NCBI GenBank assembly: GCA_013388525.1
Contig: JACAFA010000241.1
Span: 67,959-131,958 of the forward strand
Reading direction: 5' to 3'
DNA length: 64,000 nucleotides
Origin: Ignavibacteriaceae bacterium
GTDB lineage: Bacteria > Bacteroidota > Ignavibacteria > Ignavibacteriales > Ignavibacteriaceae
The position numbers and the translations under genes were made by a program. The notes under the pieces were generated by a model. That model was not told the DNA's origin. It made no database searches and was given only the letters and a program-made list of their open reading frames with translations. Position 1 is the first letter of the stretch. The number at the start of each line of letters is the position of its first letter. Below are positions 1 to 64,000 of the stretch, piece after piece.

Positions 1-540
1 GGGTGGAAAACCTCCTTCTTCGCCTGCGAGATCAAATCCGACAACTCCATCTTTTCTGAAATTAACTGCAAGTTCAGCTATCTCGAGAGTGTTTTTCATA
101 TTCCGCATTCCACAAAGAATTAAACCATAACCAACACCAAAATCATTTTTACCTCTTTCCAGGCCTTTCAATACTGCAGTGACAGTATCTTCTAAATACA
201 AATCTTTATTTGTGTGATAGACAGGTGCGAAGCGGGTTTCAACATAAGCAACTCCATCTGATTTCATATCTTCCATCATTTCGTAAGCAACTCTTTCCAA
301 TCCTTCTTTAGTTTGCATTACCGCAGTTGTATGTTCGAATCCTTTGAGAAACTCAACTAGGTTTCCTTTGTTTGCACCGATATAAAACCAATTTGCCAAT
401 TCATCTTTATCACGAGTAGGTAATTTTTTATAATGCAGATCATCAGCCAGATCAATTATGGTTTGCGGTCTTAGTCCTCCATCCAGATGATCGTGCAAAA
501 GAACTTTCGGAACAGAATTTATTATTTCTTTGGTAATCAA
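1..540 (-). CDS. add: Adenosine deaminase, N-terminal part (cut by window edge)
   Basis: The minus strand encodes about 180 residues that run off the left edge. Near the N-terminus is LLHDHLDGGLRPQT, the metal-binding HxH segment of adenosine/AMP deaminases. Further on are GVAYVETRFAP and VVGFDLAGEEGG, both typical of this family. The enzyme hydrolyses adenosine to inosine in the cytoplasm for purine salvage. I place the start at a TTG (538-540) because an AGAGG ribosome site lies 5 bases upstream and the reading begins directly before the family motif. The C-terminal half with the remaining zinc ligands is outside the window, so adenine deaminase-type relatives cannot be fully excluded. Confidence 0.88.
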   Translation of the reverse strand, partial: MITKEIINSVPKVLLHDHLDGGLRPQTIIDLADDLHYKKLPTRDKDELANWFYIGANKGNLVEFLKGFEHTTAVMQTKEGLERVAYEMMEDMKSDGVAYVETRFAPVYHTNKDLYLEDTVTAVLKGLERGKNDFGVGYGLILCGMRNMKNTLEIAELAVNFRKDGVVGFDLAGEEGGFPP

Positions 541-719
541 AATTTCCTCTATTTTCCACTCAAAAATTACCCTTTTAAGCCCCAAAAATCAATTTAAACC
601 GATGTGTTGTGATTAATATTTATCTGTCTTTTAAGAAGAATAATTGTATTTTTGGAACACAAAATTCATCTGAAATTAACAAATCAATAACTTTAATCAT
701 CCATAAGAATGGAGTTAAT

Positions 720-1883
720 ATGAAAAATTCCAAACTAGTTGTTTTCGGAATGTTATTCTTGGGAATAATGTTCCTTGGATTCCAGTGTTCCTCAACTGAA
801 CTAACCAGTGCTAAACTTTATATCCAGCAGAAGAATTGGGACAAAGCAATTGAAACACTAAATGCAGAAGTAACAAAAAATCCCAAAAGTGATGAGGGAT
901 ATTTCCTTCTCGGTACAGTTTATAGTGAGCAGGATAACATAGATAAGATGATTGAATCATTTAATAAATCACTTGCAATCAGTAATAAGTTTGAAAAGAA
1001 TATAGAAGAGTATAAAGCTTTTCAATGGGCTAATAATTTTAATCGCGGTGTTAGTTTATTTCAAAGAGGAAATAAAGTTACTGATGCAGACAGCTCCAAA
1101 ATGTATTTCGATATGGCTATTGATGCTTATAATAAAGCTATCGCTCTTGAACCGGATTCAGGAGAGACTTACAGAAATCTTGCTTTCGTTTATTTGACAA
1201 CCGGAAAAACAGTAGAATCTATTGAGCCCCTGAAAAAACTTGTTGAACTTGAGCAGGCTGAAGAAGGTTATCAATATCTCGGTGAGGTTTACTATACATT
1301 GGGCGCAAATATTATGAATGATTTTAAATTTAATTCTAATAAGCAAGACAGTATTAAGGCTATGGATTATTTTGACAAAGCGATTGTAACACTTGAAGAA
1401 GGTTTGAAGAAATATCCGGAAAATTCTGAAATGCAGGTTGCTCGTACAAGTGCTTACATCGGAGCCGGCAGAATAGATGAAGCAATCAGTTCTTCAAAAG
1501 TATTGGTTGACAATGAACCCGGGAATAAAATATACAGATATAATTATGGTGTGCTTCTTCTTAATGCAGAACGTTATTCTGATGCTGAAGTACAACTACT
1601 TGAAGCTTTGAAGATTGATCCTGAATATGAAAATGCCATTTATAATCTTGGTGTTACTTATGTTAAATGGGGAACAGCAATGAATAAAGAAGCAGAGCAG
1701 AAAGGAATAATCAGTGAAGATTACAAAAAGAAATATGAAGCAGCATTACCATATTTAGAGAAAGTTGTAGAGAAAGACCAAAAGAATATTGCAATTTGGG
1801 AGCTGCTCGGAAAAGTTTATTCCGTTCTTGGAATGACTGAAGATGCAAATAATGCATTTAAAAAAGCAGATGAATTAAGGTAA
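720..1883 (+). CDS. TPR-repeat lipoprotein
   Basis: A 387-residue protein. It starts with a lipoprotein signal: a short basic end, a hydrophobic run and the lipobox LGFQC with the modified Cys at residue 23. The rest is a chain of tetratricopeptide repeats, for example WDKAIETLNAEVTKNPKSDE and YNKAIALEPDSGETYRNLAF, so it probably acts as a protein-protein scaffold anchored in the envelope. The reading frame is open further upstream, but ATG 720 is chosen because GGAG (711-714) sits 5 bases before it and the signal peptide begins there. The next gene starts one base after the stop, so the two are likely co-transcribed. The partner protein is unknown. Confidence 0.85.
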   Translation: MKNSKLVVFGMLFLGIMFLGFQCSSTELTSAKLYIQQKNWDKAIETLNAEVTKNPKSDEGYFLLGTVYSEQDNIDKMIESFNKSLAISNKFEKNIEEYKAFQWANNFNRGVSLFQRGNKVTDADSSKMYFDMAIDAYNKAIALEPDSGETYRNLAFVYLTTGKTVESIEPLKKLVELEQAEEGYQYLGEVYYTLGANIMNDFKFNSNKQDSIKAMDYFDKAIVTLEEGLKKYPENSEMQVARTSAYIGAGRIDEAISSSKVLVDNEPGNKIYRYNYGVLLLNAERYSDAEVQLLEALKIDPEYENAIYNLGVTYVKWGTAMNKEAEQKGIISEDYKKKYEAALPYLEKVVEKDQKNIAIWELLGKVYSVLGMTEDANNAFKKADELR

Positions 1884-1884
1884 A

Positions 1885-2220
1885 GTGAAAAAGATGAATC
1901 AAAACAAACCTCCTCAGGGACAACAAATAAATATAGAGCTTGGCGAAAAAGAAGCGGAAGGAATTTATTCCAATCTTGCTATTATCACTCACTCGCCGGC
2001 AGAGTTTATAATTGATTTTACGCGAATCGTGCCAGGTGTACCGAAAGCAAAAGTACTCTCGCGGATTATAACTACACCGCAGCATGCAAAGATGCTTATG
2101 AAAGCATTGAAAGATAACATTGAAAAATTTGAAGCACGTTTCGGTGAGATTAAAATGGAAATGCCGCAAGACCAGCACTTTGGTTTTGTTCCTCCGAAGG
2201 GACCTGAGAAAGTAAATTAA
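1885..2220 (+). CDS. DUF3467 family protein
   Basis: A small protein of about 111 residues. It matches the DUF3467 family by its central GEKEAEGIYSNLAIITHSPA and DFTRIVPGVPKAKVLSRI segments, followed by a stretch on handling of paired C-terminal helices (AKMLMKALKDNIEKFEARFG). The family is widespread in Bacteroidota and other bacteria and has no assigned biochemical role. It begins one base after the TPR lipoprotein gene. A GTG at 1885 with AAGG just upstream and an ATG at 1894 are both possible starts. A terminator-like hairpin follows at 2264. Confidence 0.8.
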   Translation: MKKMNQNKPPQGQQINIELGEKEAEGIYSNLAIITHSPAEFIIDFTRIVPGVPKAKVLSRIITTPQHAKMLMKALKDNIEKFEARFGEIKMEMPQDQHFGFVPPKGPEKVN

Positions 2221-2263
2221 ATGCCCATCCCTTTATCCCTTCCCGAAGGGAAGGGAAATAGAT

Positions 2264-2297
2264 ATGCCATCTCATTTATCGGGATGGCATTTTTTAT
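2264..2297 (+). terminator. Rho-independent terminator after DUF3467 gene
   Basis: ATGCCATC (2264-2271) pairs with GATGGCAT (2283-2290) across an 11-base loop, and a run of T follows at once. It lies 44 bases after the DUF3467 stop codon and should end the TPR lipoprotein/DUF3467 transcript. Confidence 0.7.
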
Positions 2298-2358
2298 TTC
2301 GACTTACAATTACATTCGTTTTAATTGAATCGAATGAAATTGGACTTAATAATTGTTT

Positions 2359-2418
2359 TGTAGGGACGTATTGAATACGTCACTTGTTTGCAATAGGCGA
2401 ATTCAATTCGCCCCTGCA
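2359..2418. repeat. Paired palindromic repeat (two short hairpins in one larger inverted repeat)
   Basis: Two near-perfect small palindromes lie side by side: GACGTATT-G-AATACGTC (2365-2381) and GGCGAATT-C-AATTCGCC (2396-2412). They are enclosed by TGTAGGG and CCCCTGCA, which nearly pair with each other. It is non-coding and looks like a REP/MITE-type interspersed repeat. The rest of the 2298-2619 gap holds no gene I can support. Confidence 0.6.
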
Positions 2419-2549
2419 GTATTTTGTATTTTTTACTGTGAGTTGATGACTGGCTTTTTTATGACGATACAAAATTTCATTTGATTTAAAAATGATGATG
2501 AACGGTTTGTGAACTTGAGAAGTGAATAATCTAAAATCATAAATCGCCA

Positions 2550-2589
2550 ACCTGCCTTTGCCGAAACGAAAATTAAACTTCGTGCAGGT
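2550..2589. repeat. Nested inverted repeat upstream of lptG-like stop
   Basis: ACCTGC (2550-2555) pairs with GCAGGT (2584-2589), and an inner ACGAA pairs with TTCGT just inside. No T-run follows on either strand, so it is more likely a degenerate interspersed repeat than a terminator. Confidence 0.4.
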
Positions 2590-2619
2590 AGGTCGTTAAT
2601 CTTAGATCTTTAGCAGAGA

Positions 2620-3702
2620 TTAATACTTCATCCTCGGCAGAGTAATAAAAGTACCGGCAACGAAAATTATGTTTGCAAACCACGCAGTCAGCACAGGATC
2701 AAGCGCACCGTTTTTACCAAATGCCTGGCTGATTTTCATAAATACAAGATAGATAAAAGCAATCAGAATATTAATTCCAACCTGTGCAGCAAGACCGCTT
2801 TTTCTTTTATTGGCAGATATTGGTAGACCGAAAAGAACAATGATCACGCACGTCATTGCAAATGCAAAACGTGAGTGATATTCAATCTGTGCAACAATTG
2901 GATTTGTTCCGGCTCTTTTCTGCGAATCAATCAAATCCGTTAATTCACTCAGGTTCATCTCAGCAGGTTTTTGCTGCTTCTTTGCTAAATCAACCGGTTG
3001 AAAGTGAAGATCGCTTAATTTCAAACTGTCAAAGTATTCAGCTGTTTCGGTTTGATCAGTAAAAATTCTTTTTACACCCTGCCGTGCAATCCACAATCCG
3101 CTCAATGAATCGTACTCAAGTTTTTGTGCATCAATTCTGCCTCTCATTTCTGTTAAGTCTTGTTCATTAAAATCCTGAATGCTAACCCGATTTGCCCAAT
3201 TCAAGTTGCTGTCAAAATATGTTATGCTGACAATCCTGGTTTTACTATCCTGGAAATAAATATTATTGCCCGTAAAGCTCAAACCTTTTTTAAGATAAGT
3301 TTGCTCTATATAGATTTTGGTTTTGTTTGCCATCGGGACAATGTATCCGCCGAAATAAAGAGAGATAATACTGATGAGCAAAGAAGTCACAACAAACGGT
3401 GCCATAAAACGATAAAGGCTCACACCACTTGCCCGCATTGCAGTTAGTTCACTTAAAGTTGATACTTTACCGGCAGTGAATAATGCACCGAAAAGCACAG
3501 CAACAGGTGTTATTAGTTTTATTATTTCCGGTGTGAATACAACATAGTAATGAACAATATTAATCCATGGAACATTCTGATCAATAAAATCATCAAGGTT
3601 TTCCATTGCATCAATCACAAGAAATATCAGAATGAAAGCAAGCAGACTAAAAAATACCGTTTGCAGAAATTGTCGGATTAAATATCTGTCAATAATTTTC
3701 AT
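2620..3702 (-). CDS. LptF/LptG-family permease (LptG-like)
   Basis: A 360-residue inner-membrane protein of the YjgP/YjgQ family, the permease half of the ABC transporter that extracts lipopolysaccharide and passes it to the periplasmic bridge. The N-terminal membrane helices lie at about 12-32, 60-80 and 100-120, followed by a periplasmic beta-rich region (about 130-265) and three C-terminal helices. Motifs include the opening MKIIDRYLIRQF and ELTAMRASGVSLYR, the cytoplasmic coupling-helix region. It overlaps the upstream permease gene by 14 bases, so the two are translated together. Calling it LptG rather than LptF rests on its compact length. Confidence 0.88.
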   Translation of the reverse strand: MKIIDRYLIRQFLQTVFFSLLAFILIFLVIDAMENLDDFIDQNVPWINIVHYYVVFTPEIIKLITPVAVLFGALFTAGKVSTLSELTAMRASGVSLYRFMAPFVVTSLLISIISLYFGGYIVPMANKTKIYIEQTYLKKGLSFTGNNIYFQDSKTRIVSITYFDSNLNWANRVSIQDFNEQDLTEMRGRIDAQKLEYDSLSGLWIARQGVKRIFTDQTETAEYFDSLKLSDLHFQPVDLAKKQQKPAEMNLSELTDLIDSQKRAGTNPIVAQIEYHSRFAFAMTCVIIVLFGLPISANKRKSGLAAQVGINILIAFIYLVFMKISQAFGKNGALDPVLTAWFANIIFVAGTFITLPRMKY

Positions 3703-5062
3703 TTATTTCCTGTTGAAGTCTCCATCTCTTTGGAACGAGCTTCTTGAAAAAATTAAACGTGATTGTAACTGTTTCTCTGTTTGTTTTAATAGTAAGAACT
3801 ATGCCGAGAAAACCGAGTAAAAAGTTGGCAGCCCACATTCCAAGGAATGGTGAAAAGAAACCACGCTCGGCAAGTTTTTCTCCCCCAATCAAGAAAGCCC
3901 AATAAATAAGAAAGAAAAGTAAACTTATACTTGCTGCAACTCCGAATCCACCTTTTCTGACCATTACTCCCAGCGGTGCACCAATCAAAATAAAAACTAT
4001 ACAAGCCACAGGAATAGCATACTTCTTATAAATCTCAACTTCATATTTTTCAATTTCTCTGTCAGTGAATTCAACACTTCTTGCTTTTGAAGTTATATTA
4101 TTTTTTGCAGTTCTGATTTTGTCAAGCACTCTGGCTAATACTAATTTGTCATCAACTATAACTGTGTGTTTTGGAAATACAGATATAAACGATGAATCAG
4201 CTAAGAAAAATTTATTAGTTTCTGATTTCAGAAAATTGAGATGCTGTTCTCTTTCAGCCCTAAAATTGGCAACGATTGCTTTCATAGTATCAACTCCTAA
4301 CTCTCTTTCTCCTCTGATACCGCCCTGCGATTGATGAAAAGAAAACTGAGAGCCATCCATTACAATTCTGTGCTTGTCGAAGATTAGTTTTCTGTAGAGA
4401 CCTGTATTTTTAACATCCGATTCGTGAATTTCGCCCAGCCATAAATCCATTACAAGATTTTTCTGATCAGCAGTAAAATAAATTTTACCTTTGCTTGCAG
4501 TTACGACATTAACTTTTGATGGAGTTGTATAATCATAGATTGTTAATCCGCTAAGTTCATTTGTAGGTGAATTTATTTCTCTCACAAGTATTGCATAGTT
4601 AGATACTTCCTGTGAGAAAAATCCGGGTTCAAGAGATAGGGTTGGTTTCTGCTGGGAAATATCCTGCATCAGAATTCTTGCCTGGTGATTTGCATCAGGC
4701 AGGACCTCATCATTAAACAGGAAGAGAAGAAATGCTAAAATGATACTTGCAATGAATGGTGCTCTCATCATTTTGTAAAGACTTACTCCGGAGGATTTTA
4801 ATATTGTAATCTCATTGTTCTGAGAAAAATTTCCGTAAGCCATTAACGTTGCAACCAATGTTGCCATCGGAACAACCAGCACCAGCATCCAGGATAAATT
4901 GAATACAACTAATTTTATTAATACCCAGGTATCAAGTCCTTTACCCACAAGCCTGTCAGCAAATTTCATCATAAACTGGAGTAAAAATATGCCCATCAAT
5001 GTAAGTGTTGAGAAGATAAACGGTATAAAATGGGCTTTAAGTATATATCTGTGTGCAATCAT
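3689..5062 (-). CDS. LptF/LptG-family permease (LptF-like)
   Basis: A 457-residue paralogue of the downstream gene. It has the same plan: YILKAHFIPFIFSTLTLMG as first helix, the NEITILKSSGVSLYKMMRAPF coupling segment, and three C-terminal helices around residues 345-430. The periplasmic region is longer and contains a charged coiled stretch (about 260-340) not present in the shorter partner. It probably forms the heterodimeric LPS-export permease with the 360-residue protein; the LptB ATPase is not in this window. The start is ATG 5062. Only a weak ribosome site is visible, as is common in this group. Confidence 0.87.
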   Translation of the reverse strand: MIAHRYILKAHFIPFIFSTLTLMGIFLLQFMMKFADRLVGKGLDTWVLIKLVVFNLSWMLVLVVPMATLVATLMAYGNFSQNNEITILKSSGVSLYKMMRAPFIASIILAFLLFLFNDEVLPDANHQARILMQDISQQKPTLSLEPGFFSQEVSNYAILVREINSPTNELSGLTIYDYTTPSKVNVVTASKGKIYFTADQKNLVMDLWLGEIHESDVKNTGLYRKLIFDKHRIVMDGSQFSFHQSQGGIRGERELGVDTMKAIVANFRAEREQHLNFLKSETNKFFLADSSFISVFPKHTVIVDDKLVLARVLDKIRTAKNNITSKARSVEFTDREIEKYEVEIYKKYAIPVACIVFILIGAPLGVMVRKGGFGVAASISLLFFLIYWAFLIGGEKLAERGFFSPFLGMWAANFLLGFLGIVLTIKTNRETVTITFNFFKKLVPKRWRLQQEINENY

Positions 5063-5146
5063 CAGATTAAAAATAGTTAAGCCTGCTTAGTTTAACAATA
5101 TCAATGATATGTGCTGATAACTTTTTGTTTCATATATTTATCCATC

Positions 5147-6187
5147 ATGTATGATAAATTAATTTTGCTGTTGCATTTGATTACATTCCTGCTGATTACA
5201 CCTCCAACGATTTTGAGCTATCCATCAAATCAAGATTCATCAGGATTGAAAATAATTCCCGCTGATGGATATCCAAGATGGCTGAGGAATGATAAGTATC
5301 AGACTTCACAAACTTCCGGAATAACTTTTATCAGAGAAAATCAGGATGGTTCGATGGAATTTCTTTTAGCAGATGACATAGGTAAAATTCACAGACTTTT
5401 CATTCAGAATGATACGCTGTTTAATTTTTCAGAAATAAAATTCAGCAGCGAAATCGTTAATTACTTTTCTGATTTTCCCAAACTCGATTTTGAAGAAATA
5501 TTTTATGATAGGTTTACCGGAGAAGTTTATTTGACTATTGAGGGAAATGGAGAGAACCACTTGTCATATCACGGTATTTACAGGTTAAAGTTCAAAGATG
5601 ATAACAGTTTTCAAGACTCTGTTATTTCTTTGGAGAAGCTTCTGTTTCAACCAGAAGAAATTTTTTATGATAATCTTCTCCCGAATATTGGTTACGAAGG
5701 TTTTACTGCTGATGAAAATTATTTTTATCTAGGTTTGGAAAACAAGCAAATTTCTGAAGGTAATTTTAGTGAACAAACTTTATTAAGAATAGCCGATAAG
5801 CATTCCTTAAATATTATTAAAGAAATTTCAACTGAAAATCTTAACATATCAACCATCTGTGGACTTTATTCTGATGAAAATTTTTCTATTTGGGGGATTG
5901 ACAGAAATCACAAGAAAGTTTTTAAATTGCTTTTTGATGAATATTTTAACATAGTCGATTTAAAATATTTTGAGATTGAAACGGTTATACCACGGTATAA
6001 TCAATTCAAATATGTTGGCTCGCTCGAGTCAATTACTGCTGTTGCTGAAAAATTTCTATTTCTGGTTGACGACCCCTGGCTTAAATTCTTTATACCACCA
6101 ACTGAAATTTCAGAAAAGCTTGACTCAGGTACTGTAAATAATTTTAATAAATATGTGCCTGTTATTTATAAGTTTGTAATAGAATAA
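5147..6187 (+). CDS. Secreted protein of unknown function, possible beta-propeller
   Basis: A 346-residue protein with an N-terminal signal peptide (MYDKLILLLHLITFLLITPP). The frame is open from a GTG at 5111, but ATG 5147 gives a normal signal sequence. The body is rich in short beta-strand segments with acidic turns, such as LDFEEIFYDRFTGEVYLTIE, GYEGFTADENYFYLGLEN and ESITAVAEKFLFLVDDPW. The repeated pattern of an E-x-I/F-x-x-D element followed by a strand resembles phytase-like or SdiA-regulated-type propellers, but I see no catalytic signature. It lies 16 bases before the M20 peptidase gene. Function unknown. Confidence 0.55.
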   Translation: MYDKLILLLHLITFLLITPPTILSYPSNQDSSGLKIIPADGYPRWLRNDKYQTSQTSGITFIRENQDGSMEFLLADDIGKIHRLFIQNDTLFNFSEIKFSSEIVNYFSDFPKLDFEEIFYDRFTGEVYLTIEGNGENHLSYHGIYRLKFKDDNSFQDSVISLEKLLFQPEEIFYDNLLPNIGYEGFTADENYFYLGLENKQISEGNFSEQTLLRIADKHSLNIIKEISTENLNISTICGLYSDENFSIWGIDRNHKKVFKLLFDEYFNIVDLKYFEIETVIPRYNQFKYVGSLESITAVAEKFLFLVDDPWLKFFIPPTEISEKLDSGTVNNFNKYVPVIYKFVIE

Positions 6188-6203
6188 ACAGAAGGAGTAA
6201 GAG

Positions 6204-7568
6204 ATGGAAAACGTAGTTGGTTATATTAACCTGAACAGAGAAATATATGTTGAGGAATTAAAAGACTTTTTGAGAATTCCGAGCATAAGCACATTAGCGG
6301 CAAATAAAAGTGATATGATTACGGCTGCAGAATTTGTTGCAAATAAGCTTCGGGAAGCCGGAATGGAAAATGTTAAAATTATTGAAACTAAAGGTCATCC
6401 GTTAGTTTATGCAGGTTGGCTTCACGCTCCCGGAAAACCCACTGTTCTGATTTACGGGCATTATGATGTTCAACCAGTTGATCCAATAAACCTTTGGGAA
6501 TCACCACCTTTTGAGCCGACAATTAAGGATGGGAAAATTTATGCACGCGGTGCAACTGATGATAAAGGACAGATGTATATGCACATAAAAAGTGTTGAAG
6601 CTTACTTTAAAACTGTTGGCAAGTTACCATTAAATGTAAAATTTATTATTGAAGGAGAGGAAGAAATTGGCAGCGGCAATCTTGAGGATTTTGTAAATAA
6701 AAATCAGGAATTGCTTAAGTGTGATTCTGTTCTGATTTCAGATACTTCTTTATATGGACCCAATATTCCAACTCTGACTTATGGACTAAGAGGTCTTTGT
6801 TATATGGAAGTTGTTGTTACCGGACCTAACAGAGATTTACATTCAGGTACTTTTGGTGGTGGTGTGGATAATCCGATAAATGTTTTGGCTGAAATGATAT
6901 CCAGATTGAAAGATAACAACGGAAAAATAAAAATTCCGGGTTTTTATGACGATGTGGTTAACCTGACAAAAAAGGAAAGAGAGAACTTCAAAAAGCTACC
7001 TTTCTCAGAAAAACAATATGCAAAGGCTCTTGGTGTAAAAGAATTAAAAGGTGAAAAAGGTTACACAACTCTGGAAAGAGTTTGGGCAAGACCAACATTG
7101 GATTGTAATGGTATCTACGGTGGCTTTACCGGTGAAGGAGCTAAAACTGTTCTTCCCTCAAAAGCTACGGCAAAGATTAGTATGCGTTTGGTTCCGGATC
7201 AGGATCCTAAAAAAATAGCTAAACTTTTCAAATCTTACTTAAACAAAATCGCTCCAAAAACGGTCAAAGTGGAAATCTCGGATTTACATGGAGCTTATCC
7301 GATTGCAACTTCTCTTGATGATAAAGTAACACTTGCAGCAGCCACCGCATTAACAAAAGTTTTTGGAAAGAGAACCGTATTTATGAGAGAAGGCGGATCG
7401 ATTCCAATAGTTGTTACATTCGCTAAAAAATTAAAAGCTTCACCGGTACTGATGGGAATGGGGCTCAACACTGAAAATCTTCACTCACCAAATGAGCATT
7501 TTAATCTGAATCATTTTCAACTTGGTATATTGAGCTCTGCTCACTTCCTCGATGAGTATTCAAAATGA
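6204..7568 (+). CDS. M20-family dipeptidase
   Basis: A 454-residue zinc peptidase of the M20/M25/M40 family, dipeptidase subgroup. Metal-site motifs are clear: VLIYGHYDVQPVDP (His ligand), ARGATDDKGQMY (bridging Asp) and IIEGEEEIGSGN (catalytic and metal Glu). The central lid/dimerisation domain spans about residues 195-345 and includes LRGLCYMEVVVTGPNRDLHS. The C-terminal His ligand lies in NTENLHSPNEHF. It should hydrolyse dipeptides or related N-acyl amino acids in the cytoplasm. A strong AGGAG ribosome site lies 8 bases upstream of the ATG. Confidence 0.9.
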   Translation: MENVVGYINLNREIYVEELKDFLRIPSISTLAANKSDMITAAEFVANKLREAGMENVKIIETKGHPLVYAGWLHAPGKPTVLIYGHYDVQPVDPINLWESPPFEPTIKDGKIYARGATDDKGQMYMHIKSVEAYFKTVGKLPLNVKFIIEGEEEIGSGNLEDFVNKNQELLKCDSVLISDTSLYGPNIPTLTYGLRGLCYMEVVVTGPNRDLHSGTFGGGVDNPINVLAEMISRLKDNNGKIKIPGFYDDVVNLTKKERENFKKLPFSEKQYAKALGVKELKGEKGYTTLERVWARPTLDCNGIYGGFTGEGAKTVLPSKATAKISMRLVPDQDPKKIAKLFKSYLNKIAPKTVKVEISDLHGAYPIATSLDDKVTLAAATALTKVFGKRTVFMREGGSIPIVVTFAKKLKASPVLMGMGLNTENLHSPNEHFNLNHFQLGILSSAHFLDEYSK

Positions 7569-7624
7569 GATAAGTTATTCTCATTAAGAAAATATTTTAA
7601 GAATTAGTGTTTTGTTATTGGCAG

Positions 7625-7667
7625 AATTTCATCGGAATATTGACGGCATTGTTGTTGGGATGAAATT
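7625..7667. repeat. Inverted repeat with 9-bp arms
   Basis: AATTTCATC (7625-7633) pairs exactly with GATGAAATT (7659-7667) across 25 bases, between the M20 peptidase stop and the next lipoprotein gene. No T-run follows on the plus strand, so it is either a regulatory stem or chance. Confidence 0.35.
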
Positions 7668-7687
7668 GAGAGTTGAATTATAATCTG

Positions 7688-8539
7688 ATGAGAATGAAAC
7701 TTGTAATTTGGAATCTCCTTTTAACAATTTCGGTATTCTTTTTCTCCTGTGTAGATGAGAAGGGAGGTTTAGAAGAAAAACAATCCGGAATTGAAGACGT
7801 TGCCGCCAATCCTGCAAAGGATGCAGAGATTCAACGCGCTAATCTTGAACAAAGAAAAAAAATAGCCGGTGAACGTTTCCCCTGTGATACTCTCTCACTA
7901 ATTGATTTTGTTTTACAGAATTACCCTCAGGGAACCTACCTGATTGATTTCGATAAAAGTCTGACTTATAACATCCCGCATTCAGCTGTAATTTATTACG
8001 ATAAATATATTTTGGGTATCATTGCAAAATCCAAAGAAGGCAAAAGACTGATTGAAACGAAAAACATAGTTGGCTATGACCAGAGTTTTATAGATCTGGA
8101 CAGCACAGAGCTTGGCACTGCATTTTTCTACTTAACTTTATTTGAGTGTAAGGACAATTCTTTCCAGGTAATTTGGGAATCGCCGGTTCCTTCACACGGT
8201 GGATTTAACAATATGAGTTTAAATAAATGGAAGCATAAAAATATTCCTTATGTTAAAGTAAACTTTCATTATGCTCAGGGTGTAGGACATATAGATTATA
8301 ATTATTTTTTTATTGATGGAATAACAGAAAAGCCTCACCTGCTTATGACCTATGAAGGAATAAATTTTAAACGTACCATAGTTAATCTTAATGAAGATAA
8401 ATACCCGGATTATTATGAGTATGTATATTATGATCTGGGTAACAAGGTCTTTCCGAAAGATTCAGTTGCTTTTATTTGGAATCCTGAGAAAAATGTTTAT
8501 ATAAATACGCGCAATAACAAACAAACCCGCCTATATTGA
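7688..8539 (+). CDS. Lipoprotein of unknown function
   Basis: About 283 residues. MRMKLVIWNLLLTISVFFFSC is a lipoprotein signal, with the lipidated Cys at residue 21 of the form starting at ATG 7688; a second ATG follows two codons later. The frame is also open to a TTG at 7673, but that would bury the signal. The mature part is acidic and aromatic-rich with no motif I recognise. Segments such as GNKVFPKDSVAFIWNPEKN suggest a beta-rich fold. It stands alone between the M20 peptidase and ygfZ genes. Envelope location is inferred from the signal only. Confidence 0.6.
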   Translation: MRMKLVIWNLLLTISVFFFSCVDEKGGLEEKQSGIEDVAANPAKDAEIQRANLEQRKKIAGERFPCDTLSLIDFVLQNYPQGTYLIDFDKSLTYNIPHSAVIYYDKYILGIIAKSKEGKRLIETKNIVGYDQSFIDLDSTELGTAFFYLTLFECKDNSFQVIWESPVPSHGGFNNMSLNKWKHKNIPYVKVNFHYAQGVGHIDYNYFFIDGITEKPHLLMTYEGINFKRTIVNLNEDKYPDYYEYVYYDLGNKVFPKDSVAFIWNPEKNVYINTRNNKQTRLY

Positions 8540-8678
8540 TAAGTATCAGGCTTATCATAAATTAAATTTCCATTAAAATTTTTATTTCTGCTTTTTATTC
8601 GTTTTTAGAATTGTATATTTGTAGCCTAAAATTTGATGTTATAATTTATTTAATTAAAAAATCAATAAAATTTATCGA

Positions 8679-9782
8679 ATGATCGCTACTGAGGAGAAAA
8701 ATTTACAGCTTATAGAATACCTGGAATCCATGGGATTTTCAGCCTTTCCCATTGACGGTTATAAAGTAATAAACCATTATTCAAGTTTAGAGGAAGAAAT
8801 TAACTCACTCTACACAGGTGTGACTTTAAGAAATATTTCTCATTACGGAATTGTTGAGTTGAAGGGGAAAGATGTATTAGATTTAATTCACAGGATTGGA
8901 ACAAATAGTGTTAAAAGTCTACCCAAAGAAGGTGTAAAGAAGACGATCTTCACATCTGAAAAAGGCAGAATTATCGGTTTAACTACCCTTATGAATTTCG
9001 ATAATTACCAGCTTCTCGTTTGTGACAGAGCCAGCAAAATGAAAGTAATGAGCTGGATAAGAAAATATGTAATCAGTGACGATGTTGAAGTAAACGATGC
9101 AAATGCAAAATATAATTTGCTTGAATTAAATGGACCTCAGGCTGAGTCATTTGCTACTCTTGTTTGCGGAAATGTGGCAAATGATATTCAAACAAACTCA
9201 TTTAAAATTATACATACCGAAAATATTCTTTTCTTCCTGATAAAGCTTCCCGGCGAGAGAGGTAAAAATAAATTTTGGTTTCTTGCCGACTTTGAAAACT
9301 CCAAGCGTTTAATTTTATATATGAAAGAGAATAAGGGTGTATTTAATTTCAATATGATTGGTGAAGTTGCTTTCAATACTTACAGAATTGAGCAAGGTGT
9401 TCCGGTTGCACCAAATGAACTAAATGATGAATATAATCCGCTTGAAGCAGGTTTAGTAGATTTAATTGATTTTAATAAGGGTTGTTATATCGGACAGGAA
9501 GTGATTGCCAGATTAAATACCTATAATAAAATTCAAAGGAAACTTGTTGGGTTAAAACTATGCGATCCGTTAGAATTTAATGATGGACAAATAGTAATTC
9601 AGAATAATGGAGAAGAATCAGGGAAACTTACTTCATACACAATGTCTTACAAACTTAATTCTCCAATTGGATTAGCATATATTCGTAAATCACATCTCAC
9701 TGACGATAATCAAATTACCTTAAAACTCTCCAACGGCAAACTAATTAAAGCACAAGTTCATCCCTTACCTTTTGTAAAATGA
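8679..9782 (+). CDS. ygfZ: YgfZ/GcvT-family folate-binding protein
   Basis: A 367-residue member of the GcvT-like family. The signature KGCYIGQEVIARL (about residues 267-279) is the conserved YgfZ motif with the essential Cys. YgfZ binds tetrahydrofolate and helps maintain or repair certain iron-sulfur enzymes. The N-terminal half (about 25-190) matches the T-protein folate-binding fold, and the C-terminal barrel is present (IQRKLVGLKL, PIGLAYIRKSH). Glycine-cleavage T protein is less likely because the KGCYxGQE motif and the absence of P-protein neighbours favour YgfZ. Its stop overlaps the start of the adenosyltransferase gene by 4 bases, so the pair is translationally coupled. Confidence 0.85.
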   Translation: MIATEEKNLQLIEYLESMGFSAFPIDGYKVINHYSSLEEEINSLYTGVTLRNISHYGIVELKGKDVLDLIHRIGTNSVKSLPKEGVKKTIFTSEKGRIIGLTTLMNFDNYQLLVCDRASKMKVMSWIRKYVISDDVEVNDANAKYNLLELNGPQAESFATLVCGNVANDIQTNSFKIIHTENILFFLIKLPGERGKNKFWFLADFENSKRLILYMKENKGVFNFNMIGEVAFNTYRIEQGVPVAPNELNDEYNPLEAGLVDLIDFNKGCYIGQEVIARLNTYNKIQRKLVGLKLCDPLEFNDGQIVIQNNGEESGKLTSYTMSYKLNSPIGLAYIRKSHLTDDNQITLKLSNGKLIKAQVHPLPFVK

Positions 9783-10327
9783 AAATTTATACTAAAACCG
9801 GTGATAAAGGTGAAACCGGACTATTTGGTGGTGAGCGTGTCAGTAAAGATTCTCCTCGTATTTCAGCTTATGGAACAATTGACGAATTGAATTCCTTTAT
9901 TGGATATGCCATAACTGAGGTTAATGATAAAAGTGTCAAAGAGAATTTAGCAAAGATTCAAAATTACCTTTTTACTGTTGGTGCCGATCTTGCTACACCG
10001 GAAAATGATAAAAATGCAAAGTTAAATATTCAGAGAACGCCTGAATCTTTCTATAAAGAAATTGAAAAAATGATCGATGAATATGATTCGCAGCTTGAAG
10101 AACTTCGAAATTTTATTCTTCCTGGCGGCTCAAAAAGTTCTGCTTTACTTCATATTTGCAGGACTGTTTGCAGAAGAGCTGAACGAGAAGTTGTGGCATT
10201 AAAAACTTCAGTGACAATCGGAGAAAATATTATTATTTTTCTTAACAGATTATCAGATCTATTCTTTGTTCTTTCACGTTTTGAGAATAAAGTCTCAAAC
10301 CATCCTGATACAAAATGGCAGCCTTAA
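9779..10327 (+). CDS. PduO-type cob(I)alamin adenosyltransferase
   Basis: A 182-residue PduO/ATR-family enzyme that transfers the adenosyl group of ATP to cob(I)alamin to make coenzyme B12. Family landmarks are the N-terminal MKIYTKTGDKGETGLFGGER, the AYGTIDELNSFIG helix, and the ATP-binding ICRTVCRRAEREVV near residue 125. Length is normal. It overlaps ygfZ by the ATGA junction (9779-9782). The tmRNA gene begins 40 bases after its stop. Confidence 0.92.
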   Translation: MKIYTKTGDKGETGLFGGERVSKDSPRISAYGTIDELNSFIGYAITEVNDKSVKENLAKIQNYLFTVGADLATPENDKNAKLNIQRTPESFYKEIEKMIDEYDSQLEELRNFILPGGSKSSALLHICRTVCRRAEREVVALKTSVTIGENIIIFLNRLSDLFFVLSRFENKVSNHPDTKWQP

Positions 10328-10367
10328 TAAGGTTTCCCTATTGCCAATTGAGCACCCACTGATTTTT

Positions 10368-10728
10368 GGGGGTGAAATTTTGGTTTCGACGGGATTGAGG
10401 AGACTTAGAACTGCGTACCGTGTTCCCCGAAGACACGTAAAAAAATTGGGAACAAAAATATAACTGGCGAATATAACTACGCCTTAGCTGCGTAATAAAC
10501 CACGCAGCTCGTTCTTCTTTCTCCTTTTTACCGGGGTTAGAATGAACGCCGTTTAGGTAAAATAGCTGAATCTTTCGTCTGCGAAGATGAAGCGAATTAA
10601 ATAGCAGACAGACTTTAAGTGATCTTTGTCTGTTTGGCAGCTTAAAGTCAAAAAGAAACAGACTATGTATGTAGACGTTCTCAGGCTCTTAATTTCGGAC
10701 CGGGGTTCGACTCCCCGCACCTCCACCA
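10368..10728 (+). ncRNA. ssrA: Transfer-messenger RNA (tmRNA)
   Basis: About 361 bases. The 5' end GGGGGTG pairs with CACCTCC at the 3' end to form the tRNA-like acceptor, and the encoded CCA closes the gene at 10726-10728. The T arm is CGGGGTTCGACTCCCCG, and the 5' region contains the conserved GGTTTCGACGGGAT. The tag frame starts at GGC 10466 and reads GEYNYALAA before tandem TAA stops (10493-10498). This resembles Bacteroidetes tags such as GETNYALAA. tmRNA with SmpB rescues stalled ribosomes and marks the incomplete protein for proteolysis. Confidence 0.96.
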
Positions 10729-10825
10729 GGCTTAGTTTTGAGCTTTGCGAAAAATTAAGCCTGCATCGGCGAAGTAAATTTATTTACGAAGCCGTGCAAC
10801 GAACTACAGTAATATCGCTCAAAAC
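10728..10825. repeat. Structured repeat, copy A (downstream of tmRNA)
   Basis: Copy A shares a 50-base core (10747-10796) with copy B at 11134-11183. The core starts GCGAAAAAT, contains CCTGCATCGGCGAAGT, and ends ACGAAGCCGTG. Inside, CGGC-GAA-GTAAAT-TT-ATTTAC-GAA-GCCG folds into a hairpin. Outer arms GTTTTGAGC (10735-10743) and GCTCAAAAC (10817-10825) pair perfectly. The two copies flank a broken GIY-YIG nuclease gene, as ends of a small element would. Confidence 0.6.
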
Positions 10826-10872
10826 TACGCCCCGGTAAACCAATCGAAAAAAAACAGGAGTTTAAATTGTAA

Positions 10873-11109
10873 TACTATGTTTATATTCTTCAAAGTACCT
10901 AACTCAAAGAAACATTTTACACAGGATTTACCACTAAACTTAAGGAACGATTAACCAAGCACAATAACGGAGAAGTTCCGCACACCTCAAAATATAAACC
11001 ATGGAAAATAAAAACAGCGATAGCATTCACGGACAAAGATAGAGCGCTAGCTTTCGAAGAATATTTGAAAAGTCTTTCTGGACGAGCATTCGCAAAGAAA
11101 CACTTTTGA
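10873..11109 (+). pseudogene. Broken GIY-YIG endonuclease gene
   Basis: One frame reads YYVYILQST, then a TAA stop (10900-10902), then LKETFYTGFTTKLKERL and on through HNNGEVPHTSKYKPWKIK to FEEYLKSLSGRAFAKKHF and a stop at 11107-11109. This is the small single-domain GIY-YIG nuclease family: YYVYIL corresponds to the GIY strand and FYTGFT to the YIG strand, with the conserved Arg-containing helix after it. The initiating ATG is missing; TTG-TAA lies in front of the first Tyr, although AGGAG is still visible at about 10857. The segment between the two strands reads better in a neighbouring frame (NSKKHF), so a pair of compensating indels may be the real lesion rather than one stop codon. It is not expected to give a full protein. 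Confidence 0.75.
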
Positions 11110-11210
11110 GTTTACCAGCCTTTGGCAGGCGAAGCGAAAAATGAAACCTGCATCGGCGAAGTTTCTTCAGAGACGAAGCCGTGAATTCTACAATAAGAAA
11201 TCTTAACTCA
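11107..11210. repeat. Structured repeat, copy B
   Basis: The core at 11134-11183 matches copy A over 50 bases except mainly in one stem. There GTTTCT-TC-AGAGAC replaces GTAAAT-TT-ATTTAC, so pairing is kept while the bases differ. Outer arms TGAGTT (11107-11112) and AACTCA (11205-11210) can pair. It begins at the stop codon of the broken GIY-YIG gene. The rest, up to 11292, has no gene I can support. Confidence 0.55.
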
Positions 11211-11292
11211 CCGATAATATCATACCATTCATCAAGCTTCAATTGTTAATGCTAAACTGATTATCTATGTTTAAATCAGCAATAAATATTTT

Positions 11293-11658
11293 TTGATACA
11301 AGCATTGAGTTTACAGTCAGCATACATATTTGAGGAGAAAAATCTTCTCCAGACATTATTTGGAAAGATTAAAAAATTTTGGAGAGTGATTGGTCTTGAA
11401 GCTTCAGTTTGGTTATCAGGATTAGTGTACCTGTTACTCATTCACTCTCCCGGAGAAACTCATTTTACAATATGTCCTTTAGCTAATCTTGGAATTGAAT
11501 TCTGTCCTGGTTGTGGGTTGGGAAATTCAATCTCATTTATTTTTAAAGGTGATTTTATTGCTTCAATTCACTCTCATCCGCTGGGAATCCTTGCTTTAAT
11601 AATATTAACAATTAGAATAATCACAATCATCAAAAATAATTGGAGGAGATATGCCTAA
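11293..11658 (+). CDS. DUF2752 membrane protein
   Basis: About 121 residues with two membrane helices (about 35-55 and 95-115). Between them lies the DUF2752 signature ICPLANLGIEFCPGCGLG, where the CPGCG cysteines are characteristic. The family has no proven biochemical role. No ATG is available; TTG 11293 is the most upstream reasonable start, and the exact N-terminus is uncertain. The stop overlaps the next gene by 8 bases, so it is likely co-expressed with the TM2 protein, a combination also known from other Bacteroidota. Confidence 0.8.
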   Translation: MIQALSLQSAYIFEEKNLLQTLFGKIKKFWRVIGLEASVWLSGLVYLLLIHSPGETHFTICPLANLGIEFCPGCGLGNSISFIFKGDFIASIHSHPLGILALIILTIRIITIIKNNWRRYA

Positions 11659-12004
11659 TGCATTTCAATTAATGCCAAGTCTTGAAGGTGACGAAATGGC
11701 TTTTGTACAGGAACTAATAAAAGATATGAACGACGGTCAGGCTCAGCAATTTGCAATTGCCTATATGTCGAGAAGAAAAGATCCAAGCAATATGTTACTC
11801 TTTGCGGTTATAGGATTTCTTGGAATTGCAGGTATCCAGAGATTTGTAATAAACCAGGTTGGGATGGGAATTCTCTATTTGTTTACAGGCGGGTTATGTT
11901 TAATCGGAACAATCATAGACGTTGTTAACCATAAAAAACTTGCATTCGAATACAATTCCAAACAGGCACAACAAGTTGCTGCTATGTTAAAAAGTTATTC
12001 CTGA
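11651..12004 (+). CDS. TM2-domain membrane protein
   Basis: A 117-residue protein. After a soluble N-terminal stretch come two membrane helices (about 53-72 and 76-95) joined by GIAGIQRFVINQVGMGILYL, which fits the TM2 domain layout of a helical hairpin with the Arg-Phe turn. The role in bacteria is unknown. A GGAGGAGAT ribosome site immediately precedes the ATG, and the gene overlaps the DUF2752 gene. Confidence 0.82.
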   Translation: MPNAFQLMPSLEGDEMAFVQELIKDMNDGQAQQFAIAYMSRRKDPSNMLLFAVIGFLGIAGIQRFVINQVGMGILYLFTGGLCLIGTIIDVVNHKKLAFEYNSKQAQQVAAMLKSYS

Positions 12005-12023
12005 AAATATGATAAGTTATAAG

Positions 12024-12074
12024 AAAGGTATATGGTATAAGTGATTAAAATTTTCACATTATACATATACCTTT
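12024..12074. repeat. Long AT-rich inverted repeat
   Basis: AAAGGTATATGGTATAAGTG (12024-12043) pairs with the complementary run at 12055-12074, with two or three mismatches, around an A/T loop. TATAAG also recurs nearby on both strands. It may serve as a transcript end between the TM2 gene and dapF, or be a dispersed repeat. Confidence 0.5.
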
Positions 12075-12136
12075 ATACTTCTTTTACTTATACGCTTCTA
12101 CCGTTAATTAGAAACTATTTATTAACCTCAATTTCC

Positions 12137-12167
12137 TTGCATCCCTTTAATACTACCACTAAATTTG
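12137..12167 (+). promoter_or_regulatory. Bacteroidota-type promoter of dapF
   Basis: TTG (12137-12139) and TAAATTTG (12160-12167) are spaced by 20 bases, matching the -33/-7 (TTG, TAnnTTTG) pattern of the Bacteroidota primary sigma factor. Transcription would start only a few bases before ATG 12177, giving an almost leaderless dapF mRNA. Confidence 0.4.
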
Positions 12168-12176
12168 TCTGGTCAA

Positions 12177-13010
12177 ATGGAAGTTTTAACTTTTACAAAA
12201 ATGAGCGGTGCTGGCAATGATTTTGTTTTTATTGATAAAAAACAAAATGATTTTCTTCAGGTAAGCACTGAATTTGTTCGAAAAATTTGTGACAGACGAA
12301 ATGGTATTGGTGCCGATGGTCTTATTACAATTGAGGATTCCACCAGTCATAATTTTGTTATGAATTATTACAATGCTGATGGTTCAACCGGCAGCCTGTG
12401 CGCAAACGGTGCAAGATGTGCAATATTGTTTGCATCAGAATCTGGCAGATTAAAAGATAACAAAGCTGAATTTGTTTCAAATGGTCTTGAATATAAAGGT
12501 GAAGTTTTATCAGAAACTGAAATAAAATTTTACTTGAATCCACCGAAGAAAATAAAGTATAACTTTAAAGTAAAAGCAGGTGGAAAACTTATTAACGCTC
12601 ATTTTGCTGATACCGGTTCGCCGCACGTTGTCATTGATATCAGTGAGAGTGAGGGTTTCCTGACATCACTTGAGGACTTAAATATTGAGTTACTCGGCAG
12701 GGAAATAAGAAATTTACCAGAATTTTCTCCCGGTGGAACTAATGTCAACTTTGTTGATGTTAAAGATGAAGTAATTTACATCAGAACTTATGAAAGAGGT
12801 GTGGAAGCTGAGACTTTAGCTTGCGGAACAGGGTCTGTGGCAGCTGCAATAATCTGCTATGTAACGAAAAAAATATCAGTTCCGGTAAAAATAATTCCTA
12901 AATCCAATGAAAATTTATTTGTAAATTTTGATGTGGAAAATTCAAAAGTAAGAAACTTATCACTCACTGGTCCGGCTAAAGTTACCTTTACCGGCAAAAT
13001 GAAAATTTAA
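12177..13010 (+). CDS. dapF: Diaminopimelate epimerase
   Basis: A 277-residue two-domain epimerase that converts LL- to meso-diaminopimelate for lysine and peptidoglycan synthesis in the cytoplasm. The two catalytic cysteines sit in YNADGSTGSLCANGARC (about residue 75) and ETLACGTGSVAAA (about residue 220). The N-terminus FTKMSGAGNDFVFID is classic. ATG 12177 is preferred over an upstream in-frame TTG (12165) because the family motif follows directly. No Shine-Dalgarno site is seen, which fits the near-leaderless promoter. Confidence 0.95.
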   Translation: MEVLTFTKMSGAGNDFVFIDKKQNDFLQVSTEFVRKICDRRNGIGADGLITIEDSTSHNFVMNYYNADGSTGSLCANGARCAILFASESGRLKDNKAEFVSNGLEYKGEVLSETEIKFYLNPPKKIKYNFKVKAGGKLINAHFADTGSPHVVIDISESEGFLTSLEDLNIELLGREIRNLPEFSPGGTNVNFVDVKDEVIYIRTYERGVEAETLACGTGSVAAAIICYVTKKISVPVKIIPKSNENLFVNFDVENSKVRNLSLTGPAKVTFTGKMKI

Positions 13011-13024
13011 AATTCGGAGCTTAA

Positions 13025-13327
13025 ATGTCGAAAGTCTTGTTCACAATTAACTATGAAATTCAAGGGGATAAAAAAGAAGAATATTTTAAGACAATCAGGG
13101 AATTAAAAAATTTAATCAAAGCTGAAGGTCTTGAAAGTTACTCTGTTTATGAAGTTAAAGGAAAACCAAATCGTTTTCAGGAACAGTATATCTTCAGTTC
13201 AGATGAAGCTTTTGAGAATTTCGAAGATGCTACTGATGAAAGAATTAATATCCTGATAAATAAAATCAGCTCGATGGCAGTTGAGCACTCAACAAAATAT
13301 ACGACCTTTAATGAGGTTGATTCGTAA
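13025..13327 (+). CDS. Small protein, possible dimeric alpha/beta-barrel fold
   Basis: A 100-residue soluble protein starting MSKVLFTINYEIQGDKKEEY, with two segments that alternate beta strand, helix and strand (SYSVYEVKGKPNRFQEQYIF then SSDEAFENFEDATDERINIL). This pattern is like ABM or ferredoxin-type dimeric alpha/beta barrels. I do not recognise a specific family and no catalytic residues stand out. It begins 14 bases after dapF with a GGAG site, so it is probably in the same transcript. Confidence 0.6.
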   Translation: MSKVLFTINYEIQGDKKEEYFKTIRELKNLIKAEGLESYSVYEVKGKPNRFQEQYIFSSDEAFENFEDATDERINILINKISSMAVEHSTKYTTFNEVDS

Positions 13328-13507
13328 TTAAATTTTGTAATTAAAGTATTTTATTTGAGGGAACGGAACAAATAGTTTTTACTTAAACCTTATTCCCTTG
13401 ATAAAATTTAGAAATTACTTTAAAAAATAAACTTTCATACCCGAATTACTTATTTTCCTTAGAAGCTAATCTTTTATAATTTCTGATAAACAAAAACTTT
13501 TATCTTT

Positions 13508-14557
13508 ATGATTGAATACGTTGGCGTTGCACATGTCCACTCGCTTTTTTCTGATGGTACTGGTGAGATACCGGAAATTGCCAAATATGCTGATGAATCA
13601 GAACTGGATTTTCTGCTGATAACAGATCATAATACTCTCAGAGGTTTGCAGGAAGGATATGAAAAATGGTACGGTAATACTCTTTGTCTGATTGGATGTG
13701 AAATAAATGACAAAGAAAACAAAAATCATTATCTGGCTTTTGGAATCAATGAAGCATATTCAACACGCTTATCTGCAAAAGATTATGTCCGAAAAGTAAA
13801 AGAAGCTGGTGGTGTTGGCTTTATTGCTCATCCTCACGAGAAGAGAAACCATATGAAAGAACATCCACCATACCCCTGGGTTGATTGGAGTATCGAAGAC
13901 TTTGATGGAATAGAAATCTGGAATCATATGTCTGAATGGATGGAGAACCTTACCGAACAAAATAAATATACTTCATTTCTTCATCCTTTACGTTCAATTG
14001 TTGCTCCACCGTCAGAAACATTAAAAATCTGGGATAAGCTAAACTTAAAACGAAAAGTAGTTGCAATCGGAGGAGTTGATGCTCATGCTCATAAGCAAAA
14101 TCTCTTTGGTTTTTTTGAAGTTGAAATTTTTCCCTATAAAGTCTTATTTAAGTCTATTCATAATCACATATTTTTACCAGCACCAATTGTAAAAGGTAAT
14201 ACTAAAGAAAAACTGGCTAATTCAAAATCAGCTATTTATGAAGCTCTTGCTTATGGAAGATGTTTCGTGGCAAATGATTATCATGCAAATGCAAAAGGAT
14301 TTCAATTTTTTGCTAAATCAGGTAAGAACAAATATTATATGGGAGATTTTGTTGATTTTTCAGATAAGGTAACTTTATTTGTAACTTTGCCTGTTGAAAG
14401 TGCAGACATCAAAATTATACGTAATGGTAAAGAAATAGCAGAATTTAAGTCAGATAAAGCTGAGTTTGAAGTGAAGAAAAACGGAGTTTACCGGGTAGAG
14501 GTATATCATCAAAACAGAGCCTGGATATTTACAAATCACATCAGGATAGGTATTTAA
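13508..14557 (+). CDS. PHP-domain metal-dependent phosphoesterase
   Basis: A 349-residue protein of the PHP superfamily. Metal-ligand motifs are AHVHSLFSDGTGEIPE (HxH and Asp), LLITDHNTLRG (DHN), GVGFIAHPHEKRNH (His pair) and GGVDAHAH near residue 195. Such enzymes hydrolyse phosphoesters with two or three metals. After the PHP part there is a C-terminal beta domain (about 285-349) with surface-protein-like strands. The substrate is unknown. The upstream gap (13328-13507) shows no other gene. A tRNA gene begins one base after its stop codon, so the two probably share a transcript. Confidence 0.85.
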   Translation: MIEYVGVAHVHSLFSDGTGEIPEIAKYADESELDFLLITDHNTLRGLQEGYEKWYGNTLCLIGCEINDKENKNHYLAFGINEAYSTRLSAKDYVRKVKEAGGVGFIAHPHEKRNHMKEHPPYPWVDWSIEDFDGIEIWNHMSEWMENLTEQNKYTSFLHPLRSIVAPPSETLKIWDKLNLKRKVVAIGGVDAHAHKQNLFGFFEVEIFPYKVLFKSIHNHIFLPAPIVKGNTKEKLANSKSAIYEALAYGRCFVANDYHANAKGFQFFAKSGKNKYYMGDFVDFSDKVTLFVTLPVESADIKIIRNGKEIAEFKSDKAEFEVKKNGVYRVEVYHQNRAWIFTNHIRIGI

Positions 14558-14558
14558 T

Positions 14559-14632
14559 GCGCCCATAGTTCAACTGGATAGAACGTTGGATTCCGGTTCC
14601 AAAGGTTGGAGGTTCAAGTCCTCCTGGGCGTA
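14559..14632 (+). tRNA. tRNA-Arg (anticodon CCG)
   Basis: A full cloverleaf of 74 bases. Acceptor GCGCCCA pairs with TGGGCGT (one G-U pair). The D stem is GTTC/GAAC, the anticodon stem TTGGA/TCCAA encloses loop TTCCGGT giving anticodon CCG, and the T arm is GGAGG-TTCAAGT-CCTCC. The discriminator base is A and no CCA is encoded, so CCA must be added by a nucleotidyltransferase. It reads the rare arginine codon CGG. Confidence 0.95.
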
Positions 14633-14715
14633 CTGAATATGATGGCAGATTGTCTGTAAATGTATTATTTTTGCAAAGTTTTTTAATCAAATAGTGTCAA
14701 TCAAGGAAAATGTAA

Positions 14716-15402
14716 ATGTTAAAACAAAAGAAAAAGCTTTCTAAGAAAGAGATAAAAGAAGATAAGTTAATAAATTTTTATAAGTCCAGTGTTAATTTCT
14801 TTGAAAAATATAAAAACAAGATTTTTACTTATGGCGGCGTACTGATAGTTGTTATTGCAGCAATTTATTTTTATCTGAATCAGAAATCTGAAAGCAATGA
14901 AAAAGCAAGTCTTGAGCTTTCCAGAGTAATGCCGATTTATTCTCAGGGTTCTTACCTTGAGGCTATCGAAGGAAAACAGGGGACCAATATTATCGGACTT
15001 AAAAGAATTGTAGAAGAATATGGTGGAACAGAAAACGGAGAAACAGCAAAAATATATTTAGCAAACAGTTATGCTTTTTTGGGAAATTATGATGAAGCAT
15101 TTAAATATTACAAAGATTATAGCGGTAGTATTGATTATTTCGAAGCTGCATCGTTAGCAGGTCAGGCTGGTTACTATGCAATGAAAGGAGATTTTGAAGA
15201 AGCTGCTAACTTATATTTAAAAGCATCAAAAATTTCTCAGGTTAATTCACAAAATCCTGATTATATGCTTAATGCCGGCATCTATTTTCTTAAAGCCGGT
15301 GAAAAAGATGAAGCGAAGATGCTTTTTAATAAAATTAAAGAAGACTATTCAACATCTTTAGCAAACAGAGAAGTTGATAAATACCTTGCTCAGGTGAATT
15401 GA
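14716..15402 (+). CDS. Membrane-anchored TPR protein
   Basis: A 228-residue protein. It has a very basic N-terminal cytoplasmic segment (MLKQKKKLSKKEIKEDK), one membrane helix at about 37-53, and a periplasmic domain of tetratricopeptide-like repeats (AKIYLANSYAFLGNYDEAFK, EAANLYLKASKISQ). The layout resembles YfgM-type proteins, which work beside the Sec translocon and periplasmic chaperones, but similarity is only in architecture. It lies upstream of efp with a 119-base gap. Confidence 0.72.
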   Translation: MLKQKKKLSKKEIKEDKLINFYKSSVNFFEKYKNKIFTYGGVLIVVIAAIYFYLNQKSESNEKASLELSRVMPIYSQGSYLEAIEGKQGTNIIGLKRIVEEYGGTENGETAKIYLANSYAFLGNYDEAFKYYKDYSGSIDYFEAASLAGQAGYYAMKGDFEEAANLYLKASKISQVNSQNPDYMLNAGIYFLKAGEKDEAKMLFNKIKEDYSTSLANREVDKYLAQVN

Positions 15403-15521
15403 TGATTATTTACTGAATTATCAGTATTAATCTTTTTCTTTAATTAACTTAGCAGTGTCTGATTTCTTAAAACAAAAAAATATAATATAAAGCAGTCTCA
15501 CAGGATATCATTTAAATTTTT

Positions 15522-16085
15522 ATGGCAGATACTTCAGACTTCAGGAACGGTTTAATAATAAAGTTTAAAAATGATTTGTACAGCATTGTTGAATTTCAGC
15601 ATGTGAAACCAGGCAAAGGCGGTGCGTTTGTTCGATCTACTCTTAAGAATTTAAGAACAGGAAGAGTGCTTGAAAATACTTTCAGAGCAGGCGAAAAAAT
15701 TGAAATTGTTCGCGTAGAAAGAAGAAAATATCAGTACCTTTACCCTGACGGAGATTCTCTGGTTTGCATGGATAACCAGACTTATGAACAGATAAATATT
15801 CCAAAAGATATTTTCAGTGAAGGGATAAAATTTCTTAAAGAAAGCGAAGAAGTTGAAGTAGTGCTAAATGGTTCTGAAATTATATCTGTTGAAATTCCAA
15901 TATTCATAAATCTTAAAGTTGTAAAAACAGAACCTGGCTTTAAAGGCGATACTGCTACAGGTGCAATGAAACCTGCAAAGCTGGAAACCGGAGCTCAGAT
16001 AAATGTTCCCCTCTTTATAAATGAAGGCGATCTTTTAAGAGTTGATACCAGAACAGGGGAGTATGGTGAAAGAGTTAAATCTTAA
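15522..16085 (+). CDS. efp: Elongation factor P
   Basis: A 187-residue, three-domain EF-P that relieves ribosome stalling at polyproline stretches. The N-terminal KOW-like domain carries the tip loop KPGKGGAF with Lys32 at the position that is modified in many species. The central and C-terminal OB domains follow, with the terminal VDTRTGEYGERVKS signature. Neither EpmA/EpmB nor a rhamnosyltransferase is in the window, so the modification is unknown. The gene stands 14 bases before accB, a linkage conserved in many bacteria. Confidence 0.96.
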   Translation: MADTSDFRNGLIIKFKNDLYSIVEFQHVKPGKGGAFVRSTLKNLRTGRVLENTFRAGEKIEIVRVERRKYQYLYPDGDSLVCMDNQTYEQINIPKDIFSEGIKFLKESEEVEVVLNGSEIISVEIPIFINLKVVKTEPGFKGDTATGAMKPAKLETGAQINVPLFINEGDLLRVDTRTGEYGERVKS

Positions 16086-16099
16086 TAATGAGGCTATAA

Positions 16100-16576
16100 A
16101 TGGATCTTGATCTAATTAAAAAGCTTGTAAAAATTGTTGATTCAAGTGGTGTAACTGATCTTGAACTGGAAGAAAATGGTTTGAAGATAAAGATTGCTAA
16201 GAAGATTAGAAACGCACATGTAATCACACAATCACAAATTCCTGTTACATCAGCTCAACCAATAATTCAACCGGCATCAGCTGCCTTGGAAGAAACTGTT
16301 AAGCAAAAACCTGCGGCAGAAGAAACCGCAGCTAATTTACATGAAATAAGATCACCAATAGTTGGTACTTTTTACAGAGCTCCTGCACCCGACGCTGATG
16401 CCTACGTTCAGGTGGGTTCTGTTGTTTCACCAGGTACTGTTTTATGTATTGTTGAAGCAATGAAGCTTATGAATGAAATTGAATCAGATGTAAGTGGTAA
16501 AATAGTTAAGATTCTGGTTGAAAACGGCAAGCCTGTTGAATATAATCAACCGCTGTTTTTAATAGAGCTGGCATAA
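16100..16576 (+). CDS. accB: Biotin carboxyl carrier protein of acetyl-CoA carboxylase
   Basis: A 158-residue BCCP. The N-terminal helical part (1-40) is followed by a Pro/Ala/Gln-rich flexible linker (about 45-80) and the biotinyl domain (about 82-158), with the biotin site [12 protein letters not shown] and acceptor Lys122. It carries carboxybiotin between AccC and the carboxyltransferase in the first step of fatty acid synthesis. The order efp-accB-accC is tight and points to one operon. Confidence 0.96.
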
Positions 16577-16600
16577 GCATTACTAAATCCTGGAAAGATT

Positions 16601-17929
16601 TTGTTTAACAAGATTTTAATTGCTAATCGGGGCGAAATTGCCCTTCGCATAATCCGAACCTGTAAAGAACTGGATATAAAAACTGTTGCAGTTTATTCAG
16701 AAGCAGATAAGGATTCACTTCACGTTACATTTGCCGATGAGGCTGTTTGCATCGGACCTCCATTTGGAAAAGATAGCTATCTTAAAATTCCTGCCATAAT
16801 ATCTGCTGCACAAGTTACGGGTGCTGATGCAATTCATCCGGGTTATGGGTTTCTCGCTGAAAATGCAAGCTTTTCTGAAATCTGTCAGGAGTCCAACTTA
16901 AAATTTATCGGTCCTTCACCTGAAATGATCAGAGCAATGGGTGATAAGGCTTTCGCTAAAAATACTATGAAGAATAATGAAGTACCTGTTATTCCCGGCA
17001 GTGATGGTGTGATAGAAAATCTTGAAGAAGCAAAAACACTCGCTAAAGAAATTGGTTACCCTGTAATTATAAAAGCATCTGCAGGTGGTGGTGGTAAAGG
17101 TATGAGAATCGTGTGGGAAGAAAGCGAACTTCAAAAAGCATTTCAGACCGCTCAAACTGAAGCTGAAGCTGCTTTTGCTAATGGAGCTGTTTACTTAGAA
17201 AAGTTTATAGAAAATCCCCGGCATATCGAAATTCAAATCATGGGTGATCAGCATGGAAATGTTTATCATTATGGAGAAAGAGATTGTTCTATTCAACGAA
17301 GACATCAAAAATTAATTGAAGAATCTCCGTCACCGGCAGTTAATGATGATTTAAGAGCAAGAATGGGTGAAGCTGCTGTAAGAGGAGCTCATTCAGTCAA
17401 ATACGAAGGAGCAGGAACAATTGAATTTTTACTTGATAAGCACAAGAATTTTTATTTTATGGAAATGAATACCAGAATACAGGTTGAGCATCCGGTTACG
17501 GAACTTGTTTATGATGTTGATCTTGTAAAACAGCAGATTCTTGTTGCTGCAGGTGAAAAAATTGAAGCCAAACCAAAAAAGCCTCACGGTCACGCAATCG
17601 AATTCAGAATTAATGCAGAAGATCCGGAAAATAATTTCAGACCATCTCCCGGTAAAATTAACTCGCTGCATTTTCCTGGTGGTTTTGGAATCAGGAATGA
17701 TTCACATATTTATCAATCATATTCGATTCCACCTTATTATGATTCTTTAATTGCAAAACTAATCGTTTGGGGGAAAAACCGCGAAGAGGCTATTATGCGC
17801 GGCAAAAGAGCTTTGAACGAGTTTATTATTGAAGGTATTAAAACAACCATTCCATTCCATCTGAAAGTTTTGGAGGACGGAAGATTTAAAAGTGGTAATT
17901 TTGATACGAGTTTTCTCGAAAAATTTTAA
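16601..17929 (+). CDS. accC: Biotin carboxylase subunit of acetyl-CoA carboxylase
   Basis: A 442-residue ATP-grasp enzyme that carboxylates BCCP-bound biotin. It opens [20 protein letters not shown]. The glycine-rich ATP loop is [15 protein letters not shown], and [19 protein letters not shown] and [18 protein letters not shown] complete the active site. The start is TTG 16601, directly after a GGAAAG stretch; no ATG is available close to the conserved N-terminus. It follows accB by 24 bases. The carboxyltransferase genes accA and accD are not in this window. Confidence 0.96.
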
Positions 17930-17966
17930 TCCTATTATTCAAACAAAATTAATTTAAGAGGGAAAA

Positions 17967-18347
17967 ATGAAAGTACCGGATAATATAAAATACACAAGAG
18001 ACCACGAGTGGGTTCGTGTTGATGGAAAAATCGGAACAATTGGAATAACAGACTATGCACAGGGTGAACTTGGTGATGTTGTCTTCGTTGATATTGATCC
18101 TGATTTAAAGGAAATATCAAAAGGTAATTCATTCGGAACAATCGAAGCAGTTAAAACTGTCAGCGATCTGTTTGCACCGTTCAGCGGAAAGGTAACTGAA
18201 TTAAATAAAAAACTTTCAAACTCACCTGAGCTTGTTAATTCTGATCCTTATGGTGAAGGCTGGATGATTAAAGCTGAACTGCTTAATCTATCCGACCTTG
18301 ATGATCTGCTTGATGCACAGGCTTATAAGAATCTTATCGGTCAATAA
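17967..18347 (+). CDS. gcvH: Glycine cleavage system H protein
   Basis: A 126-residue lipoyl carrier that shuttles the aminomethyl group between the P, T and L proteins. The lipoylation site is in GTIEAVKTVSDLFAPF at Lys63, inside a normal-length barrel with the YTRDHEWVRVDG N-terminus. An AGAGGG ribosome site precedes the ATG. It lies behind accC, and a terminator follows at 18385. The other glycine cleavage genes are elsewhere. Confidence 0.95.
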   Translation: MKVPDNIKYTRDHEWVRVDGKIGTIGITDYAQGELGDVVFVDIDPDLKEISKGNSFGTIEAVKTVSDLFAPFSGKVTELNKKLSNSPELVNSDPYGEGWMIKAELLNLSDLDDLLDAQAYKNLIGQ

Positions 18348-18384
18348 AAGGATATCGATTTCGGATAGAAATTTTTTCTATTTT

Positions 18385-18411
18385 AACCCGTGAATAACGG
18401 GTTTTTATTTT
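18385..18411 (+). terminator. Rho-independent terminator after gcvH
   Basis: AACCCG (18385-18390) pairs with CGGGTT (18398-18403) across a 7-base loop, followed by a T-rich tail. It should end the efp-accB-accC-gcvH transcript before guaA. Confidence 0.8.
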
Positions 18412-18437
18412 TAGTTAAATATTTACTTTAGATATAA

Positions 18438-19979
18438 ATGAAACAACGTGACTTAATTCTCATCATTGACTTTGGCTCCCAATATACACAGCTTATTGCA
18501 CGAAGAATCAGGGAAGTAAAAGTTTATTCTGAAATACATCCACATACTATTTCATTTGAAAATGTTCAGAAACTTCAGCCCAAAGGAATAATTCTTTCCG
18601 GCGGACCGATGAGTGTTTACGATGATTCCGCACCATCAATCGATCCGCAGATTTTCAATCTTAAAGTTCCTTTCCTTGGTGTTTGTTATGGACTTCAGCT
18701 TATTTGTAAAAATTTTGGTGGAAAAGTTGAGCCCGCTTCTGACAGGGAATATGGTAAATCAATTTTAAGAATTACCGATAATACAGATATACTTCGCGGT
18801 ATTGCTGATGCTTCTGTCGTCTGGATGAGTCATGGTGATTACTTGACTGAATTGCCAAAAGGATTTAAAGTTGTTGGCGAATCTGATCATTCACCCATTT
18901 GTGCTATTTCAAATCCTTCAAAAAGATTTTTTGGTTTACAGTTTCATCCAGAAGTTGTTCATACAGAAGAAGGTGAAAAAATTATCAGAAATTTCCTGTT
19001 TGATATTTGCAAATGCAAAGGTGACTGGACTCCGCAGAATTTCATTGATGAAAAACTTCATTCGATCAAATCAACAATAGGTGATTCAAGAGCAATTTGT
19101 GCCGTGAGCGGTGGTGTGGATTCAACAGTAGCTGCCGTACTTGTAAAAAAAGCAATCGGTGATAATCTGGTTTGCATACATATTGATAATGGACTGATGC
19201 GTAAAAATGAGAGCGAAAAGATTGGAAAGTTATTTGAAGAAAAATTGAAATTGAATCATATCCATGTGGATGCTTCTGAAAAATTCTTAAAAAATCTTAA
19301 GGGTGTTTCTGATCCGGAAAAGAAAAGAAAAATTATCGGTAATACTTTTATCGAAGTATTCGAAGATGAAGCAAAAAAAATTAAAGATGCAGAATTTTTA
19401 GTTCAGGGCACTCTTTATCCTGATGTTATTGAATCGGTATCGGTTAAAGGTGCCTCAGCTACTATAAAAACTCATCACAATGTTGGTGGTCTTCCTGAAA
19501 AAATGAACCTGAAATTAGTTGAACCATTCCGCGAGTTGTTTAAAGATGAAGTCAGGAATGTTGGCAGAAGTCTGAATATTCCTCCTGAATTTATAAACCG
19601 TCATCCGTTTCCCGGTCCTGGTCTTGGTGTTCGGATTTTAGGTGAGATAACCAAAGAAAAACTTGAAATTCTTCGTGAAACAGATGACATTTTCATCACA
19701 TCAATTAAAGAAGCAGGTTTATATAACAGCATTTGGCAGGCATTTACAGTTCTGCTTCCTGTTAGCAGCGTTGGAGTGATGGGTGATGCAAGAACGTATG
19801 AATTTGTTCTTGCGCTGAGAGCAGTAACTTCAGTTGACGGAATGACTGCGGATTGGTACACATTCGAACACGATTTCCTTTCATCTGTTTCAAATAAAAT
19901 TATAAATAAAGTTAGAGGCGTTAACAGAGTGGTTTATGATATCAGTTCAAAACCACCTGCAACGATTGAATGGGAATAA
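18438..19979 (+). CDS. guaA: GMP synthase (glutamine-hydrolysing)
   Basis: A 513-residue enzyme that converts XMP to GMP. The class I glutamine amidotransferase domain (1-190) has nucleophile Cys83 in [10 protein letters not shown] and the His/Glu pair in [14 protein letters not shown]. The ATP pyrophosphatase domain (about 205-390) has the PP-loop [14 protein letters not shown]. The dimerisation domain ends in the typical KPPATIEWE. It stands alone between the gcvH terminator and the next gene. Confidence 0.97.
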
Positions 19980-20024
19980 CCGATTTGTTAAATTCATTTC
20001 AAACAAAGAATATTTTTGTGAATA

Positions 20025-21782
20025 ATGAATAGACTTTCTCCTAACACAGGTTTTATTTTCATCTTCCTGATTTTGCTCATATTCAGTTCAGACTTAATTA
20101 ATTCGCAAACAAATGTTGAAGAGGAAATAAATAATCAGTTCGATAAAGCTGTCTCCCTTTTTAATACAGCTAATTACGACGACGCTCTTCAGATTTTTAA
20201 TAAATTAATTATTGACTACAAATTCAATTCAAAAACTACAGCTTCAGAATTCTTTAAAATTAAAATTTACTATGAACAGAAACAGTTAAATCAGTTTAAA
20301 TATTCCGCCGAACAATTTTTAAAAACATATCCGGGCAGTAACTATATTGATGAAATAAGAATTCTGCTTACAAAATATTACCTTGATGTTGCCAATTATT
20401 ATAATGCTTTGAGAGAGTTATTATACATAATCGAAAGTACAAATTCATCTGAATATGAAAAGAAAGCCAGGAAGAATGGCGAGGGAATAGCTGCAAAATA
20501 TCTGAACGAAACTCAGCTTGAACGCCTGGGCTCGTCATTTAACAGCAGTAAAGTTAAATCATATCTTCTGCTTCAACTTGGTAAATGTTTGCTCCGAAAC
20601 GGTAATTCGACCGGTGCAAAAAATAAATTTGAAGAATTGATAGCTAATTATCCGCAATCTGATGAATACACAGAGGCTAAAAGTTTAGTTGATATTTCAT
20701 ACAGTGCTAAACCAGCGGCAACGATTATTGGTGTTATGCTTCCTCTGGAAGAAAATTCAGCAGGCGAATATACTTCTCAACCTGCGTTAGAAATTCTCGA
20801 GGGGATTAAATTTGCAGTGGATGAGTATAACAAACTCAGAAGTGATAAAATCGGGTTACTTGTACGTGATACAAAGAAGGATGCAAATGAAATTAAGAAA
20901 ATCAGAGAAGAGTTTTCGTCTCTTAATTCGGTTATTTCTATAATAGGACCTATCTTCAGTAATGAAGTCCGGATTGCCCTTCAGGAATTTGAAGATTATG
21001 ATATTCCCATTATTTCTCCCACTGCAACTGATGATGATTTAACCAATATTAGTCAGAATTTCTTTCAGGCGAATCCCTCATTCTCGGTCAGAGGCAAGGT
21101 AATGGCTCAATATGTTTATTATGTTGAAAACAGACGGACAGTTTCTGTGTTGAATTCGATTGAAGGATATTCTCCGGTTCTTGCTGCTTCTTTCATAAAT
21201 GAATTTGAGAAGCTGGGAGGCAAAGTAATAAAAAAAGTTTCTTTCAAAAATGATTACACAGATTTCAGCGAACCAATCAATAAAATTTATATTGATTCAC
21301 TTTTAATTGAAGGAATATATATCCCGTTATCTGATAATTCCGTTACACCATTCATATTTTCAGCGCTGATTAAATATGGTGTAAAAATTCCTATCTACGG
21401 AAATCAGGACTGGTTTACAGCCAAAGGATTTGAAACTGCTCCTGCAATAAGTAATAATCTGATTTTTACATCTGATTATTTTGTTGACTTTAATTCCGAG
21501 GTTTATAAAAATTTTAGTGATCAATTTAGTACGATTACAGGTAAGGATGTAAACCGCAATGTCCTTTATGGATATGATGCGGCAAAATATATTTTGACTG
21601 TGATAAGAAATTCCGAGCCAAACAGAAGAAGTATAGTTGATAAAATGAAATCCGGTATGGTTAGTAATGGCTTACGCAACAATATATCGTTTGATGAGAG
21701 ACGGATTAATAAATACCTGAATTTAGTTCGCTATAAAGATGGAGTTTTTGAATTAGTGGATAAATTTAGATTGGGTCAGTAA
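20025..21782 (+). CDS. TPR plus periplasmic-binding-protein fusion (LppC/ABC-substrate-binding-like)
   Basis: A 585-residue secreted protein with a signal peptide (about 1-28, ending SDLINSQ). The N-terminal half (about 32-225) has TPR/BamD-like helical repeats such as FDKAVSLFNTANYDDALQIF. The C-terminal half (about 230-580) is a leucine-binding-type periplasmic fold, opening IIGVMLPLEENSAGEYTSQP and containing SIIGPIFSNEVRIALQEFE. This arrangement recalls LpoA, the activator of penicillin-binding protein 1A, which joins TPR-like and binding-protein domains. Whether this protein acts on peptidoglycan synthesis is inference. Its stop overlaps radC (TAATG). Confidence 0.72.
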   Translation: MNRLSPNTGFIFIFLILLIFSSDLINSQTNVEEEINNQFDKAVSLFNTANYDDALQIFNKLIIDYKFNSKTTASEFFKIKIYYEQKQLNQFKYSAEQFLKTYPGSNYIDEIRILLTKYYLDVANYYNALRELLYIIESTNSSEYEKKARKNGEGIAAKYLNETQLERLGSSFNSSKVKSYLLLQLGKCLLRNGNSTGAKNKFEELIANYPQSDEYTEAKSLVDISYSAKPAATIIGVMLPLEENSAGEYTSQPALEILEGIKFAVDEYNKLRSDKIGLLVRDTKKDANEIKKIREEFSSLNSVISIIGPIFSNEVRIALQEFEDYDIPIISPTATDDDLTNISQNFFQANPSFSVRGKVMAQYVYYVENRRTVSVLNSIEGYSPVLAASFINEFEKLGGKVIKKVSFKNDYTDFSEPINKIYIDSLLIEGIYIPLSDNSVTPFIFSALIKYGVKIPIYGNQDWFTAKGFETAPAISNNLIFTSDYFVDFNSEVYKNFSDQFSTITGKDVNRNVLYGYDAAKYILTVIRNSEPNRRSIVDKMKSGMVSNGLRNNISFDERRINKYLNLVRYKDGVFELVDKFRLGQ

Positions 21783-22483
21783 TGAGTGAAGAAAAATATA
21801 AAAGCTACACTGTAAAAGAGCTGCCTCCCGATGATCGTCCCCGTGAAAAATTATTATCAAAAGGTGCACAAAATCTTTCAGATGCAGAATTGATTGCAAT
21901 ACTTCTGAGAACAGGAAAGAAAGGAAAATCAGTTTTAGAAATTGCAAGAGAATTATTAAAAATTGAAAGAAATCTGGCAATGCTGGCAACCAAAACTGTT
22001 GATTCTCTCCAGCAGATAAGCGGCATCGGAAAGGACAAAGCTGCGACGCTTGCCGCAGCATTTGAATTGAGTAGAAGAATACTTTCTCAACCAAAATGGT
22101 TATCTGATAAAAAAATTACTTCACCACAGGATGTTGCAGAAATGTTTATTCCGATTTTAAGAGATGAGAATAAAGAGAAATTTTTCGTGGTCTGTCTGAA
22201 TTCTTCAAATAAAATTATAAAGCACGAATTAATTTCTGTTGGTAACCTGAATTCAAGCGTTGTTCACCCGCGGGAGATTTTTAAAGTTGCAATCGACAAT
22301 TCATCAGCGAGCATAATTCTGATACATAATCATCCAAGTGGTAATCCGGAACCAAGCAGTGAAGATATCCGGATTACAAAAAAAATGGTGGAAACAGGTA
22401 AAATTATGGATATACCTGTCTTTGACCATTTAATAATAGCAGGAGAAACTTACACAAGTTTTGTTGAAAAGAGGCTTTTTTAA
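21782..22483 (+). CDS. radC: RadC-family JAB-domain protein
   Basis: A 233-residue protein. The N-terminal helix-hairpin-helix region (about 10-75: LSDAELIAILLRTGKKGKSV and LQQISGIGKDKAATLAA) is followed by the JAMM metal-site domain (about 105-233) with IILIHNHPSGNPEPSSED. RadC is often listed under DNA repair, but its enzymatic function is not settled. It overlaps the preceding gene by one base. Confidence 0.93.
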   Translation: MSEEKYKSYTVKELPPDDRPREKLLSKGAQNLSDAELIAILLRTGKKGKSVLEIARELLKIERNLAMLATKTVDSLQQISGIGKDKAATLAAAFELSRRILSQPKWLSDKKITSPQDVAEMFIPILRDENKEKFFVVCLNSSNKIIKHELISVGNLNSSVVHPREIFKVAIDNSSASIILIHNHPSGNPEPSSEDIRITKKMVETGKIMDIPVFDHLIIAGETYTSFVEKRLF

Positions 22484-22502
22484 AATAAAAAAGCATTTTT
22501 CC

Positions 22503-22531
22503 TTGAATTTTTTTGCCGCTTTCGTTATATA
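22503..22531 (+). promoter_or_regulatory. Sigma70-like promoter for the coiled-coil lipoprotein gene
   Basis: TTGAAT (22503-22508) and TATATA (22526-22531) are separated by exactly 17 bases, a standard -35/-10 layout. Transcription would start near 22538 and leave a leader of about 95 bases before ATG 22633, which has a strong GGAGG site at 22622-22626. Confidence 0.5.
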
Positions 22532-22632
22532 ACAGCACTAAATTTAATACTACTTTGTAGAAATTAGGTAGTTGAAAGTTTAAATATCTAATCTTAACTA
22601 ATTAATTATTCAATAATAATCGGAGGTTTCAT

Positions 22633-22908
22633 ATGAGCCTACTTAAGAATTTCAGAACCCCCGTTCTAGCCGCTGTTATGTTTGTAAGCATGGCATTGGT
22701 TGCGGGTTGTGGTGGTTTAAGTGAAGCTCAGATTGCTGAACTAAATGCTTTACGTGAGGAAGTTAAATCACTTGAAGCAGAAGCTAACAGTCTGAGAGAT
22801 CAAAAATCACAGCTTGAAACAGAAATTCAGACAATAAATCGTAAATTGGCTGAGTGCAACAAGCAAAAGGAAGAAACTAAGGCAAATTTAGAAAAACTGC
22901 CTAAGTAA
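22633..22908 (+). CDS. Small coiled-coil lipoprotein (Lpp-like)
   Basis: A 91-residue lipoprotein with lipobox LVAGC (Cys26), followed by a nearly continuous helix of heptads (EVKSLEAEANSLRDQKSQLE). This is the layout of Braun-type or murein-associated lipoproteins that form trimeric coiled coils beneath the outer membrane. There is no C-terminal Lys-Arg attachment end like that of E. coli Lpp; it ends LEKLPK. A strong ribosome site and promoter suggest high expression. The LysM gene follows 25 bases after its stop codon and is likely co-transcribed. Confidence 0.75.
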   Translation: MSLLKNFRTPVLAAVMFVSMALVAGCGGLSEAQIAELNALREEVKSLEAEANSLRDQKSQLETEIQTINRKLAECNKQKEETKANLEKLPK

Positions 22909-22951
22909 TTATTAACAGGAATTTTATAACAAAATGAAAATGGAGAAAAAA

Positions 22952-23638
22952 ATGAAACTTGCAAAATTTTTAGTTGCTGTTGTTTCCCTTTCTTTCCTGT
23001 TATCTCTATCTTCCTTTGCACAAGAACAAGAGATGACTAAAGAGGAATGGGAAGCTGAAATGACCCGGCTTACCGGGAAAAAACAAGCTTTGATGTCAGA
23101 GATTGAAGCTTTGAAAAAAGATATGGAAAATCTGAACACAGTTAAAGCTGGTCTTCAGGATCCTGAAGAATGTATCGATCAACTTTATGCACTTGTTGGT
23201 GCAACCAGAAGTGACGTTGACAATTTTAGAAATGCAGTTAACGAACTTGATGGAAAGATCAAAAGAAAAGAAAGTCCAAAAGCTGACCGACAGGCAGACC
23301 TTAATGCATTAAAAATGAACAAGATAAGTGCATTACCAGAATTTTTTGATAAGGTTCACAACAGAATGCAGAAAGCACTCGATGAGTGGATTGATGCTCC
23401 TCCTGTAATTTCTTACAAAGTAGTTAAAGGCGATCACCTCTGGGGTATTGCCCGTAAGAAAGAACACTATGGAAATGGCTTTGCATGGCCGGTAATTTAT
23501 AAAGCAAACAGAGATAAAATTAAAAATCCTGATTTAATTTATCCTGATCAGGAATTCTCTATTCCTCCTCTAACACAGGAAGAAAAAGATAAATATGAAA
23601 AGCTGAGAGCAAATTACAAACCAGCTCCGGTGCAATAA
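22952..23638 (+). CDS. Secreted LysM-domain protein
   Basis: About 228 residues, with a cleavable signal peptide (MKLAKFLVAVVSLSFLLSLS). A charged coiled-coil region (about 25-150) is followed by one LysM domain (about 155-215): YKVVKGDHLWGIARKKEHYG with NPDLIYPDQEFSIPPL at its end. LysM binds peptidoglycan. ATG 22952 is chosen over an in-frame ATG at 22934 because GGAG lies between them at the right distance and the signal peptide begins there. With the lipoprotein gene upstream it forms a small cell-envelope pair ended by a terminator at 23678. Confidence 0.85.
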   Translation: MKLAKFLVAVVSLSFLLSLSSFAQEQEMTKEEWEAEMTRLTGKKQALMSEIEALKKDMENLNTVKAGLQDPEECIDQLYALVGATRSDVDNFRNAVNELDGKIKRKESPKADRQADLNALKMNKISALPEFFDKVHNRMQKALDEWIDAPPVISYKVVKGDHLWGIARKKEHYGNGFAWPVIYKANRDKIKNPDLIYPDQEFSIPPLTQEEKDKYEKLRANYKPAPVQ

Positions 23639-23677
23639 AAAATTCTTGATTTGTTTAACTTAATTTATTTTGGAAAG

Positions 23678-23709
23678 ACCCTTCTCCCTATGTGGGATAA
23701 GGGTTTTTT
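23678..23709 (+). terminator. Rho-independent terminator after LysM gene
   Basis: ACCCTT (23678-23683) pairs with AAGGGT (23699-23704), with inner TCCC/GGGA pairing as well, followed by six T. It separates the LysM gene from the phoH-type gene. Confidence 0.85.
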
Positions 23710-23725
23710 CATTTAAAAATTTTAT

Positions 23726-24694
23726 ATGACCGCTGTTGAAAAGAAAATAATAATTGAAAATGTGAACATGCTGGATCTGCTTGGATTCAATGATTCAAAT
23801 CTTAAAATGATTGAAGATAGATTCAATGCATCAATTACAGTAAGAGGGGATAATGTAATCATTAAAGGAGTAATTGAAGAAGTTGAAATTATTGAAAAGC
23901 TTCTGAGGGAAATGGCTTATGTCCTTAATACAAGCGGATCACTTGCTACTACAGATGTAAATACTATACTTGAGCTTACGCTGGAAGGTAAAGAAATTAT
24001 TGATAAGGAAGAGCTTGATACAATTGTTCTTTATACAAAGAAAGATGTTATAAAAGCCAGAACTCCGGGGCAAATTAACTACATAAATCTTGCACGTAAA
24101 AATGATATTTGTTTTGCAATCGGACCAGCAGGAACAGGTAAAACATATCTTGCAGTAGCAATAGCTGTATCAGCACTTAAGAGAGGATTGGTCAAAAAAT
24201 TAATTTTAGCAAGACCTGCAGTTGAAGCAGGTGAAAGTCTCGGATTTCTGCCAGGTGATTTTCGTGAAAAAATTGATCCATACCTTCGCCCTTTATATGA
24301 CGCACTTGATGATATGATCCCTTCAGAGAAACTTAAAAACTATATTGAAAAAAGAATAATAGAAATAGTTCCGCTTGCTTATATGCGCGGCAGAACTTTG
24401 AACAATGCTTATGTAATTCTTGATGAAGCCCAAAATGCCACTACAATGCAGATGAAAATGTTTTTAACAAGACTTGGAGGCAGTTCTAAAGCAATTGTTA
24501 CAGGTGATATAACTCAGATTGATTTGCCCCCAAAACAGGTGAGTGGACTGATTCAGGCAAAGGATATTTTATCAAAAGTTGAAGGTGTTGCTTTTGTATA
24601 TTTTGACAAAGGTGATGTTGTAAGGCACAAACTTGTTAAAGATATTATTGATGCTTACGAGAAATTCAATAATAATAAAAACGGAAATTCTTAA
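23726..24694 (+). CDS. PhoH-family ATPase
   Basis: A 322-residue PhoH-like protein. It has an N-terminal KH-like region (about 1-80, FNASITVRGDNVIIKGVIEE) and a P-loop ATPase domain with Walker A IGPAGTGKTYLAVA, Walker B VILDEAQNATTMQMKMFL and the GRTLNNAYVI strand. Relatives are RNA-linked ATPases, often near ybeY; the precise role here is unknown. The stop overlaps that of the convergent mazG gene by 4 bases. Confidence 0.9.
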   Translation: MTAVEKKIIIENVNMLDLLGFNDSNLKMIEDRFNASITVRGDNVIIKGVIEEVEIIEKLLREMAYVLNTSGSLATTDVNTILELTLEGKEIIDKEELDTIVLYTKKDVIKARTPGQINYINLARKNDICFAIGPAGTGKTYLAVAIAVSALKRGLVKKLILARPAVEAGESLGFLPGDFREKIDPYLRPLYDALDDMIPSEKLKNYIEKRIIEIVPLAYMRGRTLNNAYVILDEAQNATTMQMKMFLTRLGGSSKAIVTGDITQIDLPPKQVSGLIQAKDILSKVEGVAFVYFDKGDVVRHKLVKDIIDAYEKFNNNKNGNS

Positions 24695-25482
24695 ACTATC
24701 TTTTTACTTTCTTCCCAATAAAAATCCATCTCTCTAAGATTTGAGTCAGATAACTTTTTCCCAAGCGATTTTATTTTTTCTTCAACATAGCTGAATCTTC
24801 TAATAAATTTTGAGTTAGTTTTTCTGAGTGCATTTTCAGGATTGATGTCGAGGAATCGGGCATAGTTAACTAAAGCGAAGAAAACATCACCAACTTCGTC
24901 TTCAAGTTTGTCATGCAAATCTTCAAAACTTTTATCTTTTAACTTTAATCTTTTCTCTTCTATCTGGTGCATTTCCTCAATCTCTTCGATTACTTTTTTC
25001 CAAACGTCTTCTTTCTTTTCCCAGTCAAATCCAACTTTAGATGCTTTTTCCTGAATTCTGTGAGCTCTTTGCAATGCAGGAAGCATTTCCGGCACACCAT
25101 CAAGGACAGAATTTCTTCCTTCATCGAGTTTTATTTCTTCCCAGTTCTTTTTTACTTCTTCTGCACCGGAAACTTTTACTTCGCCGAATACGTGCGGATG
25201 TCTTCGAATTAATTTACTTTGAATGCCATCTATAACATCATCAATTGTAAATCCATTTGACTCCGAAGCAATGATTGTATGGAAAACAACATGAAGTAAT
25301 AAATCGCCAAGCTCGTTTTTCAGTTCAGTATAATTTTTCTTTTCGATAGCTTCAACTACTTCGTAGGCTTCTTCGATAGTAGCGGCTTTTATTGAGTCGT
25401 TGGTTTGTTCACGATCCCACGGGCATTCCTTTCTTAATCTTTTAACTATCTCCACGAATTCGTTAAATTTGTTACCGGTCAT
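24691..25482 (-). CDS. mazG: MazG nucleoside triphosphate pyrophosphohydrolase
   Basis: A 263-residue tandem MazG protein that hydrolyses (d)NTPs to monophosphates. Two all-alpha domains are visible. The first has ATIEEAYEVVEAIEKKNY with ELGDLLLHVVFH; the second has DKLEDEVGDVFFALVNYARF. The opening FVEIVKRLRKECPWDREQT is typical. It converges on the phoH-type gene with a 4-base overlap and diverges from ridA. Confidence 0.93.
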   Translation of the reverse strand: MTGNKFNEFVEIVKRLRKECPWDREQTNDSIKAATIEEAYEVVEAIEKKNYTELKNELGDLLLHVVFHTIIASESNGFTIDDVIDGIQSKLIRRHPHVFGEVKVSGAEEVKKNWEEIKLDEGRNSVLDGVPEMLPALQRAHRIQEKASKVGFDWEKKEDVWKKVIEEIEEMHQIEEKRLKLKDKSFEDLHDKLEDEVGDVFFALVNYARFLDINPENALRKTNSKFIRRFSYVEEKIKSLGKKLSDSNLREMDFYWEESKKIV

Positions 25483-25576
25483 AAAATAAAATCCTCGTAA
25501 AAAAATTTATAAAACGTTATATAATTCAATTCAAATCTAATCAAAATAAAATTATCCGAATAGAAAAGAGGAAATA

Positions 25577-26035
25577 ATGTTCGAAGAAAAACTTAAGCAA
25601 ATGGGAATTACTATTCCTGAAGCTGTTAAACCACTTGCAGCATACATTCCTGCTATGCAGGTTGGTAATCTTGTAATGACATCCGGGCAGGTTCCTATTT
25701 CTGCTGGTGCAGTACAATATCAGGGGAAAGTTGGTAAAGATTTATCTGAAGAGGAAGGAAAGGCAGCAGCGAAACTATGTGCTTTAAATTGTCTGAGTGC
25801 CATAAAAAGTGTAATCGGCAGTCTCGATAAAATTAAAAGGGTGCTGAAGCTGACAGTATTTGTGAGCAGCACTGAAGGATTTACTGCTCAGCCAAAAGTT
25901 GCGAACGGTGCTTCTGAATTTATTGTTGAAATATTTGGTGAAGCAGGAAAACACGTTCGTAGTGCTGTTGGAGTAAGTGAACTTCCGCTAAACTCTGCAG
26001 TTGAAATCGAAATGATTGTGGAAGTAATCAGTTAA
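25577..26035 (+). CDS. RidA-family enamine/imine deaminase
   Basis: A 152-residue YjgF/YER057c/UK114 protein, longer than the classic 125-130 residue RidA and of the ridA-like subgroup that starts [20 protein letters not shown]. The active-site Arg lies in [23 protein letters not shown]. The enzyme quenches reactive enamine intermediates from PLP enzymes. An AGAGGAAATA ribosome site precedes the ATG. Confidence 0.9.
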
Positions 26036-26042
26036 TTAAACT

Positions 26043-26606
26043 TTAAAGTTTCAACCAGTTTTTAATAATCTGTTTCCCGGTACTGGTGAGTATTGATTCG
26101 GGATGGAATTGAATTCCTTCAAGCGAATAAATTTTATGACGCACTCCCATAATTTCTCCGGTTGAAGCTTTAGCTGAAATTTCTATTTCAACAGGCAAGG
26201 TATTTTCTTTTACGATCAGAGAATGATAACGCATTGCTTCAAATTCTTGTGGTAAGTTTTTAAAGATAGTTTTGTTGTCGTGAATAATTTTAGAAGTTTT
26301 TCCGTGGTAGATTTTTTCTGCATTGATTATCTCAGCACCAAATAAATAACAAATTGCCTGCATACCAAGACAAACTCCAAGAATCGGAACCGAATTACCA
26401 AATTCTTTAATAGCATCAAGAGTCAATCCTGAATTTTCAGGTCTTCCCGGGCCAGGGGAAATTAAAATCTTATCCGGCTGAAAATTTCTGACTGCAGCGA
26501 TGTTCTCATCATTCCTCAATATCAGCAATTCGCTTTTATATTTCCCAAGCAATTGAACTAAATTGAAGGTGAACGAGTCATAATTATCAATTACAAGTAT
26601 TTTCAC
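26043..26606 (-). CDS. pabA: Glutamine amidotransferase of anthranilate/aminodeoxychorismate synthase
   Basis: A 187-residue class I amidotransferase. The nucleophile is in PILGVCLGMQAICYLFG and the His/Glu pair in GIQFHPESILTSTGK. It opens VKILVIDNYDSFTFNLVQLL, which starts at GTG 26606; the open frame extends to 26708 but that extension has no family similarity and overlaps panD upstream sequence. It supplies ammonia to chorismate-using synthases for folate or tryptophan. Without the partner subunit nearby I cannot separate PabA from TrpG. Confidence 0.88.
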   Translation of the reverse strand: MKILVIDNYDSFTFNLVQLLGKYKSELLILRNDENIAAVRNFQPDKILISPGPGRPENSGLTLDAIKEFGNSVPILGVCLGMQAICYLFGAEIINAEKIYHGKTSKIIHDNKTIFKNLPQEFEAMRYHSLIVKENTLPVEIEISAKASTGEIMGVRHKIYSLEGIQFHPESILTSTGKQIIKNWLKL

Positions 26607-26728
26607 ACTAAAACTCTGAATTCTCGTAAAATTGTAAGTTAATTCCCAATCTGACCAAATTGTTCCCTTGAAACTAAGATTTGGCAATGGGTATATTTGA
26701 CCGCACAAAATTAAAGGAAAAAGTTTTA

Positions 26729-27085
26729 ATGCAAAGAGAAATGTTGAAATCTAAAATTCACCGGGCTACGGTCACACAGGCTGAGCTTTACTATGAAGGA
26801 AGCATTACAGTTGATAAAGATTTACTGGAAGCGGCAAATATTTTACCCTATGAAAAAGTTCAGGTTTTGAATTTTAATAACGGTTCACGGCTTGATACTT
26901 ATACAATTGAAGGAGCTGCTGGCAGCGGAACTATTTGTCTTAATGGTCCTGCAGCAAGATTTGGTTCAGTAGGTGATGAAGTTATTATTGTCAGTTATGT
27001 TCATCTTCCCGAAGAAAATATCAGAAAACATAAACCAAAAGTGGTTCTGGTAGATAAAAAAAATAAAATCACAAAAGTCTTATAA
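26729..27085 (+). CDS. panD: Aspartate 1-decarboxylase
   Basis: A 118-residue pyruvoyl enzyme that makes beta-alanine for pantothenate. Starting at ATG 26729 (AAAGGAA site upstream) gives [20 protein letters not shown] and places the self-cleavage pair Gly24-Ser25 in YYEGSITVD, the same numbering as the E. coli enzyme, which settles the start. [17 protein letters not shown] carries other active-site residues. It is divergent from pabA. Confidence 0.95.
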
Positions 27086-27158
27086 AAAATATCGGAAGAA
27101 TTATTGTTGCTTTTTATGTGTTATTTGTATAAAATTGAATAAAATTTCAGGTGATGAT

Positions 27159-27677
27159 TTGAAAAATATCCTATTTGTGATAATATTATTTTCAACAGCG
27201 CTGGTTTATGCTCAATTTAAGGATAGCGGTTTTGAAACTAGCAGTGTTAAGGAAGGAATTGTAACTGAAAACTCACATGCTCTTTTCGGATTTCTCAACT
27301 CTGATGATTTTATAATGCGTCATTCATTCAGTCTGAACTATTCAACATTTGCCGGACAGGGGATGTCATTAACCAGTTATACGAACAGTATGTTTTACAG
27401 ATTGATGAACAATTTAAATGTCCAGTTAGATGTAAGCGTAATGTATTCTCCTTATAGCACACTCGGCGAGCAGTTTCAGAAGGACATTTCCGGGATTTAT
27501 ATTAGCAACGCCGCAATCAATTATCATCCGTGGGATAATTTTTCAGTTCATTTGCAGTACAGAAGCATGCCTTTCGGATATGGGTACTATCATCCATTTT
27601 ACGGATACAGCAATCCATTTAACTTTAGCTCTGGGATAAATGGTTTTCAAAATGAATCACCTTTTGAAAACAAATGA
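27159..27677 (+). CDS. Secreted protein of unknown function, beta-rich
   Basis: About 172 residues. TTG 27159, with AGGTGAT a few bases upstream, gives the signal peptide MKNILFVIILFSTALVYAQ. The mature part is rich in Phe, Tyr, Ser and Asn, with alternating strand patterns (SFSLNYSTFAGQGMSLTSYT, NLNVQLDVSVMYSPYST) and a Gly/Tyr/Pro-rich end. This suggests a small outer-membrane or surface beta-structure. I recognise no family. It lies 22 bases before the LytR_C gene. Confidence 0.5.
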   Translation: MKNILFVIILFSTALVYAQFKDSGFETSSVKEGIVTENSHALFGFLNSDDFIMRHSFSLNYSTFAGQGMSLTSYTNSMFYRLMNNLNVQLDVSVMYSPYSTLGEQFQKDISGIYISNAAINYHPWDNFSVHLQYRSMPFGYGYYHPFYGYSNPFNFSSGINGFQNESPFENK

Positions 27678-27699
27678 AAATAGTGTTTAAACTTATTTA

Positions 27700-28182
27700 G
27701 TGAGGGAAAAGAAAATTTTAACCAGTAAAAAGAAACAAGACTTTTCGAAAAATCTTATCCTTAATATTTCGATTCTCATCCTGATTATCATTAATTCTTT
27801 TTTAGCTTATTCCCTTGTAAAAACTGTATCTTTTAACGATAGCAATGATGATGTTAATTTATTAAAGGACAGTACTAAAGCGAGAATACAAATAGAAGTT
27901 CTTAACGGATGTGGAGTAAGCGGTGTAGCAGAAAAGTTAACTGACTATTTAAGATCAAATAATATTGATGTAGTAAATTTGGGAAATTATCGTTCCTTTG
28001 AAATTGAAAACAGTTTAATAATTAGCAGGAATGAGAAAGTGAAGAATGCAGAAATTGTTGCTGCTGTAGTTGGGTTGGATCATCAAAATATTATTCAGCA
28101 GATTAATCCCGACTATTTACTTGACGTTACTTTCATTCTCGGAAAAGATTATAGAAATTTAATTCCATTAAAAAAGAGGTAG
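27700..28182 (+). CDS. LytR C-terminal-domain membrane protein
   Basis: A 160-residue protein with one N-terminal membrane helix (about 21-41, LILNISILILIIINSFLAYS) and an extracytoplasmic LytR_C domain (about 62-155), opening IQIEVLNGCGVSGVAEKLTD and ending LDVTFILGKDYRNL. The full LytR-CpsA-Psr catalytic domain is absent. It is followed 2 bases later by rsfS, a linkage also seen with LCP-family proteins in other bacteria. The start is GTG 27700. Confidence 0.8.
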   Translation: MREKKILTSKKKQDFSKNLILNISILILIIINSFLAYSLVKTVSFNDSNDDVNLLKDSTKARIQIEVLNGCGVSGVAEKLTDYLRSNNIDVVNLGNYRSFEIENSLIISRNEKVKNAEIVAAVVGLDHQNIIQQINPDYLLDVTFILGKDYRNLIPLKKR

Positions 28183-28184
28183 AA

Positions 28185-28559
28185 TTGAACTCAACAGATT
28201 TAGCTCACCGTATTTCGGATATCATCTTCACAAAAAAAGGTTTCAATGTTTTAGCAATTGATTTACGAAATCTTGTTTCATTTACTGATTACTTTGTGAT
28301 TTGCTCTGCAGATTCAGACACACAGGTTAAAGCAATTGCCGATCAGGTGGACAAAGTTTTATCTGATGAAGGAATCAAATGCTGGCATAAAGAAGGACTG
28401 AGAGCACTGAGCTGGGTTTTGCTGGATTATGTTGATGTGGTCGTTCATATCTTTAAGAAAGAATCTAGAGATTTTTACAATCTCGAAAAACTCTGGGGAG
28501 ATGCACCATCTGAAAAAATGAAAGATCCTTTAGAAAAGACTGCTGTTAAAGCTAAGTGA
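28185..28559 (+). CDS. rsfS: Ribosomal silencing factor RsfS
   Basis: A 124-residue RsfS/Iojap protein. It binds uL14 on the large ribosomal subunit and blocks subunit joining in starved cells. The family core is VLAIDLRNLVSFTDYFVICS, with WVLLDYVDVVVHIFKKESRD and the C-terminal FYNLEKLWGDA. The start is TTG 28185, with no ATG nearby. It is probably in one transcript with the LytR_C gene and argS. Confidence 0.93.
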   Translation: MNSTDLAHRISDIIFTKKGFNVLAIDLRNLVSFTDYFVICSADSDTQVKAIADQVDKVLSDEGIKCWHKEGLRALSWVLLDYVDVVVHIFKKESRDFYNLEKLWGDAPSEKMKDPLEKTAVKAK

Positions 28560-28648
28560 GAGATGTCTTTTTAGAAGAATAGTTTTTTCCGGTCTTCTTC
28601 TTTAATAAGTTTGCATATCAGATTTCATTCATAAATATTCCTTCAGGA

Positions 28649-30277
28649 TTGAAAAAATATCTACAAAAAATATTTAAGGATGCTGTAAACCGGTTACCAT
28701 ATCTTGATGATATTGAACTGTTGTTTGACACTCCTAAAATTGAAACGCACGGTGATCTTTCTACAAACGCTGCAATGCTTCTTTCAAAAAAACTCAAAAG
28801 AAATCCGAGAGAGTTAGCTGCAGAAATAATTTCAAATCTTGAATTGGATAAAAGCGTCATCAGAAAAACAGAAATAGCAGGACCGGGTTTTATCAATTTT
28901 TATTTCAATCCTTCATTCATTGCAGAGATTATTAAAGAGATAAATAAAACTCCGGATATTTTTGGCAGTTCAAAAAAATATCGGGGTAAAAGAGCCAATG
29001 TTGAATTCGTTTCTGCTAATCCAACCGGACCATTAACTGTTGGTCACGGAAGAAATGCGGTGATTGGTGACACAGTTGCAAATCTTCTTGAGTGGATTGG
29101 TTATGAAGTAGACAGAGAATACTATTTCAACAATGCCGGAAGACAAATGCGTGTGCTTGGTGATTCAGTAAGAATCAGATATCTGAATCTTCTCGGCAGG
29201 CAAATAGATTTTCCGGAAGATTATTATCAGGGTGAATATATTATCGATATCGCAAAACGGATTAAGAATGAGTTCGGTGATAAGCTTGTTGATGAACCTG
29301 CTGAAGGAAAATTTAAGGAAATTGCGGAGGTTGAGATTTTTGATGACATAAAGAAAAGCCTGAACCACATTGGCATTAATCATAAAATTTTCTTCAATGA
29401 AAAATCGCTTTATGATGAAGGAAAGATTGATGAGCTTCTGGAAAAGTTTAAAGCTTCAGGATTATCATACGAAAAAGATGGAGCTGTCTGGTTGAAACTT
29501 TCTGAGTTGACAGGCGGGGAAGATAAAGTTATTGTAAAAGCCACTGGCGAACCAACATACCGTTTGCCTGATATTGCTTATCACATAATAAAATATAATC
29601 GCGGTTACGATCTGATGATAGATCTTTTTGGATCAGATCATACAGCTACTTATCCTGATGTGTTGGCTGGTATCAGGGCTTTGGGATATGATGATTCAAA
29701 AGTTAAAGTTCTTATTCACCAGTTTGTAACGATATTGAAAGATGGTGAAGTTGTTAAAATGTCAACACGAAAAGCTAACTATATCACATTAGATGAACTG
29801 ATCGATGAAGTTGGCAGTGATGTTGTGCGATACTTTTTTAATATGCGAAGTATTTCTTCTCATATGAATTTTGATATTGACCTTGCTAAAAAGCAGAGCG
29901 ATGAGAACCCTGTTTTTTATTTGCAATATGCACACGCAAGAATATGCTCGATTATCCGTACAGTTGAATCAGAAAATCTTAAACCTTCAACAGAAAATTT
30001 AATTCTGCTTATTGAAGACGAAGAACAGGTGCTTCTTAAAAAGCTTCATAAGTTTGAAGATGAAGTTTTATACAGTGCAGAAAATTACGAACCGCAAAAA
30101 ATCTGTGCCTATCTTGAAGACCTTGCAGCAGCATTTCATAAGTTTTATACTTTCAGAAGAATACTTGGCAGCGAAAAAAATATTGCTGAAGCAAGGTTGG
30201 CATTAGCAGTTGCTACAAGGACAGTAATTAAGAATGGACTAACTATTCTTGGTGTTTCTGCACCAGAGAAAATGTAA
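28649..30277 (+). CDS. argS: Arginyl-tRNA synthetase
   Basis: A 542-residue class I synthetase that charges tRNA-Arg. The N-terminal Add1 domain (1-110) includes ETHGDLSTNAAMLLSKKL. The HIGH motif is in VSANPTGPLTVGHGRNAV, the KMSKS-equivalent in GEVVKMSTRKANYITLDELI, and the C-terminal DALR anticodon-binding domain ends TRTVIKNGLTILGVSAPEKM. The start is TTG 28649, shortly after AGGA. It is the last host gene before the foreign block at 30397. Confidence 0.96.
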   Translation: MKKYLQKIFKDAVNRLPYLDDIELLFDTPKIETHGDLSTNAAMLLSKKLKRNPRELAAEIISNLELDKSVIRKTEIAGPGFINFYFNPSFIAEIIKEINKTPDIFGSSKKYRGKRANVEFVSANPTGPLTVGHGRNAVIGDTVANLLEWIGYEVDREYYFNNAGRQMRVLGDSVRIRYLNLLGRQIDFPEDYYQGEYIIDIAKRIKNEFGDKLVDEPAEGKFKEIAEVEIFDDIKKSLNHIGINHKIFFNEKSLYDEGKIDELLEKFKASGLSYEKDGAVWLKLSELTGGEDKVIVKATGEPTYRLPDIAYHIIKYNRGYDLMIDLFGSDHTATYPDVLAGIRALGYDDSKVKVLIHQFVTILKDGEVVKMSTRKANYITLDELIDEVGSDVVRYFFNMRSISSHMNFDIDLAKKQSDENPVFYLQYAHARICSIIRTVESENLKPSTENLILLIEDEEQVLLKKLHKFEDEVLYSAENYEPQKICAYLEDLAAAFHKFYTFRRILGSEKNIAEARLALAVATRTVIKNGLTILGVSAPEKM

Positions 30278-30343
30278 AAATCGTATGGCTTACATTTTAA
30301 AGTTACTGCTGCCGTATTGAGAAGTAAAATATTTATTATTTTT

Positions 30344-30382
30344 ATTGCGTTAATACACTTTGATTTTAGGTTATTACGCAAT
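30344..30382. repeat. Hairpin between argS and the inserted block
   Basis: ATTGCGTTAATA (30344-30355) pairs with TTATTACGCAAT (30371-30382) with one bulged base and a 15-base loop. It lies 15 bases before the left boundary of the cassette-like block. It could be the argS terminator (T-run is poor) or a recombination target. Confidence 0.4.
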
Positions 30383-30460
30383 TCGTAAAGAATTATGTTA
30401 GCGGTCAGCATAGAAAGACGACACAGTTATAAAAAGTGACAATTAAATTTAGTTTATCAA

Positions 30461-30841
30461 ATGGCAAAAGTTAACATACAACCCGACTGTGGAAACTCAC
30501 CAAGAAAAGCGTTTTTAAAAGACCTGTATATTTCATTGGCAAATGGCGACATTGATATTTTGAAAACCAACGTTCAAGACAACGTAAATTGGCAAGTTGC
30601 AGGACAATCTCAAGTGACAGGAAAGGAAAATTTTTTAAAAGAAATAGTTGAACACAAATTGTGGAAGGTTAAAGAAATTACCGTTGACACGATAATAACA
30701 CACGGACCAGATGCCTCTGTAAGTGGACAAATAAAAGCAACTGACAATTTTAAATATGCCTTTTGTGACATTTACAAATTTAAGGGTGCAGGTGGGACAA
30801 CAATAAATTCAATAATGACTTTCCTAGTTCGACAAGGTTAA
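30461..30841 (+). CDS. NTF2-like (SnoaL-type) protein
   Basis: A 126-residue protein with the NTF2-like alpha+beta barrel pattern: an N-terminal helix FLKDLYISLANGDIDILKTN, then VNWQVAGQSQVTGKENFLKE and strands ending YAFCDIYKFKGAGG. Members of this fold bind small hydrophobic ligands or act as isomerases and hydrolases; nothing here shows which. Codon use is richer in C-ending codons than argS upstream. It is the only gene of the first cassette-like unit, between GTTAGCGG at 30397 and the palindrome at 30907. Confidence 0.72.
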   Translation: MAKVNIQPDCGNSPRKAFLKDLYISLANGDIDILKTNVQDNVNWQVAGQSQVTGKENFLKEIVEHKLWKVKEITVDTIITHGPDASVSGQIKATDNFKYAFCDIYKFKGAGGTTINSIMTFLVRQG

Positions 30842-30906
30842 CAAATTTGGCGAGAAAAAAAAGTCGGATTTTATGAATCAAAAGAACTTAAGTACAGAAT
30901 GCCGAG

Positions 30907-31041
30907 CCGCTAACAGCAGCTACCCAAAAGTGGCGGTTCAGTGGTTAAATCAAGCTTTGTGCTTCTATTCATGTTCAGTGCAGATTGACAGTTTTGTGCT
31001 CCGTTCACCCGCCCGAACGCAAAGCCCGAAACCGTTAGCGG
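30907..31041. repeat. attC-like palindrome, site 2
   Basis: 135 bases from CCGCTAAC (30907-30914) to GTTAGCGG (31034-31041), which are exact reverse complements. The inner arms (CTACCCAAAAGTGGCGG on the left, CCCGCCCGAACGCAAAGCC on the right) match poorly, unlike site 3. The centre shares GTGCTTCTAT, TTGACAGT and GTGCTCCG with site 3. It ends the NTF2-like unit. An open frame that crosses it is not a gene. Confidence 0.65.
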
Positions 31042-31105
31042 TCATTGTAAACAGACAGCCCCTTCGAGGCAAAATCACAACAGACATTTTAAATTTTTTG
31101 AAAAA

Positions 31106-31140
31106 ATAGTTGCGCAATTAAATAGTTGCGCTTATATTTG
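31106..31140 (+). promoter_or_regulatory. Promoter and direct-repeat operator of the arsR-type operon
   Basis: ATAGTTGCGC occurs twice (31106-31115 and 31122-31131), 16 bases apart centre to centre. TATATTTG (31133-31140) fits the Bacteroidota -7 element, and a TTG at 31110-31112 is 20 bases upstream, fitting the -33 element. The repeats overlap the promoter, as expected for an autorepressing ArsR-family regulator encoded 48 bases downstream. Confidence 0.6.
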
Positions 31141-31165
31141 CAGCCATTTGGTAGCATAAAATAAT

Positions 31166-31203
31166 TTTATGGAATCAAGACGTGTTTATGGAATCAAGAC
31201 GTG
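31166..31203 (+). repeat. 19-bp exact tandem duplication over the arsR-type start codon
   Basis: TTTATGGAATCAAGACGTG is present twice in a row (31166-31184 and 31185-31203). It duplicates the start codon. The first ATG (31169) opens an 11-codon frame ending in TGA that overlaps the true start at 31188. Confidence 0.85.
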
Positions 31204-31514
31204 ACGTATTTCAAGCCATTGCCGACCCGACAAGACGAGCAATTATCATGCTTTTGACCGTTGGAGCTATGACACCCAATGCCATAGCAGAACACTTCGA
31301 CTCTAGCCGACAAGCCATTTCAAAACACCTGCACATACTGGCAGAATGCGAAATCGTAACACAAGAACAAAAAGGCAGAGAAATTCACTACCACTTAAAT
31401 GCTAAAAAAATGGAAGAAGTAGAAAAGTGGCTGGAGCAATTCAAACAAATGATAGCGAAGAAGTTTAATCAATTAGACAATGTATTAGAAAAACTCAAAC
31501 ACAGTAAAAAATGA
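31188..31514 (+). CDS. ArsR-family transcriptional regulator
   Basis: A 108-residue winged-helix repressor. DVFQAIADPTRRAIIMLL is the typical ArsR N-terminus of the SRPBCC-linked subgroup. The recognition helix region is IAEHFDSSRQAISKHLHIL, and the wing is EQKGREIHYHLN. No CxC metal-binding motif is present, so metal sensing is unlikely. It overlaps the next gene by 4 bases (ATGA), giving translational coupling. It probably represses its own operon through the ATAGTTGCGC repeats at 31106-31131. The upstream duplicate ATG at 31169 is out of frame. Confidence 0.9.
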   Translation: MESRRDVFQAIADPTRRAIIMLLTVGAMTPNAIAEHFDSSRQAISKHLHILAECEIVTQEQKGREIHYHLNAKKMEEVEKWLEQFKQMIAKKFNQLDNVLEKLKHSKK

Positions 31515-32494
31515 ATAAAGCCATTTTATTCAACTTTCTGGTTGACAAAGAAAACAAGCAAATCAGGGTAGATCGGTCATTCAACGCTCCCCTCGACTTA
31601 GTTTGGACGGCATGGACAGAAGCCGAAATTCTTGACCAATGGTGGGCACCCAAACCCTGGCGAGCTAAAACCAAGCACATGGACTTTCGTGTAGGTGGCT
31701 ATTGGTTGTATGCTATGGTAGGACCTGAAAACGAAAAGCATTGGTCAAGGGCAGATTATGAGAAAATAATTCCCAAACAATATTTCTCAGCTTACGATGG
31801 CTTTTGTGATGAAGTTGGAAACCTTAATACTGCTATGCCCAGAAACAAATGGGAAAACAACTTTACCGCAAATGGCGACCAAACCCTCGTAAGCATCTTA
31901 TTAACCTTTGATAGTTTAGAAGATATAGAAAAAATTATTGAAATGGGCTTCCAAGAAGGCTTCACCGCTGGACTTGAAAACCTTGACCAATACATCGCTG
32001 CACAATTTTATCTCCGCAAACAAAATAAAACAAACCATATGGCACGAGTTAGCACGTATCTCAATTTTCAAGGCAAAACAGAAGAAGCCTTTAATTTTTA
32101 CAAAAAAGTATTCAAATCTGAATTCATTAACGGTATTCAACGCTTTGGCGACTTGCCCGCAGACCCGAACCAACCTCCCATTGCCGATGCTGTGAAAAAT
32201 ATGGTTTTACACATAGAGCTACCTATCATAGGGGGACATCTGTTAATGGGAACAGATGCTCCAAAAGAAATGGGATTTACTGTTACGCAAGGCAACAATA
32301 TGCACATCCAAATCGAACCTGAATCACGAGAGGAAGCTAAGCGATTGTTTGACGAACTCTCAGTAGGCGGAAATATTGTGCAACCCATTCAAGATATGTT
32401 TTGGGGAGCGTATTACGGAAGCTTCACCGATAAGTTTGGTATCAATTGGATGATAAACTATCACGGGAATGACAATCTCCCAAAAAAAACTTAA
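31511..32494 (+). CDS. SRPBCC (AHSA1) and VOC (PhnB-like) fusion protein
   Basis: A 327-residue protein made of two domains that are usually separate. Residues 1-165 are an AHSA1-type SRPBCC domain (VDRSFNAPLDLVWTAWTEAE, LDQWWAPKPWRAKT, FRVGGYWLYAMVGPE). Residues about 177-320 are a PhnB-like VOC domain beginning MARVSTYLNFQGKTEEAFNF and ending FGINWMINYH. The linker LRKQNKTNHM contains the ATG (32039) that would normally start a free VOC protein. A TAA at 32026-32028 lies one base out of frame, so a one-base change could have fused or could split the two. Both folds bind small molecules; the substrate is unknown. Confidence 0.8.
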   Translation: MNKAILFNFLVDKENKQIRVDRSFNAPLDLVWTAWTEAEILDQWWAPKPWRAKTKHMDFRVGGYWLYAMVGPENEKHWSRADYEKIIPKQYFSAYDGFCDEVGNLNTAMPRNKWENNFTANGDQTLVSILLTFDSLEDIEKIIEMGFQEGFTAGLENLDQYIAAQFYLRKQNKTNHMARVSTYLNFQGKTEEAFNFYKKVFKSEFINGIQRFGDLPADPNQPPIADAVKNMVLHIELPIIGGHLLMGTDAPKEMGFTVTQGNNMHIQIEPESREEAKRLFDELSVGGNIVQPIQDMFWGAYYGSFTDKFGINWMINYHGNDNLPKKT

Positions 32495-32515
32495 CACAAT
32501 TAAAATTAAATAAAT

Positions 32516-32932
32516 ATGAATACAACAAAAATTACCATTAAAGCCGAAGTATTGGCTAACAGACAAAAGGTTTGGGACTACTACACCCAGCCCGAACATA
32601 TTACAAAATGGAATTTTGCAAATGATGATTGGTGTTGTCCCTCTGCTTCAAACGACTTACAAGTTGGCGGTAAATATATAGCACGAATGGAAGCCAAAGA
32701 CGGTAGTTTTGGTTTTGATTTTGAAGCAACCTATAACGAAATTGTTGAAGGTGAATATTTCACCTATACAATGCCTGACAACCGTGTGGTGAATGTAATT
32801 TTTAAAGAACTTGAGTATAGCACGGAAGTAACAGTAACTTTTGATGCAGAAACTGAAAACTCACTTGAGATGCAGCAACAAGGATGGCAATCTATTCTTA
32901 ATAACTTTAAAAAATACACCGAAGAAGCATGA
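32516..32932 (+). CDS. SRPBCC (AHSA1-type) domain protein
   Basis: A 138-residue single-domain protein of the START/Bet v1-like fold. Signature segments are KITIKAEVLANRQKVWDYYT, EHITKWNFANDDWCCPSASN and the C-terminal helix NSLEMQQQGWQSILNNFKKY. It forms a hydrophobic ligand cavity; the ligand is unknown. It overlaps the next gene by 4 bases (ATGA), so the run from arsR on is a compact operon. Confidence 0.85.
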   Translation: MNTTKITIKAEVLANRQKVWDYYTQPEHITKWNFANDDWCCPSASNDLQVGGKYIARMEAKDGSFGFDFEATYNEIVEGEYFTYTMPDNRVVNVIFKELEYSTEVTVTFDAETENSLEMQQQGWQSILNNFKKYTEEA

Positions 32933-33318
32933 TGGATAGTAATGCCAAAGAAATCCGGTCTGTTATTGACCATTGGGTTAAATCCATACAACAGAAAAAT
33001 ATGGATGGAATTCTTCAAAACCACTCACCAGATATTCTCATGTTTGATGTACCTGTTCCCTTGCAATCAAAAGGCTTTAATGAATACAGGGAAACATGGA
33101 ATTTGTTTTTTCAATACAGCAGCGGAGGAAAAGAATCATTTCAATTGGAAGAATTGCAAATTACGGCAAGCGATACAGTAGCTTTTTGTACCGCACTTAT
33201 AAAACTATCCAATAGCGCTAAGCCACAATGCAGACTTACCATCGGGCTTAAGAAAATGAATAATCAATGGATGATTGTCCATGAACATCATTCCGCACCA
33301 CATGAACTAAGTGAATAA
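32929..33318 (+). CDS. SnoaL/NTF2-like protein
   Basis: A 129-residue NTF2-like protein. The typical opening is IRSVIDHWVKSIQQKNMDGI, with FDVPVPLQSKGFNEYRETWN and a terminal WMIVHEHHSAPHEL, which fits the YybH/SgcJ-like subgroup often annotated as ketosteroid isomerase-like. It is coupled by a 4-base overlap to the SRPBCC gene upstream. Confidence 0.85.
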   Translation: MMDSNAKEIRSVIDHWVKSIQQKNMDGILQNHSPDILMFDVPVPLQSKGFNEYRETWNLFFQYSSGGKESFQLEELQITASDTVAFCTALIKLSNSAKPQCRLTIGLKKMNNQWMIVHEHHSAPHELSE

Positions 33319-33335
33319 CTAAAAAGGAAAATACT

Positions 33336-33881
33336 ATGCAAAAATCAATCACAACTTGTTTGACATTCTCGAAAAACGCAGAAGAAGCGATTCGCTTTTA
33401 TATTGAAATTTTCAACCGGGCTTTTGGCTCATCAAAAGGCGAATCAAAAATTCTTAAAATCACTCACTTTGGGGAAGATGAATTAAAAGACCTGCTAAAT
33501 GTGCCGGATGTACCGAAAGACATGATGCCCGGACCAGTTGGTTCAGTAAAAACGATTCGTTTTCTACTCAACGGTCAAGAATTCATAGCTATAAATGGCG
33601 GTGGCTATTTTGGAAAGTTTCATGAAAGCATGTCGCTTTATGTATGCTGCGATAATCAACAACAGATAGACACATTGTATGATGCACTTGCAGTAAACGG
33701 TGAGTTGCAGCCCTGTGGTTGGGTAAAAGACAGATTTGGTATTTCATGGCAAATTACACCCAACTTCCTGTGGGACATGGACGAAGATGATGATAAAATC
33801 CGTTCTCAAAAAGTAATGAAAGCTTTATATGGCATGAACAAAATTAACATTGAAAAAATTAAGGAAGTTTGGAACTCATAA
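33336..33881 (+). CDS. VOC-superfamily protein (PhnB/3-dmu-9_3-mt type)
   Basis: A 181-residue protein. The opening ITTCLTFSKNAEEAIRFYIE, the GQEFIAINGGGYFGKFHESM segment and GWVKDRFGISWQITPNFLWD identify the PhnB-like VOC family, often labelled 3-demethylubiquinone-9 3-methyltransferase domain although methyltransferase activity is not expected. It ends the arsR-type operon; the palindrome at 33926 follows. Confidence 0.85.
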   Translation: MQKSITTCLTFSKNAEEAIRFYIEIFNRAFGSSKGESKILKITHFGEDELKDLLNVPDVPKDMMPGPVGSVKTIRFLLNGQEFIAINGGGYFGKFHESMSLYVCCDNQQQIDTLYDALAVNGELQPCGWVKDRFGISWQITPNFLWDMDEDDDKIRSQKVMKALYGMNKINIEKIKEVWNS

Positions 33882-33925
33882 TACATTGATTGAAAGTAAA
33901 ACAAATTGAAAAGAAGAACAACGAA

Positions 33926-34059
33926 CCGCTAACAACGTGTTGCCGCAATTGGCAGTGACGTGCAAAATTGAAGCTGAGTGCTACTATCAAACTTTTGTGC
34001 AGGTTGACAGTGAGGTGCTCCGAAATCGCCAACTGCGGCAACACGCAAACCGTTAGCAG
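33926..34059. repeat. attC-like palindrome, site 3
   Basis: 134 bases from CCGCTAAC (33926-33933) to GTTAGCAG (34052-34059). Inner arms CGTGTTGCCGCAATTGGC (33936-33953) and GCCAACTGCGGCAACACG (34028-34045) pair at 17 of 18 positions. The unpaired centre has GTGCTACTAT, TTGACAGT and GTGCTCCG, shared with site 2. The size and two-level arms resemble integron attC sites, although the centre is more conserved than usual for attC. Confidence 0.7.
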
Positions 34060-34134
34060 TCATTGCAGGACATCGCACCAAAAAGAATTTGTGGACAGAA
34101 ATGAAACTGACTATTCAAGTAAAAAAGTGAAAAT

Positions 34135-34560
34135 ATGAACCTAGAAGAGCAAACAAAAAAATACATTGCCAGTTTACCCGAACCCAAACGTTCAGACATT
34201 GAAGTTTTGCACAAACACATACTGAAAGTATTGCCAAAATGTAAATTATGGTTCTTAGACGGTAAAGACGAGAAAGGAAAAATTGTTTCCAATCCTCAAA
34301 TAGGGTATGGACTTCAAACCATAAAATATGCAGATGGAAAAACTAAAGAATTTTATCAAATTGGCATTAGTGCAAATACAACTGGAATCTCTGTCTATAT
34401 CCTTGGTATCAATGATAAGACATACTTAGCTAAAACGTTTGGAAAAAAAATAGGCATGGCGAGCGTGAGTGGATATTGCATTAAGTTCAAAACTTTAAAA
34501 GATATAAACGTTGATATACTTGAAGCGGCAATACGAGATGGTGTTGAGAAGACAACATAA
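34135..34560 (+). CDS. DUF1801-family protein
   Basis: A 141-residue protein of the DUF1801 (YdhG-like) family. The N-terminal helix pair KKYIASLPEPKRSDIEVLHK is followed by WFLDGKDEKGKIVSNPQIGY and a strand-rich end with FYQIGISANTTGISVYILGI. No biochemical function is established for the family. It is the sole gene of the third cassette-like unit and is followed by a truncated palindrome at 34625. Confidence 0.8.
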   Translation: MNLEEQTKKYIASLPEPKRSDIEVLHKHILKVLPKCKLWFLDGKDEKGKIVSNPQIGYGLQTIKYADGKTKEFYQIGISANTTGISVYILGINDKTYLAKTFGKKIGMASVSGYCIKFKTLKDINVDILEAAIRDGVEKTT

Positions 34561-34624
34561 TCGACAATGATTAAGTAAGTGTATGAAAATGGCAAGCAAT
34601 GACAATAAACGAAAAAACAACGAA

Positions 34625-34653
34625 CCGCCAACACGGGTTTTGCGTCAGGCGGG
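34625..34653. repeat. Truncated attC-like half site, site 4
   Basis: CCGCCAACACGGG and the following TTTTGCGTCAGGCGGG look like the left arm of a site such as those at 30907 and 33926, including the preceding ACGAA. The centre and right arm are missing, and host sequence leading to the comF-type gene begins at about 34654. It marks the right edge of the foreign block. Confidence 0.55.
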
Positions 34654-34699
34654 ATAATGTATAACCTTGGAGTTTCTGCAACTGAGCAAATGCAATCAT

Positions 34700-35383
34700 T
34701 TAAAAATCTGCAATACCAACCGAACAGGCATAAACTGTTTTTGCTCCTCCGTTAATCAGAGCTTTACCACATTCCTGAATTGTAGCACCGGTCGTACAAA
34801 CATCATCTACTACAAGGATATTTTTGCCGGTCATTTTTTTTGCGTCCGTGACTTTAAATGCATCTGCAACGTTCTCAGATCTTTGTTTCATATTCAGCTT
34901 CGTCTGGGATTCAGTGTGCCTTATTCTTTTAATCAATTTGGTTGAATAAGGAATGTTGAGCGATTCGCTCAATCCTTTAGCTATGTAATCGGATTGGTTG
35001 TAGCCCCGTTCAACTTTTTTAAGATGATGAATAGGAACAGGGACAATTAAGTCAACTTGCCAGTTACGGTTTTTGATTCCTTCGGAAAGAATCTCACCTA
35101 AATACATTCCCAGCTTGAACTTTTTCTGATATTTTAAAGCGTGAATAATTTGTTGTAAAGTTTTATCAGTTTCAAAAACAAATCTTGAGTAAAAATCTTT
35201 AATGACTTTTGATGAGGAGAAATTTCTTTCATATTCATCTTCGAGTCTTATTTCGTCAGCAATTAAAATACTGCTTAGACAATCTATACAGACAGGATTT
35301 TCATCAGGTAATAACTTTTTGTTGCAGCCGGGACAGAATCGCGGCAGGAAAAAATCGAATATATAATTCACTGAAAAATTCAT
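34700..35383 (-). CDS. comF: ComF-family phosphoribosyltransferase-like protein
   Basis: A 227-residue protein. An N-terminal zinc-ribbon has Cys pairs in FCPGCNKKLLPDENPVCIDC. The PRT core follows, with LIVPVPIHHLKKVERGYNQS and the PRPP loop NILVVDDVCTTGATIQECGK. ComFC-type proteins are needed for DNA uptake in transformable bacteria, but the family is also found widely in species not known to be competent. Codon use is like the host genes, so it lies outside the foreign block. Confidence 0.9.
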   Translation of the reverse strand: MNFSVNYIFDFFLPRFCPGCNKKLLPDENPVCIDCLSSILIADEIRLEDEYERNFSSSKVIKDFYSRFVFETDKTLQQIIHALKYQKKFKLGMYLGEILSEGIKNRNWQVDLIVPVPIHHLKKVERGYNQSDYIAKGLSESLNIPYSTKLIKRIRHTESQTKLNMKQRSENVADAFKVTDAKKMTGKNILVVDDVCTTGATIQECGKALINGGAKTVYACSVGIADF

Positions 35384-35446
35384 TCAGATAAAAACGGATT
35401 TAATTTCATAACTCAGGTTGACTGCCTAATTGTGTAGTTAATGTAA

Positions 35447-35551
35447 AACCGTTTAAACGGTTACGAAAAATTATTCTTCGTTTTATTAACCCACGACTTA
35501 AGTCGTGGGTTAATAAGAAAAAAGTAAAGGTCTTGAACCGTTTTAACGGTT
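35447..35551. repeat. Triple palindrome cluster
   Basis: A 30-base perfect palindrome (35485-35514, arms reading ATTAACCCACGACTT) lies between two shorter palindromes, AACCGTTTAAACGGTT (35447-35462) and AACCGTTTTAACGGTT (35536-35551). Such ordered palindromes look like an interspersed REP-type element. The remaining 35552-35681 shows nothing I can support. Confidence 0.7.
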
Positions 35552-35681
35552 TAGCGTGATAAGCGGCTAACTTGATTTCATTATTCTGTAGTTATTTTAT
35601 CGTTTATTTTCTTGAACTAGACAAATGCCCAAGCAATCATGCATTCATCCAGCTATGCAATCGTATTTTATCCGGCTAAGT

Positions 35682-37832
35682 TTACAACATTCCATTTCTT
35701 TTGCGGATGAACCATTCAAGAGAAAAAAGAAATATTGCGATTATCAGCAACCACGTATCAGACCATAAAGATATTTCCGAAGTAACAAGCTTTTCTTTGG
35801 AAGAATTTATTTTCAGTTCTTTCAGTTTATTCAGTAATTGAGAATAATCATCGGGCAAATAAAATTCTCCACCAGTATCATTAGCCATCAAATTTAAAAA
35901 TGCATAGTTCATTACCGGGTTTACCATTTCAATATCTATCTCACCAATATTAAAACTTCCGTTATCCTTTCCCAAAATTCTGCTGTCGGTCATAGCCTCA
36001 GCAGAAAAACTGAAGTCGCCGGTCTCATTAATTACAATTGAACCTTCATACAAACCCGGACCAACATTTTGCATATCGGTTTCATATTTATTCTTCTGTG
36101 AAGAAATTATGATTTTAATTCCTGCATCTGAAACCGGAGTTAATGATTCATCAAAAACTTCACCTGTAAATTCAATTCTTTCACCCTGTGAAAAAATTTT
36201 CTTTGATGTTTTTATTCTTACGGGCTTCTGATCTTCACCTGCTTTCAACCATCGCAAAGAATTAACAATGAAGCTGTCAAATAAATCCAGTCCTTTTGGT
36301 GCAACCTGCAGTTTCCATTTCCAGAGATCTTTTGCCAGAACAGAAACTGATCTTTTACCGCTAAAACTGTTCGTGATTATCAAAGGAGAATTAACAATGC
36401 TATTGTTAAATTTTATCTGAGCTATAATTTTACTTTCAACTCTTGGATTGAAGATGACGTTTGGCTGCAGAACCGGCGGCAGATTATTCCAGCTTTCGAA
36501 AACATTTTTATCAGAATACTGCAGTATCGGATTAGTAGTTTGCTCGGGAAGAATATAAGGCTGGACTTCTCTGTATCCCGAAAAATTCTGATTTAATGTA
36601 AATGGAAGATCATTCCCAAACCTTGAGAGTTTATTAATGCTTATCCCTGCTGACAACGTAAGAAAATAGGGAGCTTTATCTTCTTTAATTTTTAAGATTA
36701 CCCGGTTCAAAAGCTCTTCAGGTGTTGCATCTGATGGAAAACCGATCAGGTACAGAACATCGGCACTATCAATTGTCTGATAATTTATTTTATCTGAAAA
36801 TTTATCTCTCGATAACTGCACAATGGAATTTACTTCTATGTTCTCATCCCGTTTAAGTGCATTTTTAATAAAAGCCAAATCAGCAGACGGACTTGATGCG
36901 AGAAGCAGCACTTTTATTTTATTCGAGAGAACATTTACATAAAACACCTGTTTATTATTTTCAGTTGTGAACTCATCATTTAAAGTTGATAATTGAATGC
37001 TTAACTTTTTTTCACCGCTGATCTGAGCAGTGTAATCAAAAGAAACATTCTGAATTCCAGCATTGCTCAGGTTGATTGTCTGTTGAGATATGAATTTATT
37101 GTTCTCATATAAACTCGCTGTAACCGATTCACCTGAAAATCCTTTGTTAGAAATTGTTGCTATGATAGTGGTAGGAGTTTCAGCATAGATAAAATCATTA
37201 TGCAGAATTTTTTTTAAACTGACATCCTTCCTTTGAGAAGTATCCCCGATTCCGATTGTAAAAACCGGAATACCGAGATTAATTGCATCATAATAAGGAT
37301 TGCTTCCGGAAGTAATCACACCATCAGTAATTAATGTGAGCGAAGCGATATTCTTGTCAGAGTTTTTCACGGAATTAAATATTTCCTGAATGTTAGTTGC
37401 TCCATCTGAAAAATTTATTTTATCAAGGCTATCAACGCTGACGCTTCTCACTGTATTTCCAAACTCGTAAAAAGTTAAATTACTTTCGGAAGAGTAAGCG
37501 GAAAAATCATTTATTATCTTTTTAACTTTTGAAGAACGGTCCGTTCCATCGTCAATTTTTATTGATCTGGAGTTGTCTATGAAAACCAGGTTATTCGGTT
37601 CGAGTATTAATTGGGAGCTAAGATTTAATACCGGCTCGAACAGAATTAAGCATAATACTAATAAAGCCAGTGTTCTCAGTGCTGTTAATAAAAACTTTTT
37701 GAATTTATCTATCGGGGGAATTGTGTAACGATAAACATAATAGGAATAAGCTGCAATTAAAATTATAGCAATTAAAAGATAGGCAATTGAATAAGCCAGA
37801 GATATTTGAATGTCTTCGTATCCAAACATCAC
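35682..37832 (-). CDS. VWA-domain membrane protein
   Basis: A 716-residue protein with two N-terminal membrane helices (about 10-34 and 45-66). A von Willebrand A-like domain (about 80-210) carries the MIDAS pattern VFIDNSRSIKIDD, a downstream Thr in SDGATNIQEI, and the Asp in LITDGVITSGSN. Beta-sandwich domains follow, and the last helix is near the C-terminus (about 690-710). The architecture is that of Bacteroidota BatA-like/DUF4159-type membrane proteins with a large periplasmic part. The role is unknown. It overlaps surE by 4 bases. Confidence 0.75.
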   Translation of the reverse strand: MMFGYEDIQISLAYSIAYLLIAIILIAAYSYYVYRYTIPPIDKFKKFLLTALRTLALLVLCLILFEPVLNLSSQLILEPNNLVFIDNSRSIKIDDGTDRSSKVKKIINDFSAYSSESNLTFYEFGNTVRSVSVDSLDKINFSDGATNIQEIFNSVKNSDKNIASLTLITDGVITSGSNPYYDAINLGIPVFTIGIGDTSQRKDVSLKKILHNDFIYAETPTTIIATISNKGFSGESVTASLYENNKFISQQTINLSNAGIQNVSFDYTAQISGEKKLSIQLSTLNDEFTTENNKQVFYVNVLSNKIKVLLLASSPSADLAFIKNALKRDENIEVNSIVQLSRDKFSDKINYQTIDSADVLYLIGFPSDATPEELLNRVILKIKEDKAPYFLTLSAGISINKLSRFGNDLPFTLNQNFSGYREVQPYILPEQTTNPILQYSDKNVFESWNNLPPVLQPNVIFNPRVESKIIAQIKFNNSIVNSPLIITNSFSGKRSVSVLAKDLWKWKLQVAPKGLDLFDSFIVNSLRWLKAGEDQKPVRIKTSKKIFSQGERIEFTGEVFDESLTPVSDAGIKIIISSQKNKYETDMQNVGPGLYEGSIVINETGDFSFSAEAMTDSRILGKDNGSFNIGEIDIEMVNPVMNYAFLNLMANDTGGEFYLPDDYSQLLNKLKELKINSSKEKLVTSEISLWSDTWLLIIAIFLFSLEWFIRKRNGML

Positions 37833-38608
37833 TTAACTTTTTCGTTAAAATTCTTTTCTAAGTTCCAGCTTTTCATTTTTTCAAACGTGTCGTGATCGGT
37901 TAAATCAAAATGAATTGGAGTAACAGAGACAAACTTATTTTTTATTGCGAACTGATCGCTTAGTTTTTCATTTTCAATTTCTACTAATTTACCTGTAAGC
38001 CAGTAATAATCTTTTCCGAACGGATCGGTTCTTTTCTCATAAATATCGTCCCACTTTGCTTTGCTTTGCTCGGTAACCATAATTCCTGCAATTTCGTTTT
38101 CAGGATAGTTAGGAACGTTTACGTTTAACAATGTTCCGTTTGGAAGACCGTATTCAGTAACTTTTTTTGCGAGCATCTTAGCAACTTTACTTGCGTATCT
38201 GAAATCTTTGGCTTCGTGACTTGTTACTGAAATTGCTATAGCAGGGACATCCATAATAGCTGCTTCTCTTGCTGCTGAAACAGTTCCGGAATAAATTATA
38301 TTGATAGCAGTGTTTGAACCATGGTTAATTCCGGAAATTACAAGATCAGGAGATTCACCCATTATATTTCTTATTCCCATTTTAACACAATCCGCAGGAG
38401 TACCTTCAACCGCATAACCAAAAAAAGTTCCGTTTTTATAATACTCAGATACTCTCAGCGGGTATTTCATTGTTATTCCATGACCGACTGCACTTTGCTC
38501 TTCGCTTGGAGCAACGACAATTACTTCAGCAATATCTTTTAACGCATCCGCTAATGCTGCAATACCTGCCGAGTAGATTCCATCATCATTAGTTACTAAG
38601 ATTTTCAA
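37829..38608 (-). CDS. surE: 5'/3'-nucleotidase SurE
   Basis: A 259-residue SurE enzyme that dephosphorylates nucleoside 5'- and 3'-monophosphates and may cleave short polyphosphate. The metal site starts with ILVTNDDGIYSAGIAALADA (Asp8, Asp9). VVAPSEEQSAVGHGITM provides the next ligand and SGINHGSNTAINIIYSGTV the Asn. It shares an overlap with the VWA gene and is divergent from pgeF. Confidence 0.95.
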   Translation of the reverse strand: MKILVTNDDGIYSAGIAALADALKDIAEVIVVAPSEEQSAVGHGITMKYPLRVSEYYKNGTFFGYAVEGTPADCVKMGIRNIMGESPDLVISGINHGSNTAINIIYSGTVSAAREAAIMDVPAIAISVTSHEAKDFRYASKVAKMLAKKVTEYGLPNGTLLNVNVPNYPENEIAGIMVTEQSKAKWDDIYEKRTDPFGKDYYWLTGKLVEIENEKLSDQFAIKNKFVSVTPIHFDLTDHDTFEKMKSWNLEKNFNEKVK

Positions 38609-38705
38609 TATATTTACCCTGAGTGATGTTTTAAATATAACCGTGCTAATATACTACTAAAGCGTTATACTCTCAATCAAACTTTTATTGCACAAGTAAT
38701 ACTAT

Positions 38706-39446
38706 ATGCTCATAATCAAACCATTTATTTTTCATCGCTTTCCGGAAATAATTTTTGGTTTTAGTACTAAGTTCGGTCATAATACAAAACCACCGCATTT
38801 CTTTAATCTTTCCTATAATGTCGGTGAGGAAAAAGAGACTGTTGATACTAACAGAAAAATATTTTTCAGAGAACTTGGATTAAATAATGAAATGGTAAGT
38901 TATCAAAAGCAGATTCACGAAGATTTTATCAGGGAAGTTAATTCATCCGGTAATTGTGGTGAAAGCGATGCTCTGATAACAGCAAAAAAAAATCTTGCAC
39001 TGGCAATAAGCAGCGCTGATTGTCCGGCAATTTTCATTTATGATCCAAAGAAAAAAGTGATTGCTGCGGTTCATTCCGGCTGGAGAGGAACAGAAAAGAA
39101 AATTCTCAGAAAAACAATAATCAGATTAAAAAATGATTTTCATTCAGATGCGTCGGAATTAATTTGTTATATCGGACCTTCAATATCTCAACAGAATTAT
39201 GAAGTAAGTGAAGAAGTTGCACGGAAATTTGAGAAAGAATTTGTGAAGCAGAAAGAAAACAAATTCTATCTTGATCTCGCCGGCGCTAATTATAAAATGC
39301 TTATCGATGAAGGATTGAAAAAAGTTAACATTCAGGTCTCAGCACTTTGTTCTTATGAATATGAAAATTTACTTCATTCATACAGAAGAGACGGAAATAA
39401 ATCAGGAAGAGCGTTGGGGATTATAGCTATGAAAGACAATGAATGA
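38706..39446 (+). CDS. pgeF: Peptidoglycan editing factor PgeF (YfiH/polyphenol oxidase family)
   Basis: A 246-residue protein of the YfiH family, once called multicopper polyphenol oxidase and now linked to removing wrongly incorporated serine from peptidoglycan precursors. Conserved residues are the Cys in ALAISSADCPAIFIYD and the His in AAVHSGWRGTEKKIL, with GESDALITA before and HSYRRDGNKSGRALG at the end. It overlaps the transporter gene by 4 bases. Confidence 0.9.
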   Translation: MLIIKPFIFHRFPEIIFGFSTKFGHNTKPPHFFNLSYNVGEEKETVDTNRKIFFRELGLNNEMVSYQKQIHEDFIREVNSSGNCGESDALITAKKNLALAISSADCPAIFIYDPKKKVIAAVHSGWRGTEKKILRKTIIRLKNDFHSDASELICYIGPSISQQNYEVSEEVARKFEKEFVKQKENKFYLDLAGANYKMLIDEGLKKVNIQVSALCSYEYENLLHSYRRDGNKSGRALGIIAMKDNE

Positions 39447-40366
39447 ATAAACTGCCGGTCAAAATTTTTCTTGCCTATTCAGCGCTTTGCTTTATCTGGG
39501 GCTCAACATGGATTGCAATCAGATACGGACTTGAATCATTGACACCAATATTTTCTGCCGGAGTTAGATTTTCATTTGCTTCATTCTTCATTTTTATTTT
39601 GATGAGAATCAAAAGTATTCCTCTTCAAACCGATAAGGTTGCAATCAGACTTTACCTGTTAATGGGTTTCTTTTCATTTGTAATTCCTTTTGGTTTGGTT
39701 TACTGGGCGCAGCAATTTGTTCCATCCGGAATGGCAGCAGTTCTTTTTGCAGTGTATCCATTCTGGGTTGTTATTTTTTCATACATAAGAATTCCCGGTG
39801 ACTATATCGGATTCTTCAAAATATTCGGAACAGTTCTTGGCTTTGCCGGAATTGTAATCATTTTTTCCGATTCATTTGCCGGTGATATTTCAAATTATCT
39901 GATTGGAATGTTTGCAGTTGTCCTGAGCGGAATAATGCAAGCCTGGATTGCTGTTTCAATAAAAAAGTACGGTCATCATCTGCACCCGCTTTCAATGAAT
40001 TTTATTCCGATGGTAATAGCAGGAATATCAATGCTGATAATTGCGTTCTTTACAGAAGATCTTTCAACTTTGAGGTTCAATCAAAATGCTTATCTGTCAA
40101 TACTCTATCTTTCTTTCTTCGGAAGTGTTGTTACATTCACTTCATTTTATTGGCTGATTAAACGCGTAAACCTGGTCATACTTTCTCTGGTGGCTTTTAT
40201 TACTCCTGTAGTTGCATTAGTTCTCGGCTACTTTATTTATAATGAAGTGCTTACAACACGACATTTTATTGGTGCAGCACTTGTGTTAACCGGAGTTTTA
40301 TGGGCAAATTTAGGTAATCTTCTTAAGCTTAGAAAAGGTTCAATTATCAAAGCTGAATCACAATAA
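39443..40366 (+). CDS. EamA-family drug/metabolite transporter
   Basis: A 307-residue inner-membrane protein with ten predicted helices in two EamA repeats (about 8-140 and 150-295). Repeat landmarks are FIWGSTWIAIRYGLESLTPI near the N-terminus and the second-repeat GSVVTFTSFYWLIKRVN with GYFIYNEVLTTRHFIGAALV. The substrate is unknown. Translation is coupled to pgeF by the ATGA overlap. Confidence 0.9.
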   Translation: MNKLPVKIFLAYSALCFIWGSTWIAIRYGLESLTPIFSAGVRFSFASFFIFILMRIKSIPLQTDKVAIRLYLLMGFFSFVIPFGLVYWAQQFVPSGMAAVLFAVYPFWVVIFSYIRIPGDYIGFFKIFGTVLGFAGIVIIFSDSFAGDISNYLIGMFAVVLSGIMQAWIAVSIKKYGHHLHPLSMNFIPMVIAGISMLIIAFFTEDLSTLRFNQNAYLSILYLSFFGSVVTFTSFYWLIKRVNLVILSLVAFITPVVALVLGYFIYNEVLTTRHFIGAALVLTGVLWANLGNLLKLRKGSIIKAESQ

Positions 40367-40444
40367 AAACTATGTTGAGATTACTCAAACATTATTTGGT
40401 AACATTTCCTTAATTTTAATAAAGAAAAAATTTCTATTTGGAAG

Positions 40445-40822
40445 ATGATTAACGTAATCAGAATTAAGAATGCAACCTTTTACGGCTATCACGGTGTCAG
40501 CAATGAAGAGCAAAATGTTGGTGGCAAATTCGAAGCAGATATTGATATCTATACAGATTTTTCCGAAGCTGCAATAGATGATGATCTGAAAAAAACAGTG
40601 GATTATTTTCAGGTTTATTCTTTTCTGAGTCAATTTACTGTCAAACAAAAATATTATCTGATCGAAGCTCTGGCAGTAGATATTGCTGATGAGTTGTTAA
40701 AGCAGTTTGATAAAATAATTAAAGTGGCAGTAAGAGTGAGAAAGAAAAATCCTCCTCTTGGCGGAGTGGTTGATTATGTGGAAGCTGAAGTAATAAAAGA
40801 AAGAAAAGAAACAAATCTTTAA
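40445..40822 (+). CDS. folB: Dihydroneopterin aldolase
   Basis: A 125-residue FolB that cleaves 7,8-dihydroneopterin to 6-hydroxymethyl-dihydropterin and glycolaldehyde. The family opening IRIKNATFYGYHGVSNEEQN is followed by KFEADIDIYTDFSEAAIDDD, DYFQVYSFL and a C-terminal VRKKNPPLGGVVDYVEAEV. The next enzyme in the pathway, folK, follows at once. Confidence 0.93.
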   Translation: MINVIRIKNATFYGYHGVSNEEQNVGGKFEADIDIYTDFSEAAIDDDLKKTVDYFQVYSFLSQFTVKQKYYLIEALAVDIADELLKQFDKIIKVAVRVRKKNPPLGGVVDYVEAEVIKERKETNL

Positions 40823-40836
40823 AGACGGAATTTAAA

Positions 40837-41373
40837 ATAAAAAATATAGCATACATCGGTGTCGGTTCAAATGTGGGGGTGCAGATCAATAATATTGATC
40901 AGGCAATAGAGCTTATTGATTCAAATCCTTATTGCGAAGTTGAAATTGTTTCTTCAGTTTATGAAACTTCTCCGTATGGTGTTATTAATCAGAGCGAGTT
41001 TTTCAATGCAGTCTTTAAAATTAAAACATACTTCGAGGTTAAAGAGCTGTTTAAGTTTTTGAAGTCAGTCGAGCAACTTGTAGGAAGAAAAGCCAGAACC
41101 AAATGGGGACCGCGTGAAATTGATCTGGATATTCTTTTTTTCAACGATCTGATTTATGAAGATGATGAGATTACCATCCCCCATAAAGATTTATTGAACA
41201 GAGATTTTGTGATAGTTCCGCTGCTTGAAATAGAGCCTGATCTGATTCATCCTTCTATGAATAAAAAAATATCTGAAATTAGTATTTTTAAAACTAGGAC
41301 TGAGCATTCTTCTGCTCATGATGAAAAATTTAACATTATCAGGAAAATACCTCATAGAGTTCTGATAAAATGA
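40837..41373 (+). CDS. folK: HPPK (2-amino-4-hydroxy-6-hydroxymethyldihydropteridine pyrophosphokinase)
   Basis: About 178 residues. The enzyme adds pyrophosphate to 6-hydroxymethyl-dihydropterin. The core is clear: FFNAVFKIKTYFEVKELFKF, WGPREIDLDILFFNDLIYED and IPHKDLLNRDFVIVPLLEI. The first strand NIAYIGVGSNVG is essential to the fold but has no ATG, GTG or TTG before it: the frame is closed by TGA at 40786-40788. The first canonical codon, GTG 40873, would delete that strand. ATA 40837 has GGA 7 bases upstream and is my preferred start. A sequencing error or frameshift near the folB stop is the alternative. Confidence 0.85.
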   Translation: MKNIAYIGVGSNVGVQINNIDQAIELIDSNPYCEVEIVSSVYETSPYGVINQSEFFNAVFKIKTYFEVKELFKFLKSVEQLVGRKARTKWGPREIDLDILFFNDLIYEDDEITIPHKDLLNRDFVIVPLLEIEPDLIHPSMNKKISEISIFKTRTEHSSAHDEKFNIIRKIPHRVLIK

Positions 41374-42044
41374 ACAACGATAGACCGGACGAAAAAAATG
41401 ATTTGCGCTACATCGCCGTTGAAGGTGTAATTGGCGCAGGAAAGACAAGCCTTGCAAAACGTATTGGCGATAGGCTTAATGCTAAACTTATCTTTGAACA
41501 ATTTGATAATAATCCCTTCCTTGAAAAATTTTACGTTGACAGAAAGCGTTTTGCATTTCAAACACAGATGTTTTTTTTGATAAACAGATTTAAGCAGCAG
41601 CAGGAACTTCATCAGGAGGATTTATTTTCCGAACATCTGGTTTGTGATTATATCTTCGAGAAAGACCGGATTTTTGCTTACCTCAATCTTAGCAAAGATG
41701 AACTGAATCTTTACGAAAGTATTTATCCTTTACTTGCCCGTACTTTACGCAAACCTGATCTGGTTATTTTTCTTCAATCCAGTACCGACCGTTTAATTTA
41801 TAATATAAAAAAACGAAACAGAAAATTTGAAAGAGCAATTACACGAAGCTATCTTGAAGAATTGAGTGAAGCATACACTCATTTTTTCTTCAGATATAAT
41901 TCAACTCCGCTTTTGATTGTTAATTCAACAGAAATAGATTTTGTAAACAGCGACAGCGACTTCGAAGAATTGTTCAAACAGATTTTCAGAGAAGACAGAG
42001 GATTTACCGAATATTTTAATCCCGAAACAAGGAGGATAGTATGA
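41370..42044 (+). CDS. Deoxynucleoside kinase
   Basis: A 224-residue P-loop kinase of the dNK family. Walker A is VEGVIGAGKTSLAKRIGDRL. FQTQMFFLINRFKQQQ gives the substrate-pocket helix, and the DRI-type motif is in CDYIFEKDRIFAYLNLS. The lid region is NRKFERAITRSYLEELSEAY. It phosphorylates deoxynucleosides for salvage. It overlaps folK by 4 bases and the next small gene by 4 bases. It is smaller and clearer than a thymidylate kinase, which is the other option. Confidence 0.88.
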   Translation: MNNDRPDEKNDLRYIAVEGVIGAGKTSLAKRIGDRLNAKLIFEQFDNNPFLEKFYVDRKRFAFQTQMFFLINRFKQQQELHQEDLFSEHLVCDYIFEKDRIFAYLNLSKDELNLYESIYPLLARTLRKPDLVIFLQSSTDRLIYNIKKRNRKFERAITRSYLEELSEAYTHFFFRYNSTPLLIVNSTEIDFVNSDSDFEELFKQIFREDRGFTEYFNPETRRIV

Positions 42045-42268
42045 CGCGCATAATTCTGCTTGGAGCTGTTGTTGTACTAATTATTTTCGCAGTCAGATTT
42101 TTCAAACTATTATCTAACTTTAAATCCGCTTCAAGACCGAATGTTGATGATCTTAAAAGCAGGGCAGATTACCTGAAAAACAAATATAAGAATGTCCAAG
42201 AAGCTGACTATCGGGATATCACATCGTCAGATAAGGAAGACGATTCTTCCAAGAAGGACGATGCCTGA
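42041..42268 (+). CDS. Small membrane protein (DUF4834-like)
   Basis: A 75-residue protein with one N-terminal membrane helix (about 3-22, IILLGAVVVLIIFAVRFFKL) and a charged C-terminal tail rich in Lys, Asp and Ser (TSSDKEDDSSKKDDA). The layout matches small DUF4834-type proteins of Bacteroidota near the same kinase gene; the role is unknown. Its end overlaps the start of the glycosyltransferase gene by 8 bases. Confidence 0.65.
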   Translation: MTRIILLGAVVVLIIFAVRFFKLLSNFKSASRPNVDDLKSRADYLKNKYKNVQEADYRDITSSDKEDDSSKKDDA

Positions 42269-43361
42269 AAAAAAATTTGCATCAAATATCATTTACTCAT
42301 TATTTAAACTTTTTCTTTCTGTTGAAGAAAATGCCGGAAGAAAAATTAGTCCTCCCAAAAAAATTCTTATAGTGCGTCAGCATAATCAGCTTGGTGATTT
42401 GCTTGCCGGTGTTTCACTTTTCAGAGCTTTGAAGGAAACCTATCCTGATTGTCATATATCACTTGTTGTCAGTCCGTTCAATTATCCCGGAATGGTTAAA
42501 AACAAATATCTTGATAGAATATACATCTTCGATAAAAAGAAATTAATCAATCCAATTTACATTTACAGAACAGTAAAATTTTTCAGAGAAAGTTACGACC
42601 TTGCAATTGTTCCTGTTGTTGTTTCAATTTCATTCACAAGTAATCTGCTTGCACGACTATCAAATTCCAAAATTCGTATTGGTGCGAATTCATTGAACGG
42701 CAAGCCAAATCCAGGTTCTTTCTTATTTGATAGAAGAATAGATATCGATTGGAGAAAACATCCTGATTCTAATGTATCGGAACGGAGTCTGGATATAGTA
42801 AGACCATTCGGTATAAATACAAATGATTACACATCTGAGATTTCTTTTGACGAAGCTGATAAGAAAGCTGCGCAAAAATTTGTTGATGAGTTTACTGACA
42901 GGAATAAAAAATTATTAATCGGGCTTCATGTTGGTGCAGGCAAGCCAGCTAACCGCTGGTCTCTTGACAAATTTGTCCTGCTTGTAAAAAGAATAGAAAA
43001 TATTTATCCGGCAAATTTTTATCTGACCGGAGGATGGGCAGAGAAAGAAGAATTGAATTATCTTACAAAGCATTGTGACATTAACTTTGGAAAATTTATT
43101 AATAAACCCATTCCTCAGGTTGCTGCTTTGATTTCTATGTCTGATCTTTTCATTTCAAATGATACCGGAATTATGCACGTTGCAGGTACAACAAATACGC
43201 CGCAAATTAGTATTTTTGGACCAACGAATCCGTTTAACTGGGCACCGATTGGAATGAATAAATTTTTCATTCGTAAGTCTGAGCTTATTGATGACGTTTC
43301 AGTGGATGATGTTTATCATCTTTGTGAAATAATTCTGAGTAAAAAGGAGATTAAAAAATGA
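42261..43361 (+). CDS. Glycosyltransferase family 9 (heptosyltransferase-like)
   Basis: A 366-residue GT9 enzyme of the kind that adds heptose or related sugars to LPS core. The N-terminal Rossmann motif is ILIVRQHNQLGDLLAGVSLF. The nucleotide-sugar site is in IGLHVGAGKPANRWSLDKF and LFISNDTGIMHVAGTTNTPQ, followed by ISIFGPTNPFNW. ATG 42261 with AAGGA upstream is chosen; the open frame continues to 42192 but that part overlaps the preceding gene. It is coupled by overlap to the Ppx/GppA gene. The acceptor is not shown by the sequence. Confidence 0.88.
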   Translation: MPEKKFASNIIYSLFKLFLSVEENAGRKISPPKKILIVRQHNQLGDLLAGVSLFRALKETYPDCHISLVVSPFNYPGMVKNKYLDRIYIFDKKKLINPIYIYRTVKFFRESYDLAIVPVVVSISFTSNLLARLSNSKIRIGANSLNGKPNPGSFLFDRRIDIDWRKHPDSNVSERSLDIVRPFGINTNDYTSEISFDEADKKAAQKFVDEFTDRNKKLLIGLHVGAGKPANRWSLDKFVLLVKRIENIYPANFYLTGGWAEKEELNYLTKHCDINFGKFINKPIPQVAALISMSDLFISNDTGIMHVAGTTNTPQISIFGPTNPFNWAPIGMNKFFIRKSELIDDVSVDDVYHLCEIILSKKEIKK

Positions 43362-44317
43362 ACAAGTGCATTGCAGCCGTTGATATGGGCACAAACTCAT
43401 TTCACCTGATAATTGTTCAGGTTAAAAGTGATGGTTCATTTAAAATTATTGACAGAGAAAGGGAAGTAATTCGTCTCGGCTCTCACAAAGGAAAAGAATT
43501 TACATGGATATCCGAAGGTGAAATGGAAAAGGCAATTGATGTACTGAGAGACTTTGGAAAAATTGCACAGTTTTATAAGGCAGAAATAAGAGCAATTGCA
43601 ACAAGCGCAATTAGAGAAGCAAAAAATAAAAGTGAGTTTATTGACCGCGTATTTGAAGAAACTGGTATAACAGTAGAAGCAGTTGATGGTAAAGTTGAAG
43701 CAGAGTTAATTTATCTTGGTGTTCAGCATGCTCTTGATGTTAAAGATAAAAGGATTTTATGTGTTGATATTGGAGGAGGCAGTACAGAGTTTCTTCTTGG
43801 CGAGAATGGAATTTCAGAATTTGCCGAGAGTATTAAAATCGGAGCAGTTAGACTCAGTAAAATGTTCTTCCCTGATTTTCATCTGACTGAATCAGGAATT
43901 GATATGTGCAGGCAATACATAAAAGACAAGCTTAATTATAATACCAATCTTCATCCAAATCATATATTTGATGTTGCAGTTGGAAGTTCAGGGACGATTG
44001 TAGCTGCAGCTTCAATCATATCTTTCCGGCGCAGCGGAAAATTTAAAAAAACATTAAATGGATTTACGTTCACTGCAAATGAAATCTTTGAATTGACTTC
44101 GGATGTGCTCAAATGTGAATCTCCTGTTGACCGGCTTTTCATTGAAGGAATGGAAATAAAAAGAGCAGATATAATTCCGGCAGGATTATTAATTCTTAGT
44201 GAGGTCTTCAATGCATTCAAGCTGAAAGAGATGACAGTTTCTGAAAATGCATTGAGAGAAGGAATTATTGTAAATACAATCATGAAAATGGATGAATTCA
44301 AGACTTTATTAGTCTAG
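43358..44317 (+). CDS. Ppx/GppA phosphatase family protein
   Basis: A 319-residue exopolyphosphatase or pppGpp phosphatase of the ASKHA fold. The phosphate-1 loop is AAVDMGTNSFHLIIVQV and the phosphate-2 loop LCVDIGGGSTEFLLGENG. The motif ATSAIREAKNKSEFIDRVFE and the C-terminal DRLFIEGMEIKRADIIPAGL complete the family pattern. It lacks the extra C-terminal HD-like domain of long Ppx enzymes. Whether it acts on polyphosphate or pppGpp cannot be told. Confidence 0.9.
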   Translation: MNKCIAAVDMGTNSFHLIIVQVKSDGSFKIIDREREVIRLGSHKGKEFTWISEGEMEKAIDVLRDFGKIAQFYKAEIRAIATSAIREAKNKSEFIDRVFEETGITVEAVDGKVEAELIYLGVQHALDVKDKRILCVDIGGGSTEFLLGENGISEFAESIKIGAVRLSKMFFPDFHLTESGIDMCRQYIKDKLNYNTNLHPNHIFDVAVGSSGTIVAAASIISFRRSGKFKKTLNGFTFTANEIFELTSDVLKCESPVDRLFIEGMEIKRADIIPAGLLILSEVFNAFKLKEMTVSENALREGIIVNTIMKMDEFKTLLV

Positions 44318-44379
44318 CTTTCTTTACCTTTAACAATAGCATACCTCTCACTATATTTACACGCAAATAATCTACCTTA

Positions 44380-46173
44380 ATGGAACAAATAAGAAATTTC
44401 TGCATAATTGCACACATAGACCACGGTAAATCCACTATTGCCGACAGGCTTCTGGAAAAAACCGGTGCGGTAACTGAACGTGAGGCAAAAGCTCAGGTTC
44501 TGGATGATATGGATCTGGAAAGAGAACGAGGAATTACTATAAAATCTCACGCCATCCAGATGCATTACACTGCAAAAAATGGTGAAAAATATATTCTCAA
44601 TTTAATCGATACTCCCGGTCACGTTGATTTTAGCTATGAAGTTTCGCGTTCACTTGCAGCCTGTGAAGGCGCATTGCTCGTGGTTGATGCTGCACAGGGT
44701 GTTGAAGCACAAACAATCAGTAATCTATATCTTGCACTCGATGCAGGATTGGAAATAATTCCTGTTCTTAACAAAATAGATTTACCAAGTGCTGAGATTG
44801 AAAGAATTTCTAAACAGGTGATTGATTTGATTGGATGTAAAGAAGAAGATATTCTTAAAGTAAGTGCAAAAGCGAATATCGGGATAGATGAACTGCTGGA
44901 AGAAATTGTAAAAAGAATTCCTCCGCCAAAAGGAGATCCGGATGCACCGCTTCAGGCATTAATTTTTGATTCGATATTTGATTCTTATCGCGGTGCTGTT
45001 GCATATATTCGGGTGTTTAACGGAACTCTTCGTACAAACGATAAAATAAAATTTTTCGCAACCGACAAAGTAATGGACGCTGAGGAAATCGGAGTACTCG
45101 GTTTAAAGAAGATCAAAGTTGATGAACTTTCCGCCGGTAACGTTGGATATCTTATCGCTGGAATTAAGGACGTAAGACATACAAAAGTTGGCGATACCGT
45201 AACTCATGCAAAAAATAGTGCTGATAAACCGCTTCCCGGTTATAAGGAAGTTAAACCAATGGTTTACAGCGGATTGTATCCGACAGATTCAGATGATTAC
45301 GAAGGTTTGCGTGATGCTCTTGAAAAATTCAGGTTGAATGATTCAGCACTCGTCTATCAGCCGGAAACTTCTGCTGCACTCGGTTTTGGTTTCAGATGCG
45401 GTTTCCTCGGACTTCTTCATATGGAAATAGTACAGGAAAGATTGCACAGGGAATATGATCAGACAATTATTACAACACTTCCAAACGTTGAGTATTATGT
45501 TTATAATAAAAGAGGAGAAAGGATAATTGTTGATAACCCTGCAGAGATGCCTCCGATTGGTGAGATTGAAAGAATCGAAGAGCCTTATATAAAAGCGCAG
45601 ATTGTTACTCCAAGCGAATATGTTGGAAATATTATGAAACTCTCGATGGAAAAAAGAGGCACATACAAAAACACAACATATCTTGATCCTACAAGAGCGG
45701 ATCTTCAATTTGAATTTCCGCTTTCAGAAATAATTTTTGATTTTTACGATAAGTTAAAATCAACGACACGCGGCTATGCATCTTTTGATTATGAATATAT
45801 GGGCTATGTTGAATCTGATCTTGTTAAGCTTGATATTTTATTAAATGGTGATCCTGTTGATGCTCTTTCGATGATTGTCCATCGTGATAAAGCTTATGAT
45901 TGGGGAAGGAAAGTCTGTACAAAATTAAAAGACCTTATTCCAAGGCAGATGTTTGAAGTTTCAATACAGGCTGCGATCGGTACGAAAGTAATTTCAAAAT
46001 CCGTTGTAAAAGCTTTGAGAAAAAATGTTCTTGCAAAATGTTACGGTGGTGATATCACCAGAAAAAGAAAACTGCTCGAAAAACAAAAGGAAGGTAAAAA
46101 GAGAATGAAACAAGTGGGGAATGTTGAAATTCCACAGGAAGCATTTTTAGCGGTACTCCAGATAGAGGAATAA
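44380..46173 (+). CDS. lepA: Elongation factor 4 (LepA)
   Basis: A 597-residue translational GTPase. GTP motifs are [41 protein letters not shown] and [11 protein letters not shown]. Later domains end in the LepA-specific C-terminal domain with [20 protein letters not shown] and [15 protein letters not shown]. It acts on stalled or mis-translocated ribosomes. lepB follows 4 bases after the stop, the classic lepA-lepB order. Confidence 0.97.
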
Positions 46174-46177
46174 TTTT

Positions 46178-47047
46178 ATGGGGAATTTTTTTAAAAAACT
46201 TTTCAAATTTTTTAAAGTTGTTTTACTGGTTGCTCTTATTGCTTTAATAATTAAAGCGTTTGCATTTGATGCCTTTCAGATACCCAGCACTTCAATGGAG
46301 AATACTCTTAAACCGGGTGATTTTATTTTAGCAAACAAGTTTGCTTATCATATCTCAACTCCCAGGGAAATACCTTATACTAATGTGCATTTAACTCAAC
46401 ACAAATTTTTTGAAGTTGATAAACCGAAAATAAATGATGTGGTTGTATTTGAATTTCCGGAGGGCTTTGAAAATGATCCTCTCAGAAGCGGTTCGAAATA
46501 CGTTAAAAGGATTATTGCCGGTCCTCACGATACACTCAGAATAACAGACGGTAAAATTTTTGTTAATGGGAAAACTATTGATCTGCCCGAAACATTCAAG
46601 ACTCTGAATTACATCGAAAAAGATGATTGGGTGCACGATGAAATTATTTATCCTCCGGGAGCTAAATGGAACAGAGTAAGCTACGGACCAATAATAATCC
46701 CTGCTAAAGGTGATACAATAAAAATTTCACCCGAGAACTTTGAGCGCTGGCAATCTGTTATAGTAATGGATCATGGTGAACGCTCATTACTTTCTGAAGG
46801 GACAATAGTAACTCTTGATGGCAAAGCAATTTTTGAATATGTCCTTACCCAGGAGCATTATTTTGTGATTGGCGATAACTTTGAAGCAAGTATGGACAGC
46901 CGTCATTTTGGTTTTATTACTGATAACATGATTGTCGGTAAAGCTATGTTTATTTACTGGTCATTTGATTCAGAAAAAGTTGCACCCGGACCTCTTGGAT
47001 TTCTTTCAGCCATCAGAGCTGATAGAATTTTCAAGGGACTAAATTAA
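46178..47047 (+). CDS. lepB: Signal peptidase I
   Basis: A 289-residue S26A peptidase that cleaves Sec signal peptides. One N-terminal membrane helix (about 13-32) is followed by the catalytic Ser39 in FQIPSTSMENTLKPGDFI and the general base Lys110 in GSKYVKRIIAGPHDTL. The terminal signature is YFVIGDNFEASMDSRHFGFI. The insert between boxes is long, as often in Bacteroidota. It is immediately downstream of lepA. Confidence 0.95.
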   Translation: MGNFFKKLFKFFKVVLLVALIALIIKAFAFDAFQIPSTSMENTLKPGDFILANKFAYHISTPREIPYTNVHLTQHKFFEVDKPKINDVVVFEFPEGFENDPLRSGSKYVKRIIAGPHDTLRITDGKIFVNGKTIDLPETFKTLNYIEKDDWVHDEIIYPPGAKWNRVSYGPIIIPAKGDTIKISPENFERWQSVIVMDHGERSLLSEGTIVTLDGKAIFEYVLTQEHYFVIGDNFEASMDSRHFGFITDNMIVGKAMFIYWSFDSEKVAPGPLGFLSAIRADRIFKGLN

Positions 47048-47071
47048 GTTTTATAAAATTTTTTATTCATT

Positions 47072-49060
47072 ATGAAAAATTATATCCTTTGGATATTTAT
47101 TGTTTTCACATCAATAAGCTTTTCTCAGCAAAAGTATTTCATCTATTTTAAAGATAAAGGTATTGAATCATCGGTGAAACTTGAAAAAAGCAGTCCGGTT
47201 TACAATTCTGCATTGTCTCTTCTTTCAATTAAAAGTATTGAAAGAAGAATTAAAAATTTAGGTGAAGATTACTTTATCACTTATGAAGATTTGCCTCTTA
47301 ATCAGGACTACATTTCGCAGCTTGAAAAAGCCGGAATCAGGATTCAAAACAAACTTCGCTGGTTTAACGCTGTTACTGCTTACCTGACTGAAACAAAAAA
47401 AAATAAAGCAGCCGGTTTTCCTTTTGTTGAAAAAATTGAACCGGTTAGAAAATTCGTTTTCAAATCTCCTGAAGTAAACGAAGCATCTTTTTTATTGAAA
47501 CAACCCACTAACCAATTTTCATTTGATTATGGTCAGTCTTTTGGTCAGCTTCAGCTTTCTGACATTCCTGCGGTTCATTCGAAGGGAATTACCGGACAAG
47601 GTGTTCTTCTTGGTTTACTGGATACAGGTTTCAACTGGAAAAATCATGAATCATTAAAAGATGCAACTGTGGTAGCTGAATATGATTTCATATTCAAAGA
47701 CAACTCAACACAAAACGATGCTCTCGATCACCCTGACCAGCACAATCACGGAACTCTGGTCTTTTCAATCGTTGGAGGATTTAAAGATAGTTCTCTGATC
47801 GGTTCCGCTTTCGGCTCTGACTTTATTCTGGCAAAAACAGAAGACATCAGAAGCGAAAAGCATATTGAAGAAGACAACTATGCTGCGGCACTTGAGTGGA
47901 TGGAAAGTTACGGAGTTGATATAACAAGCAGCTCTTTAGGTTACAGCACTTTCGATTCGCCGGAGTTTTCTTATAGTTATTCAGATATGGATGGAAAAAC
48001 CACAATTGTTACAAAAGCTGCAGAGCTGGCTTTCAGAAGAGGAGTTGTTACTATCACTTCAGCAGGCAACGAAGGTTCAACTTCCTGGCGATACATAACT
48101 GCACCTGCTGATGGAATAAATACTCTCGCAATCGGTGCTGTTAATAACAGTAATGAAGTTGCAGCATTCAGCAGTCGTGGACCGTCGTATGATGGCAGAA
48201 TTAAACCCGATGTTGTTACGCAGGGAGTAAGTGTTTATTGTGCAAACCCGGGAAATTTTTCAGGTTATATTACCGCAAGCGGAACTTCAGTTTCTGCTCC
48301 TATTGCAAGTGGAATCGCTGCGTTACTCTTATCAGCTTATCCACATCTGAAAAATACTCAGGTAAGGAGTATTCTTACTGAAACTGCTGATGGTAGTGCT
48401 TCACCGGATAATGACAGAGGTTATGGATTACTTTCAGCGGTGAAAGCAATTGAATTCCCAAATCTTAAGACTTCGGAAGGAACATATATCCTGAATAAAA
48501 TGTTCATAGTAAAAAATAATATCTTTCCGCAAACAGTTTTTATTCACTATTCCACCAATGGTATTGATTATACAGAAACACAGATGCAGTTTAGCGATAG
48601 TTCGAATTACACTTTTAAATTCCCGTATTTATTTAATGATGAACTGGTTGATTTTTATTTTACCTACGAGGATAACACCGGAGCTTCTTTCAGAGAACCG
48701 GTAAGTAGTAATTATAAATTTTATTATGGTTCGCTTGATATAAGTCTTAATACAGAGATAAACAAAGTTTATTCTGATTACCTAGTTAGTGAGCCTTATC
48801 CGAATCCGTTTTATCCTGGTATAAATACATTTACTTCTGTTCAAATTAAATCATTAGGAAATGAAAACCTTACAATAAGAATTATAGACCCATTAGGTCA
48901 GCAAGCAGGATATTACAGTACAGTAACCATCGATGGTGAAAACAGATTTGACTGGTATGGTAAAAATGAAAATGGTGTACCAATGGCAAGCGGCGTTTAT
49001 TATTTTCTGATCGATTTGAATGGTAAGCAATATAGCCGGAATCTTGTCCTTTTAAGGTAA
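47072..49060 (+). CDS. Subtilisin-like serine protease with T9SS sorting domain
   Basis: A 662-residue secreted protease. The signal peptide (1-18, ending SISFS) precedes a propeptide (about 20-130). The S8 catalytic triad is Asp184 in LLGLLDTGFNW, His226 in DQHNHGTLVFS and Ser406 in ITASGTSVSAPIASG, with oxyanion Asn333 in TSAGNEGST. A C-terminal T9SS sorting domain (about 575-662) holds SEPYPNPFYPGINTF, a variant of the usual FPNPFNPST. It should be exported across the outer membrane by the type IX system and released or attached at the surface. Confidence 0.93.
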   Translation: MKNYILWIFIVFTSISFSQQKYFIYFKDKGIESSVKLEKSSPVYNSALSLLSIKSIERRIKNLGEDYFITYEDLPLNQDYISQLEKAGIRIQNKLRWFNAVTAYLTETKKNKAAGFPFVEKIEPVRKFVFKSPEVNEASFLLKQPTNQFSFDYGQSFGQLQLSDIPAVHSKGITGQGVLLGLLDTGFNWKNHESLKDATVVAEYDFIFKDNSTQNDALDHPDQHNHGTLVFSIVGGFKDSSLIGSAFGSDFILAKTEDIRSEKHIEEDNYAAALEWMESYGVDITSSSLGYSTFDSPEFSYSYSDMDGKTTIVTKAAELAFRRGVVTITSAGNEGSTSWRYITAPADGINTLAIGAVNNSNEVAAFSSRGPSYDGRIKPDVVTQGVSVYCANPGNFSGYITASGTSVSAPIASGIAALLLSAYPHLKNTQVRSILTETADGSASPDNDRGYGLLSAVKAIEFPNLKTSEGTYILNKMFIVKNNIFPQTVFIHYSTNGIDYTETQMQFSDSSNYTFKFPYLFNDELVDFYFTYEDNTGASFREPVSSNYKFYYGSLDISLNTEINKVYSDYLVSEPYPNPFYPGINTFTSVQIKSLGNENLTIRIIDPLGQQAGYYSTVTIDGENRFDWYGKNENGVPMASGVYYFLIDLNGKQYSRNLVLLR

Positions 49061-49201
49061 TCAGCAAACTTTTCACAACTTTGAAATTTTTTATTTCGTA
49101 ACTCCTTTATAAATCTTTTAATTAAGAAGGAATCCTCTTTATTAAGTTTAGCCAGATTTTCTTAATTTTCTTAACACCTACTCACTTTTCATTTAAAAAA
49201 T

Positions 49202-49843
49202 ATGGACAAAATAATACTAGCTTCACAATTAGAATATATTTCATCATTCCGAAAGAAAACGGACAGCCTTATCGAAGAAATGGAAACTTATGCTAAAGAG
49301 CATAACGTGCCGATTCTTTACTGGCAATCAGCAGAATTTTTAGAGCAATTAGTTCTTATAAAAAATCCAAAAAGAGTTCTGGAATTGGGTACGGCTATCG
49401 GATATTCGACTATCAGGATTGCGAGGAACTTAAAAGGTAAATCTGTTATTCATTCAATTGAGAAAAGTGCAGATAATATTACGGTAGCTAAAGAATTTAT
49501 TACGAAGTCCGGCTTGATAAATAAAATTAAAGTGCTGGAAGGAGATGCAGTAAACGTTATGCCTCAGCTAAAAAAGAAGTACGATATAATTTTTCTGGAT
49601 GCTGATAAGGAAGATTATAAAAGACTGTTTGATTATTCTCTTGTTCTCTTACGAAAAGGTGGAATAATGGTCGTTGATAATCTATTATGGCATGGTTACG
49701 CTGCTTCAAGCAGAGTTCCGCCAGAATATAAGGAATCAACAAAGCATATTCGTGAATTCAATTTATTATTTATGAATCAACCAAATCTTAGATCTTCAAT
49801 TATTCCTGTTGGAGATGGATTAGGATTGGGTGTTAAACTCTGA
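49202..49843 (+). CDS. SAM-dependent O-methyltransferase (TrmR/COMT-like)
   Basis: A 213-residue methyltransferase of the O-methyltransferase family 3. The SAM loop is RVLELGTAIGYSTIRIARNL. The catalytic-metal region is IIFLDADKEDYKRLFDYSLV with GGIMVVDNLLWHG. The length and motifs fit TrmR (tRNA uridine-5-oxyacetate pathway methyltransferase) as well as small-molecule O-methyltransferases; the sequence does not decide. Confidence 0.88.
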   Translation: MDKIILASQLEYISSFRKKTDSLIEEMETYAKEHNVPILYWQSAEFLEQLVLIKNPKRVLELGTAIGYSTIRIARNLKGKSVIHSIEKSADNITVAKEFITKSGLINKIKVLEGDAVNVMPQLKKKYDIIFLDADKEDYKRLFDYSLVLLRKGGIMVVDNLLWHGYAASSRVPPEYKESTKHIREFNLLFMNQPNLRSSIIPVGDGLGLGVKL

Positions 49844-49859
49844 CTTAATTCAGTTTATT

Positions 49860-50288
49860 ATGACATTAAATTTTTCTGACAAAAACTTTTTATCGCAGGT
49901 TGAAGATTATACTTCTAACATTCTTCAAAAAAAAGAAGATTTAAAAAAAATACTTGATACAGTAGCTGTAAATGGCAAAGAAGAAGATTTTGAAAAGTTA
50001 ACCTTTACATCAAAATATATTTGCGGAATGATGCGGGTTCTTAATGCTGCGCCCAGTATACCTGAAGTAAGCAGTATTGATCAACTTAAAAAAGATTTAA
50101 ATGAAAGTATCAATAAGGGAATAGAACAATTGAAGGAAATAATTTCATTTAGTTCTGAAACTCAAAGAAATTATTTCAATAAAACATATTTTACTCTCAC
50201 AAAGCAGAACTTTGCTAATCTTTCACAGTTGTTCTCTGATTTAGAATCAGTGAAAAAGTATATCAACTATTTAAAACGACAAATCTGA
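49860..50288 (+). CDS. Helical protein of unknown function
   Basis: About 142 residues starting MTLNFSDKNFLSQVEDYTSN; the frame is open from GTG 49830, inside the preceding gene. It appears entirely alpha-helical with charged amphipathic runs (ILQKKEDLKKILDTVAVNG, LKKDLNESINKGIEQLKEII) and a single CGMMRVLNAAPSIPEVSS turn. I recognise no family. It sits convergent to the MarR gene, 2 bases from its stop. Confidence 0.5.
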   Translation: MTLNFSDKNFLSQVEDYTSNILQKKEDLKKILDTVAVNGKEEDFEKLTFTSKYICGMMRVLNAAPSIPEVSSIDQLKKDLNESINKGIEQLKEIISFSSETQRNYFNKTYFTLTKQNFANLSQLFSDLESVKKYINYLKRQI

Positions 50289-50290
50289 AA

Positions 50291-50743
50291 TTACTTCTCA
50301 GGTTTCTTCAACCAGTTTTCAAGTGCCTCGAGTAAATGCTGCATTGCAGTGATCAGCGGTTCGTGTTGCGAAGGTTCAATATCCTGAAGTATTTCATTAT
50401 GAATCTGTATATACGCCTTGTTTAGCTGGTTCACAAGTTGTTTGCCTCTTCTTGAAAGCATAACCCTCATATTCCTTCTATCATCAGGATTAATTTCTCT
50501 GATTATATATTCTTTCTCCACAAGACCATCAATAATTCGTGTCAACCGGCTCGGGCTAAGACTCATTCGTTCGGCAATTTTTTTGTTGTTAATACTTTCA
50601 TCTGTTCCGAATAACCTTAAACATCTGAACTCTGCCTGTGTTAAATTGTGAACCGTTGCAAGTCGTACTTCTTTCTCCTGACAATTTGCCAGTAAGCTAA
50701 AAGTTAGGTTAGCTAAACGTTCTGCGGTTTGATGTGTGTCCAT
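50291..50743 (-). CDS. MarR-family transcriptional regulator
   Basis: A 150-residue winged-helix regulator. The recognition-helix region is IAERMSLSPSRLTRIIDGLV and the wing is IIREINPDDRRNMRVMLSRR. Long N- and C-terminal helices form the dimer interface. The N-terminal Cys-containing helix (LLANCQEKEVRLATVHN) could sense oxidants, which is inference. A 9-bp inverted repeat 40 bases upstream (50783-50809) is a likely autoregulatory site. A GGGGAAATT site precedes the ATG. Confidence 0.9.
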   Translation of the reverse strand: MDTHQTAERLANLTFSLLANCQEKEVRLATVHNLTQAEFRCLRLFGTDESINNKKIAERMSLSPSRLTRIIDGLVEKEYIIREINPDDRRNMRVMLSRRGKQLVNQLNKAYIQIHNEILQDIEPSQHEPLITAMQHLLEALENWLKKPEK

Positions 50744-50782
50744 AATTTCCCCGGGTTTGTGTAATTGTAAATATTGTTCATA

Positions 50783-50809
50783 TCAAATATCAGTAATAAC
50801 GATATTTGA
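50783..50809. promoter_or_regulatory. Inverted repeat upstream of marR-type gene (putative operator)
   Basis: TCAAATATC (50783-50791) and GATATTTGA (50801-50809) are perfect reverse complements with 9 bases between them. The pair lies between the divergent-side neighbours, 40 bases upstream of the MarR start, in the size range of MarR dimer operators. Confidence 0.5.
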
Positions 50810-50863
50810 ATCAAGTAACATCAACATTTTTTTTGAACAATTATTAGCAGGACGAGAAATAAT

Positions 50864-51487
50864 TCATTTATAAACAGTTTCGCTTTGGGTTACTAATTTA
50901 ATTTTGTTTTTACCTGCCTCCGATAGTTTCTGTGAAATCTGTTCAATTTTATCCGATTTTAGTAAGCAGAATATTGTTAAAGATTCCTGATAATCAGAGT
51001 TTAATATTATTGAATTATTATTGGATAAAATTCTGTGTATAAAACTAACCTGTTCATATTCTGCTGATATGGTAGCTTTTTGAAAAAGTTGTCGGGTGGA
51101 AATCTTAGAATTGTTTATAACTTCAAAAGCTGAAAGGTAATATGCTTTGCCCAGGGGGCCAACACCCAGCTTTACTCCTCCGAAAATTCTTGAAACAATT
51201 ATTAGTTGATTTCTCAGACTGAAATGCTCAATTGCATTAAGTATTCTTATACCGGCAGTTCCGTTTGGTTCACCTGCATCGGAATAGCGAACTGTTCCAT
51301 CAGCTAACTTGAATGCATAACAATGATGAGATGCATCAAAATATTTCTTTTTAGCATTTGTGAGATATTCCTTTACTCCGGTTTCAGAATTAACCGGATA
51401 AATCTGTGCAATAAAAGAGGATTTGTTAAATACTGTAGTGACTTCATTAAAATCATCTACTGTTTGTATTTCATTCGGTAGATTCAT
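50864..51487 (-). CDS. YigZ/IMPACT-family protein
   Basis: About 207 residues from ATG 51487 (the open frame extends to 51532). The UPF0029/IMPACT N-terminal domain (1-115) has the family motifs YFDASHHCYAFKL, YSDAGEPNGTAGIRILNAI and RIFGGVKLGVGPLGKAYYL. The C-terminal DUF1949-like part (about 130-207) is a ferredoxin-type fold. The function is not firmly known; relatives are linked to translation regulation. Confidence 0.88.
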   Translation of the reverse strand: MNLPNEIQTVDDFNEVTTVFNKSSFIAQIYPVNSETGVKEYLTNAKKKYFDASHHCYAFKLADGTVRYSDAGEPNGTAGIRILNAIEHFSLRNQLIIVSRIFGGVKLGVGPLGKAYYLSAFEVINNSKISTRQLFQKATISAEYEQVSFIHRILSNNNSIILNSDYQESLTIFCLLKSDKIEQISQKLSEAGKNKIKLVTQSETVYK

Positions 51488-51578
51488 ATCAGAAAAGTTG
51501 TACAGTGCAAAGCATTTATAATTGATTATCAAACCTTCAATGGCTAATATAGCTAATTAAAATTTTATTTACCTTTCC

Positions 51579-54401
51579 TTGGAAAAAGAATTTATAACAA
51601 TCAAGGGTGCAAGAGAGCACAATCTTAAGAACATTGATCTTGAGATTCCGCGTGATACATTTACGGTGATTACCGGGCTTTCCGGTTCCGGGAAATCATC
51701 ACTTGCCTTCGATACAATTTATGCTGAAGGTCAGCGGCGTTATATCGAATCGCTCTCTGCATACGCACGTCAGTTTCTTGATATGCTCGAAAAACCTGAT
51801 GTTGACCTGATTGAAGGTTTAAGTCCTGCAATATCAATTGAGCAAAAATCCACCACAGGCAATCCTCGTTCAACAGTTGGAACCGTTACAGAAATTTACG
51901 ATTACCTTAGACTTCTTTTTGCCCGGGTTGGAATTCCCCATTGTTACAATTGCGGGAAGCCTGTAAAAAAGCAATCTTCCAATCAGATTATTGACTCAAT
52001 CATTTCAACATTCAAGAATAAAAAAATATTAATTCTTTCTCCTTTAATCAGGGGCAGAAAAGGTCACTATAAAGAATTATTTGAAGAAGTTCTTTCTGAT
52101 GGATTTTTAAGAGTAAGAGTTGAAGGTGAAATATTCGAAATAACAAAAGGCTTTCAGGTTGATCGTTACAAAATTCACAACATTGAAATTGTTGTTGACA
52201 GATTTACTGTTAACGAATCCAGCCATTCAAGAATTAGTGAATCAGTTGAAGTTGCTTTGAATTATGGTGAAGGAAGTATTATTGTCAATGACGGAAAAGA
52301 GGACCATTTTTACAGCAGACAGCTTGCCTGTATCGATTGTGGGATTAGTTACCGGGAACTTGCACCAAATTCGTTTTCGTTTAACTCACCATATGGTTCA
52401 TGTCAGGAGTGTGAAGGTCTTGGCGAAAAAAAAGAAATTGATATTAACCTGATTATTCCTGATTGGGATAAATCTATTAACGATGAAGGTCTTGCTCCAC
52501 TTGGTAAACCGCGAAAGATATGGTTTTTCACACAGCTTGAAGCTGTTGCAAAAAGTTATGGCTTTGATTTTGACACTCCGCTGAAAAAATTAACTGAAAC
52601 TCAAAAAGATGTAATAATAAACGGAAGTAAAGAAAGAATTTCTTTTACATACACTTACGGTGGTGGCAAACCTGTTCAGTATATGCATCGGTTTTCAGGT
52701 ATCATCAAATACCTGAAACATTATTATGATTCAACATCATCAAACAGTATCCGCGAATGGGTTGAATCTTTTATGAATACAAAAAATTGTTCAGCCTGTA
52801 ACGGTGGAAGATTGAGAAAAGAATCTTTGGCTGTTAAATTCAACGGAAAAAATATAAGTGAGATAACATCTCTTTCAATCTTAAGAGCGCTGGAATTTTT
52901 TAAGAACGTAAAGCTTAAAGGAAATGAAGCACTGATTGCAAAACCAATTCTTAAAGAAGTTAATGAAAGATTGGAATTTCTTCATAATGTAGGATTAGAC
53001 TATTTAACGCTGGGCCGCTCTGCAAGAACTTTATCCGGCGGCGAATCTCAAAGAATCAGACTTGCAACTCAAATCGGTACCCAGCTTGCTGGTGTGTTGT
53101 ATGTTCTCGATGAACCTTCAATCGGACTTCATCAAAGCGATAATATTAAACTTATCAATTCACTAAAAAACCTTCGTGATCTCGGGAATACAATCATTGT
53201 TGTAGAACACGACAGGGAAACAATTCAAAGCTCAGATTTTATGATTGATCTTGGTCCCGGTGCAGGAGAACACGGTGGTAAAGTTATAATGGAAGGTGAA
53301 ACGAAAAAGCTTCTGAACTCTGACAATGGTTTCGATTCAATTACACTTTCCTATTTAAGAAGCAGAGAAAAAATCAAAATGCCTGAGAAGAGAAGGAAAG
53401 GCAATGGAAAATTTATAACTCTTATCGGTGCAAAAGGAAATAATCTGAAGAATATTAATCTGAAAATTCCTCTCGGCACTTTAACTTTAATTACAGGAGT
53501 GAGCGGCTCGGGTAAATCATCGGTGCTGAATGAAACGCTTGTAAAAATATTAATGAATAAGTTATACAAGTCTAAATCTGTTCCGCTTCCGTATGAAAAA
53601 ATTGAAGGATTAGAAAACATTGATAAAGTTATTGAGATAGATCAGTCACCAATTGGAAGAACGCCACGTTCAAATCCTGCAACTTATACTGGTTTATTCA
53701 CTCACATTCGTGACTTGTTTGCACAGCTTCCTGAAGCTAAAATGAGAGGATACAAAACCGGAAGATTCAGCTTTAATGTTGCAGGTGGAAGATGTGAAGA
53801 ATGTAATGGTGATGGACTGAAGAAAATTGAAATGAATTTCCTGCCTGATGTTTATGTTCATTGCGATTCCTGTAAAGGTAAAAGATACAACAGGGAAACT
53901 CTCGAAGTTCTCTATAAAACAAAATCAATTGCTGATGTTTTGGGAATGCGTGTTTCTGAAGCGCTGGATTTTTTTGAAGACCTTCCACGCATTAAAAGAA
54001 AAATAAAAGCATTGAATGACGTTGGATTGGGTTACATTACTCTTGGTCAGCAGGCAACAACTCTTTCCGGCGGAGAAGCACAAAGAGTAAAGCTCGCAAC
54101 CGAATTGAGTAAAGTTTCAACCGGCAAAACACTTTATGTTCTTGATGAACCCACAACCGGACTTCACTTTGAAGATGTGAGAATTTTACTTGATGTTCTC
54201 AATAAGCTTGTTGATAAAGGTAATACCATTGTTGTTGTTGAGCATAATATGGATGTGATAAAAATGGCTGACTGGATAATTGACCTTGGTCCCGGCGGCG
54301 GTGAGTTTGGCGGAAAGATTGTAGCTGAAGGCACACCTGAACAGGTAATCAAAAATTCTAAAAGTGTTACAGGGAAATTCCTTCGAAGTGAATTTTTATA
54401 A
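51579..54401 (+). CDS. uvrA: Excinuclease ABC subunit A
   Basis: A 940-residue UvrA, the damage-recognition ATPase of nucleotide excision repair. Two ABC ATPase cores have Walker A loops [16 protein letters not shown] and [16 protein letters not shown], and signatures [15 protein letters not shown] and [15 protein letters not shown]. Zinc-binding segments are [11 protein letters not shown] with [15 protein letters not shown], and [15 protein letters not shown] with [16 protein letters not shown]. The start is TTG 51579; no ATG is near the conserved N-terminus. Confidence 0.97.
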
Positions 54402-54534
54402 GCCTTATCAGTTGAATATTCCCCAAAATTTATAGTCCTTTAACTAATGTTGAGAATTATTCGCTTGCTACAGCGACGCTTTTTACTTACATTTCTTCTG
54501 CGATTTCAATAACAAATTTAAAAAGGATTGAAAA

Positions 54535-56730
54535 TTGCAAAAGAATTTCAACATTCTACCCGTTTCGATTCTCACTGTATTTTTTCTTCTAGTCCAATTA
54601 ATATTCACTCCGAATCTAACTTTTAGTCAGGAACTTATCTGGAACCACACCGGCGGCCCGATGGGTGGAATCATCGGAGGTATGGATATAAACTCAAACG
54701 GTGATATCTATGCTGGTGTTTATCCTTTTATGATAGCATACACTGGTTTGTATAAATCCACTGATAACGGTGAAAGCTGGTTTAAGATAAAAACCCAGTT
54801 CGAAGACTTCCAGGTATTTTCGGTTTATATTACAAAGGAAGACCATATATGGGTAGGAACAGATTATCAAGACAAACTCTACAGATCTACGGATAACGGA
54901 CTGACATGGGAAATTAAAGCGAACGGGTATAATGCATTTGAATGCTGGGCTATTGGCGAAAGTAAAGATGGAGTTCTGTTTGCGGGAGATGCAAATTCAG
55001 GACAGTTGTATCGTTCAACGGATAATGGAGAGAATTGGCAGTTCTCAGCACTCATAGCTCCGTTAGCATTTGCAGTTGATTCGAATAATGTTGTATACGC
55101 AGGTGCGTTTAATGGATTGTATTCATCGACAGATAACGGTGTTAGCTGGACACAAAATAATTTCTTCTCAGGTTATGCAGTATCCACCGTACTGATTGAT
55201 ACAAGCAACGGGATATACTGCGGAACAGGTTATACCTACCTGAATGGTGATGGTCTGTACTATTCGGGTGATAGCGGACAGACTTGGCGACAGCTTGGAT
55301 TTGCAGGTAAAGAAGTACTTGCTTTAGCATTCGACTCGGAATGGAATCTGTTTGCCGGTACAAAGGAAGACGGATTATTCAAGACATCAGATTCAGGGCA
55401 AAGCTGGACTCAGTATCAGAATGGTATTTACAGGAAAGAAGTTTTCAAATTAGTAATAAACCAGCAGGATGATATTTTCATTGGATCTGAAGGTGGAGGG
55501 AGTGGATGGTATTTATATGGTGGTGGCGGAGTATTCAGGTCAACCAATGGAGGAGGTTCATTCGAGCAGGTTGGCTTACCAATATCTCTTGTAAAAAATA
55601 TTGTTTTCAGTGGGGATAGCTTAATCATTACTTCAACACCATCAGGTGTTCAGAGCTACAATAGATTTACACAGAAATGGAAAAACCTTGGGCTTCATAA
55701 TGTTGAAGCAGTAACAATCACACCATCAGAATATTTATATGCAGCAACAAGGGACGATGGTTTATACAAATCCACGGATTTAGGAAATAACTGGTTCTTA
55801 ACTAATCTCACGGCTGATACTTTAATGCCTATTTACAATGTTCTGGCTATAAATGATGATACGTTGTTTGTTGCTACATTTTTTAATCTTCGAAGATCAT
55901 TGGATGGAGGTGAAAACTGGAACATATTACCAATTGGAACAGGAGAATATGCGAGAGGATTACTCTTTAACAACGAAATATTATGGTTGATGGGATATGT
56001 ATCGGGTCATAAATTTTATAAAAGTTCAGACATTGGTAATTCATTCGATTTATTGTATGCAGGTTACAGCAGTTCAAATGATGTAAATAAACCGATTTCT
56101 GTACTAAATAATGAACATATATTCCTAGCAATGCGTGGAAACAATCCAAATGGAATTCTACGTTCAACAGATGGAGGTGTAACTTGGGAACAAGTATTAT
56201 TCAGAAGAGTTGCAACAGTATTAACTAATACTGATGGCTTAATACTTACGGGATCAACCGTTGCCTCTATTTATGATACAAATAAAATTTATTTGTCAAA
56301 TAATTATGGGAATAGTTGGGATAGTTTAGCTCAACCAACAAAATGGGGCATTTATATAACAGATATGGTAAAAGATAAAGCCAATAAATATTTCTTTGGG
56401 ACTTCTGGTGATGGTTTGTATGAGATAGAAATAATTACAGGTGTAGAAGAACAATGGGCTCAAATTTTTCACTTTAATCTTTTTCAAAATTTTCCAAATC
56501 CATTTAACCATAAAACCAAGATTCAGTATATGGTTAGCGGTAGGCAATTTATATCACTTAAGATTTATGATTTACTTGGCAGGGAGGTTGCCATTTTAAT
56601 TGACGAAGAAATACAATCAGGCAATTATGAAATCGAATTTGATGCGTCAAATCTAACAAGCGGAATTTACTTCTACCAAATGAAAACCGGAGAATTAATG
56701 CAAACGAAAAAAATGATACTTTTAAAATGA
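54535..56730 (+). CDS. T9SS-exported protein with BNR/Asp-box repeats
   Basis: A 731-residue secreted protein starting at TTG 54535, with a signal peptide (about 1-30, ending LTFSQ). The body holds about a dozen Asp-box type motifs, for example YKSTDNGESW, YRSTDNGLTW, YSSTDNGVSW, KTSDSGQSW and RSTDGGVTW, which build sialidase/photosynthesis-factor-like beta-propellers. The last ~85 residues form a T9SS sorting domain with FQNFPNPFNHKTKIQY and TKKMILLK. There is no sign of sialidase catalytic residues. It is likely a surface or secreted binding protein. Confidence 0.85.
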   Translation: MQKNFNILPVSILTVFFLLVQLIFTPNLTFSQELIWNHTGGPMGGIIGGMDINSNGDIYAGVYPFMIAYTGLYKSTDNGESWFKIKTQFEDFQVFSVYITKEDHIWVGTDYQDKLYRSTDNGLTWEIKANGYNAFECWAIGESKDGVLFAGDANSGQLYRSTDNGENWQFSALIAPLAFAVDSNNVVYAGAFNGLYSSTDNGVSWTQNNFFSGYAVSTVLIDTSNGIYCGTGYTYLNGDGLYYSGDSGQTWRQLGFAGKEVLALAFDSEWNLFAGTKEDGLFKTSDSGQSWTQYQNGIYRKEVFKLVINQQDDIFIGSEGGGSGWYLYGGGGVFRSTNGGGSFEQVGLPISLVKNIVFSGDSLIITSTPSGVQSYNRFTQKWKNLGLHNVEAVTITPSEYLYAATRDDGLYKSTDLGNNWFLTNLTADTLMPIYNVLAINDDTLFVATFFNLRRSLDGGENWNILPIGTGEYARGLLFNNEILWLMGYVSGHKFYKSSDIGNSFDLLYAGYSSSNDVNKPISVLNNEHIFLAMRGNNPNGILRSTDGGVTWEQVLFRRVATVLTNTDGLILTGSTVASIYDTNKIYLSNNYGNSWDSLAQPTKWGIYITDMVKDKANKYFFGTSGDGLYEIEIITGVEEQWAQIFHFNLFQNFPNPFNHKTKIQYMVSGRQFISLKIYDLLGREVAILIDEEIQSGNYEIEFDASNLTSGIYFYQMKTGELMQTKKMILLK

Positions 56731-56789
56731 CATTGTAAAAAAGCACACACATAATTAATTATATTTTCAATCATAAAGGGAGACAAATT

Positions 56790-57989
56790 ATGAAACAGTT
56801 ATTTTCAATTTTCTTAGCATTTCTATTATCAACATTTTTACTTGCTCAAGATCAATCACCTGCTGTAGAGTTATTTTTTATTACGGAAGGTGTACCAGAT
56901 TCGCTACCGGTTATTACGTGTACTTTGACTGCACAATCACAATGTTGGGGCATCCCTAATCCACCTCCACCTAATCCTGGCCAGTATTTTTTAACTGATG
57001 ATTATGATAATCCCGTTTATGTTCCAACGGGAAATAATTTGGGCCAATGGTCCGCTGGTTTTGATTTTGTTACTTCTCAGAATGGATACTCTGTTTTTGC
57101 CTACGGTTTATATAAATTAACTATCAGCGGCTCTAACAAATATTTTTATCTCGATTACAGGGATTACCGGGTTGGTTATTATTCACCACCAATTAATGGG
57201 CATGTAATCGATCTATGGATAAAATATGTATACAGTGAAGACAAATTTCAATTTAGTAGTCATGATGGCTGGATTGATTATGCGGATATTATAAATGGAA
57301 AACTGTTAAATATTTGGGATATAAAACAGAAAGGAACTCAACAAACAAGTTTATTTCCGGATTATTGGGAAAATGCGCTTGTTGTTATAGAAGGTCCTGA
57401 TGAGCACCCAAGATTTGCTTGGGGTAAATACCCTGGTAACATACAAGGCACAATTATCGGTTATAGAATTTATCGTTGTGCAAATCATATTCCAGGCCAG
57501 CCAGGTACGTTTAGTTTGTTTGCCTCGGTGGATGAAGATGTGTTCGAATATACTGACGAAACTTCAACAGTTGGGATAGATTATAAAGCTAACAGTTATT
57601 ATATAAAATGTATTTATACAGACGATGAAGAAAGTATTTTTGAAACCTCTGCAACTAATACTATTGAGATACAGCTCGAAATCCCTCAGAAAAGATATCT
57701 ATTAAACAACAGGCAACTAGTCCAAAACGAATTTAATTTATCTCAAAATTTTCCAAATCCATTCAATCCCTCTACAACGATTATTTATACTTTACAAGAA
57801 AATAGTTTTGTAACTCTGAAAGTATTTGATATTCTTGGAAATGAAATAACAACACTTGTTGATGAGCACACAGTGGCTGGAAATCACTCAGTAATATTTA
57901 ATGCTTCAGAATTACCCAGTGGAATCTATTTCTATTCTCTGACAGCTGGTAATTTAACTTCGTCCAAGAAACTTATTTTACTAAAGTAA
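56790..57989 (+). CDS. T9SS-exported protein of unknown function
   Basis: A 399-residue protein with a signal peptide (MKQLFSIFLAFLLSTFLLAQ). A strand-rich N-terminal part (about 22-200) is followed by a fibronectin-III-like segment (about 215-300; GTIIGYRIYRCANHIPGQPG) and a T9SS sorting domain (about 313-399) with SQNFPNPFNPSTTIIY and SSKKLILLK. An AAGGGAG ribosome site precedes the ATG. The N-terminal part matches nothing I recognise. Confidence 0.78.
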   Translation: MKQLFSIFLAFLLSTFLLAQDQSPAVELFFITEGVPDSLPVITCTLTAQSQCWGIPNPPPPNPGQYFLTDDYDNPVYVPTGNNLGQWSAGFDFVTSQNGYSVFAYGLYKLTISGSNKYFYLDYRDYRVGYYSPPINGHVIDLWIKYVYSEDKFQFSSHDGWIDYADIINGKLLNIWDIKQKGTQQTSLFPDYWENALVVIEGPDEHPRFAWGKYPGNIQGTIIGYRIYRCANHIPGQPGTFSLFASVDEDVFEYTDETSTVGIDYKANSYYIKCIYTDDEESIFETSATNTIEIQLEIPQKRYLLNNRQLVQNEFNLSQNFPNPFNPSTTIIYTLQENSFVTLKVFDILGNEITTLVDEHTVAGNHSVIFNASELPSGIYFYSLTAGNLTSSKKLILLK

Positions 57990-58128
57990 AATCCTTCAAA
58001 TAAATAGAAGCCAAAATTTAACGTTTCGGCTTTGCTAAATTGTCAAGTATCTCTCAATTGTTAAAGAACCCTCCTTAAGTTATTTTCGTAAGCAAAGAAA
58101 TCCCAAATTAAAATTGAAAGTAATTAAG

Positions 58129-59124
58129 ATGAAACCTTTCAGCATTTTTTTGATTGTCACTTTAATATGCGTTTCTGATATCAATTTTTCTCAAAAATTT
58201 TATTATGAAAATCCACTCGTCGCAACTTATTCAATCGTTGCCCGCGATCCTGAAACAGGTGAAATGGGTGTTGCTGTTCAATCACATTGGTTTTCCGTTG
58301 GTTCAATTGTTTCGTGGGGAGAAGCGGGAGTTGGAGTTGTTGCAACTCAGTCTTTTGTTAATCCTGCTTTTGGTCCGGATGGACTCGAATTATTAAAATC
58401 AGGAATGACTGCTTCTGAAGTTGTTGATAAACTAATAGCTGAAGATGAAGGGAGAGATGTTCGACAGCTTGCAATTATTGATGTGAATGGAACTGTAAAA
58501 AGTTACACAGGAAAGAATTGTATTCCCGGAGCGGGAAATATTGTTGGAGAAAATTATTCCGTGCAAGCGAACTTGATGTTGAATGAAAAAGTGCCCGGTG
58601 CAATGTCAAAAGCATTTGAGGAATCAAAAGGTCCGTTAGCTGAAAGATTGATGGCGGCTTTATTTGCTGCTGAAAAAGTTGGTGGCGACATAAGAGGTAA
58701 ACAATCAGCGGCAATCTTGGTAGTGAAAGGAAGATCAACAGGGAAAGTTTGGGAAGATAGATTAATTGATCTCAGAGTTGAAGATGATCCATATCCTCTT
58801 GATAAGCTTGACAGGTTATTAAAAATTCGCCGTGCTTATGGGCATATGAATGCGGGAGATCTTGCGGTTGAACACGGAGATATGGAGCTTGCAATGAAAG
58901 AATATTCAACTGCAGAGAAAATGTTTCCTGAAAATGAAGAGATGAAATACTGGCATGCAGTTACTCTTGCAACCAACGGTGATGTGGAAGGTTCACTTCC
59001 GCTTTTCAGAGATGTTTTTCAGAAAAATAAAAACTGGAAAATCCTTACTCCAAGGTTAGTCCCGATTGGATTATTAAAAGTGAACAATGAAGACCTGAAA
59101 AAAATATTATCAATCGGCGAGTGA
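58129..59124 (+). CDS. DUF1028 protein with TPR-like tail
   Basis: About 331 residues with an N-terminal signal peptide (MKPFSIFLIVTLICVSDINF); the open frame begins at TTG 58114 but ATG 58129 starts the signal. The DUF1028 domain (about 25-225) shows ATYSIVARDPETGEMGVAVQ, GVVATQSFVNPAFGPDGLEL and AAILVVKGRSTGKVWEDRLI. The family resembles Ntn-hydrolases, but its substrate is unknown. The C-terminal ~80 residues (GHMNAGDLAVEHGDMELAMK) form TPR-like helices. A lipoprotein gene begins 3 bases after its stop. Confidence 0.85.
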   Translation: MKPFSIFLIVTLICVSDINFSQKFYYENPLVATYSIVARDPETGEMGVAVQSHWFSVGSIVSWGEAGVGVVATQSFVNPAFGPDGLELLKSGMTASEVVDKLIAEDEGRDVRQLAIIDVNGTVKSYTGKNCIPGAGNIVGENYSVQANLMLNEKVPGAMSKAFEESKGPLAERLMAALFAAEKVGGDIRGKQSAAILVVKGRSTGKVWEDRLIDLRVEDDPYPLDKLDRLLKIRRAYGHMNAGDLAVEHGDMELAMKEYSTAEKMFPENEEMKYWHAVTLATNGDVEGSLPLFRDVFQKNKNWKILTPRLVPIGLLKVNNEDLKKILSIGE

Positions 59125-59127
59125 AAA

Positions 59128-59655
59128 ATGAAAGCAATGTTATTTGTTCTGTCTTTAAATGCTCTAATCATATTAAGTAGTTGTAAATCGGAAGAAAAAA
59201 TTGAAACAACTCCAAAGCAGGGAGATACTTTTGTTCTTCCTCCTCAAAAAGAAGGGGATCAACAGCAGGCGCCAATTCAAAAGCAGGATAATATTGACCC
59301 CAAAATTGCTGCCGAGATAATTGGAGTAATCAAAGAAAATATTGCAGCAACGCAGGCAAAAGATAAAGCACGTGTGTTAAAAACTATTCATAAGGATTGT
59401 CCGCAGCTTAAATCAACAATTCAGGGAATGGATTTTGTGTTTGCAAATTATGACATGGTATTTAATCTTGAAGAAATTGAAGTCATTGAATTATCAGCTG
59501 ATGATGCAAAGGTTTATTATAAGCAGACTACAAGAGCAACTCGCGGAGAAGGATATCCGCCAACACGGGCAACGGGTATTCATCTGATGAAAAAGGAAAA
59601 TGGTAAATGGAAAATATTTAAGACTGAATATTTGAGCAGTGAGCAAATAATGTAA
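59128..59655 (+). CDS. Lipoprotein with NTF2-like domain
   Basis: A 175-residue lipoprotein: signal MKAMLFVLSLNALIILSSC with lipidated Cys19, then a Gln/Pro-rich linker (about 22-55) and an NTF2-like domain (about 60-170; ENIAATQAKDKARVLKTIHK, ending KENGKWKIFKTEYLSSEQIM). It begins 3 bases after the DUF1028 gene and is probably co-translated. Function unknown. Confidence 0.7.
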   Translation: MKAMLFVLSLNALIILSSCKSEEKIETTPKQGDTFVLPPQKEGDQQQAPIQKQDNIDPKIAAEIIGVIKENIAATQAKDKARVLKTIHKDCPQLKSTIQGMDFVFANYDMVFNLEEIEVIELSADDAKVYYKQTTRATRGEGYPPTRATGIHLMKKENGKWKIFKTEYLSSEQIM

Positions 59656-59697
59656 AAAGAATTAATCTCATTTTTCACAACTAACAACAGGAAATCT

Positions 59698-59898
59698 ATG
59701 ATTCATGAAACTTCTGTAAAAAACTGTCTAAGCTGTAACAGGTCAGAAAATGAAATACCTTTGGTTACCTTAACGTATTCTTCTAAGCCGGCATACATTT
59801 GTTCGCATTGTCTTCCGCTGCTTATTCATCATCCGGAACAATTAATAGGAAGATTGGAAGGCGCGGACAGGATACCTCCCGCAGAACACAACGATTAA
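59698..59898 (+). CDS. Small cytoplasmic zinc-ribbon-like protein
   Basis: A 66-residue protein with two CxxC pairs (NCLSCNRSENE and YICSHCLPLLIHHPEQL), a zinc-ribbon pattern. No signal peptide is present. An ACAGGAAA site precedes the ATG. I recognise no named family, but the spacing of the pairs (30 residues) fits a treble-clef or ribbon. It lies between two envelope genes in the same direction. Confidence 0.6.
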   Translation: MIHETSVKNCLSCNRSENEIPLVTLTYSSKPAYICSHCLPLLIHHPEQLIGRLEGADRIPPAEHND

Positions 59899-59916
59899 TT
59901 ATTTTTAATTTGCTTT

Positions 59917-60459
59917 ATGCGAATTAAAAAAAACATAAAATATTTAAAGTGTCAATCAGCATTACTAATGCTGATATTGTTTGCTGTTTCCTGCGATGAC
60001 CATGGCATCGAACCAAGACCGCCGGAATCTTCAGGATTCAGTGGCACGGTATGGTTTCTTAATGAATGGCCTGACAGCATTAAAAGAGCTTTGATTGTTG
60101 TATTCGAAAACCCGCTTCTCACTCCGGGTGATTTTACAATTTCTAATTTAAAATTTTTAAGCAGAGAAATTCCACTCGACATTCCAAAGTATGAATTCAG
60201 CTCGCTTGATTCAGCTTATATTCCGGCAACACCCGGACCTTTTCCATCAGGCACTTATGCATACATAGCTGTTGTTCAGCAATCAACTGATGAATTGTCT
60301 CTTGCACGAAAAGATTGGTTCGTATCCGGTGTTTATTATACTCCGGGTGATACAAGTAAGCCGGGTAAATTGGTAATACCGGACAGTACTTTCGTACGAA
60401 ACATAAACATATATGTTGATTTTAATAATCCACCTCCACAACCACCGGGTTACAATTGA
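59917..60459 (+). CDS. Lipoprotein of unknown function upstream of TonB receptor
   Basis: A 180-residue protein with lipobox FAVSC (Cys26). The mature part is Pro-rich and strand-rich (SGFSGTVWFLNEWPDSIKRA, SGTYAYIAVVQQSTDELSLA) and ends in a Pro-rich tail. Its stop overlaps the TonB-dependent receptor start by 4 bases (TTGA), so the two are co-translated. It may be a surface-exposed partner of that receptor, which is inference from position. Confidence 0.6.
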   Translation: MRIKKNIKYLKCQSALLMLILFAVSCDDHGIEPRPPESSGFSGTVWFLNEWPDSIKRALIVVFENPLLTPGDFTISNLKFLSREIPLDIPKYEFSSLDSAYIPATPGPFPSGTYAYIAVVQQSTDELSLARKDWFVSGVYYTPGDTSKPGKLVIPDSTFVRNINIYVDFNNPPPQPPGYN

Positions 60460-62654
60460 AAAGATATTCGTTAAAATATTTTTTAAGTCGGATGATTTTT
60501 CTTTTTGCTTTCCTGTTAATCATTTCTAAAAATATTTCCGCTCAAACGTATAGTATCATCGGGAAAGTAACGGATACAAAATCAAAACCAATTCCCGGCG
60601 TAAATGTTATTCTTGTAAACACAAATTACGGTGCAGCTACTGATGAAAATGGGAACTATAAAATAATTGATATTCCATCCGGTGTTTATACAATTGAGTT
60701 TTCAGCGATCGGTTATGAAAAAATCCGGAAGGAAAATATTTCAGTTGAAAATAAATCAGTCACAGTTGATATAACATTAATCGAAACTGTAGTTGTAACT
60801 GAAGAAGTGCTCGTAACAGCGGGAAAATATGAACAGAAAAAATCAGATTTACCCGTAAGTGCCGAGATAATTCACAGCAAAGAATTTACAGAACGAAATT
60901 TCAGTAATCTTGAAGATGCGATGAGATATGTTCCGGGATTGAATATGACAGAAGATCAAATCAGTATAAGAGGCTCAAACGGCTACAGCAGAGGAACCGG
61001 TTCAAGAGCACTGCTTGCAATAGACGGCTTGCCGTTTTATACGGGTGATTCCGGTGATATTGTCTGGGAAATGATTCCGGTTTTAGAATTGCAGCGGGTT
61101 GAGATAATAAAAGGTGCTGCAAGTTCGCTTTACGGCTCATCTGCAATTGGAGGTGTGATTAACAGTATTACAAGAGATATTTCTGAAAAACCTTTGACCA
61201 ATATTAATGGTTTCTACGGCTTTTACGACAGACCATACTACAGCGAATGGGATTGGTCAGGTGAGCAGAGACCATTCAACGGCTTGACTTTATCTCATTC
61301 AAATAAAATTGAAAACTTTGGTTTTAATATTTCTTTTTCAAGGCTTGAAGAATCAAGCTACAAGCAGGATGATGACTTTAAAAAATATATTGGCTTCCTT
61401 AAAACAGTTTATAACTTCACGCCGACCGCATCGCTTACATTTCTTGCCAATACATTTAACAAGCGTGCCGGACAATTCCTCTATTGGAAGGATTCACGTA
61501 ACGCACTTATTCCTCCTGATCAAAATCTTGGCGATAGAATTGAAACAAACCGTTACCTGTTCGGATTAATTTATAAAACACTGCTTGGTAATGATATATT
61601 GATGAATATTAAAACCAGCTATTACCGTAATTACTTCAAGGACAATGCAGATATTCCAAATGAGTCAACATCCAATCTTTACCGTGGTGAAGTTCAATTA
61701 AATACAGCTATAAATAATTTCATTGTGTTTACGGGTGGAGTAGAAGGTAACTTTTCTAAAGTCAATTCAAGTCTCTTTGGTAATCCTGATGCTTTTGGAG
61801 CTGGTGCTTACGTTGTAACTGATATCAACTTTAATATTCCGCTAATTGCGAGTCTTGGAGTACGTTATGATTACAGCAAGCTTGATTCACTTGATGGATC
61901 GGGTGCTATATCTCCAAAACTTGGTTTGAATTATAAAATTTCTAAAGAGTTGATATTAAGATCATCTTTGGGAACCGGTTTCAGAGCGCCGACGATTGCA
62001 GAAGCATTTACTTCAACCTCAACGGGTGGAATTACTGTTAAACCAAATCCGGATATTAAGTCTGAAAATAATGTGTCTTTTGAGTTCGGGACGAACTATA
62101 CACCAATCAGTCTTTTAGTTTTTGACCTGGCTGTGTTCCAGAGTGAATATTATGATTTGATTGAACCGGTAATTGATCCTTCGGACGTGAAAATTTTTTT
62201 CACAAATGTCATAAGAGCAAGAATACAGGGAATTGAATCATCGGTGAATATCAACGTTATACCAAATCAGCTCTTTCTTTCCCTGAACTACACTTACATC
62301 CGGGCGAGAGACCTTGAAACAGGAAAAGCATTAAGATATCGTCCACGTCATATTTTTTATTCAGGAATTAATTTCGCAAAATGGAATTTTGATTTTGGAA
62401 TAAACTTCCGTTACACAAGTAAAGTTGAAGAAATTGATGAAGAATTGATTGATCTGGGTGTTGTGGTTGATGGTGATTTGCGTGTACCTGTTTACACAAC
62501 TGATGTAAATCTTGGTTATAGCTTCATCTCAATGAACCTGCCATTGAATCTCTATCTGAATATAAAAAATATTTTCAACTACAATTATGTTGAGCTTATC
62601 GGCAACATAAGGAATCTAAGAAACTATTCTTTTGGATTTAATTTAACACTTTGA
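60456..62654 (+). CDS. TonB-dependent outer-membrane receptor
   Basis: A 732-residue receptor starting at TTG 60456. The signal peptide (about 1-30) precedes a carboxypeptidase-regulatory-like domain (about 33-110; GKVTDTKSKPIPGVNVILVN), a plug domain (about 125-235; NLEDAMRYVPGLNMTEDQIS, EIIKGAASSLYGSSAIGGVI) and a 22-strand barrel to the end, with RAPTIAEAFTS and the C-terminal aromatic NYSFGFNLTL. It imports a ligand using TonB energy. The substrate (siderophore, cobalamin or sugar) cannot be told from the sequence; no SusD-like partner is nearby. Confidence 0.92.
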   Translation: MKRYSLKYFLSRMIFLFAFLLIISKNISAQTYSIIGKVTDTKSKPIPGVNVILVNTNYGAATDENGNYKIIDIPSGVYTIEFSAIGYEKIRKENISVENKSVTVDITLIETVVVTEEVLVTAGKYEQKKSDLPVSAEIIHSKEFTERNFSNLEDAMRYVPGLNMTEDQISIRGSNGYSRGTGSRALLAIDGLPFYTGDSGDIVWEMIPVLELQRVEIIKGAASSLYGSSAIGGVINSITRDISEKPLTNINGFYGFYDRPYYSEWDWSGEQRPFNGLTLSHSNKIENFGFNISFSRLEESSYKQDDDFKKYIGFLKTVYNFTPTASLTFLANTFNKRAGQFLYWKDSRNALIPPDQNLGDRIETNRYLFGLIYKTLLGNDILMNIKTSYYRNYFKDNADIPNESTSNLYRGEVQLNTAINNFIVFTGGVEGNFSKVNSSLFGNPDAFGAGAYVVTDINFNIPLIASLGVRYDYSKLDSLDGSGAISPKLGLNYKISKELILRSSLGTGFRAPTIAEAFTSTSTGGITVKPNPDIKSENNVSFEFGTNYTPISLLVFDLAVFQSEYYDLIEPVIDPSDVKIFFTNVIRARIQGIESSVNINVIPNQLFLSLNYTYIRARDLETGKALRYRPRHIFYSGINFAKWNFDFGINFRYTSKVEEIDEELIDLGVVVDGDLRVPVYTTDVNLGYSFISMNLPLNLYLNIKNIFNYNYVELIGNIRNLRNYSFGFNLTL

Positions 62655-62756
62655 AAAATCCTTAATCCTTTCACTTGCAATTCTCATTCTAAATTTGAAA
62701 TTTAAGTCAGGTTAAAATCAAACTAAGTTTTAAAAACAATATTAAGAGGTGGGCTT

Positions 62757-63860
62757 ATGAAAAAATTAATTACTTTTCTCTGTCTGATTATTTTTGGGGA
62801 ATTATCCAATGCTCAGCAGGCAAGCGATTATTTTCCCACGCAGCTTGGATTTGAATGGAAGTTCAAACAAATTCCGCTTGATTCAGTAAGTAACCCAATA
62901 AACTCATTAGCATATTACCGGATGGATAAATTTGAATCAGTTGCAAACTACCACGGGAAACAAGCTAACATTGTTCTTACAAAATCGGGTCCGCTTCAAA
63001 CTATTCTTCTTCAGCCGTATTTAGATTCTCTATTTTACAATACCGAAGGAACTAATGGCTTCGAATATTTCAGTACAAAAAACATCGAACCATTTCTGAT
63101 TGCACTGGATTCAATGGGTGTAGCCTCGAATTTCAGTTTCCTCAGCTTTTTCAGATCACTGCAGGATTGGTATGATATTTACAGATTTGCTGCTGGCTCA
63201 GGAGAATATACTCTGTTACAAAAAGACACCGTGATTAATATCAACTCAACTAATTATAATTTCAGATTCAGATATGTCGGAAAGAAATTGCAGGACGAAA
63301 CTATCCAAACGGTGATTGGAAGTTTTAACTGTAAAAAATTTCTTATTCAGTGGAAGATCGCTTATGTACTGGGACCTTTGGTATTTGATTTACTTTCGAC
63401 AACAGACTCTATCTGGATTGCACCAGGGAACTGGATTGTTCAGGATATTATTCCCGGACAGTATATCGATAATCTAACTATACTTGGTGTCCCTCCGTTT
63501 TCAATTCCAGGACTTGAAACTAAGTTAACAGATGAAATTAATAGCTTTGAAGAAGATGTAGAAACAATTCCAACTGCATTTTCTCTGGAACAAAATTATC
63601 CTAATCCTTTTAATCCAAGTACAAAAATCCGTTTCACAATCCCATCTGTCATTGCGAGCGCAGCGAAGCAATCTCAACTTGTCAGCTTAAAAGTTTATGA
63701 TGTACTAGGAAACGAAATAGAAACACTCGTTAACGAAGAAAAACCAGCAGGTGCATACGAGATAACCTGGAATGCGTCAGATTTGCCAACCGGTGTATAT
63801 TTTTATCAACTACAGGCAGGTGATTTCATCCAAACTAAAAAAATGGTTTTGATGAGGTAA
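62757..63860 (+). CDS. T9SS-exported protein, interrupted by a repeat in its sorting domain
   Basis: A 367-residue protein with a signal peptide (1-19, MKKLITFLCLIIFGELSNA). The mature part (about 22-265) is strand-rich and unrecognised. The sorting domain (about 272-367) has EQNYPNPFNPSTKIRF and TKKMVLMR. Between its first strands sits the extra segment SVIASAAKQSQ, which is the translation of a short palindromic repeat (63648-63675) inserted in frame. An AGAGGTG ribosome site precedes the ATG. A terminator follows at 63885. Confidence 0.82.
   Translation: MKKLITFLCLIIFGELSNAQQASDYFPTQLGFEWKFKQIPLDSVSNPINSLAYYRMDKFESVANYHGKQANIVLTKSGPLQTILLQPYLDSLFYNTEGTNGFEYFSTKNIEPFLIALDSMGVASNFSFLSFFRSLQDWYDIYRFAAGSGEYTLLQKDTVININSTNYNFRFRYVGKKLQDETIQTVIGSFNCKKFLIQWKIAYVLGPLVFDLLSTTDSIWIAPGNWIVQDIIPGQYIDNLTILGVPPFSIPGLETKLTDEINSFEEDVETIPTAFSLEQNYPNPFNPSTKIRFTIPSVIASAAKQSQLVSLKVYDVLGNEIETLVNEEKPAGAYEITWNASDLPTGVYFYQLQAGDFIQTKKMVLMR
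63648..63675. repeat. REP-like palindrome inside a coding sequence
   Basis: The stretch TGTCATTGCGAGCGCAGCG and the following AAGCAATCTC is a short imperfect palindrome with outer arms ATTGC and GCAAT (63651-63672). It is the common genome-dispersed repeat whose translation reads VIASAAKQS, and it lies in frame in the T9SS sorting domain of the gene around it. Confidence 0.75.
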
Positions 63861-63884
63861 CAAAAAATATTTTTCTATCCAATC

Positions 63885-63917
63885 AAACCCCTGTCAATAT
63901 TAGCTGGCAGGGGTTTT
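63885..63917 (+). terminator. Rho-independent terminator after T9SS protein gene
   Basis: AAACCCCTG (63885-63893) pairs with CAGGGGTTT (63908-63916) around a 14-base loop, ending in a T-run. It closes the transcript of the upstream gene. Confidence 0.85.
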
Positions 63918-64000
63918 CATTTGCTAATTACAAATCGATTTAATTTGACTTTCTGAAAAATTAATTGCATAATATATTCAGTAATTCTTCTCTACTACGA

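Follow-up and report, generated by a model that had tools for sequence, protein, structure and literature searches.

A repeat-bounded gene block between argS and comF in an Ignavibacteriaceae genome: probable stranded fragment of an integron-like cassette system of Bacteroidota, apparently run by an enzyme other than IntI

Integrons spread antibiotic resistance by means of gene cassettes, and a block of seven genes bounded by palindromic repeats in an Ignavibacteriaceae bacterium raises the question of whether such cassettes can also belong to a system of another kind. The block lies in a stretch of 64,000 nucleotides of contig JACAFA010000241.1 (the window). Our reading, drawn from sequence, is that it is probably (probability about 0.84) a stranded fragment of a cassette system which is widespread in Bacteroidota and works like an integron; the system is apparently run by an enzyme other than IntI. 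The features of the locus are as follows.

28649..30277, + strand: argS, the host gene that received the insertion in its 3' end (Pfam; argS and comF lie tail to tail in most relatives)
30248..30277, + strand: argS tail, left copy (25/30 identical to 34666-34695)
30278..30396, + strand: AT-rich left spacer ahead of cassette 1; the hairpin TTACGCAATTCGTAA stops 8 bp before GTT
30397..31033, + strand: cassette 1, with 5' arm GTTAGCGGTCAGCAT, a weakly SnoaL/NTF2-like gene (30461-30841), 3' arm and attC-like site
30904..31042, + strand: attC-like site 1 (palindrome 1), hybrid body, arms of different types; AAC at 30912, GTT at 31034
31034..34051, + strand: cassette 2, five genes and site 2; the genes are ArsR (31182-31514), AHSA1-VOC (31511-32494), AHSA1 (32516-32932), SnoaL_3 (32929-33318) and VOC-type (33336-33881)
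33923..34060, + strand: attC-like site 2 (palindrome 2), matched arms; AAC at 33931, GTT at 34052
34052..34656, + strand: cassette 3, one gene (34135-34560; DUF1801 in the original prediction) and truncated site 3
34622..34656, + strand: attC-like site 3, left arm only (CCGCCAAC ACGGGTTTTGCGTCAGGCGGG); 11.4 bits, E = 1
34657..34699, + strand: argS tail, second copy, apparently ancestral, adjoining comF; aligns with relative L131
34700..35383, - strand: comF-type gene, right flank

Positions 30397-34656 thus comprise three cassettes, in each of which a hairpin site of ~138 bp comes after the gene or genes; the third site is truncated and runs, at the right edge of the block, into the second argS tail copy. 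The ends of each unit are mutually complementary, in unit 1 as GTTAGCGGTCAGCAT and the reverse complement of GTTAGCGGCTCGGCAT. The palindromes, the left edge GTTAGCGGTCA at 30397 and the half-site CCGCCAACA ending at 34633 are all present in the sequence as first described, and the seven genes do share one direction; a modest excess of C-ending codons is confirmed (mean 0.195 for the seven block genes, 0.145 for seven neighbours). The gene families named were recovered in part: Pfam finds AHSA1/SRPBCC, VOC-type, SnoaL and ArsR domains, but the gene at 34135-34560 has no Pfam match, DUF1801 not being recovered at E<=0.001, and gene 1 has only a weak SnoaL_2 match (20.2 bits against a cut-off of 27). 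Homologues of the block genes lie mostly outside arrays; among the 27 loci of L150-L179 (n=30) that derive from gene matches, only L157 has a site at E<0.1, and the remaining three (L168, L171 and L179) are matches to palindrome 2 itself.

The flanks had been named correctly as argS and comF, but the block sits in the 3' end of argS and not in a neutral spacer. The two genes almost abut in most relatives, with comF within ~130 bp in 17/23 loci, which is the empty junction that the original prediction proposed to look for. Copies of the argS tail flank the block on both sides; 34631-34700 scores 21 in alignment with relative L131, against a maximum of 15 in 500 shuffles. In L139 the same place is occupied by an unrelated insert of ~1 kb, likewise with a copy of the argS tail.

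The two full sites differ in their folding. Palindrome 2 (33923-34060) is predicted to fold much more stably than 200 shuffled versions (z -3.0 on the top strand, -4.7 on the bottom), whereas palindrome 1 (30904-31042) folds no better than shuffles (z -0.36 and -0.25) because it is a hybrid, with a left arm of GCAGCTACCC type and a right arm of CCCGCCCGAACGCAAAGCCCG type. Hybrid sites, like body types, were judged by eye and make up about 9-10 of 106. A covariance model, R1, was trained on 34 sites, namely palindrome 2 and 33 sites outside the window; in the window it gives 136 bits to palindrome 2, a member of its training set, and 87.5 bits (E 1.1e-17) to palindrome 1, which is outside that set. 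After these come a match of 14.2 bits elsewhere in the window and one of 11.4 bits (E = 1) over the right half-site, at 34622-34778, and an Rfam search of the window returned one weak match only (E = 1.6). Across the 34 sites, 15/16 pairs of the inner stem show compensatory changes, and the bottom strand is predicted to be the more stable in 141/163 sites.

Sites of this family recur far beyond the window. Among the matches listed, 118/119 stretches are from Bacteroidota by record title, with Chlorobi, Ignavibacteria and Balneola counted in, as GTDB places them within that phylum; the other stretch is labelled Patescibacteria. Under stricter filters, with at most 16 scored candidates per genome, sites were found in 98/198 sampled Bacteroidota genomes, about half of the species. 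The site family is large and confined almost entirely to Bacteroidota. The genes that precede sites are nearly all different (242 genes fall in 229 clusters), so that the recurrence after different genes expected by the original prediction was borne out. In plasmids, 47 Acinetobacter records also matched weakly (best E about 0.01), of which one was examined.

Across the family, a cassette consists of a gene (or a few) and then a body that is usually ~118 bp long and lies between AAC and GTT, and its 5' end is complementary to its own 3' flank over roughly 12-15 nt. Arms and polarity were scored on a site list of 264/296 and 45/52 matches from two scans, copied by hand, together with the two window sites; matches cut by contig ends, weaker matches and the viral loci L001 and L002 were set aside. 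In 118 cassettes, counting only intervals of 150-1600 bp, a cassette's own ends were complementary at 6.03/8 bases, compared with 3.11 within one site, 3.00 for the next-but-one and 2.95 at random. None of 85 multi-site loci had mixed strands, and the longest ORF lay on the site strand in 141/158 intervals. Mixed strands were likewise not seen, by eye, in the matches that had been set aside. A palindromic attC-like site follows each cassette gene, on the same strand along the array.

Duplicated cassettes locate the boundaries. In SSA2, the largest array, two cassettes recur ~50 kb apart (alignments of 803 bp at 98.8% and 587 bp at 99.3%), each duplicate spanning the 5' GTT, the gene and the following site up to the next GTT, with unrelated flanks; these two pairs and tet(X3) in two contexts place the boundaries at GTT. 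An order with entry on the AAC side and the body before the gene, considered from loci with an IS91-type element, was dropped, as type A arrays and the SSA2 duplicates read gene-then-site. In the related cassettes L057 and L086 the gene and arms are common to both and the body differs, which crossover at GTT only does not explain; bodies seem to be exchanged between cassettes. Core boxes are rarely canonical: among sites with AAC and GTT in place, RYYYAAC occurs in 19/283 and GTTRRRY in 12/283. The non-canonical core and conserved centre that had been held against an integron are thus normal for this family, and as to the five-gene unit, multi-gene cassettes occur elsewhere (for example the ~4.9-kb first unit in relative G042).

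A candidate for the enzyme is a tyrosine recombinase, here type A, with a XerA/IntI-like core and often an N-terminal extension of about 75 residues. Of the 22 loci in which it neighbours an array, 21 have it upstream of the sites and on their strand. A scan of ~1.5 kb at the 30 best type A loci revealed a site at E<1e-5 in 11, in all cases (11/11) downstream of the gene and in its orientation, and none at that threshold in the other 19. No site at E<0.05 was found at seven other Xer-type loci. Type A matches occur in 11/119 stretches among the matches listed, so that some arrays do lie near a tyrosine recombinase, as anticipated. The gene is divergent from the sites in L021 and, among the matches listed, in Thermaurantimonas (G526/L183; at most 150 candidates were scored in that site scan). 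Sites were present in 42/50 type A genomes versus 31/98 without a strong type A match (Fisher p 1.1e-9); the latter 31 count against our reading, as do the 8/50 type A genomes with no site at E<=1e-6.

Some 44-324 bp past the type A stop codon lies an attI-like site, whose arm pairs with the first cassette at >=8 of 10 bases in 20/25 loci, as against 16/600 when arms of other loci are used; three of the 25 have only weak sites (E 0.004-0.05). Of the five loci below this level, three fit with a one-base shift by eye, and L080 and L218 do not. Such pairing is also seen in G042 and G064 of the host's order. An attI-like site beside the integrase gene, receiving the first cassette, is thus a feature of the system, though none is recognised in the window, and in SSA2 arm pairing with the first cassette site found was not detected behind the type A gene.

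In a tree that included ten of 30 IntI rows (duplicates dropped), type A did not form one supported clade, 6/7 other Xer-type proteins fell in a separate branch, and IntI formed its own clade (support 100/99). Type A resembles archaeal XerA and Xer recombinases in its best NCBIfam model, NF040815 (221 bits for L183, cut-off 220; below cut-off in the other proteins tried), and in its best Foldseek match, 5hxy, with the IntI structure 2a3v close behind; it differs in heading cassette arrays and, in many cases, in the N-terminal extension.

Integron integrases are defined, in passages of PMC9668308, by an IntI-specific additional domain around patch III. Type A and type B recombinases (the latter accompany IS91-like transposases) lack it: residues 182-218 of 2a3v are unaligned in the type B protein of L021, TIGR02249 aligns in two separate pieces, at 166-198 bits (cut-off 265), with 6/6 type A/B proteins, and the median box spacing is 56 aa in measurable type A proteins (17/38) versus 98 in IntI (27/30). 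Two corrections apply to the original prediction: by the insertion that defines IntI, the recombinase falls outside that class, and sites can be hybrid. The system is like integrons, including sedentary chromosomal superintegrons, in having an integrase with an adjacent attI-like site, a one-directional array of diverse cassettes, a palindromic site after each gene, GTT boundaries, complementary cassette ends and a bottom strand predicted to be more stable. It differs in a recombinase without the IntI insertion, whose gene usually precedes the array in the same orientation and has the attI-like site past its stop codon, in a core that is mostly not RYYYAAC/GTTRRRY, in unit-specific arms of 12-15 nt, and in having a few body types, with a centre conserved phylum-wide and bodies that seem swapped between cassettes.

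Could these nevertheless be ordinary integrons, whose cassettes are moved in trans by the host's IntI while type A genes are bystanders? IntI scores above the TIGR02249 cut-off in 48/116 genomes of the host's order, relative G042 included, and IntI1 recombined phage attC sites, one from a Polaribacter phage, according to an excerpt of PMC9892861. We nonetheless consider this unlikely: none of 30 IntI loci has a site of this family at E<0.1, so that IntI is not supported as a direct explanation, and the scarcity of canonical core boxes and the position of type A ahead of arrays of nearly fixed polarity with an attI-like end speak against it. It is very unlikely that the units are made and moved by an IS91-family (HUH) element, which would act on hairpins as a rolling-circle transposon and which has a tyrosine recombinase of its own (type B). 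Operons of type B and an IS91-like transposase do adjoin sites in L005, L021, L055, L181 and L190, and in the clearest of these GTTGAACGRAACC and GGTTYAGTTCAAC mark their limits; but proteins closer to type B than to type A match in 8/119 stretches among the matches listed, the element resembles a further insert lodged between sites, its copies in Petrimonas (L182, L189 and L197) have no site nearby at E<0.05, and Pfam finds no Y2/HUH transposase among the seven block genes.

We regard as extremely improbable the idea that the palindromes are passive repeats (terminators, or MITE/REP-like) and that the block arrived at the 3' end of argS as a single integrative element. The palindromes do follow genes, and the duplicated argS tail and the insert in L139 fit such an arrival; passive repeats, however, fail to explain unit-specific complementary arms, GTT-ended duplicates, one-strand arrays and attI-like pairing. 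This explanation may still be right about how the fragment reached argS. The integron-like reading is the one that we retain, and the prediction of a cassette array of an integron-like or unnamed Bacteroidota system is supported by recurrence, diverse genes, one-way arrays, nearby recombinases and empty junctions.

Units, arm complementarity, duplicate boundaries and the location and co-occurrence of type A are read from the sequences; type A as the recombinase, single-strand folding and the chemistry we infer. The arms of the cassette ends would pair, and since the 5' end is complementary to the 3' flank, the full hairpin would form only when the cassette is a circle. Type A would recombine the folded strand, probably the bottom one, at GTT, and new cassettes would be placed at the attI-like site behind its gene or at other cassette sites.

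Six type A/B queries found no recombinase match within the 64 kb of the window (E<1e-5). Its left edge was considered as an attI and is not supported, ranking 264 of 2415 GTTs by an attI weight matrix; the hairpin spacing fits (5-bp stem), yet 5.6% of background GTTs reach the same and 9/23 attI-like sites lack such a stem. With two full sites and one truncated, no recombinase within 64 kb and no recognisable attI, this copy is probably immobile unless served in trans. It resembles a CALIN (cluster of attC sites lacking an integrase) in its two full sites by model R1 and lack of a type A/B match, and differs in that its sites belong to a new family; we call it an integrase-less fragment of a putative integron-like system with a non-IntI integrase.

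Cassettes of this system include resistance genes: OXA, MYO-1 and aadS in Myroides, and tet(X3). In the Acinetobacter plasmid copy, tet(X3) begins at GTT, and inspection by eye shows the left portion of one of these sites after the gene. The xerD-like fragment beside it shares 67.7% identity with a type A recombinase that is linked to sites; this xerD belongs to the type A family. The start of the tet(X3) cassette is identical after an attI-like end (Acinetobacter pAI01) and after an attC-like site (Empedobacter). The xerD-tet(X3) module is thus alike in its recombinase fragment, GTT start and partial site; in the literature the recombinase is called xerD next to insertion sequences, and the terms 'integron' and 'attC' do not occur in the accessible parts of that paper (PMC9784759). 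Among 86 cassette proteins, picked among the first 110 of 229 clusters, 20 PADLOC families of candidate defence proteins were matched, some by the same protein.

We think it somewhat likely that Bacteroidota hold a second, IntI-independent kind of integron, in which cassettes are captured behind the gene of an integrase that lacks the domain held to be needed for recombining hairpin sites, in arrays of up to ~500 kb and with phylum-wide exchange of bodies, and that resistance genes such as tet(X3), an OXA beta-lactamase, MYO-1 and aadS were mobilised out of it. Few integrons are recorded in Bacteroidetes in an excerpt of the IntegronFinder 2.0 survey, one of them complete, in Salinibacter, besides those of Chlorobi and Ignavibacteriae (PMC9024848). 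Since one or more sites of this family occur in about half of the 198 species sampled here, a large reservoir of cassettes appears to have been missed in Bacteroidota, and the resistance and candidate defence genes in its cassettes suggest how such genes may spread. Should type A prove able to recombine hairpins despite lacking the IntI insertion, the need for this domain in integron recombination becomes testable.

Between argS, whose stop codon lies at 30277, and the comF-type gene, the window carries seven genes in three units, each ending in an attC-like site:

30904-31042, site 1, full, about 138 bp, end of unit 1
33923-34060, site 2, full, about 138 bp, end of unit 2
from 34622, site 3, truncated, end of unit 3

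The repeat-bounded gene block of the original prediction stands. All three units begin with GTT and an arm (a unit-specific flank) complementary to the arm directly before their own site; GTTAGCGGTCAGCAT pairs with the reverse complement of GTTAGCGGCTCGGCAT in unit 1, GTTAGCGGTCATTGT with that of GTTAGCGGTTCGTTGT in unit 2 and, as read off the sequence, GTTAGCAGTCATTGC with that of GTTGGCGGTTCGTTGT in unit 3. Site 2 folded well above shuffled controls; site 1 folded no better than its controls, because its two arms represent, by eye, different types of body, the stretch of a site between AAC and GTT. Such hybrid bodies make up about one tenth of sites, again by eye. A perfect 19-bp tandem repeat (TTTATGGAATCAAGACGTG, 31166-31203) where the ArsR gene begins leaves this gene two possible starts.

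The block occupies a place that is usually short. Among the genomes compared, the nearest ArgS relatives (81%) come from G042 and G044, two genomes of the same order as an Ignavibacterium genome; comF lies within about 130 bp of argS in 17 of 23 fetched relatives, and 4.4 kb away in the window. The stretch between 34657 and comF could be aligned with a relative's argS tail and its junction with comF (34631-34700 scored 21; maximum of 500 shuffles, 15); the left-hand argS tail (30248-30277) is a second copy of 34657-34699. An argS-comF locus of another relative, L139, holds at the identical place an unrelated insertion of about 1 kb, with a second argS tail copy and, by eye, a Fic-like gene; the argS 3' end therefore draws insertions, and within the host's order it looks like a hotspot for them.

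A search of the genome collection with the sites' conserved centre matched at least 119 stretches; among the matches listed, all but one belonged, by record title, to Bacteroidota in the wide sense, the exception being labelled Patescibacteria. A covariance model, R1, was built from 34 aligned sites, site 2 among them, in which 15 of 16 inner-stem pairs showed compensatory changes. When applied to Bacteroidota genomes and loci and to fetched plasmid and viral loci, R1 gave 296 matches at E<=0.01 across 98 fetched loci and 52 at E<=0.001 across 28 further loci, and 98 of 198 Bacteroidota genomes held a site at E<=1e-6. Some arrays are dense (L057 and L073 each have ten sites within 8 kb), and the complete genome SSA2 has at least 150 sites, those listed all being on one strand of C1:3486000-3983000, a cassette array of about 500 kb. 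At five loci (L020, L044, L075, L101 and L115), GGGCACACACA replaces the unit arm at the left side of the site, possibly as another array edge or element end.

The interval between two consecutive sites opens with the arm that follows the first site and closes with the arm that precedes the second; across 118 such intervals these two arms matched at 6.03 of 8 positions, versus 3.11 for arms of the same site, 3.00 for next-but-one sites and 2.95 for random pairs. Matching is unit-specific, and the hairpin is therefore complete only once a unit closes on itself; of 163 cases, 143 had a closed-unit hairpin of greater predicted stability than the linear form, and in 141 of 163 the prediction favoured the bottom strand over the top. 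Sites never changed strand within a locus (0/85), and the genes preceding them were nearly all distinct (242 genes, 229 clusters). Two SSA2 cassettes are each present as two copies (98.8% and 99.3% identity) lying about 50 kb apart within the array; the alignments span the 5' GTT, the gene and the following site up to the next GTT, and the flanks are unrelated. A Pelobium locus (L057) and one from a Flavobacteriales assembly (L086) have a gene and its arms in common (85%) with bodies of different type, so that bodies seem to be exchanged between cassettes.

Two sorts of tyrosine recombinase were found near arrays. Type A proteins, often of 350-375 aa with an N-terminal extension, are encoded upstream of arrays. 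Of the 30 type A loci that ranked best across 148 genomes, 11 had a site at E<1e-5 within about 1.5 kb, in every case downstream of the type A gene and on the same strand; seven other Xer-type loci had no site at E<0.05. Eleven type A matches fell among the 119 listed site-pattern stretches, with the same polarity in ten and divergent in L021; the Thermaurantimonas type A gene is also divergent from its sites. Sites were present in 42 of 50 genomes with a strong type A match, versus 31 of 98 others. An attI-like GTT plus arm, complementary to the arm of the first cassette, lies 44-324 bp past the type A stop codon; at least 8 of 10 positions paired in 20 of 25 loci, versus 16 of 600 pairings with arms of other loci, and of the remaining five, three fit by eye after a one-base shift and two do not. 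Sequence upstream of this GTT is weakly conserved, of TATA type and often preceded by a small hairpin. In the host's order, G042 and G064 show the pairing with nearly identical attI-like sequences; none was found behind the SSA2 type A gene. Of 22 type A proteins, 21 had the full catalytic RKHRHY set, and one predicted type A structure (pLDDT 86, pTM 0.58) was closest to XerA 5hxy and IntI 2a3v. Arm pairing, GTT boundaries, one-strand arrays and the upstream position of type A together support the proposed reading as an integron-like cassette array, of which the window block is an integrase-less fragment.

Type B recombinases (about 270-330 aa) are encoded together with an IS91-like transposase, in one operon, at L005, L021, L055, L181, L182 and L190, as called from annotation, Pfam (L182) or otherwise by eye; all of these loci except L182 have a site nearby. 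Two examples are:

L005 1020-3303, IS91-like transposase and type B operon
L021 5528-7807, IS91-like transposase and type B operon

In the best cases the operon is bounded by GTTGAACGRAACC and GGTTYAGTTCAAC, and these operons look like elements inserting at attC-like sites.

Resistance genes also occur in such cassettes. On a Myroides plasmid an R1 site follows each of the GNAT, OXA and MYO-1 genes, and aadS lies after the last of these, running up to an IS91-type element. In Acinetobacter pAI01, tet(X3) is preceded by a recombinase that is interrupted by IS26 and, over 201 aligned positions, 67.7% identical to the L226 type A protein; the tet(X3) cassette, whose arms pair partly (6/10), starts with GTTATGTGCCATTTTTGA, which stands after an attI-like end there and after an attC-like site in Empedobacter. 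The tet(X3) neighbour is named xerD in PMC9784759, and a search of that article on the tet(X3) module found neither integron nor attC as a term. Sites of the R1 family are also present on three putative viral IMG/VR contigs (L001-L003), one of which, L001, additionally carries, by eye, sites of the GCTTATAAC...GTTATAAGC type; phages may be carriers of such cassettes.

Six type A and B proteins scored 166-198 bits against the integron-integrase model (cut-off 265), each split in two stretches; when the L021 type B protein was compared with IntI 2a3v, the gap fell at residues 182-218. Median box spacing was 56 residues in type A (17 of 38 measurable) versus 98 in IntI (27 of 30), and in the tree IntI formed a separate clade (100/99) and type A several clades. 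The integron core consensus was seldom matched (RYYYAAC 19/283, GTTRRRY 12/283), and 30 IntI loci of the host's order (105 kb) contained no R1 site at E<0.1. Unlike integrons sensu stricto, the type A-linked system thus has no IntI-specific insertion and has other core boxes, and we keep it apart for these reasons, filing it as a cassette system that functions like an integron and is not a member in the strict sense; a literature search of titles and abstracts, with preprints and most subscription journals outside its scope, yielded no description of it. Within the host's order, 48 of 116 genomes carry true IntI genes, and two integron-like systems therefore coexist there.
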